A DNA stretch of 35,368 bases. Source: a virus. Below, piece by piece: positions 1-35,368 of this stretch. The stretch lies in the IMG/VR virus record IMGVR_UViG_3300009503_000062, positions 1 through 35,368 of that record, one strand, 5' to 3'. The first letter of the stretch is position 1. Each line of letters opens with the position of its first letter. The notes under the pieces are model-generated. The model was not told the origin of the DNA and searched no databases. It saw nothing but the letters and a program-made list of their open reading frames with translations. The position numbers were made by a program, and so were the translations under genes.

Positions 1-57
1 GAAATATCTTTTATTGAAACAAATATACCAAAATACTATGAATAAAATAGAAAAACA

Positions 58-189
58 ATGACGTTAGAAGAAAAATTTCTTATGAAGTTGAATTTAACGA
101 ATATCTTACGTAAAGATCCTTTGCTGATCAGCCACTATCATGTATAGGTTGTTATTGATGGTGAAGATTGGTTAGTACCAAATATTTAA
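58..189 (+). pseudogene. possible small gene remnant with in-frame TAG
   Basis: An open frame starts at ATG 58 (MTLEEKFLMKLNLTN...), meets TAG at 145-147 and continues in the same frame (VVIDGEDWLVPNI) to TAA at 187-189. The piece after the stop reads like real protein, so this may be a broken or truncated small gene. No gene elsewhere in the window needs TAG to be read as an amino acid, so stop recoding is not supported. The first six residues, MTLEEK, are the same as those of the methyltransferase-like gene at 1150. I do not recognise the product, and it could be chance. Confidence 0.25.
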
Positions 190-296
190 AAGATTTAATG
201 ATATTTAATGACTGCTCTCAAACATAAGCGCAAATTTAGAAGAAAAGAAATAATGTTCAATAGCATATATTTCTATCCTATAAAAAGTGTTAAAAT

Positions 297-327
297 TTTG
301 TTAAATAGTTAAAAATAGGTAAATTTA
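297..327 (+). promoter_or_regulatory. candidate Bacteroidota-type promoter
   Basis: TTTG at 297-300 is followed after 19 nt by TAAATTTA at 320-327. This fits the Bacteroides housekeeping pattern (-33 TTTG, -7 TAnnTTTG, spacing about 19-21) with one mismatch. It lies about 25 nt upstream of the HTH gene start at 353. The match is by eye, and AT-rich DNA produces such matches by chance. The rest of 190-352 holds only stop-rich AT sequence and a 34-codon open frame without support. Confidence 0.35.
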
Positions 328-352
328 GTATAAATTCTTGAATATATATTAT

Positions 353-535
353 ATGGAAGAACAGTGGTATACTTACGAACAAATTATTTCTATATTTGGA
401 ATTTGTAAACAAACATTAAATAATTGGAGAAAGAATGGAGTTATTCGATATAAAAAAATAACGAAGAAAACTTTCTTGTACCAACTTCCTGAAACTAAAA
501 ATATTCAAGAAAATGAATTATCAAAAAATTTATGA
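353..535 (+). CDS. small helix-turn-helix DNA-binding protein
   Basis: This is a 60-aa protein from ATG 353; an in-frame TTG at 338 would add five residues but is the weaker start. Residues 5-45 read as one winged or MerR-like HTH: an aromatic/Thr start (WYTYEQI), then GICKQTLNNWRKNGVIRYKK, then a beta-strand FLYQL. This is the form of the small HTH units that accompany phage nucleases and IS607-type elements. Its last 23 nt overlap the start of the HNH endonuclease gene, so the two are probably translationally coupled and act as one module. A likely role is DNA binding or control of the nuclease, but the exact function is not known. A frameshifted relative lies beside the TnpB-like gene at 30874-30995. 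Confidence 0.6.
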   Translation: MEEQWYTYEQIISIFGICKQTLNNWRKNGVIRYKKITKKTFLYQLPETKNIQENELSKNL

Positions 536-1178
536 TGCTATAATCGAAAAAGCAAAATCTGAAAATCGTAAAAAACGAAATGGAGTTTATTACGAAAATC
601 ATCATATAATTCCCAAATGCTTAAATGGATCTGATGAAAAAGAAAATTTAGTTTTATTAACAGCAAAAGAACATTTTATATGTCATAAATTATTAATTGA
701 AATTTACCCCAATAATTATCACATGCAATTGGCTTTTGTTATAATGGCATTAAACGTGAGTAAAACTCATCAACGAATAAAACTTTCATCAAGAGATTTT
801 GAATATGCTAGAAGATTACAAGTTATTGCGAATGCAGAAGCAAAACATGGAAATAAATATCGATTAGGAATAAGTCATAAACAACCAGATTCAGCTAAAA
901 AACGAATAAGTGATTATACTAAAGAACATACACCTAAATTTGCATTTAAAAAAGGACAAATACCTTGGAATAAAGGAAAAATAAATGTTTATTCAGAAGA
1001 AACAAAGAAAAAAATGGGTGAAAAAAATATAGGAAAAATTCTTACTTTAGAACATAGAGAAAAAATAAGCAAAAAGAATATAGGAAAAAAGAAGGGCCCG
1101 ATGACTAATGAACATCGATTAAAATTAGGAAAATCTTTAAGACAATATCATGACACTAGAAGAAAAACGAAAAAATAG
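513..1178 (+). CDS. HNH homing-type endonuclease with NUMOD3 motifs
   Basis: This 221-aa protein has an N-terminal HNH fold: HHIIP at residues 30-34, the N of ENL at 45 and H54 of KEHF, the usual metal and catalytic positions of HNH phage endonucleases. The C-terminal half (about 112-215) is basic and carries repeated NUMOD3-type DNA-binding motifs (HGNKYRLG, IPWNKGK, SEETKKKMGEKNIGK, LEHREKISKKNIGKK, NEHRLKLGKSL). Family members nick or cut a specific site and spread into phages lacking the gene. It overlaps the HTH gene by 23 nt at its start, and its last 29 nt are also the start of the next gene in another frame. It ends with TAG, a stop not used by any structural gene here. The reading frame is intact. 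Confidence 0.85.
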   Translation: MNYQKIYDAIIEKAKSENRKKRNGVYYENHHIIPKCLNGSDEKENLVLLTAKEHFICHKLLIEIYPNNYHMQLAFVIMALNVSKTHQRIKLSSRDFEYARRLQVIANAEAKHGNKYRLGISHKQPDSAKKRISDYTKEHTPKFAFKKGQIPWNKGKINVYSEETKKKMGEKNIGKILTLEHREKISKKNIGKKKGPMTNEHRLKLGKSLRQYHDTRRKTKK

Positions 1179-1584
1179 AGTAAAAATTACTGCAGAGTGT
1201 TTTACTCCTTTCGAACTCGTCAATGAGATGCTCAACAAACTTCCATCTGAAGTTTGGACTGACCCTACTAAAACTTTCATCGACAACTCTGCTGGCAATG
1301 GTAATTTTCTTGTAGTCATTCTTGCACGCAAACTTGCTCTTGGTCATGATCCTCTTCAAGCTCTCTCAACTATTTATGGAGTTGAGCTTATGCCTGATAA
1401 CGTAGAAGAGATGAAACAACGGCTTCTCGATACACTTCTAGAAGCTCACCCGAATCTTGACGATACTCAAAAACAAAAAGCAATAGATATTATTAACCAT
1501 AATATTGTTTGCCACGACGCTCTTACATGGGATTATGAAAACTGGTGTCCACCTAAACATACAAAAGCAAAGCCTCTTTTTTAG
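1150..1584 (+). CDS. short N6-adenine methyltransferase-like, SAM-binding protein
   Basis: This 144-aa protein resembles the N-terminal part of gamma-type or type I-like N6-adenine methyltransferases, the short phage 'restriction subunit M'-like proteins. It has an AECFTP...LVNEML helix, motif I as FIDNSAGNGNF (43-53), an acidic ribose-binding position in IYGVELMPDNV (75-85), and HNIVCHDALTWDY (117-129). The catalytic motif IV (N/D-PP-Y/F) is absent: the protein ends at KPLF before it would appear. It may therefore bind SAM without methylating, or need a partner. GC content is clearly higher than in neighbouring genes (about 38-43% in the lines I counted), which suggests separate origin. The start at 1150 lies inside the HNH gene; an alternative is that the gene was cut and re-started by insertion of the HNH module. 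Confidence 0.6.
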   Translation: MTLEEKRKNRVKITAECFTPFELVNEMLNKLPSEVWTDPTKTFIDNSAGNGNFLVVILARKLALGHDPLQALSTIYGVELMPDNVEEMKQRLLDTLLEAHPNLDDTQKQKAIDIINHNIVCHDALTWDYENWCPPKHTKAKPLF

Positions 1585-1592
1585 TAAAGAAT

Positions 1593-1613
1593 TCTCGCTC
1601 AAGAGAGATTTTT
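1593..1613 (+). terminator. weak candidate terminator after the methyltransferase-like gene
   Basis: A short stem TCTC / GAGA with a six-base loop (about 1593-1606) is followed by a T-tract at 1609-1613, ten bases after the TAG stop. The stem is only 4-5 bp, so the call is tentative. Confidence 0.3.
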
Positions 1614-1624
1614 CAATAATTCAA

Positions 1625-1715
1625 GAAATTCGCCCCCGAGAGTCTCGAGTCTCCTGAGAATCCAGATATTCTAAGCTAAGCTCTAGATCCATACCTTCCG
1701 GGGGGCTTAGGTACT
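1625..1715. other. GC-rich structured spacer between convergent units
   Basis: This stretch is much richer in G and C than its surroundings and non-coding in all frames examined. It has a direct repeat GAGTCTC GAGTCTC, a stem TACCT (1692-1696) / AGGTA (1709-1713) around a G-run, and a competing pairing CTAAGC (1671-1676 or 1676-1681) / GCTTAG (1705-1710). It lies between the ends of convergent genes (1584 and 1774) and may be a structured RNA or a relic of the higher-GC segment. I see no tRNA fold in it. Confidence 0.3.
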
Positions 1716-1773
1716 TATTATATGGTTACTTTCGAAAAAGTTTCACTTTGTGTGTTAAAGTTGCGTTAAAATT

Positions 1774-2172
1774 TTACCATTCAGAGAGAAGAGCTCTTTT
1801 CCATCTATTTCCTACCCATATATATAGATAATTTCCATCCGTAACGAGATGCATCGTCGATACATCTGATAAATTTTGTGGAAGTTGATTATATAATATA
1901 TTATGATTGTTGAAAGGCTCAAAAAAGACATTCGGTGTTTTTATGTATGAGGAATTCACTTTTACTTTAAGAGTTGATGGATCTATGATTAATGTATCAT
2001 TGTCAATATTCTTATAATTATTATCTTTTTGTACTAAAGTCTCAAAATCTTTATAAAGATTGTCTATAGATATATGCATCGGATATCTCCAAGAAGGAGA
2101 ATTTAACTCCAAAAATACATTGGATTTATCGATAAATGTTGTATCAACTTCAGATATTCTTCCGGGCGCCAT
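1774..2172 (-). CDS. small virion protein, last gene of wedge/baseplate operon
   Basis: This 132-aa protein is not recognised as a named family. It begins MAPGRISEVDT and ends in an aromatic, basic tail (YLYIWVGNRWKRALLSEW). A segment near residues 65-72 (IDPSTLKV) carries the D-x-S motif that runs through the neighbouring tail proteins. The start lies 2 bases after the stop of the 1206-aa gene, so it is translated from the same minus-strand mRNA. Position and composition suggest a small tail or baseplate accessory protein. It is the last gene of this transcription unit before the convergent accessory block. Confidence 0.5.
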   Translation of the reverse strand: MAPGRISEVDTTFIDKSNVFLELNSPSWRYPMHISIDNLYKDFETLVQKDNNYKNIDNDTLIIDPSTLKVKVNSSYIKTPNVFFEPFNNHNILYNQLPQNLSDVSTMHLVTDGNYLYIWVGNRWKRALLSEW

Positions 2173-2174
2173 TT

Positions 2175-5100
2175 TTACATAACTTTAATTAAACCTTCGT
2201 ACTTTTTAGTAATAGCGTTTCCAAAAATATCATATGATATGCACTCAACATCATATGTTCCGGGTGTATCAAATATGTAAGGAACACTATCATTATACAC
2301 TTTAAATAATATAGAGTCATTAAAGTGATCAGTTACAGTCCAGATATTTTTCTGATCTGTTAAGTATGTTGATGGGTCATAAATCGATCTTAGTATTACT
2401 AGTGTGCTTGCATCAACAACTATAGGTTTAGTATAATAATAAAATTCGCTATTTATTAAATTATCTGATACATCATACCACTGTGAATTCACTTTGTTAT
2501 GATCAAATAAAATGTTGATATAAGCAAATGTATTATCTAAATAATATTCCTGGCAATTTGAATCTTTTAGATAAATCTTGAAATTATTATTTTCTTCTTT
2601 AGCATCTTCAGTTAATAGAATTATATCTGAATAAGAAGAAAATGCATGTTTAACTTTAATGCTATATTTTAAAGGATTACTCAAAAAATAATTTGGAATG
2701 GGATAGTCAAATGTATGAGTACTTCCATTAACTTGAAGGACTCTATACGAAGATCCCCAAGAATATCCATTACTAAGGTCGGTTGCAATTACACCTACAA
2801 GTTGTCCAACTTCAAATTGATAACCACTAACATCTGCAACAAATTTATTATCTATGTTACTGTAATTAACTATTGAGCGATATGTATCATTTATAATATA
2901 AATATCAGAAGATGTATCAAAGTAAATAGAAGATGGAATGTTATCTAAAGTTAAATTATATCCAGAAACATTAACTATATGTGAACTGGCCTCTACTATT
3001 AAATCATAATTTCTTTTATCAAATTTCACTAATTTTATATCGTCATTTATATAAAATTTCTGATAATCTGGATCTATTGTAATTATGTTTCCGTTTATAT
3101 TTGTAACTCTTTCAGTTAAATTATAGAATTTATTTATAGAATTTTTCTCAGGAACATCTTGAAAATATGTTATAGATGGAATGGATACATAAGGTTTTCC
3201 TTGAGAATCTATATTAAAAGTTAGGCCTTGAAGTGAAATATACCTATCATATATAGGTTTATTATTATTTGATATAATTATACTAACATCATTTATATTA
3301 ATAAATGTACTTGAACATACTACATTACACTTATCGTCTATTAAAGTATAAATAGTTGGTGATTTAATCCACACTGAATACGGTTCATTAGCAATACCAT
3401 AGAACATTGTATTATAGTCATCCCAAGCAAAGACCTCTATATTATAATTTCCTATATGATTAACGCTCATTTTGTATATACTGTTGTCAATTAATATAAA
3501 GCTTGAATTATTATTTCCAGTTCTTCCAGATGGGTCTGACCAATAATATACACTTGGATCTATTTGATACAATCTCATTCTTGGTGATGTATAAACCGGA
3601 TTAACTGTTATCATTTGTTCATTTAAGCTTGTATCATAATCAAAATTTAAATAAATTGTTAAATTATCTGAAGAGTTTGTTGGATCTATTATTCCAGCAT
3701 TCATTTCTATTTTTCCATCTATAATATCTAAATAATATAATTTATCGAATAAATAGTTAACTCCGCTAGAGTCCATAGTTTTATAGTTCTTTACGCCAAA
3801 AAGTGGAACTTTATAGTTATCATCTATTGCATATTGAAGTAATGAATTTGTATTGGGATTAAGCGAAGGATAATCATAAAATTTATATATAACTCCAGAA
3901 GAAGCTTCCATTATATATCCATTTGAACATGGATCTGAATAAAATGAATAAGAAATAGATTTATCCCATTCATCTACACTTGCATCTCTTAAATATCCTT
4001 TCTCTATATAAATTGTTAAAGAGGTAGATGTATCAAAAAATATTGAAGATGTATCAAATGTATTATAAAATCTTATATCATTTTCCAAGACAAATAAAGG
4101 ATTTGAGACTAATGTTGAACCTATGACTCCGGCAAAATCTTTTTCTGTTGATAATCTATATAAAACATCGTTTACGTTAACAAGAGGATAAGAAAGTGGA
4201 GCTCCGACTATTAAATAATCACTTGAATTTTCTAAGAATGAGGGGTCATTCATAGAAAAATATCTACTTGGTTCTAATGGATTCCATGCATATTTGGCAA
4301 AATCTTCAAATTTATATGGTATATCAGATATTTTAAGTTTTGTCAATTCTAATAAAGACGCTTTTATATCTGCCTTTCCTTCTATTAATTCAGAAGATTT
4401 GTCTATTGCATAAGGAGTTAATTTTTGTTCTGCATTATAATTAAATCCAATTCCACTTATATTATAAGATAAATTTCTAAATCTTTCTATATATATGCCT
4501 TCTCCTGTTATATCAACTATTCTACAGTTTACACCTATTATATTTTTTTCTAACCAATTTTTTAACCCTAGTAATTTGACAAAAACTTCTTTAATATTAT
4601 ATGAGTAACAATTTTCAGTTATAGGAGTGCCCCAGATATCAGTTTCTTCAGTTTCTCTATTTATACAATAATTAAGAGATAATTGATTAAGCTTTTTAAG
4701 TGTTTTTCTTTGATTACTGTCAAACATTAAAATTGTCTGTAATCTGTCTTTTGCATCATATGGAACAACAAAAGATATTTTTTTATTTTCTTTAACATTT
4801 AAAAACCATTCTCTAATATAGACGTCATCATATCCAAGCCACTTAATTGCATTTATTAAACCCTTGTATGTGCCAACATACGGCATTATTTTATCGTGTT
4901 CAAGAATAATATGTTTTGATTTATAGTTTAATATTTTCCAATCTGGAAGATCTTCATTTATATCAGTTTCTTTTAAAACTTGTTTGATGTTAACTGGATC
5001 TGGCAAACCAAAATTTTCTATATGTGTTCTAAATCTTTCATCTTCTCCTATAGCTTCAGCATTTACAATTACTTCTCCGATAACATATGCAGTATCATTA

Positions 5101-5795
5101 ACTATATGGTATATTCTCATTCTTCTTTCAAAAACTCCCTCTTCTTCAGATCTAAATCCTATATTAAGTTGAAGAGGTGTATTCTTAGAAAATAAACTTA
5201 CATCAAAAATTGCGGCGTCTCCCCAAGAAATCTCAGATTTCTCTTCATCTACTTGAAAAAATGCTATTTCATCCTCTTCTCCAAAAAACTCAAATATTAA
5301 TATAGAATCTGATGCATCATACGGTCTTATTAAATCTCCATTATCTAATTCTTCAAAGATATAAAGATGTTCAGTTTCAACTAATCCTACAGATACAGGC
5401 TTTAAAAAGATTGCGGCAGCAAATGTTGCAGATGGATAGCCAAATGTTTTATCTATATTTCCAAGTTTTAAACTACCAATTCCATAAGTGTATGTTTGCG
5501 TTGGATTAAATACTGAAACATTTATAAGATTTATAGATGCTTCTGCAGGAGAAAGTGTGTATATTTCATCGTCGTATAAGTATTTATATGTTAATGTTAT
5601 TTGATCCGGATCATCATAGAAATATCCACTATTTGTTATTTTTGAAGATACGATTTTTCCACTTGCATCAGTTATAAGATATCCCTTTGCGTTCTTTCCT
5701 GCGGGTGAATTAAACGTCAATTGTATAAATGGATCAGCTACCCAATTAAGTAAACTTCCAGATTTATCGAATACTTTCCAATTACTTATATTCAT
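2175..5795 (-). CDS. very large baseplate wedge protein (gp7 position)
   Basis: This 1206-aa protein follows the gp25-like and gp6-like genes with one small gene between, the place of T4 gp7 (also about 1,000 aa). No signal peptide or membrane segment is seen. Around residues 300-330 there is a stretch YVGTYKGLINAIKWLGYD-DVYIREWF that resembles tail protein I/wedge proteins linking baseplate to fibres ('...LLGY...IREW'). The C-terminal half is a chain of beta-rich, Ig-like segments with many D-x-S motifs (FDTSS, YDVS, VDAST, YDPST), ending in a PKD/Ig-like strand pattern (DTPGTYDVECISYDIFGN). It probably bridges wedge and fibres on the virion. The gp7 equivalence is inferred from position and the short patch, not from clear homology. 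Confidence 0.55.
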   Translation of the reverse strand: MNISNWKVFDKSGSLLNWVADPFIQLTFNSPAGKNAKGYLITDASGKIVSSKITNSGYFYDDPDQITLTYKYLYDDEIYTLSPAEASINLINVSVFNPTQTYTYGIGSLKLGNIDKTFGYPSATFAAAIFLKPVSVGLVETEHLYIFEELDNGDLIRPYDASDSILIFEFFGEEDEIAFFQVDEEKSEISWGDAAIFDVSLFSKNTPLQLNIGFRSEEEGVFERRMRIYHIVNDTAYVIGEVIVNAEAIGEDERFRTHIENFGLPDPVNIKQVLKETDINEDLPDWKILNYKSKHIILEHDKIMPYVGTYKGLINAIKWLGYDDVYIREWFLNVKENKKISFVVPYDAKDRLQTILMFDSNQRKTLKKLNQLSLNYCINRETEETDIWGTPITENCYSYNIKEVFVKLLGLKNWLEKNIIGVNCRIVDITGEGIYIERFRNLSYNISGIGFNYNAEQKLTPYAIDKSSELIEGKADIKASLLELTKLKISDIPYKFEDFAKYAWNPLEPSRYFSMNDPSFLENSSDYLIVGAPLSYPLVNVNDVLYRLSTEKDFAGVIGSTLVSNPLFVLENDIRFYNTFDTSSIFFDTSTSLTIYIEKGYLRDASVDEWDKSISYSFYSDPCSNGYIMEASSGVIYKFYDYPSLNPNTNSLLQYAIDDNYKVPLFGVKNYKTMDSSGVNYLFDKLYYLDIIDGKIEMNAGIIDPTNSSDNLTIYLNFDYDTSLNEQMITVNPVYTSPRMRLYQIDPSVYYWSDPSGRTGNNNSSFILIDNSIYKMSVNHIGNYNIEVFAWDDYNTMFYGIANEPYSVWIKSPTIYTLIDDKCNVVCSSTFININDVSIIISNNNKPIYDRYISLQGLTFNIDSQGKPYVSIPSITYFQDVPEKNSINKFYNLTERVTNINGNIITIDPDYQKFYINDDIKLVKFDKRNYDLIVEASSHIVNVSGYNLTLDNIPSSIYFDTSSDIYIINDTYRSIVNYSNIDNKFVADVSGYQFEVGQLVGVIATDLSNGYSWGSSYRVLQVNGSTHTFDYPIPNYFLSNPLKYSIKVKHAFSSYSDIILLTEDAKEENNNFKIYLKDSNCQEYYLDNTFAYINILFDHNKVNSQWYDVSDNLINSEFYYYTKPIVVDASTLVILRSIYDPSTYLTDQKNIWTVTDHFNDSILFKVYNDSVPYIFDTPGTYDVECISYDIFGNAITKKYEGLIKVM

Positions 5796-5796
5796 A

Positions 5797-6075
5797 TCAA
5801 TTTATTAGTGTTGTATTTTTATCATGCGCAATAGAAAACCACTTTTTTATAGTTTTTGCGTTTTCTATTAAATTATTTAACATACCTTCTATTGTTGCAA
5901 ATAAAGGCTCCTGAAGTGGATTAGCCCATAATTCTGGAGATGTCCCCTTCTTTAATAACTTTCCTCTATAATCATAGCCAAGATTTTTAATAACATCATT
6001 CATATGTTTAGCTTGACTATAATATGATGATCTTACTGTATATAATTTTCTTCTATCTGGAAATTTTGTTGCCAT
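5797..6075 (-). CDS. small protein between gp6-like and gp7-position genes
   Basis: This 92-aa, basic, probably helical protein (ATKFPDRRKLYTVRSSYY...) carries a motif WANPLQEPLFATIEGM and ends with TGA. I do not recognise the family. Its start lies 4 bases after the gp6-like stop, and its own stop abuts the 1206-aa gene. It is co-transcribed with the wedge genes, so it is probably a small wedge or assembly component. No catalytic motif is visible. Confidence 0.5.
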   Translation of the reverse strand: MATKFPDRRKLYTVRSSYYSQAKHMNDVIKNLGYDYRGKLLKKGTSPELWANPLQEPLFATIEGMLNNLIENAKTIKKWFSIAHDKNTTLIN

Positions 6076-6079
6076 ATGC

Positions 6080-7975
6080 TTATAAATTATTTACAATTGC
6101 AATATTAGCTTCTGAATTTAAATTTTTCTGTGTGTATCCACGAACTTGTATGTTTACTGATGATAGTTTATTTTTTTCCAATGAATCTTCATAGTATACT
6201 CCAGATTCATTTTCAAATCCGCCTCTTACTAATGGATAAATATCTCTTACTGGAACATTATTTCCAAATGCATCTTTAACATAACGCTCTAATATTATAT
6301 CTCCATATTCATCAATTCCATAGTGTGTTTTGTAAATATTAATATTATCTTTTGATGCATCAAACCATACATTAACGGAATCTACTCCATCTATATCTTC
6401 TATTGTTTTAACTAAATCAGAAACAGGTATTCTATCTCTTCTAGTATTTTTTAGAAAATAATCAGATGTTTTTGATATAATTTCCTGTCTAACTGCATCA
6501 TATGTAGTTCCTTCCCATAATATCAATGACATATTTAATGTGAATCTTGGAAATTGCAGATCAAGAATAGCATTATCTACTGTTAACATTCTCTGGCCAC
6601 TTTGTTCAATTAAATCTAAAATTGCTAATTTTTCACTATCTGATAAAATAAATGCGCTTAAAGGACATGTATAATAATTTTCATTTGCTGAAATTCTTTT
6701 ATTTACATCCGGAATTAAAAATAAATAGATAGTGTTATCATCTTTTTTCTGCTGTTCTAATTTATTTTGATAATAATATAAATTTTGTTGCGCTTGATCT
6801 AATTCAGGTTTTAAAGATAATGATTGAAGAGAATCAACTCCATAATTTGATATAGTTCTTCTATATTGTTCATTTAATTGTTCATAAATAGTTTTTGATT
6901 GATTATATTTATCAAGAATGTATTTGTCTTCAAATGTAGCAAATCCTGGAATAGCATCAATAACTGTAAAAATATTCAATTTTCTTAAAAAGTAAATATA
7001 ATTATCGGTATTAGCTAAAACAAAACTTCTAGAAACTTTAGGTGCTAATAATCTAGTTAAATAAAGAGGTTCTTCTGGAGCTCCAAACATTATTTCATTT
7101 TTTATACTAACTCTTAAATATTTATTAAGATCAATAGGATCACCGGATAATGAATATGCAGATGTTGTAAATTTCCATGTATTATTTAAGTTACTTTTCA
7201 TTTTATTAAGATTTCCTAAATCTCCATCTGTAATAAGATACTCCACTAAAATAGTAGATCCCATTCTAGGGATAGCGCCATTATATCCATTTCCAAAAAA
7301 TAAATCAATTCCTCCCGTTTGGCCAGTTTTAATCATAACAGCTTTTTGATTAAAGGCCATATCTAATATAGAATCAACTACTTGCCATCTTTCTCCATCA
7401 ATATAAACATTTACATAATATTGATCTATATATGAGCTCTTTTTATTTTGAATATTAAAAGATTGAAGAGGATCTCCTGATCCAGTAAGTTGTTGATACT
7501 CTATTTTTCCTTGCACAACATTAACATCTAACGTATTATTAATGTTATCAAAATTAAATATGGCTTCTTCACCCGGTAAAACTATTGTATATGTTAAACC
7601 ATTATCGCTATTTGCTAACATTGTGTAATTTGGTATTGAAACTTTTTGTACACCTAGTGGTAATTTTTCTCCTGTATATGATAAAGTTAGTGTGCCTCTT
7701 GCAGCCATTGCTCTTGATGGATTATGACCAGTTAAAGCAGCCAAGCCTCTTATACTTTGTGTTCTCGAGGCAGTTTTTATATTTAATTCGGTAATAGAAT
7801 CTTCTATATAAAATAGAATCATTCTTCCATAGTGTAATATAACTTGAAGTAATTGCCCCATCGGAGAAGCCATTGAGAAATAGTTCTCTACGTCATCATA
7901 TTGTTTTTTTATAAAGTCAATGGCATCATTATATAATTCTGCAAATCTTATTCGAGCTGTATTAAAAATTTCCAT
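6080..7975 (-). CDS. baseplate wedge protein, gp6 / baseplate J-like
   Basis: This 631-aa protein is close to T4 gp6 in length (about 660 aa). The N-terminus is helical, with SPMGQLLQVILHYGRMILFYIEDS and then RSIRGLAALTGHNPSR-like features of gp6/J proteins (a helix followed by 'LAxLxGHxPxxxxAAxG'). The C-terminal domain has the baseplate-J pattern IPVSDLVKTIEDIDGVDSVNVWF (about 512-534), the fold used for wedge ring dimerisation. A predicted coiled coil at about 357-412 (YNQSKTIYEQLNEQ...LDQAQQNLYYYQNKLEQQKKDD) looks like an insertion relative to the core. It sits 10 bases downstream of the gp25-like gene. It forms the inner baseplate ring that opens on sheath contraction. Confidence 0.85.
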   Translation of the reverse strand: MEIFNTARIRFAELYNDAIDFIKKQYDDVENYFSMASPMGQLLQVILHYGRMILFYIEDSITELNIKTASRTQSIRGLAALTGHNPSRAMAARGTLTLSYTGEKLPLGVQKVSIPNYTMLANSDNGLTYTIVLPGEEAIFNFDNINNTLDVNVVQGKIEYQQLTGSGDPLQSFNIQNKKSSYIDQYYVNVYIDGERWQVVDSILDMAFNQKAVMIKTGQTGGIDLFFGNGYNGAIPRMGSTILVEYLITDGDLGNLNKMKSNLNNTWKFTTSAYSLSGDPIDLNKYLRVSIKNEIMFGAPEEPLYLTRLLAPKVSRSFVLANTDNYIYFLRKLNIFTVIDAIPGFATFEDKYILDKYNQSKTIYEQLNEQYRRTISNYGVDSLQSLSLKPELDQAQQNLYYYQNKLEQQKKDDNTIYLFLIPDVNKRISANENYYTCPLSAFILSDSEKLAILDLIEQSGQRMLTVDNAILDLQFPRFTLNMSLILWEGTTYDAVRQEIISKTSDYFLKNTRRDRIPVSDLVKTIEDIDGVDSVNVWFDASKDNINIYKTHYGIDEYGDIILERYVKDAFGNNVPVRDIYPLVRGGFENESGVYYEDSLEKNKLSSVNIQVRGYTQKNLNSEANIAIVNNL

Positions 7976-7985
7976 ATTTTATTTT

Positions 7986-8348
7986 TTATTTTACTAATAT
8001 GCCTATCATTTTTTCATTATTTATAAAAATATCTATAACAGCATAATCATATCCATCGGCTCTTCCAAATGAAACGACAGGTTCTATTTTATAATCTTTA
8101 GTTTCAGAAATATATTGACTAAATTGTGTTTTAATTTTTTGTTCTAATGCAGTTTTATTTATTTTTGTTTCAAATATTAGATCTTCTAGACCTACTCCAA
8201 ATGCTAAATCGCCAAATACTTGTCCAGGTGTAGTTCCAAGTATCATTTTAATTTTCGATAATATAGATTCTATCACATCTGAATGCTCTAATACTCCATA
8301 TTTATAATTAGGATCTTCGGGATTTCTTATATAGATATCTCGTATCAT
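7986..8348 (-). CDS. baseplate wedge protein, gp25-like (gpW/gp25 family)
   Basis: This 120-aa protein is the usual size for gp25. Key features are PGQVFGDLAFGVGLEDLIFE (about 41-59), then a helix (INKTALEQKIKTQFSQYI), then two strands ending in ADGYDYAVIDIFIN, the alpha/beta fold of the gpW/gp25 family. In contractile tails gp25 joins the wedge to the hub and first sheath ring. It is the first gene of a minus-strand unit with gp6-like immediately after. A late-promoter-like motif lies at 8359-8374 and a terminator for the previous unit at 8383-8402, so the wedge genes appear to start a separate transcript here. Confidence 0.85.
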   Translation of the reverse strand: MIRDIYIRNPEDPNYKYGVLEHSDVIESILSKIKMILGTTPGQVFGDLAFGVGLEDLIFETKINKTALEQKIKTQFSQYISETKDYKIEPVVSFGRADGYDYAVIDIFINNEKMIGILVK

Positions 8349-8358
8349 ATTTCTTTTT

Positions 8359-8374
8359 ATTTATATATCTTTTA
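8359..8374 (-). promoter_or_regulatory. late-promoter-like motif before the gp25-like gene
   Basis: On the minus strand the site reads AAAAGATATATAAATA, containing the T4 late core TATAAATA, about 11 nt before the ATG of the gp25-like gene and just downstream of a terminator. The same AAGATATATAAATA string recurs at 12588-12601 and, with one extra A, at 15321-15335. Confidence 0.5.
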
Positions 8375-8402
8375 AAAACAAAAAGGGAGACATGTCTCCC
8401 TT
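8371..8402 (-). terminator. rho-independent terminator of the HExxE-protein unit
   Basis: A perfect hairpin, stem GGGAGA (8385-8390) / TCTCCC (8395-8400) with loop CATG and two flanking A-T pairs, is followed on the minus strand by TTTTTGTTTTT. It lies about 20 nt after the stop of the 193-aa gene and separates it from the gp25-like unit. Confidence 0.8.
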
Positions 8403-8422
8403 ATAGCTATTGTTTTTATAAC

Positions 8423-9004
8423 TTAATCTTCCGTGCCAGTTTCTTTTTCTATTTTTCTTCTTATTCTCTCTTCTTTTTTTGATGCATCATCATGAGCTTT
8501 ATTATAGGGAATGTGTCGATTTTTCATTTCTTTTCTTTCTATAAGTTCGTGAATAATAGTTGTGTATTTATCTTCATTATCCATATCTTCATCTATCCAA
8601 ACTTCATCTTCGGGGATATAATTTGGATAAATATAAGCATGTCCTCCCATCGTAAAATCTATATCAAATCCGGTTCCTTTTTCATTTCTTACGTGTGTAC
8701 CATCTACAGAATAAATTTTAACTCCATCTTTAGTAGTTACAATTAATTTTTTTGAGAAATCTTGTGATTGTTTAAAAGTTATTTTCTTTCCTCTACTATT
8801 ATTATTTTTTATTTTTGTTGGAAGTGGGTTTTTATTAAAAAGTTTATCGTCATCTTTATATTGTATATGTTCAATTCCACCGGCATCCCATTTTTTAAAA
8901 TCTTTAAAACTAAATTTACCTAATTTAGCATGAGATGTCTCGTTTAATTGATAATATGAATATTCTCTTTCAAGTAAAATTTCTTTAACAAATTTCGCCT
9001 TCAT
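8423..9004 (-). CDS. HExxE-motif putative metalloprotein
   Basis: This 193-aa protein starts MKAKFVKEILLE, sharing a V-K-E-x-L-x-E N-terminus with the cupin at 33630. Residues 85-130 are beta-rich (KLIVTTKDGVKIYSVDGTHV...GFDIDFTMGGHAYIYPNYIP). The C-terminal part has HELIERKEM (152-160), then YNKAHDDASKKEERIRRKI (167-185). HELIE and the AHD at 170-172 give plausible metal ligands, as in small phage and bacterial proteins with H-E-x-x-E...AH signatures. Whether it is a peptidase is unknown. It sits 10 bases after the 244-aa gene and has its own terminator. The N-terminus could be a capsid-targeting sequence (inference). Confidence 0.45.
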   Translation of the reverse strand: MKAKFVKEILLEREYSYYQLNETSHAKLGKFSFKDFKKWDAGGIEHIQYKDDDKLFNKNPLPTKIKNNNSRGKKITFKQSQDFSKKLIVTTKDGVKIYSVDGTHVRNEKGTGFDIDFTMGGHAYIYPNYIPEDEVWIDEDMDNEDKYTTIIHELIERKEMKNRHIPYNKAHDDASKKEERIRRKIEKETGTED

Positions 9005-9014
9005 ATAAATTTAT

Positions 9015-9749
9015 TTAATTAATCATCATAAACCAATCTGCCGGAGAATCGCTCTTAATCTTTTCTTTTAATTCTTTTAATTCTTCTTCACCCTGTGCTC
9101 TAATATCTGTATAATTAATTTGTACTCCTCCAACAAGAGAATAATTAAATGTACCCAATATTCTAGATAACTGAATTTTTCCTTTTGCTACAACCCATTT
9201 TAGAAATACAGGATCTTCATATAAATTTTCTTCAGGAATTTTATTTAGAGTAGATACCCATAAAGATTCTGCCGGATCTCTTCCTGTAATAATTAATCTT
9301 TTTGTGTTTATGTTAAAATGATGTTGTATATCTCTTAAATTAAATTGTTTAGCTAAATCCCAGAAACTCCATTGTACTGTTCTATATGTTATTTGATCAG
9401 ATGAAAGAGGTGTTAAATATAGATCTGCTGCAATCAATCTATCAAATGATAAATCTGGATCATGAATACCAAAAACTCTTTGTCCGCCTGTCAATTCATA
9501 TATATACTTGATAGCCATAACACAATCCGGCATCTGAAATGTTCTAGTGTGTTTCCACTCAGGTGTAGTATAATACTTTTTATCTAAAAGATACCATCCG
9601 TCTTGTACAGCATCACGATATTCTCGATACATCCATTCTTGCTCAATTTTTACGATACGTTCCAATTCATTTGGAGGTAAAGAAAATGGAATAGATGCAG
9701 ATGCAGTAATCTCATCATTAACCAAAGATATAAATTCTTGTAAAGTCAT
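9015..9749 (-). CDS. probable virion structural (neck/tail) protein
   Basis: This 244-aa protein has a helical N-terminus (TLQEFISLVNDEI...) followed by WMYREYRDAVQDGWYLLDKKYY and a PDCVMAIKYIYEL stretch. The C-terminal region VAKGKIQLSRILGTFNYSLVGGVQINYTDIRAQGEEELKELKEKI (about 185-230) has a layout I associate with virion proteins of large T4-like phages, a helix, then a Gly/Ser loop, then a long helix, but I cannot name the family. It lies in one minus-strand run between the amidoligase-like gene (5 bases upstream) and the HExxE gene. A neck or tail-completion role is inference from size and position. Confidence 0.45.
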   Translation of the reverse strand: MTLQEFISLVNDEITASASIPFSLPPNELERIVKIEQEWMYREYRDAVQDGWYLLDKKYYTTPEWKHTRTFQMPDCVMAIKYIYELTGGQRVFGIHDPDLSFDRLIAADLYLTPLSSDQITYRTVQWSFWDLAKQFNLRDIQHHFNINTKRLIITGRDPAESLWVSTLNKIPEENLYEDPVFLKWVVAKGKIQLSRILGTFNYSLVGGVQINYTDIRAQGEEELKELKEKIKSDSPADWFMMIN

Positions 9750-9754
9750 TTTTT

Positions 9755-11185
9755 TTACTTATTTTTAAACATATTTTTATTGTATAAATTAACAAATCCT
9801 TTATCTTCCGATGTTCTCATTGATTTTATCCATCTATAATCTCTAATTTCATTTACATTAATTCCTGACATTTTATTGGGGGGCAATGTTTCTTCTTTTC
9901 TAAAAATTATTGTACTTTTTTCATCAATTTTTGCTCTTTTTCCTATAGTTGCGAATTTTATTAAGCTTTCATTAATATCACAATTAATAAGTTCTTCATT
10001 ATTCTCTATTACACATTTATTAACAATATTATTTGAAGGCAAAGATACATTAATGAGATGAGATTCTGATATTTTATTTCCCATATGAACATCTGTGTTA
10101 CATAATATAGATTTATTGATATTGCAATTTATTAATCTGCAGCTTTCTATTATTCCATTTAATTCGCATGAAACAAAATCTACATCATTAATATAAACAT
10201 TTTTTATATTTGCATTTTTTAATTGGCATTTTCTAGTTTCAGTATCATAATTAAATAAGCCGGATTTAAGTCCTCCATTTACTATTAATTTAAATAAAAC
10301 ATCTCTTATTTTATCCCAATATGTTTTAATTAATTGAATAGATTGTTTAAGATCTATAAATACTTTTATATCTTTGAACTCTTTTAAGAATATCATTGGA
10401 TCATAATAAGCCATTTGAAAATTTTCAAATCCTTCTATTATTTTTTTCAGCTCATAATTATCTCTTTTACTGTATTGTTCATCATTTAAACTTTGATATG
10501 TTTTCATGATAAAATATTCTAGTAATTCTTGTATTTCCTTTATTTTATCGCAATAATTTAAACCTCCAATATAATTATATTCTAATATTCCTTGTGTATA
10601 ATTTTTAAAATTAATTCCATAATATTTTGCGTACTTAGTATCAATAAAATATTTAAGATTTCTTTCACTTAATGATTCATTTATAAAATTTGTTACAGGA
10701 AAAAATGATTTAAATGATAATGCATAAGGAGAATTTTTTTGATCTGGAAATCTAGTATAAATTTCATTCTCATCAATTTTAACAATTAAATCTATAGGGT
10801 TCATTTGAGATATAGTAGTTAGTGTTTGAAGATGAGAGTGATCAAATGATAAAGATATACTTAATCTTGTATCTAATGTTGTCTCACAATTTTTAGATAT
10901 CCATTTACAAGATTCATTTATTATAGGAGAAATTGAGTGATAATTTTGTGGTGCTATTATGAATTTATATCTCGCTTTTTTATAATCATATTCTTTTAAT
11001 AATAATGCTGTTGAATAAGATGCTCTATAAGTATTATCATATATGACAATAACATTTTTACCAACTGCTTTACTCAATTCTTCAACCATAAATGATGTAT
11101 CTTTCGTTGAATAAAATTCAAATATTAATCCTACGTCAGTGAAATTGAGAACTTCAAGTATAGAATATTTTTTAGCTCTTATCAT
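9755..11185 (-). CDS. amidoligase-like protein with C-terminal pentapeptide/beta-helix
   Basis: This is a 476-aa protein. The N-terminal 170 residues follow the phage amidoligase (glutamine synthetase/GCS-like fold) outline: GLIFEFYS (19-26), then a conserved helix, SCKWISKNCETTLDTRLSISLSF, and ENEIYTRFPDQKNSPYALS. Positions that are normally E-x-E and H-x-N in active enzymes appear changed (IFE; SIS), so it may not be catalytic. Residues about 330-430 form a right-handed beta-helix-like run of short repeats (CELNGIIESCRLINCNINKSIL...; INCDINESLIKFATIG). Such proteins may modify or bind peptides, but the role here is unknown. It has a late-promoter-like site at 11199-11211 directly upstream. 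The family call is from pattern memory and should be tested by profile search. Confidence 0.45.
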   Translation of the reverse strand: MIRAKKYSILEVLNFTDVGLIFEFYSTKDTSFMVEELSKAVGKNVIVIYDNTYRASYSTALLLKEYDYKKARYKFIIAPQNYHSISPIINESCKWISKNCETTLDTRLSISLSFDHSHLQTLTTISQMNPIDLIVKIDENEIYTRFPDQKNSPYALSFKSFFPVTNFINESLSERNLKYFIDTKYAKYYGINFKNYTQGILEYNYIGGLNYCDKIKEIQELLEYFIMKTYQSLNDEQYSKRDNYELKKIIEGFENFQMAYYDPMIFLKEFKDIKVFIDLKQSIQLIKTYWDKIRDVLFKLIVNGGLKSGLFNYDTETRKCQLKNANIKNVYINDVDFVSCELNGIIESCRLINCNINKSILCNTDVHMGNKISESHLINVSLPSNNIVNKCVIENNEELINCDINESLIKFATIGKRAKIDEKSTIIFRKEETLPPNKMSGINVNEIRDYRWIKSMRTSEDKGFVNLYNKNMFKNK

Positions 11186-11198
11186 TAAAGTTATTTTT

Positions 11199-11211
11199 AT
11201 TTTATATATTC
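11199..11211 (-). promoter_or_regulatory. late-promoter-like motif before the amidoligase-like gene
   Basis: On the minus strand it reads GAATATATAAAAT, a variant of the AAGATATATAAATA motif, ending about 14 nt before ATG 11185 and immediately downstream of the terminator at 11213-11240. Confidence 0.4.
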
Positions 11212-11212
11212 A

Positions 11213-11240
11213 AAAAAAAGAGGAACTTATAAGTTCCTCT
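11213..11240 (-). terminator. rho-independent terminator overlapping the S1-gene stop codon
   Basis: A perfect inverted repeat at 11219-11240 (arms AGAGGAACTTA / TAAGTTCCTCT) is followed on the minus strand by a run of eight T. The stop codon of the S1-domain gene (11227-11229) lies inside the hairpin. T-rich sequence on the other side could also allow plus-strand termination. Confidence 0.75.
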
Positions 11241-12480
11241 TTTTATCTTTATTGTTTATCGTTTCTACGGGAGGTAGTTTAAAAAATAATTTATTATCTT
11301 TAAATTCATCAAATATAACATTTAACGTATCATTTATTGAAAAATTATTGATCATTATCTTATTTTTCTTAAATTCTTTTGATGGTACTAAACCACTAAA
11401 TTCTTCTACATTAACAATTATGCCAAAATTCATAACTGCCGCAACTTTTGATTCTAATATTTTATCTTTATTTTCAAGAATAAATATTTCTAATTTTTTC
11501 AATTTTTGCTCTGGATTTTCTTTTGTAAGAATTATTCTATTATCTTTAGCTATTTCAGATATATAAAATTCTATTTTATCACCGGGTTTAAAATTATTCT
11601 TTTCAAATTCTATTTTAGTTTGTTCATCCATTTTAGACACATGCAACAATCCTGTAAACATGTTGTCAAATTCTATAAATACACCGAACTTAGAAGTCCC
11701 TGTAACATATCCAACATATTTTTTATATAAATCTAATTCTTGAATTTTAATAGGAAGAATATGTGATAGATATTTTTTATAAGAAACTATAAAAGAATTC
11801 ATATCTTTTAGATAATCTTCAATCATAACTATAATTTCCTTTCCTACATATGATTGAAAATCTATAATCTTATTTGGAGCTGCTAAAGAACCTGGCATAA
11901 ATGCTTCAAGACCCTGAACTTCTACGAAGAATCCTCCTTTATTAGCTTTAACAATTTTCGCTTTATATGCTTTATCTTGATTAGTTATCTGTTGCATAAA
12001 TTCATTTCTAACAGCATTAAGATGTCCTTGCCACAAAGATATTTTTATAGATGGAACAGATTCTAAAATATATGCATATAAACCAAGTCCAATTAGTTCT
12101 TTTACATTTTCTCTATCTTTTAATGCATCTGTAAATTGTTTAGGAGTATTATATCCATAAACTTGAATAAGTTTCTTTTCTCGTGTTAAATCAATAGTAA
12201 CAGTCAAACCACCAGCTATTTCAATATCTATAAAATTTTCTCTTACATTAAATATATTTGTTACTGGCACAATATCGCCAATATTTAGATCTTTCCTTAT
12301 TACTCCAAGATTTTTACCTGTATACTTTTCATAAAGATCTTGTGCATAAGGTTCTCTAGAGAAAACTTTAACATCTTTTGTTAAACCGTTAATTAAATAA
12401 TTGGGAATTAATTTGGAATCACCTGTGTATCCGTCAGCATAAACATCCCAGTTGAAAAATTCAATACCTACTTCTTCCAT
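11227..12480 (-). CDS. phage ribosomal protein S1-like, multi-S1-domain RNA-binding protein
   Basis: This 417-aa protein carries three recognisable S1/OB domains: about 170-236 (YKAKIVKANKGGFFVEVQGLEAFMPGSLA...), 252-320 (KKYVGYVTGTSKFGVFIEFDNMFTGLLHVSKM...) and 340-402 (ILESKVAAVMNFGIIVNVEEFSGLVPSKEF). A fourth degenerate one may lie at 65-110. The second, with GVFIEF...GLLHVSKM, is the most canonical. The alternation KxG(F/V)FV and P-S matches bacterial S1, which brings mRNA to the 30S subunit. In hosts with few Shine-Dalgarno sites a phage S1 could favour phage mRNA or protect it. It heads the minus-strand run, divergent from the fibre genes, and its stop codon sits within a terminator hairpin. 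Confidence 0.85.
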   Translation of the reverse strand: MEEVGIEFFNWDVYADGYTGDSKLIPNYLINGLTKDVKVFSREPYAQDLYEKYTGKNLGVIRKDLNIGDIVPVTNIFNVRENFIDIEIAGGLTVTIDLTREKKLIQVYGYNTPKQFTDALKDRENVKELIGLGLYAYILESVPSIKISLWQGHLNAVRNEFMQQITNQDKAYKAKIVKANKGGFFVEVQGLEAFMPGSLAAPNKIIDFQSYVGKEIIVMIEDYLKDMNSFIVSYKKYLSHILPIKIQELDLYKKYVGYVTGTSKFGVFIEFDNMFTGLLHVSKMDEQTKIEFEKNNFKPGDKIEFYISEIAKDNRIILTKENPEQKLKKLEIFILENKDKILESKVAAVMNFGIIVNVEEFSGLVPSKEFKKNKIMINNFSINDTLNVIFDEFKDNKLFFKLPPVETINNKDKKRNL

Positions 12481-12621
12481 TTTATTTTAGTTTTAAAGAT
12501 GAATAATTAATAGATTTTATATGTTATATATTTTATGAAAAAAATGATTATTTTTTATTTAATGCAACGCTATTATATGTTTATCTGAAGATATATAAAT
12601 ATAAATAAAAAAATATTTACT
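12481..12621. promoter_or_regulatory. divergent promoter region
   Basis: This 141-bp AT-rich gap separates the divergent S1 and fibre units, so it must start both. On the plus strand AAGATATATAAATA lies at 12588-12601. On the minus strand CATATAAAATC lies near 12510-12520 upstream of the S1 start. No gene of credible size lies in it. Confidence 0.6.
12588..12601 (+). promoter_or_regulatory. late-promoter-like motif heading the fibre run
   Basis: AAGATATATAAATA contains the T4 late core TATAAATA and ends 20 nt before ATG 12622. It is the first site of the 20-kb plus-strand structural run. Confidence 0.5.
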
Positions 12622-13224
12622 ATGAATATTAAAAAATTATACTTAAACACTTTAATACCAGAGCTTCCTTATATTATTAATTTTAATAATGATGAGATAA
12701 AAAATTATCTGGATACTTTTTACAATGAATCTGATGGAAATATAACCGCTCCGGTTAATACAACTGGAAGAATAAAAGCTTCAAATGGAGAATTTGTATC
12801 GGTTGTTGCAGACAATTTAATAGTTAAAAATCAATATACCAACTTATATGAAAACATAACAACCGCAGATTATGATTATTATAAAATGATTATTGGTTCT
12901 GCATTTGTTCCAAGAGATCCGTGTACTGATAGTAACTATTGGCCAATTGAAAATTTTCCAAATTATAAAGTTATTGATGTAAATAAGCCTTACTACAAAA
13001 TAACAAATGCTAATAGTATTATACTAAAAAATGATAATGTTTCTCAGGTTGTTGGTATTTATTTTGATGGTTCGCTAGTAACTTCTGATCCATTTACTAT
13101 TCTATTAAACGCGAAAACAATGGAAACATACAATGTTAATACAAGTGATGCAAGTTCATATAGAGAATTTATATGCATAAATTATGATCCATCATATGGT
13201 GCTGTTTGGACTACTTATAAATAA
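12622..13224 (+). CDS. tail fibre-associated protein, shares N-terminus with the LRR adhesin
   Basis: This 200-aa protein is the first gene of the plus-strand structural run. Its N-terminal 45 residues (IINFNNDEIKNYLDTFYNES...) resemble residues 20-45 of the next protein (SYDYNNQIDDYILSFYTEAS), suggesting a shared attachment or oligomerisation module. The remainder is beta-rich with no enzyme motif and includes D-x-S motifs (TSDASSYREF, NYDPSYG). No signal peptide. It is probably a small tail-fibre or adhesin component that assembles with the LRR protein. The family is not recognised. Confidence 0.5.
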   Translation: MNIKKLYLNTLIPELPYIINFNNDEIKNYLDTFYNESDGNITAPVNTTGRIKASNGEFVSVVADNLIVKNQYTNLYENITTADYDYYKMIIGSAFVPRDPCTDSNYWPIENFPNYKVIDVNKPYYKITNANSIILKNDNVSQVVGIYFDGSLVTSDPFTILLNAKTMETYNVNTSDASSYREFICINYDPSYGAVWTTYK

Positions 13225-13245
13225 GTTTTATTTTTTTAAGAAAAT

Positions 13246-15300
13246 ATGAGTAAATATATCTTATCTTTAAATGGCACGCCATTATCAATTAATAAAATTC
13301 CTATTTCTTATGATTACAATAATCAAATAGATGATTATATATTAAGTTTTTACACTGAAGCGAGTACAAATGCGTTTAGTCCTTCTTTTACAGTTACATC
13401 TGGAGTTTTACACTGGGATTTAGGAGATGGCAGTATTTTAGATGCAAATTTATTTAGTCATACATATAATTATGCGGGGCTTAAGCGCGTAAAAGTTTAT
13501 GCTGGAACTACAGGAGGAACGTCTAGTATCAATGGGATTAATATGCAAAGCAGTTATTTATATGGTACACTAGATATATCTAATATAACAGATATATCTT
13601 CACTTAGTGTAAATAATAATCTAAATCTTACACAAATACTTAATCCGGTTTCTTCGCGACAATTTACATATTATTCAGTATATAGTTGTAATTTAACTGG
13701 AACTTTAGATGTATCTGGCTTAACAAGATTAGGAGGATATTTTCATGTAAATAATAACCCAAATCTTACACAAATACTTAATCCAGTCTCCTCACAACAA
13801 TTTTCACAGTATAGGGCATATTATTGTAATTTAACTGGAACTTTAGATGTATCTGGTTTAACAGGATTGGGAGGACAATTTTATGTATATAATAATCGAA
13901 ATCTTACACAAATACTTAATCCGGTTTCTTCACAACAATTTACATATTATTCAGCATATAGTTGTAATTTAACAGGAACTTTAGATGTATCTGGTTTAAC
14001 AGGATTGGGTGGATATTTTTATGTAAATAATAACCTAAATCTTACACAAATACTTAATCCAGTTTCTTCAGAACAATTTTCATATTATTCAGCACATGAT
14101 TGTAATTTAACTGGAACATTAGATGTATCTGGTTTAACAAGATTAGGAGGAGGATTTAATGTATCTAATAATCCAAATCTTATACATATAATTAATCCAG
14201 TTTCTTCAGAACAATTTTCAGAGTATTCAGCATCTTTTTGTAATTTAACTGGAACTTTAGATATATCTGGTTTAACAAGATTAGGTGGAGTATTTAATAT
14301 ATATAATAATTCGAATCTTACACATATAATTAATCCAGTTTCTTCAGAATACTTTTCATCTTATTCAGCATCTTATTGTAATTTAACTGGAACTTTAGAT
14401 ATATCTGGTTTAACAAGATTGGGCGGAACATTTTATGCAAATAATAATCCAAATCTTACACAAATACTTAATCCAGTTTCTTCACAAAGATTTTCATATT
14501 ATAGCGCACATGATTGTAGTTTAACAGGAACTTTAGATGTATCTGGTTTAACAGGACTGGGCGGAGCATTTAATGTATATAATAATCCAAATCTTACACA
14601 AATACTTAACCCGGTTTCTTCACAACTATTTTCACAATATACGGCACATTATTGTAATTTAACTGGAACTTTAGATGTATCTGGCTTAACAAGATTGGGG
14701 GGATATTTTTATGTAAATAATAACCCAAATCTTACGCGAATAATTAATCCTGTTTCTTCGGAACAATTTTCAGCTTATTTAGCATATAATTGTAATTTAA
14801 CAGGAACTTTAGATGTATCTGGTTTAACAGGACTGGGCGGAACATTTTATGTATATAATAATCCGAATCTTACACAAATACTTAACCCGGTTTCTTCACA
14901 AGCATTTTCATATTATAGAGCACATGATTGTAGTTTAACAGGAACTTTAGATGTATCAGGGTTAACAGGTTTAGGAGCAGGAAGTAATATGCAATTTCAA
15001 GTTCAAAATAATACAAATCTTACTTCAATATTATTGCCTCCAGATTTTAGCACAACAGGATCATTTGCTTTATTTAATGCACATAATTGTTCATTAAATA
15101 CTACTACAGTAGATGATATTTTTTATAAACTTTATAAATTCTGGAATGTAAGGTTACCTAATCAAAATGCTATCATTGATTTAGCTGGAGGGAGAAATGC
15201 TTCTCCTACATCAGGATGGTCAAATACATATCTTGTAAAAATACAAAATATATTTGATGCATCTACTACATATGATGTTTCAATATACATTAATGCATAA
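13246..15300 (+). CDS. LRR-repeat tail adhesin with PKD-like domain
   Basis: This is a 684-aa protein. Residues about 45-85 form a PKD/Ig-like domain (LHWDLGDGS...FSHTYNYAGLKRVKVYAG). From about residue 107 to 600 it is an array of leucine-rich-type repeats of exactly 46 residues, each two LRR turns: GTLDVSGLTGLGGYFYVNN plus NPNLTQILNPVSSQQF...CNLT. Ten units keep perfect 138-bp spacing, with a diverged unit at each end. The backbone residues are almost invariant, while surface positions (YFHV/QFYV/GFNV; YSAYS/RAYY/SASF) vary. A C-terminal non-repeat cap covers about 615-684. Position in the fibre run and the repeat surface suggest receptor or glycan binding. The first start, at ATG 13246, is 21 nt after the previous stop. 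Confidence 0.7.
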   Translation: MSKYILSLNGTPLSINKIPISYDYNNQIDDYILSFYTEASTNAFSPSFTVTSGVLHWDLGDGSILDANLFSHTYNYAGLKRVKVYAGTTGGTSSINGINMQSSYLYGTLDISNITDISSLSVNNNLNLTQILNPVSSRQFTYYSVYSCNLTGTLDVSGLTRLGGYFHVNNNPNLTQILNPVSSQQFSQYRAYYCNLTGTLDVSGLTGLGGQFYVYNNRNLTQILNPVSSQQFTYYSAYSCNLTGTLDVSGLTGLGGYFYVNNNLNLTQILNPVSSEQFSYYSAHDCNLTGTLDVSGLTRLGGGFNVSNNPNLIHIINPVSSEQFSEYSASFCNLTGTLDISGLTRLGGVFNIYNNSNLTHIINPVSSEYFSSYSASYCNLTGTLDISGLTRLGGTFYANNNPNLTQILNPVSSQRFSYYSAHDCSLTGTLDVSGLTGLGGAFNVYNNPNLTQILNPVSSQLFSQYTAHYCNLTGTLDVSGLTRLGGYFYVNNNPNLTRIINPVSSEQFSAYLAYNCNLTGTLDVSGLTGLGGTFYVYNNPNLTQILNPVSSQAFSYYRAHDCSLTGTLDVSGLTGLGAGSNMQFQVQNNTNLTSILLPPDFSTTGSFALFNAHNCSLNTTTVDDIFYKLYKFWNVRLPNQNAIIDLAGGRNASPTSGWSNTYLVKIQNIFDASTTYDVSIYINA
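13564..15070 (+). repeat. tandem 138-bp repeats (LRR array)
   Basis: The conserved GGAACttTAGATGTATC core recurs at 13699, 13837, 13975, 14113, 14251, 14389, 14527, 14665, 14803 and 14941, each 138 bp after the last. A diverged copy 135 bp earlier starts at 13564, and a degenerate last unit follows to about 15070. High DNA identity between copies makes unequal recombination likely. Confidence 0.9.
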
Positions 15301-15320
15301 AGGTAAGTTTTTTAATCTTA

Positions 15321-15335
15321 AAGATATATAAAATA
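15321..15335 (+). promoter_or_regulatory. late-promoter-like motif before the collagen-like fibre gene
   Basis: AAGATATATAAAATA, one A longer than the motif at 12588, ends 13 nt before ATG 15349. It lies in the 48-nt gap after the LRR gene. Confidence 0.45.
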
Positions 15336-15348
15336 AAATAAAATAAAT

Positions 15349-17778
15349 ATGGCATCTGTTACACCATTTGTTAAAAGAATGCGTACTCAAGGCGGCACGA
15401 TGTATACTTTCTCTAGTGCGCTCGAGGATATTGGTCTTAACATTAATGAAAGAAATAATGTAGTAAAAATATCTCATTATGCGTTATTAAATATTCCAGC
15501 TATTGATGCGCCAAATATTTCTTATGTATCTACTTCTAATCGATTCAATGTTTTAGCTATTCCCGGAGCATTTAAATCTTGGTTAGATTCTAATAGCATT
15601 AAAGACGGAAGAGTTATAGTAGCAGAAAGCTTTCAGAATTATGCATTAAATCTTGAAACTTTTTTAACATCAAATCCAAATTATAATCCAGCTTTATCTA
15701 CAACTGTATCCGAAAGAATCTTTTGGAAATGGCTTAAAGAAACCGGTGCTATTAGATGGACACCAGTTAGCACTCCAGCCGGTTTATATTGGAAAGAAGA
15801 AATGGACACGGATTCTTCGGTTGGATACAATTCTGTTGTTAAGGCTATAGGAACAATTAGTGCTGGCTCTGTAAGAACAGATACATTTGGAACATATAAC
15901 GAAACTTATATTCTAGTGCCAACATCGTTTGGCCAAACTCCGGTTTGGTTTAAACAAATAGAAGATGATAATTATTATCATGGAATGTCTATTGCATCGG
16001 GGCAAACAAACATAATGGGAAGAAATCCTTACACAAAGCCTCATCCAGACGGATTAGATATTAAAGCGTATTATGATCAAGTTGATACAAGTACAAAATT
16101 GATGTGTGCAAATGCAACTTATAATTTATATGTTTCAGATGATAACGTAAATTATATTCCTGGGTGGTGGTGGACTTATGATAATTTATATCAAAATGGA
16201 GATTCTAATAAATATTACATAAATGATGATTCATATTTAACCAATAGTGTTTATAATCTTTATCTAAAATACTCTTTATCATCGGGATCTGGCCCTTCTG
16301 AAATAAGATTAAAAAGATCAAATGTTGAATGTCTATCTATAGAATTTGATATAAACAAAATAAAGGATATATTAGGAGATAGTACTGTATCATTTGATGA
16401 TTTAGCTCTTCCTTCTCCGGGATATTCAGAAGATGATTCATATGATTTTAATACTATCTTAATATATTATTCTGTTTATAATAAATCTTTAGATAAAATA
16501 TTAGCAACTAATTTATTAGGAGTATTATTTTTAGATTCTGCATATGGAAACACACAGTATTATGGCCCAGGAGGAATGGAAATTGTTATTCCTTCTATAA
16601 AAAAATTACAAAGTGGGCCATCAGGCTTTGGCACATCATATTCATTCAGACTCAATATTAAATCTGATTATTTATTAGATGATACACAAGCAATTGTAAC
16701 AGATAGCACAAATTCAAATAATATAGAAGATTTTTCTACATTATTTGATAACTTAGGAAAAACTTTATCAATTTTAAATCAACATACAGGAACAATAAAT
16801 TATATAACAGAACAATATTTAGACATCTCATCTCAACAAACTAATATTTTAAATCAAATAGATAGTTTACAAAATCAAATAAATAACATTTCTTTAGATA
16901 CTTCTGTTAATACAATAACATATCTGAAAAATTTATTAGATGTATCCTTAGGAAGTGATGCATCCTCAGGATATATTCTTGTGTTAGATCCATGTTCAAA
17001 TGACCCAGATAAATGGTGGGCGATAAAGCCATTTTTCTCAGAAACAACAGACACTGATCAATTTATTCCTGAAGCATCTTTAAGTACAGATTTTATATGG
17101 CAGAGTGGATATTTAAGAGTGGATTCCAGCTTAGCTGGATCTGGACCTCAAGGAATTCAGGGAACACAAGGAACATTAGGTATACAAGGAAGACAAGGAA
17201 CACAGGGATCTGTTGGAGTAGGTTTAACTGGAGCGACTGGAGCACAAGGTACGGCGGGAACACAAGGATCACAGGGAACACAAGGAACGCAAGGAACTCA
17301 AGGATTAATTGGTTCAACTGGAATACAAGGTTTAGCCGGTAGTCCCGGTAGTACTGGTAGTCAAGGTATACAAGGTACACAAGGTACACAAGGCACACAA
17401 GGAGTACAAGGAACATTAGGGGTTCAGGGTTTACAAGGCACACAAGGATTACAGGGATTACAAGGAGTGCAGGGTTTATCCGCAAATGTTGATGTCTCTA
17501 TAGCAACTACATCATCATCAATGACTTTAACATCATCACTTCTTAACAAAATATTAGAAGCAACCGGAACTGTTACAATATATCTACCAACTAACCTTGA
17601 AATAGGTTTTCAGACAACTATAGTAAATATGGGGACGGGAATTATTACTCTTAGTGCTTCAACTGGTGCAACATTATTAACAAAAGATTCTTCTACTAAA
17701 ATAAGAGATCAATACACTGGAGCCATGGTATATAAGAGAAGTTCTACTCAATGGGTTGGATTTGGTAGCTTAAGTTAA
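15349..17778 (+). CDS. tail fibre protein with collagen-like stalk
   Basis: This is an 809-aa protein. The N-terminal 450 residues are a non-repetitive structural domain (ASVTPFVKRMRTQGGTMYTF...) without enzyme motifs. A coiled coil spans about 465-530 (LGKTLSILNQHTGTINYITEQYLDISSQQTNILNQIDSLQNQI). A collagen-like stalk of G-x-y triplets (GTQGTQGTQG type, about 37 triplets) covers about 599-708, and a C-terminal beta-rich domain of about 100 residues ends in SSTQWVGFGSLS, typical of fibre tips (YKRSSTQWVGFG). The stalk is rich in Gln and Thr at y positions, as in phage rather than animal collagen. It is probably a trimeric side fibre whose C-terminal head contacts the host. Confidence 0.75.
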   Translation: MASVTPFVKRMRTQGGTMYTFSSALEDIGLNINERNNVVKISHYALLNIPAIDAPNISYVSTSNRFNVLAIPGAFKSWLDSNSIKDGRVIVAESFQNYALNLETFLTSNPNYNPALSTTVSERIFWKWLKETGAIRWTPVSTPAGLYWKEEMDTDSSVGYNSVVKAIGTISAGSVRTDTFGTYNETYILVPTSFGQTPVWFKQIEDDNYYHGMSIASGQTNIMGRNPYTKPHPDGLDIKAYYDQVDTSTKLMCANATYNLYVSDDNVNYIPGWWWTYDNLYQNGDSNKYYINDDSYLTNSVYNLYLKYSLSSGSGPSEIRLKRSNVECLSIEFDINKIKDILGDSTVSFDDLALPSPGYSEDDSYDFNTILIYYSVYNKSLDKILATNLLGVLFLDSAYGNTQYYGPGGMEIVIPSIKKLQSGPSGFGTSYSFRLNIKSDYLLDDTQAIVTDSTNSNNIEDFSTLFDNLGKTLSILNQHTGTINYITEQYLDISSQQTNILNQIDSLQNQINNISLDTSVNTITYLKNLLDVSLGSDASSGYILVLDPCSNDPDKWWAIKPFFSETTDTDQFIPEASLSTDFIWQSGYLRVDSSLAGSGPQGIQGTQGTLGIQGRQGTQGSVGVGLTGATGAQGTAGTQGSQGTQGTQGTQGLIGSTGIQGLAGSPGSTGSQGIQGTQGTQGTQGVQGTLGVQGLQGTQGLQGLQGVQGLSANVDVSIATTSSSMTLTSSLLNKILEATGTVTIYLPTNLEIGFQTTIVNMGTGIITLSASTGATLLTKDSSTKIRDQYTGAMVYKRSSTQWVGFGSLS
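17143..17474 (+). repeat. collagen-like G-x-y coding repeat
   Basis: A run of 9-base units (variants of GGA ACA CAA) encodes about 37 G-x-y triplets with GTQ dominant. Two non-G interruptions (VGVGLTG region) break the register near 17220. The repeat also produces a long reverse-strand open frame with no coding support. Confidence 0.85.
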
Positions 17779-17796
17779 AATATTTTTATTTAAAAT

Positions 17797-18150
17797 ATGA
17801 GCATGTTTTCTTTATATGGAATTATACAACAAGCTCCCCATAAGAGTAATGATAGTGTTTCTTTAAGCGCAACTTCATTATACTTTAATAATGATGGGAC
17901 ACCTAAAACTACAGATCAAATTACTGTTACATCATCTTCTTCATGGTCTCTTACATTTATAGATACTGGATATGGTACCAGTTGGATATATGGAAATCCT
18001 ACATCTGAAGCCAGTGGACATAGCACAACTTTATATGTATTTAGTAATCCAAACGCTACTATTAGAACATGTAAAGCTAGATTTACTGTTGGTACGGCAA
18101 CCGCAGATTGTTTTATATCACAAGATGCTGGCGGAGGTGGAGGCCAATAA
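17797..18150 (+). CDS. BACON-domain protein
   Basis: This is a 117-aa protein that is essentially one BACON-type domain (about 12-110): VSLSATSLYFNNDG...QITVTSSSSWSLTF, W-I near 59, TTLYVFSNPNATIRTCKARFTVG, ending TADCFISQDAGGGGG. BACON domains are common in Bacteroidota surface proteins and in phages infecting them, and are thought to bind glycans or mucin. There is no signal peptide, and the gene lies within the fibre run, so the protein is probably displayed on the virion. The Gly-rich tail may be a linker. Confidence 0.75.
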   Translation: MSMFSLYGIIQQAPHKSNDSVSLSATSLYFNNDGTPKTTDQITVTSSSSWSLTFIDTGYGTSWIYGNPTSEASGHSTTLYVFSNPNATIRTCKARFTVGTATADCFISQDAGGGGGQ

Positions 18151-18187
18151 AATATAAAAAATATAATAAAAATAAAATTATAAATAT

Positions 18188-20476
18188 ATGTCAAATATAA
18201 ATTCTTTTACAGAAACTGTAAATCTTTTAGTAGAGCAAATTAATATAGCGTTAAGTAATATTGTTTCTCTTAATAAAAGTTTAACAACTCAAGAAGATAC
18301 AGTTTCTCTATCAGTAGAACAAATTGATCCAATAACGGGTGATGCTTCTCTTGTAACATATTCATTACCTTCATATAATAATGTTATTAATAAAGTAAAC
18401 ACAGTTTCGCAAACTGTTGATACGTTTGTTAAAGGTGAAGGAGTTGTTTTATTAAATGATGGAACATACAGAAAAGTATCTACAGTTCCTTTAGCAGTTT
18501 CTCCAAATACTATATCTGGAATCACTCCGCCAACAAAATTTAAAACAAGATACAATTGGTTCTTTGAATCAATGATGTTTCCTCAATTAATCGTTTCCTT
18601 TGATCTCAAAGGAGAGATTGACGATCGTTCAGATAGAGTTTTGGTTAGAAGAGTAATATTTGATAATTATAACGATGAAGAAACAGAATGGTTCTTAGAT
18701 AATATAAAGTCGACACAAAGAAATTATTATGATACAATAAAATTTCTAGAAGAACAAGGAAAAAAATATTGGATAGATGAAGAAGTTATAGAGTTGCCTT
18801 TATATCCTAAACCATATACAGGTAAATTCATTATTATAGATAAGGCAACAATAGATTCTAAAGAATGGTTTTTCCTTAATACTATGAATTATGGAGAAAC
18901 TTCTGATGAGCCATTAGTAAAAAATTATCAATTATCAATAGGAGATACACTTAGATATAATAATTCTGTTTGGAAAATAGATGATATTAATATTAATGAG
19001 AAAAGAGTTCATCTTATTCCAACTATAGGAATGGATCATCCAACAATCAACAATTATTTTGAAATTTATACACAGCCATTTTCATCAAAAGTGATAGATA
19101 TTGCAGTAGGATATGATGAATGTAACATATTATTTTTAAAAGGAGTTAATGATGATTTTAATATCATTTCAGATGACTGGAGTGATGGAATATCCTTTTG
19201 GACAAATCAATTAATAATTGATGGCGGAAACGCAACACTGGAAGAATATTATAAAGATTATGTTCTTGATTTCGGAAGACAATTAGAAGGACAAGCTAAA
19301 GAAAAATACGTTCCTGCATATTTTGGTGTTGAACCAAATGCGCCGGTGATTAGCGCAGATATGTTTTCAGTTACTCAAATTAATACGCAACTGAATGCTG
19401 CGTTAGATCAAGAAACTATAAAAAATACACAAACACAAATTGAAAGCACAAAAACTATTATTAATAGTTTGAAGAACACTATAGCTCAACAAAAAGCTCA
19501 ATTAGTAGAATTAACAGATCCAGGAGAAAGAGCAGATTTATCATCAAAAATAACTACAAATATTAATGATTTATCAAAGAAAACTATTGAATATCAATCT
19601 TTAGTTAAATCATTAGCTACTGTAGCTTATGAAAACTCAGCAGTTAATGTTGATCCAAAATATAGAATAAGAGGATTCTTTCCAATTCCAGAACTAAAGG
19701 ATGGGCAACAAATTATTCAGTTTGAAATAGCATATCGTTATCTTAAGTTAGATAACACAGGAATTTCTCTCAATACATATGAATACACCGATCCTTGTAC
19801 TGGGCAAAAAATAAAAGGAACATTTACAGATTGGAATATAGTAACGACTCCAATGTTAAAAAAGGAATATGACGCGCAAAGTGATACATATAAATGGGTT
19901 AGAGAAAATGAAGCAGATGGAGAAGCTAATAACATAAATCAAGTTGATATTCCAATAACAAAGGGTGAAAAAGTACAATTTAAGATTCGTTCTATTTCTG
20001 AGGCAGGTTGGCCTTTAAATCCTCTAAAATCTGTTTGGTCAGAACCTATTATAGTAGAATTTCCATCAAATCTAGAAACTTCTAACCAAGTTGTTAACAT
20101 ATTAAATGATGCTACCGCAGAAGAACAAGCTATTAAATTAGATGAAACACTATCTGCGGCAGGAGTTCCAACACACCTTTCGGATAGTATTCCAAATCCA
20201 GTATCTGGATCTGGTACTTATTTTAAACATCAAGCGGCAAATTTATCATATGATTTAAAGATAAAAAATCTTAATGGAGTAGTACAAGTAGTTAATACAA
20301 CAGATTTACAAACTCAACTTGAAAATTTACCTTTATACAGCTATGTGACATTAACTAGACCAAATAATGCAAACTCTACAGATGATCATTTAACAGGGAC
20401 ACTTCAACAATTATTTCAAGCAATTGTTAATATCGATCCTTCTATATATGATGAATTTAAAGCTATTATAGGCTAA
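18188..20476 (+). CDS. large tail protein with coiled coil and FnIII-like domain
   Basis: This is a 762-aa protein. The N-terminus is helical (SNINSFTETVNLLVEQINIALSNIVSLNKSL). The middle (about 115-385) is a beta-rich structural domain. A strong coiled coil spans about 391-477 (INTQLNAALDQETIKNTQTQ...). A fibronectin-III-like segment at about 490-625 has IQFEIAYRYLKLD, KGEKVQFKIRSISEAGWPLNPLKSVWSEPIIVEF, the Y-x-V-R / S-x-W-S pattern of FnIII folds. No enzyme motif is visible. I do not recognise an exact T4 homologue; baseplate-to-fibre connector is the likely role from size and neighbours. The gene starts 37 nt after the BACON gene. Confidence 0.55.
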   Translation: MSNINSFTETVNLLVEQINIALSNIVSLNKSLTTQEDTVSLSVEQIDPITGDASLVTYSLPSYNNVINKVNTVSQTVDTFVKGEGVVLLNDGTYRKVSTVPLAVSPNTISGITPPTKFKTRYNWFFESMMFPQLIVSFDLKGEIDDRSDRVLVRRVIFDNYNDEETEWFLDNIKSTQRNYYDTIKFLEEQGKKYWIDEEVIELPLYPKPYTGKFIIIDKATIDSKEWFFLNTMNYGETSDEPLVKNYQLSIGDTLRYNNSVWKIDDININEKRVHLIPTIGMDHPTINNYFEIYTQPFSSKVIDIAVGYDECNILFLKGVNDDFNIISDDWSDGISFWTNQLIIDGGNATLEEYYKDYVLDFGRQLEGQAKEKYVPAYFGVEPNAPVISADMFSVTQINTQLNAALDQETIKNTQTQIESTKTIINSLKNTIAQQKAQLVELTDPGERADLSSKITTNINDLSKKTIEYQSLVKSLATVAYENSAVNVDPKYRIRGFFPIPELKDGQQIIQFEIAYRYLKLDNTGISLNTYEYTDPCTGQKIKGTFTDWNIVTTPMLKKEYDAQSDTYKWVRENEADGEANNINQVDIPITKGEKVQFKIRSISEAGWPLNPLKSVWSEPIIVEFPSNLETSNQVVNILNDATAEEQAIKLDETLSAAGVPTHLSDSIPNPVSGSGTYFKHQAANLSYDLKIKNLNGVVQVVNTTDLQTQLENLPLYSYVTLTRPNNANSTDDHLTGTLQQLFQAIVNIDPSIYDEFKAIIG

Positions 20477-20488
20477 ACTATATAAAAA
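20477..20488 (+). promoter_or_regulatory. weak late-promoter-like motif
   Basis: ACTATATAAAAA in the 18-nt gap before ATG 20495 is a degenerate version of the late motif. It may only be an A/T-rich leader. Confidence 0.25.
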
Positions 20489-20494
20489 GTAATT

Positions 20495-23400
20495 ATGATA
20501 AAAAGATTTTTTAATAAAGTAGTATTAACATCAAAAAACCCGGAAGCTTTTCTGAATCTAGTATCTGAAGGAGAAAGCATTTGGATTGTTCCAACGTGTA
20601 ACATAGAAAGTAAAATGTTTTATGTTAATGGCATAGATATAAGTCTATATCAGCCTTCAATAGGATATTCTTTAAAATTTGATAATAACTACACTAATGC
20701 AATATTTCATATATACACTGAAAAGAATGAAAAGTTTGATGCTAATTTACGTTTTAATATATATGATACTAGCGCGTTTTCTGCAGTTGTTGATTTCATA
20801 GATGTATCTATTTTAAATAGACCGTATATTATTCCAAACAATATAATTGGAACTTATGAAAATGATAATCTTCTTATAGATGATGAAGCTTCATATTTAT
20901 TAATTAGAACAAATCCAAAATTTACGGGAAATATAGCGATATACGTTGATTCAAGCTACAATATTTTTCTTGATACAATAAAAGTTTCTGATATTTTATC
21001 AAATAAAAAATATAGACATCAACAGGTTTCAGGAAATAGCATATTATCTGGAGATATTAGAAATGTATTTTCTTCTTTACCATTAGGAGAACTATATCAA
21101 ATAGATAAAGAAAACACTTTTGATATAAGTATTCCTAAAATGGAATATAGATACCAATACAATACAACATATAACTATGGCGCAAGATTATTAAAAGATG
21201 AATTGTACTCAGAAGATTATGGGTTAATGGCTCCATTATGGATAAATTCTAAGTTACCAGACTATTTCGCCATATTTAGATTAGATGGCGCATATAATCC
21301 GGAAAGCTATAATGATGCTTCAATATACATATTAGCAGAAAAATATTTAAAAAATAGTAAGTTAATTAAAAGCTGGAGTTTAAAACAAAATACTCCTATA
21401 GGAAAATATTTAAATAATCATTTATCAGAAATAGAAAAAATTCAAGCTCCTGTATTTTTATCTTTAACTAGCCCAGATTTAAAAGAAACTGAATCAGATC
21501 CAAACACATGGTATGGAATATCTGTTAAAAAAGGAATTTTAACCGGGCATTCAGAGACTACATATTTCTTTAATCAAGTTGCTAATAATTTTACAGATTT
21601 AAATGCCTTTGTTTCAAAAGGATTTGAAAGAAATTCTTTATTGTGCCCAAATCTACTAAATTTACAATTTTTATTTAGCGATAATGATGTTAGTTTATAT
21701 ACAATGAATCGCTATTTTGGATTTTATTTGACAGAAAATGTTTTGTATAAAATTGCATATTATTCAGATTCATCAAATGGTCCAGTGGAAATACTTTCTT
21801 TAGATGGAAAAAATAGTAGTGAATATTTTAATTCTTCAATTTTTGATACAAGCGGAAATATAATAGAAGATTTTAAAAATCGTATATTTGTTTTAAATGA
21901 TGGTGTTCAATTAAAAAGAATCACAAATGTTAATCAAATAGATGATAGTTCTATTAATGAATATTTGAATAAGCCTTATGAAAATATATTTTCTACTAGA
22001 GTTCAACAAAAAAATATAAATCCATTTATATTATTAACTATCAATAATACACTTTCTCAAGGAGAACATTTAAGAGTTATTAATAAGACACAAGGAAAAA
22101 TTTGGGAAGCTTATAGTGTTAATTCAAGTGAATTTACATGTGAAACTTATTGTACTATATCAAAAGATCCGAGTCATCTAACTGTATATAGAACATATTT
22201 TGATATAGATGGAGATATATCATATCAAATTAAACAAATTGAAAGCGCGTTTACCAGATTTTCTAATTATTCAGACACTTCTTTTAGAGTAGGCATAAGT
22301 GGAGATAATTATGTATCAATAGTATTAAATGATGATGCAAATTTTTCAGATCAATGGGTATTTCAAAGAATAACTGCTTCAACGCTAAATAAATTTGATG
22401 ATTTATCTTCAGGATTCTCATCCGCTTCATCTTTTGATGATATATCATTCTTTGGAGTATTTACACCAAATTCAAGTGATTTTGAAATTATTTCTTATGA
22501 TTCTTCTTATGGGCCGATAGACTTTGAGTTATACGGTCATAGGCAAAGTATAATGATTGATTTCTTTAAACGAAATAATAATTATTTGTATTCATTTAAA
22601 AAAGAACAAAATATCATAGATAAATTTGAAAATCCAACGTTATATCAATCAACAGATCTTTGGTACAGAAGATTATTAAATTTTGATGTATCTAATAATT
22701 CTTATCAATATATTAAAGATCCTGTTAGTTTAGAAGATAATGTATTGATAATGACATCAAAAGAAATTAAAACTGTAAGAGAATTTTTTAACGCTTATAG
22801 TATATGGCCATTAAACATTTCATTAATGGGTATAAATCCGGTAAAAGATATAGATTATACAGTATATGACCAAAGTTTAGGATATAAGAGTCAATATACA
22901 TATAAAAGAGAAAATGACTTAAGTACATATTTAATATCTATCGATTCAAGTGATTCATATATGCTTGATATTCCAGGATCCTATGTAGTTAAAACAGGAA
23001 ATGGAACTTATGAACAGAGGGGAGCCGTAAAGTCTTATACAACTAATACATTATTTAACACATTTGATTCTAGCGCATATTTTAATGCGGATTCATACAC
23101 AGAACTTACATATGCAGTTCTAGATGGTTCTTATAATTTTAAGGGATATAAAAATGGAATGTCTGGAAATGAAGAAAACATAAGTGATTACTATCAATCT
23201 AATAAATTATTAAAATATGGACTAATTGTTCCTGAGGTAGCAAAATGGGTTTCTCTTGGAAATGATTGTAGAAATAATCCTTTAAGATTAATATTAAACA
23301 GCGATGTTTTAGAAGTAAGCACAAATTTTATTCCATATGAAAATAATTTTACACAAGAGATAGCAATTCCATCGTTTAAATATTTAACTGCTACAGAAAG

Positions 23401-25177
23401 ATGCTGGCAAGATTATGTTTTTTATGATATAAATGATGTTATAAATGATAATGGAATATATAGAACATTTAAAGAAATGATGTTTCAGCATCCTTATGAT
23501 GATTATTTCTCTAAATTATTATATACTAATAGTAAAGTTAATAAAGTCTTCTCAAGATCATCTATAGTCTATTATAATCAATACAAAAATAGTATAGATG
23601 TTCTATTTATGGGGTTAAATTTATCTATAAAAGTAGAAGATATAGCTAAAAATATAATTGACATTAAAACATATAATAAATATAGATTTTCATTTATTGC
23701 GACATCATCTAAAAATAGAGATAATAAAAGACCTATAGAAGTTATTATAAATGAAAACACAAAAACTATATTAATGATATGGTATCAAGGCAATGATGAA
23801 CTTAATTACAATAAAAGATACTCTTCATTTTTACCAGGAAAATCAATATTAGATGCTTCAGATGCTGGATTTATTAGTGGTCTGGAAAAATATAGATATT
23901 CATTTATAAAAACTCCTTTTATTATTAGAAATGATACTGTTGTTAAAAGTATAGAATATTTATATTCTGATGATGAAAAATATAACGATTCATTTCTTAC
24001 TAATTTGATTAAAAATGGATACTCTCAATTTAATAAAAATCTTAATGGATTATATTCTTCATGGGTTTCCTGGGGAAATAATTCTATAATAAATTCAACT
24101 TTTCTAGAAGACAAAAATTATCAAACATTTGAACAATTCGTAAATTATGATTATAGACAAAACTCAATTACATATGGAAATTACGCTATAAATTATGGAT
24201 ACAAATATGAGAGTAATTGGAATATTTATGATAATAATACATGTAATCTAGATACATTAACATATTTACTTTCTCCTACATATAATTATGTAATGTATTA
24301 TATAATAAGAGAAAATAATGTATATACTAATTATAGTTTTGGAAGTTTTGTCAATCCTTTCACTATTACAATCAATCCTCCGAGAAAATATAACAACATA
24401 TTTACTTATAATGGGTGGTATAAACCAAAGTTTAATTCGATATTAGAGTTTACAGAAAATGAATCTTCAGATTTAGTAAATGTAACAAAAAAAGATTTTA
24501 TTTTAAATAACACAAACATAAAATCTTATAATGGAATTTCTCAACTATGGTATAATAAGTTAACCGATAAAATAAGTGATACAGACATAAATAATGGAAA
24601 TGCTATAGCATTTATACGCGATTTTAACGTATTTAAATCTTTATGGGATAAAAACTATTATATAATGAGAGAGAATGAATTTATAGATGGATATAATTCA
24701 CCTTATGAGTTACCTTCATTTTTTGGTTCAAAGCTTCCTAAGTTTCCAGATGAACTAAAATTAGAAAATTGGAATTCTACAATATGCAGTTACTCTGTTT
24801 TATCATCTGAAAATAAACTTAATCTTTTCTTTAATTTAACAAGAGCTATATTATTATCATTTAAAAATAATGCAACATTTTTATCAAATTGGAGTAATTT
24901 CTCTAACACGGATAAACTTATTGATGAATATATTAAAAATACAGTTATTACATATTATAACATAAGTCAATCAAAAATAAAAGTTAACTTTTATTACAAA
25001 TCTAGAGACGCACAATTATTACATTATACATTAGATAGTAGTGATTTTGTTTATAGTGATAAACAAAATTTTGATGGGCAGCTAATATTTAGCAACAATG
25101 AATACATATATAAAATAGGAGTTCCTACTTTAGGGAAGTTCTCTTATTTTGTATCATTCACATTATTTGGTAAATAA
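20495..25177 (+). CDS. giant virion structural protein (1560 aa)
   Basis: This is the largest gene in the window. It is a 1560-aa soluble, beta-rich protein rich in Tyr, Asn, Asp and Ser. The N-terminal 110 residues form an Ig-like strand pattern (ESIWIVPTCNIESKMFYVNGIDISLYQPS...). D-x-S motifs recur throughout (YDTSAF, IDVSIL, VDSSYN, FDVSNN, FDSSAY). No enzyme motif, membrane segment or collagen repeat is seen. Two bases separate its stop from the next gene, whose protein and the one after it form a paralogous pair, so the three probably assemble together. Likely a long fibre or a baseplate peripheral protein. The specific T4 counterpart is unknown. Confidence 0.5.
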   Translation: MIKRFFNKVVLTSKNPEAFLNLVSEGESIWIVPTCNIESKMFYVNGIDISLYQPSIGYSLKFDNNYTNAIFHIYTEKNEKFDANLRFNIYDTSAFSAVVDFIDVSILNRPYIIPNNIIGTYENDNLLIDDEASYLLIRTNPKFTGNIAIYVDSSYNIFLDTIKVSDILSNKKYRHQQVSGNSILSGDIRNVFSSLPLGELYQIDKENTFDISIPKMEYRYQYNTTYNYGARLLKDELYSEDYGLMAPLWINSKLPDYFAIFRLDGAYNPESYNDASIYILAEKYLKNSKLIKSWSLKQNTPIGKYLNNHLSEIEKIQAPVFLSLTSPDLKETESDPNTWYGISVKKGILTGHSETTYFFNQVANNFTDLNAFVSKGFERNSLLCPNLLNLQFLFSDNDVSLYTMNRYFGFYLTENVLYKIAYYSDSSNGPVEILSLDGKNSSEYFNSSIFDTSGNIIEDFKNRIFVLNDGVQLKRITNVNQIDDSSINEYLNKPYENIFSTRVQQKNINPFILLTINNTLSQGEHLRVINKTQGKIWEAYSVNSSEFTCETYCTISKDPSHLTVYRTYFDIDGDISYQIKQIESAFTRFSNYSDTSFRVGISGDNYVSIVLNDDANFSDQWVFQRITASTLNKFDDLSSGFSSASSFDDISFFGVFTPNSSDFEIISYDSSYGPIDFELYGHRQSIMIDFFKRNNNYLYSFKKEQNIIDKFENPTLYQSTDLWYRRLLNFDVSNNSYQYIKDPVSLEDNVLIMTSKEIKTVREFFNAYSIWPLNISLMGINPVKDIDYTVYDQSLGYKSQYTYKRENDLSTYLISIDSSDSYMLDIPGSYVVKTGNGTYEQRGAVKSYTTNTLFNTFDSSAYFNADSYTELTYAVLDGSYNFKGYKNGMSGNEENISDYYQSNKLLKYGLIVPEVAKWVSLGNDCRNNPLRLILNSDVLEVSTNFIPYENNFTQEIAIPSFKYLTATERCWQDYVFYDINDVINDNGIYRTFKEMMFQHPYDDYFSKLLYTNSKVNKVFSRSSIVYYNQYKNSIDVLFMGLNLSIKVEDIAKNIIDIKTYNKYRFSFIATSSKNRDNKRPIEVIINENTKTILMIWYQGNDELNYNKRYSSFLPGKSILDASDAGFISGLEKYRYSFIKTPFIIRNDTVVKSIEYLYSDDEKYNDSFLTNLIKNGYSQFNKNLNGLYSSWVSWGNNSIINSTFLEDKNYQTFEQFVNYDYRQNSITYGNYAINYGYKYESNWNIYDNNTCNLDTLTYLLSPTYNYVMYYIIRENNVYTNYSFGSFVNPFTITINPPRKYNNIFTYNGWYKPKFNSILEFTENESSDLVNVTKKDFILNNTNIKSYNGISQLWYNKLTDKISDTDINNGNAIAFIRDFNVFKSLWDKNYYIMRENEFIDGYNSPYELPSFFGSKLPKFPDELKLENWNSTICSYSVLSSENKLNLFFNLTRAILLSFKNNATFLSNWSNFSNTDKLIDEYIKNTVITYYNISQSKIKVNFYYKSRDAQLLHYTLDSSDFVYSDKQNFDGQLIFSNNEYIYKIGVPTLGKFSYFVSFTLFGK

Positions 25178-25179
25178 TT

Positions 25180-26250
25180 ATGAAATACGAATATTCACCG
25201 GGATTAAAAGGATATGGAGTTAAGGGTAATGATGGGTCAAGCGGTCTATCAGGATTATCTCTGTATTTTACTGATCTTGAACATCCAAGAGACTATCTTG
25301 ATATAAAAACAAGAATAAAAAATAATTGGGCTTTATTTTTAAATTCACCTCCAGGAACAACTTTACCTAATAACAGAACATATCAAAATGGAGATTTATT
25401 TATAACTTCATATGGATATGTTTTTAAAATAACTGATGCTTCAAATGGAATATACGTACAAACAGATGGGCTTTTAACAAAAGAAAATTATTTTGAAAAA
25501 AGTAATCCTCTTATTTCTGCATTATATGGGTTTAATGAAAGATGGTTAAACAAAAATAGCATTAATAGCACTCATTACTTAATAGATAATAATTTTTCTT
25601 CAGTATCAAATTATCTATATCCTTCTAATATTTATGGTGTAGATTTAAAAAATTTTACAAGAATAGAATATACAGATTCTTCGGCATTTTCTTTATATTC
25701 TTCTGCAAAATACTCAACAATAGATGATTCAAAAGTTTTAGGAATAATTTTTAGAGATAACGCTTTTAGAATAGGAAACTTAGATGATAATGATAATGTT
25801 AGGAACACTAATTTAATATTTGATGTATCTTTATTAAAAATAGAAAGAAATACTTGTTTTGGTGTAGATGCTTCTATCGGTGAAATATTAACTAATAATG
25901 AAATAGGCCCGTTATCTTTATGTTCAGATTATTTTAATTATTCTCCTGCTTCTAACGCATTTGGGATTTCTAAATCTGGCACTGATTGTAGCATTTATTG
26001 GAATTTAAGTGCTTTTACAAGTGATCCTGATGTAACAGCAACAATAATATTTTCAGCATCACCATTAAATTATAATAATTCTATAGTATTTGATGCATCT
26101 GTATATAAACAAATGATGTTTCATAATATAGATTCTTCAGGTAGTATAAAAATAACAAATCTTAATACAAATTATATATACATATATAAAATAGTTATTG
26201 AAAAGAACGGCTGGGAAAGATTTTCAAGTACAAAATCAATAACAGTGTAA
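25180..26250 (+). CDS. fibre/spike protein with collagen-like N-terminus (paralogue A)
   Basis: This is a 356-aa protein. Residues 2-27 contain a short collagen-like stretch (SPGLKGYGVKGNDGSSGLSG). The body then matches the next protein along most of its length: GLSLYFTDLEHPRD / GISMYFTDLDPISD; NRTYQNGDLFIT / GRAYVTGDLFID; FTRIEYT / FARIEYT; IGNLDDNDNVRNTNLIFDVS / IGNKDDSGKIRNVSLVFDVS; WERFSSTKSI / WSRKSNTKYL. The two are clear paralogues from duplication. This copy lacks the C-terminal BACON extension of the next. A virion tip or fibre role is inferred from the location. Confidence 0.6.
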   Translation: MKYEYSPGLKGYGVKGNDGSSGLSGLSLYFTDLEHPRDYLDIKTRIKNNWALFLNSPPGTTLPNNRTYQNGDLFITSYGYVFKITDASNGIYVQTDGLLTKENYFEKSNPLISALYGFNERWLNKNSINSTHYLIDNNFSSVSNYLYPSNIYGVDLKNFTRIEYTDSSAFSLYSSAKYSTIDDSKVLGIIFRDNAFRIGNLDDNDNVRNTNLIFDVSLLKIERNTCFGVDASIGEILTNNEIGPLSLCSDYFNYSPASNAFGISKSGTDCSIYWNLSAFTSDPDVTATIIFSASPLNYNNSIVFDASVYKQMMFHNIDSSGSIKITNLNTNYIYIYKIVIEKNGWERFSSTKSITV

Positions 26251-26265
26251 AAAAATAATAGTTAT

Positions 26266-28197
26266 ATGAACGATAAATTTAAATATGCGCCCGGAAAACC
26301 CGGATTTGGAACAAAAGGAGATAAAGGTGAAAATGGCCAACAGGGTATATCTATGTACTTCACAGATTTAGATCCTATTTCTGATAGTATGATATTAACA
26401 TCGAGAATTCAAACAAATAAAACTTTATGGAAAAATGAAGATTCTTTTCTTCCTGATGGTAGAGCATATGTTACCGGTGATTTATTTATAGATAAAGAAG
26501 GAAAAACTTATGAAATAAATGCTGAAACGCATACATATCAATATAAATTATCAAATTTAAACACAGGTGGAATATTTATTCCTCTTGGAATATCAAGTGA
26601 TAATAATTTTAAAAGATATTTTAACAATAATTCATCTCCAAAATACATAATAGATAATGTATATACAACAACCGGCGCAATTAATTATACTGCAATTCCA
26701 GATAAAATATATGGAATTCCTCCTCAAAATTTCGCAAGAATAGAATACACTAATATTAAACAAGGTACTGATGGAAGCACATACGCATTTACAGTTTATT
26801 CATTGGCTGATCCAAGCGGAAATGCTCAAGAAGAAAGTAATAAAGCATTAGCAATAACATATAGTGATAAAGATAAATATTTTCACATAGGAAATAAAGA
26901 TGATAGTGGAAAAATAAGAAATGTATCTTTAGTATTTGATGTTTCAAGTTTAAGAAGATACTCTAAAGGAGTAAAAATTAATGATCCTTCTGGCGCAATT
27001 TTAACGAATTATGAAATAAATGCAAATTCATTATTTGATGGAAATTTTAATCCCGAGCCAGATTCATTTTATGGAGGATTTATCAATGCATCTGATGCCT
27101 TTATACATTGGAATCTTTTGGATTTTTTAAATGGAAATTATAGTGAATCTTATTATGTATATGGAGACTTATATTTTTATGAATATATTCCTTCTTATAA
27201 TGGTCAAACATATCGATTTGATGCATCTATTGTAAGACCTATGATATTTCAAAATATAATGTCTTATTCTACCGCAGATGGCTCAGTAAAAATAACAAAT
27301 TTAAATCCTACAGGAACATACGCATATTACATGAAGCTATATAGAAATGGGTGGTCAAGAAAATCAAACACTAAGTATTTGTATAATGGAACTGTAAGTG
27401 TTACGCCACTTCAAGCGTTAAATGAACCGTCTATAGCACATTGGGTTGGAAGTGTTCCTTCGAGTAGCACATTCTTTAATGTAGATTCTAATACAACATG
27501 GAGTGTATCATTTGTTCCATCAGTTTCATGGATATCCTCTCTTATATGCACCAGTTCAGGATATGATGGATCTATTGGGTTTTTCATATCTGCTAATACT
27601 GGAGATGCAAGAAGCACAAAGATGAGAGTAACCGCAAAAGGTGGATTGTATCAAGATGTATCAATTTCTCAGGTAGCTAATACTAGAAATGTAACTATAT
27701 CCACAAATACTTCATACGGACCTTATTATACTCCTGATACTCATGGATGGGGTGGATATAAATTAGATGTATCTAACGGAATTTCTTTAACAAATCTTCC
27801 TTCAGATACATCTGTTAATATACAGTTTGTAAGTTATATTCATGCAGTTAATAATAATCCTACTGATCCAATTCAATCGGCAAGTAAATTACTTATTTAT
27901 AAAAATAATTCTAATGTTAATGATATTAATATTGGATCTACATTAATAGATGTGGGCACAACTTTTGATGCCAGTTCGTCTTATACATTATATAATATAA
28001 GATCATCTGATATAATAAGAGTTGATTATTACCCAATTAATACATTTGCTTATGAAATAAATGAAAACTTGGATTCATCTGAAGGAAATTGGGATGTTAG
28101 TATAGGATTTAATGTATATGTACAATATGTTAGTGGAACTCCTATTAATATTACAAATAACGGTTATGGAAAATCTTATCATATAGACATACGATAA
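26266..28197 (+). CDS. fibre/spike protein with collagen-like N-terminus and BACON domain (paralogue B)
   Basis: This is a 643-aa protein. Residues 3-27 are collagen-like (APGKPGFGTKGDKGENGQQG). Residues about 28-370 are paralogous to the preceding 356-aa protein. A BACON-like domain follows at about 373-471 (VSVTPLQALNEP...FFNVDSNTTWSVSFVPSVSWISS...FFISANTGDARSTKMRVTAKGGLYQDVSISQVAN). A last beta-rich domain (about 472-643, NVTISTNTSYGPYYTPD...) may be a receptor-binding tip. The architecture looks like paralogue A plus an acquired glycan-binding tail. The gap to A is 15 nt, so both are co-expressed. Confidence 0.65.
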   Translation: MNDKFKYAPGKPGFGTKGDKGENGQQGISMYFTDLDPISDSMILTSRIQTNKTLWKNEDSFLPDGRAYVTGDLFIDKEGKTYEINAETHTYQYKLSNLNTGGIFIPLGISSDNNFKRYFNNNSSPKYIIDNVYTTTGAINYTAIPDKIYGIPPQNFARIEYTNIKQGTDGSTYAFTVYSLADPSGNAQEESNKALAITYSDKDKYFHIGNKDDSGKIRNVSLVFDVSSLRRYSKGVKINDPSGAILTNYEINANSLFDGNFNPEPDSFYGGFINASDAFIHWNLLDFLNGNYSESYYVYGDLYFYEYIPSYNGQTYRFDASIVRPMIFQNIMSYSTADGSVKITNLNPTGTYAYYMKLYRNGWSRKSNTKYLYNGTVSVTPLQALNEPSIAHWVGSVPSSSTFFNVDSNTTWSVSFVPSVSWISSLICTSSGYDGSIGFFISANTGDARSTKMRVTAKGGLYQDVSISQVANTRNVTISTNTSYGPYYTPDTHGWGGYKLDVSNGISLTNLPSDTSVNIQFVSYIHAVNNNPTDPIQSASKLLIYKNNSNVNDINIGSTLIDVGTTFDASSSYTLYNIRSSDIIRVDYYPINTFAYEINENLDSSEGNWDVSIGFNVYVQYVSGTPINITNNGYGKSYHIDIR

Positions 28198-28216
28198 AAA
28201 TTAAAAATAAAAGAAA

Positions 28217-29023
28217 ATGAAAATAGAGAATATTTATAACTTCATTAACAGTAAATTATTTACTATAATAATTATAATAGGACTTATTATTTTTAGCGCA
28301 ATGCAATGTTCTAGAATAAAAGAACTAAAAAGACAAAAGGATATAAGTGATCAAAATCAAGCTGCTCTTACAGATTCTTTAAGTTTTCAAAAATTAAGAA
28401 ATAAAGAACTTCAGATATCTATTCCAACTCTTATTTCTACTATAGATGAACTTAAAGTACTTAATAGAGAATTATATTTTAAAGTTAAAGAACAAAATCA
28501 ACATATAATAGATTTAAATAATGCTATTATTGTATTACATCAAGATTCTGCGACTTTAGCTAAAGCACTTGATGAAAAGAATAAAATAATACAAAAATTA
28601 TTAAAAGTTGATGATAATTTATATATAGCTGGGTGGACTCTTCCATTTAAATATGATTCAACTAACTTTGAAGTGCTTACAGGAAAAACATATATAGCAG
28701 TTACTAATAAAAATCCTCTTGAATTAGCTCACGTAAATACAGAATTAATTAATAAAACTACACAAATTGATTTAACATTTGGGCATAAAGAAGAAAATGG
28801 ATTGATAAGAGTATACATTCAATCTGCATATCCAGGATTTACTGCAAAATCATTACAAGGTGTTTTAATTGATCCTAACGAATATTCATCAAAGGCAAAG
28901 AAAAATTCTTGGTTTAAAGGATTTGGAATAGGGCCTCAAGCAACAATGGGGTTCAACGTTGCAACGGGAAAATATGGATTAGTTTTAGGAGTTGGAGTAC
29001 ATTATACAATTTATGGATTTTAA
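28217..29023 (+). CDS. membrane-anchored coiled-coil protein, possible spanin-like
   Basis: This 268-aa protein has a short N-terminal stretch and then one membrane segment at about 14-30 (LFTIIIIIGLIIFSAMQ), C31 next to it, and a coiled coil to about 115 (KELKRQKDISDQNQAALTDSL...NQHIIDLNNAIIVLHQD). The C-terminal half is beta-rich and ends in a Gly/aromatic pattern (GFGIGPQATMGFNVATGKYGLVLGVGVHYTIYGF), a layout I associate with inner-membrane coiled-coil proteins of Bacteroidota phages. This topology fits an inner-membrane spanin subunit (Rz-like) or another envelope protein. C31 is not preceded by a good lipobox. It is the only membrane protein in the run. Function is inference. Confidence 0.45.
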   Translation: MKIENIYNFINSKLFTIIIIIGLIIFSAMQCSRIKELKRQKDISDQNQAALTDSLSFQKLRNKELQISIPTLISTIDELKVLNRELYFKVKEQNQHIIDLNNAIIVLHQDSATLAKALDEKNKIIQKLLKVDDNLYIAGWTLPFKYDSTNFEVLTGKTYIAVTNKNPLELAHVNTELINKTTQIDLTFGHKEENGLIRVYIQSAYPGFTAKSLQGVLIDPNEYSSKAKKNSWFKGFGIGPQATMGFNVATGKYGLVLGVGVHYTIYGF

Positions 29024-29040
29024 AATAAAATAATGAATAT

Positions 29041-30822
29041 ATGGCAAATATAACTACAACAAATATTTCAAAATACGTTTTACTAAATGATTTTCTTCTT
29101 TTAGAATATGAATTCAATAGAGATGGCCAAGAAACTGTATTATCAGATGCATTTGTTGTTGATACATGTATAGGCTTAACAAAAGCATTTTATGAAAGTA
29201 ATAACGCAATAGGATTAACAAATAATGCGCTTAAATTAAATTCTATACCTACAAATACTCAAAGAACATCCTGGTTAATAGATACTGATACTCCAGAAAT
29301 AACATATCAATCATTTTGGTCAGATTCTTCCGTTCAAATATCACAACCATATAAATGTGATACTATCAAACTTCACGTGATAGCGGGTTATAACTTTGAA
29401 GATGTTGGAGGATTTCTTTTACAAGTTAGAGCAGATTCTGAAAATGGCTTAGTTGATTTGTCGAATTTTACATATATAAAACAATTATCAGGATCTGAGA
29501 TAGGAGATGTTATTAAATTTTCTCCAAATACATTATTTTTAGGAAATAGATTTTATGATAAATACATAGAATTTAAAGTTCCTTCTGTTCATGAACTTGG
29601 GTTAAATACACCTTCAACATTATTAGGAGATACATTAGGTGTAAAAAATTTATCAGATGTTTATATAACATATAGCACAATATTTGACGTAATAAAAGGA
29701 GAATTTGTACTAGATGAGATAATAAATGTACAACTTCCTGTTGAAAGTGTAGCTGATAAATTTAATTGTTTTATAGCTGAATCTACAGAAGGAGATTATA
29801 TAGAATATTATGCAACATGGGAAAATGATATAATAGGAGAGTATATGGGAGAAATTGAAAGTGGAAGGATAAGACTTTATACTTCTAATAACCCAAATGA
29901 TAATTATGAAAGTTTCGTAGATTCTTATGGCCCGAATGCTAGAAAATGGGTTATTATACATGAAATAGATGTACTAGAACAAATTCCTCCATCAACATCT
30001 TTATTAACTCAAAGATTTTCATTTACACAAGATAGTAATTTCTCTGAACCAAATTATTTTAGACCAATTTTAAAAAATTCTGATATAGATGCAACTTATA
30101 TGATACAATATACATGTAGATTAGTAAATAGAATGGATGGAACACAAATAATAAGAAAAGCTTCATTTTCTTCTAATAATCCTAAAAAATATGGATTAAG
30201 ATTTACAAGATTAAATGTAGATAATATAATTCCATATAAAATATTCAATAAAATAGAATCAGAAAAACCTAATATAAATATGGGAAGTTCTCCTGAAAAA
30301 GTAAAATATGTAAAAGTATTTTATGATACAGTGTCAGTTGTTATGAATGCATTTAATGAAGTTTTTCCACAAGGAACGGGACCCTTATTCTTAAAATCAT
30401 ATGACTCTGTGTATAAATTTAAATTTGAAAAAATAGACACAAATGGAAATAAAGTAAATGTTGATTTATCTGGAGCTTATAATTATGCGCTTTTATTTAA
30501 ATTAGATGATAATACTAAGATAGAAATATCTCCAACATATTCAACAAATATGAATACTACTATAGGAGAAATTGAGTTTAAGATTACAGAAGATCAATCA
30601 TCAATTCTTCAAAAGCAAAAGAAAAACACATATTCAATAATAATTAAAAATCCAAATGGAACATCATATACTTTTTATGAAGGTGTTTATTATCCATTAT
30701 CTAGACAAGATGAAGTGATTCAAAATTATAAGAGTATGTATACTGTAACAGATTTACAAAATAAAGTAACTGAATTGCAAACAGAGGTAGAAAGATTAAA
30801 AATTAACAATAATTTGATATAA
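29041..30822 (+). CDS. virion structural protein with C-terminal coiled coil
   Basis: This 593-aa protein lacks signal peptide and enzyme motifs. The N-terminal half is beta-rich (ISKYVLLNDFLLLEYEFNRDGQETV...). A jelly-roll or Ig-like layout continues to about 565, and the last 24 residues form a short coiled coil (VTDLQNKVTELQTEVERLKI) likely to trimerise or dimerise. It precedes the tail tube gene once the inserted TnpB-like module is disregarded, so a tail-tube-proximal or baseplate role is plausible. Family not recognised. The hairpin at 30833-30873 follows its stop. Confidence 0.5.
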   Translation: MANITTTNISKYVLLNDFLLLEYEFNRDGQETVLSDAFVVDTCIGLTKAFYESNNAIGLTNNALKLNSIPTNTQRTSWLIDTDTPEITYQSFWSDSSVQISQPYKCDTIKLHVIAGYNFEDVGGFLLQVRADSENGLVDLSNFTYIKQLSGSEIGDVIKFSPNTLFLGNRFYDKYIEFKVPSVHELGLNTPSTLLGDTLGVKNLSDVYITYSTIFDVIKGEFVLDEIINVQLPVESVADKFNCFIAESTEGDYIEYYATWENDIIGEYMGEIESGRIRLYTSNNPNDNYESFVDSYGPNARKWVIIHEIDVLEQIPPSTSLLTQRFSFTQDSNFSEPNYFRPILKNSDIDATYMIQYTCRLVNRMDGTQIIRKASFSSNNPKKYGLRFTRLNVDNIIPYKIFNKIESEKPNINMGSSPEKVKYVKVFYDTVSVVMNAFNEVFPQGTGPLFLKSYDSVYKFKFEKIDTNGNKVNVDLSGAYNYALLFKLDDNTKIEISPTYSTNMNTTIGEIEFKITEDQSSILQKQKKNTYSIIIKNPNGTSYTFYEGVYYPLSRQDEVIQNYKSMYTVTDLQNKVTELQTEVERLKINNNLI

Positions 30823-30832
30823 AAATCATAAA

Positions 30833-30873
30833 AAAATAATTTTCCTTAATATATATAATAAAAGGATTATTTT
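30833..30873. repeat. imperfect inverted repeat at the left edge of the TnpB-like module
   Basis: AAAATAAT (30833-30840) plus CCTT (30844-30847) pair with AAGG (30862-30865) plus ATTATTTT (30866-30873), with a 3-base bulge. It could be a terminator for the 593-aa gene or the subterminal hairpin of an IS605-like element end. Confidence 0.4.
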
Positions 30874-30995
30874 ATGTGGGTAAAATCTAAAGAATTTAAA
30901 AAAAATACTTGGTTTATCGAATCAAGCATTATATGAAAGACGTAAGAAAGGTTCATTAAAATATAAAATAGTTTGTTTATTTTTACTGGTTATAA
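30874..30995 (+). pseudogene. frameshifted small HTH protein relic
   Basis: From ATG 30874 the frame reads MWVKSKEFKKNT, then a one-base insertion near 30907-30910 shifts to GLSNQALYERRKKGSLKYKI. A second shift near 30970 gives FVYFYWL and TAA at 30993-30995. The restored reading has the same layout as the HTH at 353-535: W near the start, G-x-x-x-Q-x-L, R-K-x-G, Y-K, F-x-Y-x-L. It is therefore a broken copy of a HTH gene that once preceded the TnpB-like gene. Sequencing error is an alternative, but two errors would be needed. Confidence 0.6.
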
Positions 30996-31015
30996 AAAAA
31001 TGTTACAAGAGCAAA

Positions 31016-32314
31016 ATGAAAACGATTAAACTTCCATACAAATCATCTGAAGATTTAACACCTATACTTAAACAATATTCATCTGTTGTTAGGTATAGTT
31101 ATAATCGTTTTCTTGAAAATAAAACAGAAAAAGAAGTTAGATATTTAACTAAATCATTAAGTAACATTGATTTGTTAAACTCTTGGTTAATTCAATGCGC
31201 AATTAAAGACGCCAAAGCCATTCATATAAGATTTAAAGACGAAAAAGTTATATTTGGAGGAAAAAAGAATTTCATTGAAAGACTTAAGAACAAGATTTCT
31301 AATGAAGAATATCAACTTAAACGATTAAGTCCTATAAATATTCAAGGTGAAGAACTTAAACAAGGAAATCGTTCATTTAAGTTAGATATGATTGAAAACA
31401 ACCAAATCATCTTTAAATTAAGTAGGAATAAACATATTGAACTAAAATTGCCAAATTTAAGAAATAACATAGAGAATGAATTATTCAAGCTTCAACAACT
31501 TAATGAAGCTAAACATCAGAAAGGATGTACTTATTCAATTAGACTTGATTTAAAATATATCTATATAAGTTTTGAAGAATTTAAAAATGAAAAGGTCAGA
31601 AATTTAAATGAAAACAGATATTTAGGTATTGACTTAAATCCAGATACAATTGGAATTTCAATTTTAGATAATGGAAATGTTATCTATACTCAAGAATTTA
31701 GTTTGAAGCCTATTTTTAACAAAATTTTAAATGAAAAACTAAGTTCTAATTCAGATAGAATGAAATATTTTCAAAACAAATTAAAGTTTGAAACATTTGA
31801 GATAAGTAAATCTATTGCAAATCTAGCAAAATACTTTAATTGTAAATCAGTTTTTATTGAAGATTTACATTTTAAACGCTCATCAACAATAAAAATATCA
31901 AATAGAAAAAACAAAAATCTTTGGAAAAGAGAATTGTTTATCAATAACTTAAATAAGAGATTAAACATAGAAGGAATTAAACTTTATTCAGTTAATCCAG
32001 CTTACTCAAGTTTCATTGGAAATTTACAACATAACTATACAGATGCAGTAAATGCTTCAATAGAGATTGCAAGAAGGAGCTTTGAATATAAAGTAAAGAA
32101 AAACAAGAAAGCATTCTACCCAGATCTGTTGGTAAAACACCAATGGAAGGAAATGGCTGCTAAATATAAAGATTGGAAAGAATTCTTTCTTGAAATAAAA
32201 AACTTGAAATTGAAATATCGAGTTTCATTAAATGAATGCTTTCATAAATTTAATGTTTTTCAGCAAAATTCAAGTCATAAAAGTATGGTTTTAAATTATG
32301 TTTTTTATGACTAA
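31016..32314 (+). CDS. TnpB-like RuvC-domain nuclease lacking the zinc finger
   Basis: This is a 432-aa protein. The start MKTIKLPYKSSEDLTPILKQYSSVVRYSYNRF is typical of IS200/IS605 OrfB/TnpB relatives. RuvC catalytic positions are all present: D206 in YLGIDLNPDTIGISIL, E282 in FIEDLHF, and D343 in NYTDAVNASIEIARRS. The usual CxxC...CxxC zinc finger between RuvC-II and -III is absent; instead the region reads KNLWKRELFINNLNKRL...LYSVNPAYSSFIGN, the form seen in phage 'transposase' proteins of this type. TnpB enzymes are RNA-guided DNA nucleases that help elements persist. Whether this branch is guided is not known. The ORF is intact although its HTH neighbour is broken. It sits between structural genes, on the same strand. 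Confidence 0.8.
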   Translation: MKTIKLPYKSSEDLTPILKQYSSVVRYSYNRFLENKTEKEVRYLTKSLSNIDLLNSWLIQCAIKDAKAIHIRFKDEKVIFGGKKNFIERLKNKISNEEYQLKRLSPINIQGEELKQGNRSFKLDMIENNQIIFKLSRNKHIELKLPNLRNNIENELFKLQQLNEAKHQKGCTYSIRLDLKYIYISFEEFKNEKVRNLNENRYLGIDLNPDTIGISILDNGNVIYTQEFSLKPIFNKILNEKLSSNSDRMKYFQNKLKFETFEISKSIANLAKYFNCKSVFIEDLHFKRSSTIKISNRKNKNLWKRELFINNLNKRLNIEGIKLYSVNPAYSSFIGNLQHNYTDAVNASIEIARRSFEYKVKKNKKAFYPDLLVKHQWKEMAAKYKDWKEFFLEIKNLKLKYRVSLNECFHKFNVFQQNSSHKSMVLNYVFYD

Positions 32315-32320
32315 TTATTT

Positions 32321-32363
32321 AATTTATTGAATTTTGTATTTTAACAGAAGAAAACAATAAATT
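32321..32363. repeat. 9-bp inverted repeat downstream of the TnpB-like gene
   Basis: AATTTATTG (32321-32329) and CAATAAATT (32355-32363) form a perfect stem with a 25-base loop, in the 73-nt gap between the TnpB-like gene and the tail tube gene. It could be the element's right end or guide-RNA 3' structure, or a 5' leader structure of the tube mRNA. Confidence 0.4.
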
Positions 32364-32387
32364 GAAGATAAAATAGAGATTTAAAAT

Positions 32388-32987
32388 ATGAGTATTCTCA
32401 ATAGTAAAGCTAACATGTATGTCATCTGGTTTCCCAGAGACTTTTTTTATCCTGAAGTTAGAGAAAGATGGACTCCAGTTGTAAAAAGATTAAAACTTCC
32501 GTATGATTCTCTAGAAGATTTTATAAATGCAACTGTTCAAAGTGTAACATTTCCAGAATTTTCTTTCTCAAATGTTTCTCAACCACAAACAATGTTTAAT
32601 ATAACATATAGAGGAGGAAAAGAGCTTGAGCCATCTGTAGAAAAAACTATTTCAGTTTCATTTAAACTAACTGAAGGTTTTATCTCATATTGGATGTTTT
32701 TTGATCAAATAGAGTTATATCGAAAGTATTCAGCAACAGTTCCATTTTGGCCTTCGATGTATATTAGTTTTCTTGATCATCATGGATTTGAGTTAATGGC
32801 GTTTGAATTCAAACAAATTGTTCCTACATCATTATCACAATTAACTGTTGGATATTCTACAGTAGTTTCAGATTTTTCAACATTTTCTTTAGGCTTAAAA
32901 TACAATAGATATAAAATAATAAGAAGACTAGATAAAAATAATTATACAGTCGGAATTTCAAATTTAACCGGAGGTATTTTTGAGTAA
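32388..32987 (+). CDS. tail tube protein, gp19-like
   Basis: This 199-aa protein is slightly longer than T4 gp19 (163 aa). It has the tail-tube outline: an N-terminal helix-strand region, then VQSVTFPEFSFSNVSQPQTMFNITYRGGKELEPSVEKTISVSFKL (about 49-94), FISYWMFFDQIELY (about 98-111) and a C-terminal strand pair (LTVGYSTVVSDFSTFSLGLKYNRYKI). The central 'V...P.....' strand followed by a long basic/acidic loop and a W-containing helix is how distant gp19 homologues look. It polymerises into the inner tube through which DNA passes. It is the last plus-strand gene and its stop is 4 nt from the stop of the convergent resolvase gene. Confidence 0.75.
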   Translation: MSILNSKANMYVIWFPRDFFYPEVRERWTPVVKRLKLPYDSLEDFINATVQSVTFPEFSFSNVSQPQTMFNITYRGGKELEPSVEKTISVSFKLTEGFISYWMFFDQIELYRKYSATVPFWPSMYISFLDHHGFELMAFEFKQIVPTSLSQLTVGYSTVVSDFSTFSLGLKYNRYKIIRRLDKNNYTVGISNLTGGIFE

Positions 32988-32991
32988 AAAT

Positions 32992-33621
32992 TTATTTAAA
33001 AAGCTCTTTTTTTCTAAGTGTTTCTAGTGTCCAGAATGAATCTACTAAATCATCAATATGTATTATCCATTTTTTTGATCTAATAGTTTGAAATTTTTCT
33101 CTATAATTTTTTAGATTATTTTTAAATTCATTATCTATATCACTATTTATAAATTTTTCTATCATATCAAATTTTGTCATTCCTCTTTTTGAGCATTCAG
33201 CTACACTTTTTATTGTGATAGGAGAATAAGTGAACATATGATTTAGAGGAATGTATTCTTTTAACTTTAGCATAAGAATATATTTATAACCACTTAATTG
33301 TAGTACCACGTCACCTGACGATGCATAAGATAAACCTTCGAATGCGAGATAAGTATTATTATTAATAAAATTTTTAAGTGACGAGATGATTAAATTTGAG
33401 AGATACTCAGCATTTTCTATTTCATATCTCATTTTTTCAGATATATTCTTATGTTCAACTTTTACATCTGTTCTATCCACAATTTTAACACCAGAATTTT
33501 TAAAAGTTTCTACTATTTCTGGGTTTAAACCATAAGGCCAACTTATAAAATGATAAGTATTATTCGAAAAAATGCAAGCTGCAGGTTTATTTATTGAAAA
33601 ATCAATTCCTATAAGATTCAT
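32992..33621 (-). CDS. RuvC-like Holliday junction resolvase
   Basis: This 209-aa protein has an RNase H/RuvC fold: D7 in LIGIDFSINKPA, E95 in YLAFEGLSYASSG, and D190/D191 and D194 in IIHIDDLVDSFW near the C-terminus, giving the DED(D) set of phage resolvases. Size and the 'FEGLSYxSxG...' motif match the RuvC-like resolvases of large phages. It would cut branched DNA before packaging, like T4 gp49, although that enzyme is of a different fold. It is the last gene of a minus-strand run (helical unknown, SET, cupin, resolvase), 8 nt after the cupin gene, and converges with the tail tube gene. Confidence 0.8.
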   Translation of the reverse strand: MNLIGIDFSINKPAACIFSNNTYHFISWPYGLNPEIVETFKNSGVKIVDRTDVKVEHKNISEKMRYEIENAEYLSNLIISSLKNFINNNTYLAFEGLSYASSGDVVLQLSGYKYILMLKLKEYIPLNHMFTYSPITIKSVAECSKRGMTKFDMIEKFINSDIDNEFKNNLKNYREKFQTIRSKKWIIHIDDLVDSFWTLETLRKKELFK

Positions 33622-33629
33622 ATTTTATT

Positions 33630-34067
33630 TTATTCTGTAGTAAGACCATTAAATTTTTCTTTATCTGTTTCAGCATCTATTTTAGTTTTATGTATTGTTT
33701 TATCTTTATGATGAGGAGGTGCATATATAGTATAAAGTTTTAAATCACTTTTACCCGTGTTAATTATATTATGTTCTGAATCAGCGGGAACTATTATTCC
33801 ACTGCCATCTTCAACATCATATTCATTATCATTTATAATAACCTTTCCTTCACCATTTTCAAATCTAAAAAATTGATCATTATCATGAGTTTCAAGACCT
33901 ATATCTTCTCCAGGTTTAAGACTCATTACAACTAATTGAAGATTTTTTCCAGTATATAGAACTTTTCTGAAAAAATCATTTTCTAGAGTTTCTTCTTCTA
34001 TATTACTTTCAAAACCTCTTTTATGGGAATTTTCACTTTCATATAATTTTTCTTTAACCATTCTCAT
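33630..34067 (-). CDS. cupin-domain protein
   Basis: This 145-aa protein is a single cupin barrel. Motif 1 is GLETHDNDQFFRFENGEGKVII (about 57-78) with H61, Q65 and E70 as likely metal ligands; motif 2 is PADSEHNIINTG (94-105) with H99. The C-terminal YAPPHHKDKTIHKTK is the form of stand-alone cupins found in bacteria. Substrate cannot be predicted. The N-terminus MRMVKEKLYESEN shares V-K-E-x-L-x-E with the protein at 8423, a possible capsid-targeting sequence. It lies between the SET and resolvase genes, 17 and 8 nt from them. Confidence 0.8.
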   Translation of the reverse strand: MRMVKEKLYESENSHKRGFESNIEEETLENDFFRKVLYTGKNLQLVVMSLKPGEDIGLETHDNDQFFRFENGEGKVIINDNEYDVEDGSGIIVPADSEHNIINTGKSDLKLYTIYAPPHHKDKTIHKTKIDAETDKEKFNGLTTE

Positions 34068-34084
34068 AAAACAAAAAATTTATT

Positions 34085-34780
34085 TTAATAATTTGCTCCT
34101 TTTATTGCTACACCAGACACAGCTGGATTTGCATTACTATTAGGTTCACCAAATTCATTTTTAGTTTGTTTATTTGAAATATCCTCTGCATTTGGTTGAA
34201 TTAAACTTTCATTTTCTACTTTTTTTGTAACAACTCCTGCTGATTTAACATTTGTTGCATTTTGCATAGGAGCCATAGCAGAAAATCCTGTTCTTTCAGC
34301 CCAATAATCTTTTCCATAATTTATTGTAAGTTCTTCACCGATATTAATAATTCTTGAAGCTATAAAATACATTTGTTTATTTTTAGGATTATAGGCGAAT
34401 GTTATATTTGGATTATAACTATGAGAATATAAAGATCCATATCCTAAAACAACGCCATAAATGCCCTTTTCTTTGTCTATTTCAAATATTATATCATTTA
34501 ATTTTGAAATAGTTTTCGCTTCTTCTCCAACAAAAATAATGGGGCATATTTCTACAATTTCTCCTTTTGCAAATTGAGTTTTAGCTAAAACTGTATATGC
34601 GCCATTAGCTTTCTTAGAGTATTCAACTCTATTAATATTAAATATTTCTTTTCTTAATTTTAAAATTCCCCCTTTATCTGCTATATGTGAAGGCTTTTTT
34701 TCAATTGGATTATTTTCCTCAAATGGATTATAAAAGTCTTCATTTAAATATTCATCTAAAGATTTAATTCTGTGTTTCAT
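34085..34780 (-). CDS. SET-domain protein (putative lysine methyltransferase)
   Basis: This is a 231-aa protein. Residues about 50-160 form a SET domain: RVEYSKKANGAYTVLAKTQFAKGEIVEICP at the start, then YGSLYSHSYNPNITFAYN (114-131, in place of the usual N-H-S) and IINIGEELTINYGKDYW (144-160, the GEEL...YG signature). SET enzymes methylate protein lysines using SAM. The N-H of the NHS motif is S-H here, so activity is uncertain. The N-terminus SLDEYLNE ends in an L-x-E resembling T4 capsid-targeting sequences, and residues 170-231 are a low-complexity Asn/Ala-rich tail. It overlaps the upstream gene by 17 nt. Confidence 0.75.
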   Translation of the reverse strand: MKHRIKSLDEYLNEDFYNPFEENNPIEKKPSHIADKGGILKLRKEIFNINRVEYSKKANGAYTVLAKTQFAKGEIVEICPIIFVGEEAKTISKLNDIIFEIDKEKGIYGVVLGYGSLYSHSYNPNITFAYNPKNKQMYFIASRIINIGEELTINYGKDYWAERTGFSAMAPMQNATNVKSAGVVTKKVENESLIQPNAEDISNKQTKNEFGEPNSNANPAVSGVAIKGANY

Positions 34781-35357
34781 TGTTTTGAATATAATTTTTA
34801 AAAGATTCGAAAGTATATTTAGGCAATTTTATCACTTTTCCCCTTAAGGCTTCATATATTTTCTTAAATTCATTTAAACTCATTGTTCCAGTTGAAATTC
34901 TCTTTATCTGATTAATATATTGTTTAATATTATCTGGATGCAATAAAACTGATGCAAATTTTGTACAATATTCATCTAAATCATTTGCGTATCTATTATA
35001 ATCATATTCATCAATTTTCATTGATTCAAAATATTTTTTTACTGAATGTACAACAGACCTAAAATATTTTTTCCCTAAAAAATATTTTTCAAAATAATCT
35101 GCTGCTTCATACATAAAATCTAAATTACGTTGTATTTTTTCTATATCTTCTTGAGAATATGTTTGAGTTAAATCACTTATATCAATTTTGTTTAATTTAT
35201 TAAATAAAACATTAACATCATCTAATGCTCTATTTGCGTATGTATCAACATTTTCTTCTTCAATAGATCCGCTTTCAAATTTATTAAATAGATCATCAAT
35301 GCTATGATATAAAAATTTTGCCTGTTTATAGTATTCTTTAATAACTTTTATATTCAT
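34764..35357 (-). CDS. helical protein of unknown function
   Basis: This 197-aa, mostly helical protein has many Tyr, Lys and Asp residues and no recognised domain. No signal peptide or membrane segment. Its last 17 nt overlap the SET gene start in another frame, so the two are probably translationally coupled. The start codon at 35357 is only 11 nt from the window edge, so an upstream neighbour or promoter cannot be seen. It may be a partner or substrate of the SET protein, but there is no direct evidence. Confidence 0.5.
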   Translation of the reverse strand: MNIKVIKEYYKQAKFLYHSIDDLFNKFESGSIEEENVDTYANRALDDVNVLFNKLNKIDISDLTQTYSQEDIEKIQRNLDFMYEAADYFEKYFLGKKYFRSVVHSVKKYFESMKIDEYDYNRYANDLDEYCTKFASVLLHPDNIKQYINQIKRISTGTMSLNEFKKIYEALRGKVIKLPKYTFESFKNYIQNNETQN

Positions 35358-35368
35358 TTTTTTGTATA

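What the first reader, a model, noticed from the sequence alone, without database searches (positions are those of the whole stretch)
30874..32363. TnpB-like, zinc-finger-less RuvC nuclease inserted in the tail operon
An intact 432-codon gene with all three RuvC acidic residues (D206, E282, D343) but no CxxC zinc finger lies between two structural genes, directly before the tail tube gene. There is no transposase gene. TnpB relatives are RNA-guided nucleases (established for IS200/IS605 TnpB); this phage branch is little described and may act as a guided homing enzyme or as competition against related phages. The 3' end of the gene and the 73 nt after it are where a guide RNA would be expected.
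Basis: partly seen in the sequence, partly recalled or inferred. Interest (0 to 1): 0.75.

Follow-up and report, generated by a model that had tools for sequence, protein, structure and literature searches.

The report
Zinc-finger-less TnpB homing element in phage
A phage from an environmental DNA sample carries a small mobile element that has lost its own transposase but kept a Cas12-like, apparently RNA-guided DNA cutter and its guide RNA, which probably cuts rival phage DNA lacking the element so that the element is copied in.

Summary
Window 31016-32314 encodes a 432-aa TnpB with an intact RuvC D206/E282/D343 triad and no CxxC. The real unit is larger: a 1,548-bp element (30796-32343) derived from an IS607-family insertion sequence, with a left end, a broken relic of the serine-recombinase gene tnpA (30874-31029), tnpB, and a right end. 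A relative (L009) keeps intact tnpA (NCBIfam IS607 transposase, 173 bits against a cut-off of 110). Copies at 80-91% identity lie at other sites; three copies share one phage contig. tnpA-defective lineages occupy several sites, while TnpB stays under purifying selection (dN/dS 0.11-0.23). A sister phage shows the uninterrupted site; the insertion replaced the last ten codons of the upstream tail gene. The 3' end carries a guide-RNA scaffold supported by covariation, from the tnpB tail to the right end; hairpin 1 persists, with residue changes that follow pairing, down to Campylobacter and Lak phages. Target sites suggest a TAM of about 5'-TRTTA, which the element's own right end (TTTTA) lacks. 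Cleavage and homing are inferred, not shown. This is a new variant of a known kind: phage-borne, zinc-finger-less IS607 TnpB.

The parts
30796..30873 (+). Left end (LE) of the element, starting TTAAAAATTAACAATAATTT; homology to other copies begins here and the flanks differ
   Evidence: Conserved in L003, L004, L005, L006, L007, L009, L011
30874..31029 (+). Relic of IS607 tnpA (N-terminal helix-turn-helix part, frameshift, large internal deletion, 3' remnant overlapping the tnpB start)
   Evidence: tblastn to the intact 198-aa TnpA of L009 and alignment of the deletion; TnpA of L009 is NF033518 transpos_IS607, 173 bits, cut-off 110
31016..32314 (+). tnpB: 432 aa, RuvC D206/E282/D343, no zinc finger
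   Evidence: dN/dS 0.11-0.23
32200..32343 (+). Predicted reRNA scaffold: hairpin 1 (32200-32225), hairpin 2 (32226-32255), long-range stem 32263-32273 with 32327-32337; overlaps the tnpB 3' end. The true 5' end of the RNA is unknown
   Evidence: Covariation, reduced synonymous change in the last ~40 codons, hairpin 1 across distant relatives
32315..32343 (+). Right end (RE), finishing ...TTGAATTTTGTATTTTA; last conserved base 32343
   Evidence: Identical or nearly so in 10 loci with unrelated flanks
32344..32363 (+). Predicted guide (first ~16-20 nt of phage DNA after the right end)
   Evidence: Inference from TnpB/IS607 biology (PMC8612924, PMC10711439); the flank differs at each insertion site
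29041..30822 (+). Interrupted tail-operon gene; the element replaces its last ten codons (TEENNKLKIK) by KINNNLI
   Evidence: Joined-flank reading frame and uninterrupted relative L058, 67% identical
32388..32987 (+). Tail tube gene downstream of the element
   Evidence: PHROG 45, E 2.2e-8

Best explanation
A phage-adapted element derived from an IS607-family insertion sequence. It has lost its serine transposase in cis but keeps both ends, a catalytically intact zinc-finger-less TnpB, and an overlapping reRNA. SHOWN: element boundaries, the uninterrupted site in a sister phage, the tnpA relic, purifying selection on TnpB, and covariation in the 3' RNA. INFERRED: TnpB binds the reRNA made from the 3' part of its own transcript plus about 16-20 nt of downstream phage DNA as guide. 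The complex cleaves the matching element-free site in co-infecting or sister genomes next to a TAM of about 5'-TRTTA. It spares the occupied site because the right end supplies TTTTA instead. Phage recombination repairs the break from the element-bearing copy, so the element is retained and homes. Movement to new sites probably uses an IS607 TnpA supplied in trans.
For: IS607 origin: intact relatives of tnpA in L009, L042, L041 and Lak-A1. Nuclease: invariant D/E/D, Cas12f/TnpB fold, dN/dS 0.11-0.23 in tnpA-less copies too. RNA: 98.1% of cells paired, 12 double-change cells against 4.5 in shuffles, 0/500; synonymous dip at the 3' end, p 0.0004; hairpin 1 kept across CP220 and Lak phages, 0 of 5,000 synonymous recodings reach it. 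Site: empty allele in L058; motif TR before TTA in 7 of 8 sites, R in 8 of 8, against TTTTA at the right end. Homing precedent: reinstatement model for ISDra2 (PMC8612924) and gene drive of IS200/605 in plasmids (PMC11870625).
Against: No transcript, cleavage or homing data. The TAM rests on eight sites and was chosen after looking; the window's own site is GATTA, the one exception at the T. TIGR matches are below cut-off. Copies come from metagenome assemblies, where repeats can be joined wrongly. Homing copies an element to the same site, so the several different sites need a separate transposition step. No strictly allelic element-free copy of the same phage was found.
Confidence: 0.68

Rival explanations
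1. An ordinary non-autonomous IS607 copy. TnpB only restores the element after excision, and spread is entirely by TnpA in trans from co-infecting phages; there is no inter-phage homing.
For: Ends are kept and tnpA-less lineages sit at several sites, as expected for trans mobilisation; intact IS607 tnpA exists in related phage elements.
Against: No intact tnpA in the 129.7-kb contig, though it may be incomplete; TnpB is conserved while tnpA decays repeatedly, which suggests selection on TnpB itself.
Confidence: 0.2
2. A domesticated TnpB that works as a regulator or as a weapon against competing phages rather than for its own spread (TldR-like, or superinfection exclusion).
For: Position in the structural operon; TnpB-derived repressors (TldR) are encoded by phages (PMC13418256).
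Against: The RuvC triad is intact, unlike nuclease-dead TldR; multiple copies at unrelated sites with intact ends look mobile, not domesticated.
Confidence: 0.08
3. A decaying, functionless insertion.
For: The tnpA gene is broken.
Against: Open frames in all full-length close copies, dN/dS 0.11-0.23, conserved covarying RNA.
Confidence: 0.04

Closest known systems
IS607-family insertion sequences with TnpB (ISXfa1, ISFba1; PMC10711439, PMC11061315)
   Same: Serine-recombinase tnpA overlapping tnpB, fixed bases shared by both ends, reRNA overlapping the 3' end of tnpB and the right end
   Different: tnpA is a relic here; no zinc finger; reRNA matches no Rfam family at E up to 1; AT-rich predicted TAM (TRTTA) instead of AGGAG/GAGGG reported for the RAGATH-18 group
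ISDra2 TnpB (IS200/IS605; PMC8612924)
   Same: RuvC D/E/D nuclease, fold (Z 12.9), reRNA from the right end, AT-rich TAM next to the left end
   Different: IS607-type transposase relic instead of Y1; zinc finger absent; about 11% identity over the aligned structure
ISCaje4 of Campylobacter phage CP220 and the TnpB elements of Prevotella Lak phages
   Same: Closest isolate or complete-genome relatives (37-39% identity): zinc-finger-less TnpB, same hairpins, IS607-type tnpA either intact (Lak-A1) or reduced to 80 aa (CP220)
   Different: Different insertion sites; Lak phages read TAG as Gln; CP220's element is annotated as IS200/IS605
Phage homing endonucleases (free-standing)
   Same: Insertion at a gene end in the structural cluster; the sister phage carries a homing-endonuclease-like gene in the same gap
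   Different: Target specified by a guide RNA (inferred), not by the protein
Cas12f
   Same: Best fold match over residues 1-372 (Z 17.6)
   Different: No CRISPR array; right-end RNA instead of crRNA/tracrRNA; carried on a mobile element

Membership tests
TnpB (RNA-guided nuclease) | RuvC D/E/D catalytic triad | tested here: met
   D206, E282, D343 invariant in 19 aligned relatives
TnpB (RNA-guided nuclease) | TnpB/Cas12 fold and sequence-profile match | tested here: met
   Cas12f Z 17.6, ISDra2 TnpB Z 12.9, ISFba1 TnpB Z 11.9; TIGR01766 and TIGR01765 E about 1e-6 but below cut-off
TnpB (RNA-guided nuclease) | CxxC zinc finger between RuvC-II and RuvC-III, present in canonical TnpB | tested here: not met
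   No CxxC; also absent in the aligned CP220, Lak, Thermus and Acetobacter relatives, so a variant trait rather than an exclusion from the superfamily
TnpB (RNA-guided nuclease) | Structured reRNA overlapping the 3' end of the gene and ending at the right end | tested here: met
   Conserved covarying structure; transcription itself not tested
TnpB (RNA-guided nuclease) | Guide- and TAM-dependent DNA cleavage | not testable with these tools
   Needs biochemistry; a TAM is only predicted
IS607 family | Serine-recombinase TnpA with N-terminal DNA-binding domain, overlapping tnpB | tested here: met
   Met in relatives L009 and L042 (NF033518 173 and 163 bits, cut-off 110); in the window only a broken relic
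IS607 family | No long terminal inverted repeats; short identical core at both ends and at the target | tested here: met
   TTA at the left end, at the right end and at the uninterrupted site of L058; a 3-bp duplication cannot be told apart from a core, but TTA is the same at every site
IS607 family | Short subterminal direct repeats bound by TnpA | tested here: inconclusive
   LE has a few repeated 7-mers, RE none, in very AT-rich DNA
TldR (nuclease-dead TnpB repressor) | Loss of RuvC catalytic residues | tested here: not met
   Triad intact
Homing endonuclease (functional class) | Present or absent at an otherwise conserved site | tested here: met
   Uninterrupted homologous site in L057/L058
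Homing endonuclease (functional class) | Cleaves the element-free allele and is copied into it | not testable with these tools
   Consistent anatomy only; empty site seen in L058

The most novel reading that the evidence does not exclude
A lineage of phage elements in which an IS607 transposon has turned into a transposase-free, RNA-programmed homing element. Each insertion re-programs itself from the flank, and the right-end sequence (TTTTA against a TAM of TRTTA) gives self/non-self discrimination. It uses a zinc-finger-less TnpB whose C-terminal amino acids evolve to keep the guide-RNA hairpin paired.
Probability: 0.45. Interest if true: 0.75.

Novelty: new variant of a known kind. Interest (0 to 1): 0.55.

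Why it matters
It gives a compact, testable RNA-guided nuclease system without the zinc finger of canonical TnpBs, with a predicted scaffold, guide start and TAM. It also suggests how a transposon can become a programmable homing element in phages, where co-infection supplies both targets and recombination. The question of why phages keep TnpB after losing TnpA becomes directly testable, because the occupied and empty sites, the putative TAM and the guide are all specified.

Tried and rejected
Exact-pattern search for the joined (empty) site hit only L079, an unrelated gene whose coiled-coil end happens to match 26 nt; it is not an allele. Rfam scan of 30700-32700 at E up to 1: nothing. PDB sequence searches with the protein and its profile: nothing, so a structure prediction was needed. 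Pfam gave only noise for TnpB. A scan of bacterial genome contigs found only one 26% fragment; its peptide patterns are strict, so absence from bacteria is NOT claimed, and plasmid relatives exist. L005 may be a recombinant or an assembly chimera, because its first half matches L011 and its second half L003; its left flank was still counted among the eight because it is distinct. For L040 the hairpin-1 pattern took the wrong register (2 of 8 pairs); it was left in, so the score is conservative. Open-access literature searches turned up no description of a zinc-finger-less phage TnpB branch, but I read only parts of a few papers and the library lacks many subscription papers.

Full report
What is there. 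The window is an IMG/VR record 99.97% identical over 9.35 kb to part of a 129.7-kb viral contig, IMGVR_UViG_3300005573_000060. ORF 31016-32314 encodes 432 aa. Its only informative family matches are the TnpB models TIGR01766 (2e-6) and TIGR01765 (3.5e-6), both under their curated cut-offs. Among 19 aligned relatives D206, E282 and D343 are invariant. There is no CxxC; the stretch that carries the zinc finger in canonical TnpB is replaced by VNPAYSSFIGN...D. An AlphaFold2 model (mean pLDDT 75) matches Cas12f over residues 1-372 (Z 17.6) and ISDra2 TnpB (Z 12.9); residues 199-364 match RuvC (rmsd 2.7-2.8 A).

Boundaries. Nine other loci at 80-91% identity, and several more distant ones, lie in other contexts. 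Three copies, counting this one, are in the 129.7-kb contig. Comparing them fixes the left end at 30796 (TTAAAAATTAACAATAATTT) and the right end at 32343 (...TTGAATTTTGTATTTTA); flanks diverge at once on both sides. Joining the two flanks restores a reading frame in the upstream tail gene...TELQTEVERLTEENNKLKIK*. Sister phages L057/L058 (67% identical in this protein) have an uninterrupted end...AELQAEVQKLTDELATLKAT*, and their similarity to the window protein stops exactly at the insertion point. The insertion therefore replaced the last ten codons of a tail-operon gene by seven read from the left end (KINNNLI). In L058 the same gap holds an unrelated endonuclease gene of homing type (PHROGs 15137 and 3339, E 1.8e-18 and 1.5e-15).

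Origin. Upstream of tnpB the window has a frameshifted and internally deleted gene that matches the 198-aa protein intact in L009. That protein is an IS607-family transposase (NF033518, 173 bits, cut-off 110) with Pfam Resolvase at 8e-22. L042, L041 (TAG read as Gln) and Prevotella phage Lak-A1 (TAG read as Gln) also keep it. Campylobacter phage CP220 keeps only an 80-aa fragment. So the element is IS607-derived. One tnpA deletion is shared by the window, L003, L005 and L011, and another by L004 and L006. These copies have different left flanks, so tnpA-less versions have changed place after losing tnpA, by mobilisation in trans or another route. No intact tnpA was found in the 129.7-kb contig, which may be incomplete.

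Selection and RNA. tnpB copies show dN/dS 0.11-0.23 in the comparisons printed, including between tnpA-less copies. Synonymous change drops in the last ~40 codons (permutation p 0.0004 for the end, 0.021 for any window). Ten sequences share a fold from 32200 to the right end: two adjacent hairpins and a long-range stem that pairs GCAAAATTCAA with TTGAATTTTGT at the terminus. 98.1% of cells pair, with 12 double-change cells against 4.5 +/- 1.5 in shuffles (0/500), and sliding the partners destroys it. The long-range stem itself hardly varies, so it is supported by conservation rather than covariation. Across distant relatives hairpin 1 stays paired while its letters change: window AAACUUGA/UCGAGUUU, CP220 AAACUCUA/UAGAGUUU, Lak AAAGUCGA/UCGACUUU. 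The encoded residues change with it (Leu to Ser, Val to Leu). None of 5,000 synonymous recodings and none of 5,000 swaps of right arms reach the observed pairing. This is what an overlapping reRNA predicts (established for ISDra2, PMC8612924, and for IS607 TnpB, PMC10711439 and PMC11061315).

Target motif. All eight left flanks have a purine before TTA and seven have TR (the window itself has GA). Background rates in the contig are 0.44 and 0.16, giving P 0.0015 and 2e-5; the motif was chosen after seeing the data. Every right end has TTTTA at the same place. If the TAM is about TRTTA, the occupied site is protected from its own guide. No guide finds another close target in the contigs scanned, apart from two 3-mismatch hits for the window guide.

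Mechanism. Best supported: TnpB with the reRNA cuts element-free alleles beside the TAM, and recombination copies the element in. This is analogous to the reinstatement proposed for ISDra2 (PMC8612924) and the gene drive reported for IS200/605 elements in plasmids (PMC11870625, a preprint). For this phage element cleavage and homing are inference. The main rival is a plain non-autonomous IS607 copy moved by TnpA in trans.

Novelty. TnpB, IS607 and TnpB-only elements are known. Zinc-finger-less TnpB-related proteins also occur on Thermus and Acetobacter plasmids, the Thermus ones annotated as TnpB-related. I found no open-access paper that characterises this branch or its RNA. I class it as a new variant of a known kind.

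Noticed in passing
window 34085-34780 (-): SET-domain protein (Pfam PF00856, E 7.7e-12) encoded by the phage; SET methyltransferase-like genes are unusual in phages.
   Followed up: no
window 32992-33621 (-): A second RuvC-like protein (PHROG 159 Holliday junction resolvase, E 1.4e-4) lies just beyond the tail tube gene; unrelated to the TnpB element.
   Followed up: no
window 13553-14990: Tandem array of about 138-bp repeats, 82-86% identical, inside ORF 13246-15300.
   Followed up: no
L041 4001-5254 and L042 4001-5281: Related IS607/TnpB elements sit in phages that appear to read TAG as Gln (L041) or TGA as Trp (L042); element genes use the same recoded codons. In L041 the right end abuts what reads like a tRNA gene.
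   Followed up: partly
L010 about 4720-5000: The 5' part of this copy is replaced by the start of a different TnpB-like ORF (MLRAVKIKIYLDNNQIDYVNNLLGTCRFVYNN...), which reads into the tnpA remnant: one element inserted into or recombined with another.
   Followed up: no
L006 6725-7606: Downstream of a copy lies a 293-aa protein weakly similar to REase_MTES_1575 (Pfam, E 2.6e-4, below cut-off), perhaps a further homing-type endonuclease in the same phage.
   Followed up: partly
L003, L005, L011 tnpB: Trees from the two halves of tnpB disagree: copies are mosaics, through recombination between copies or metagenome assembly chimeras.
   Followed up: partly
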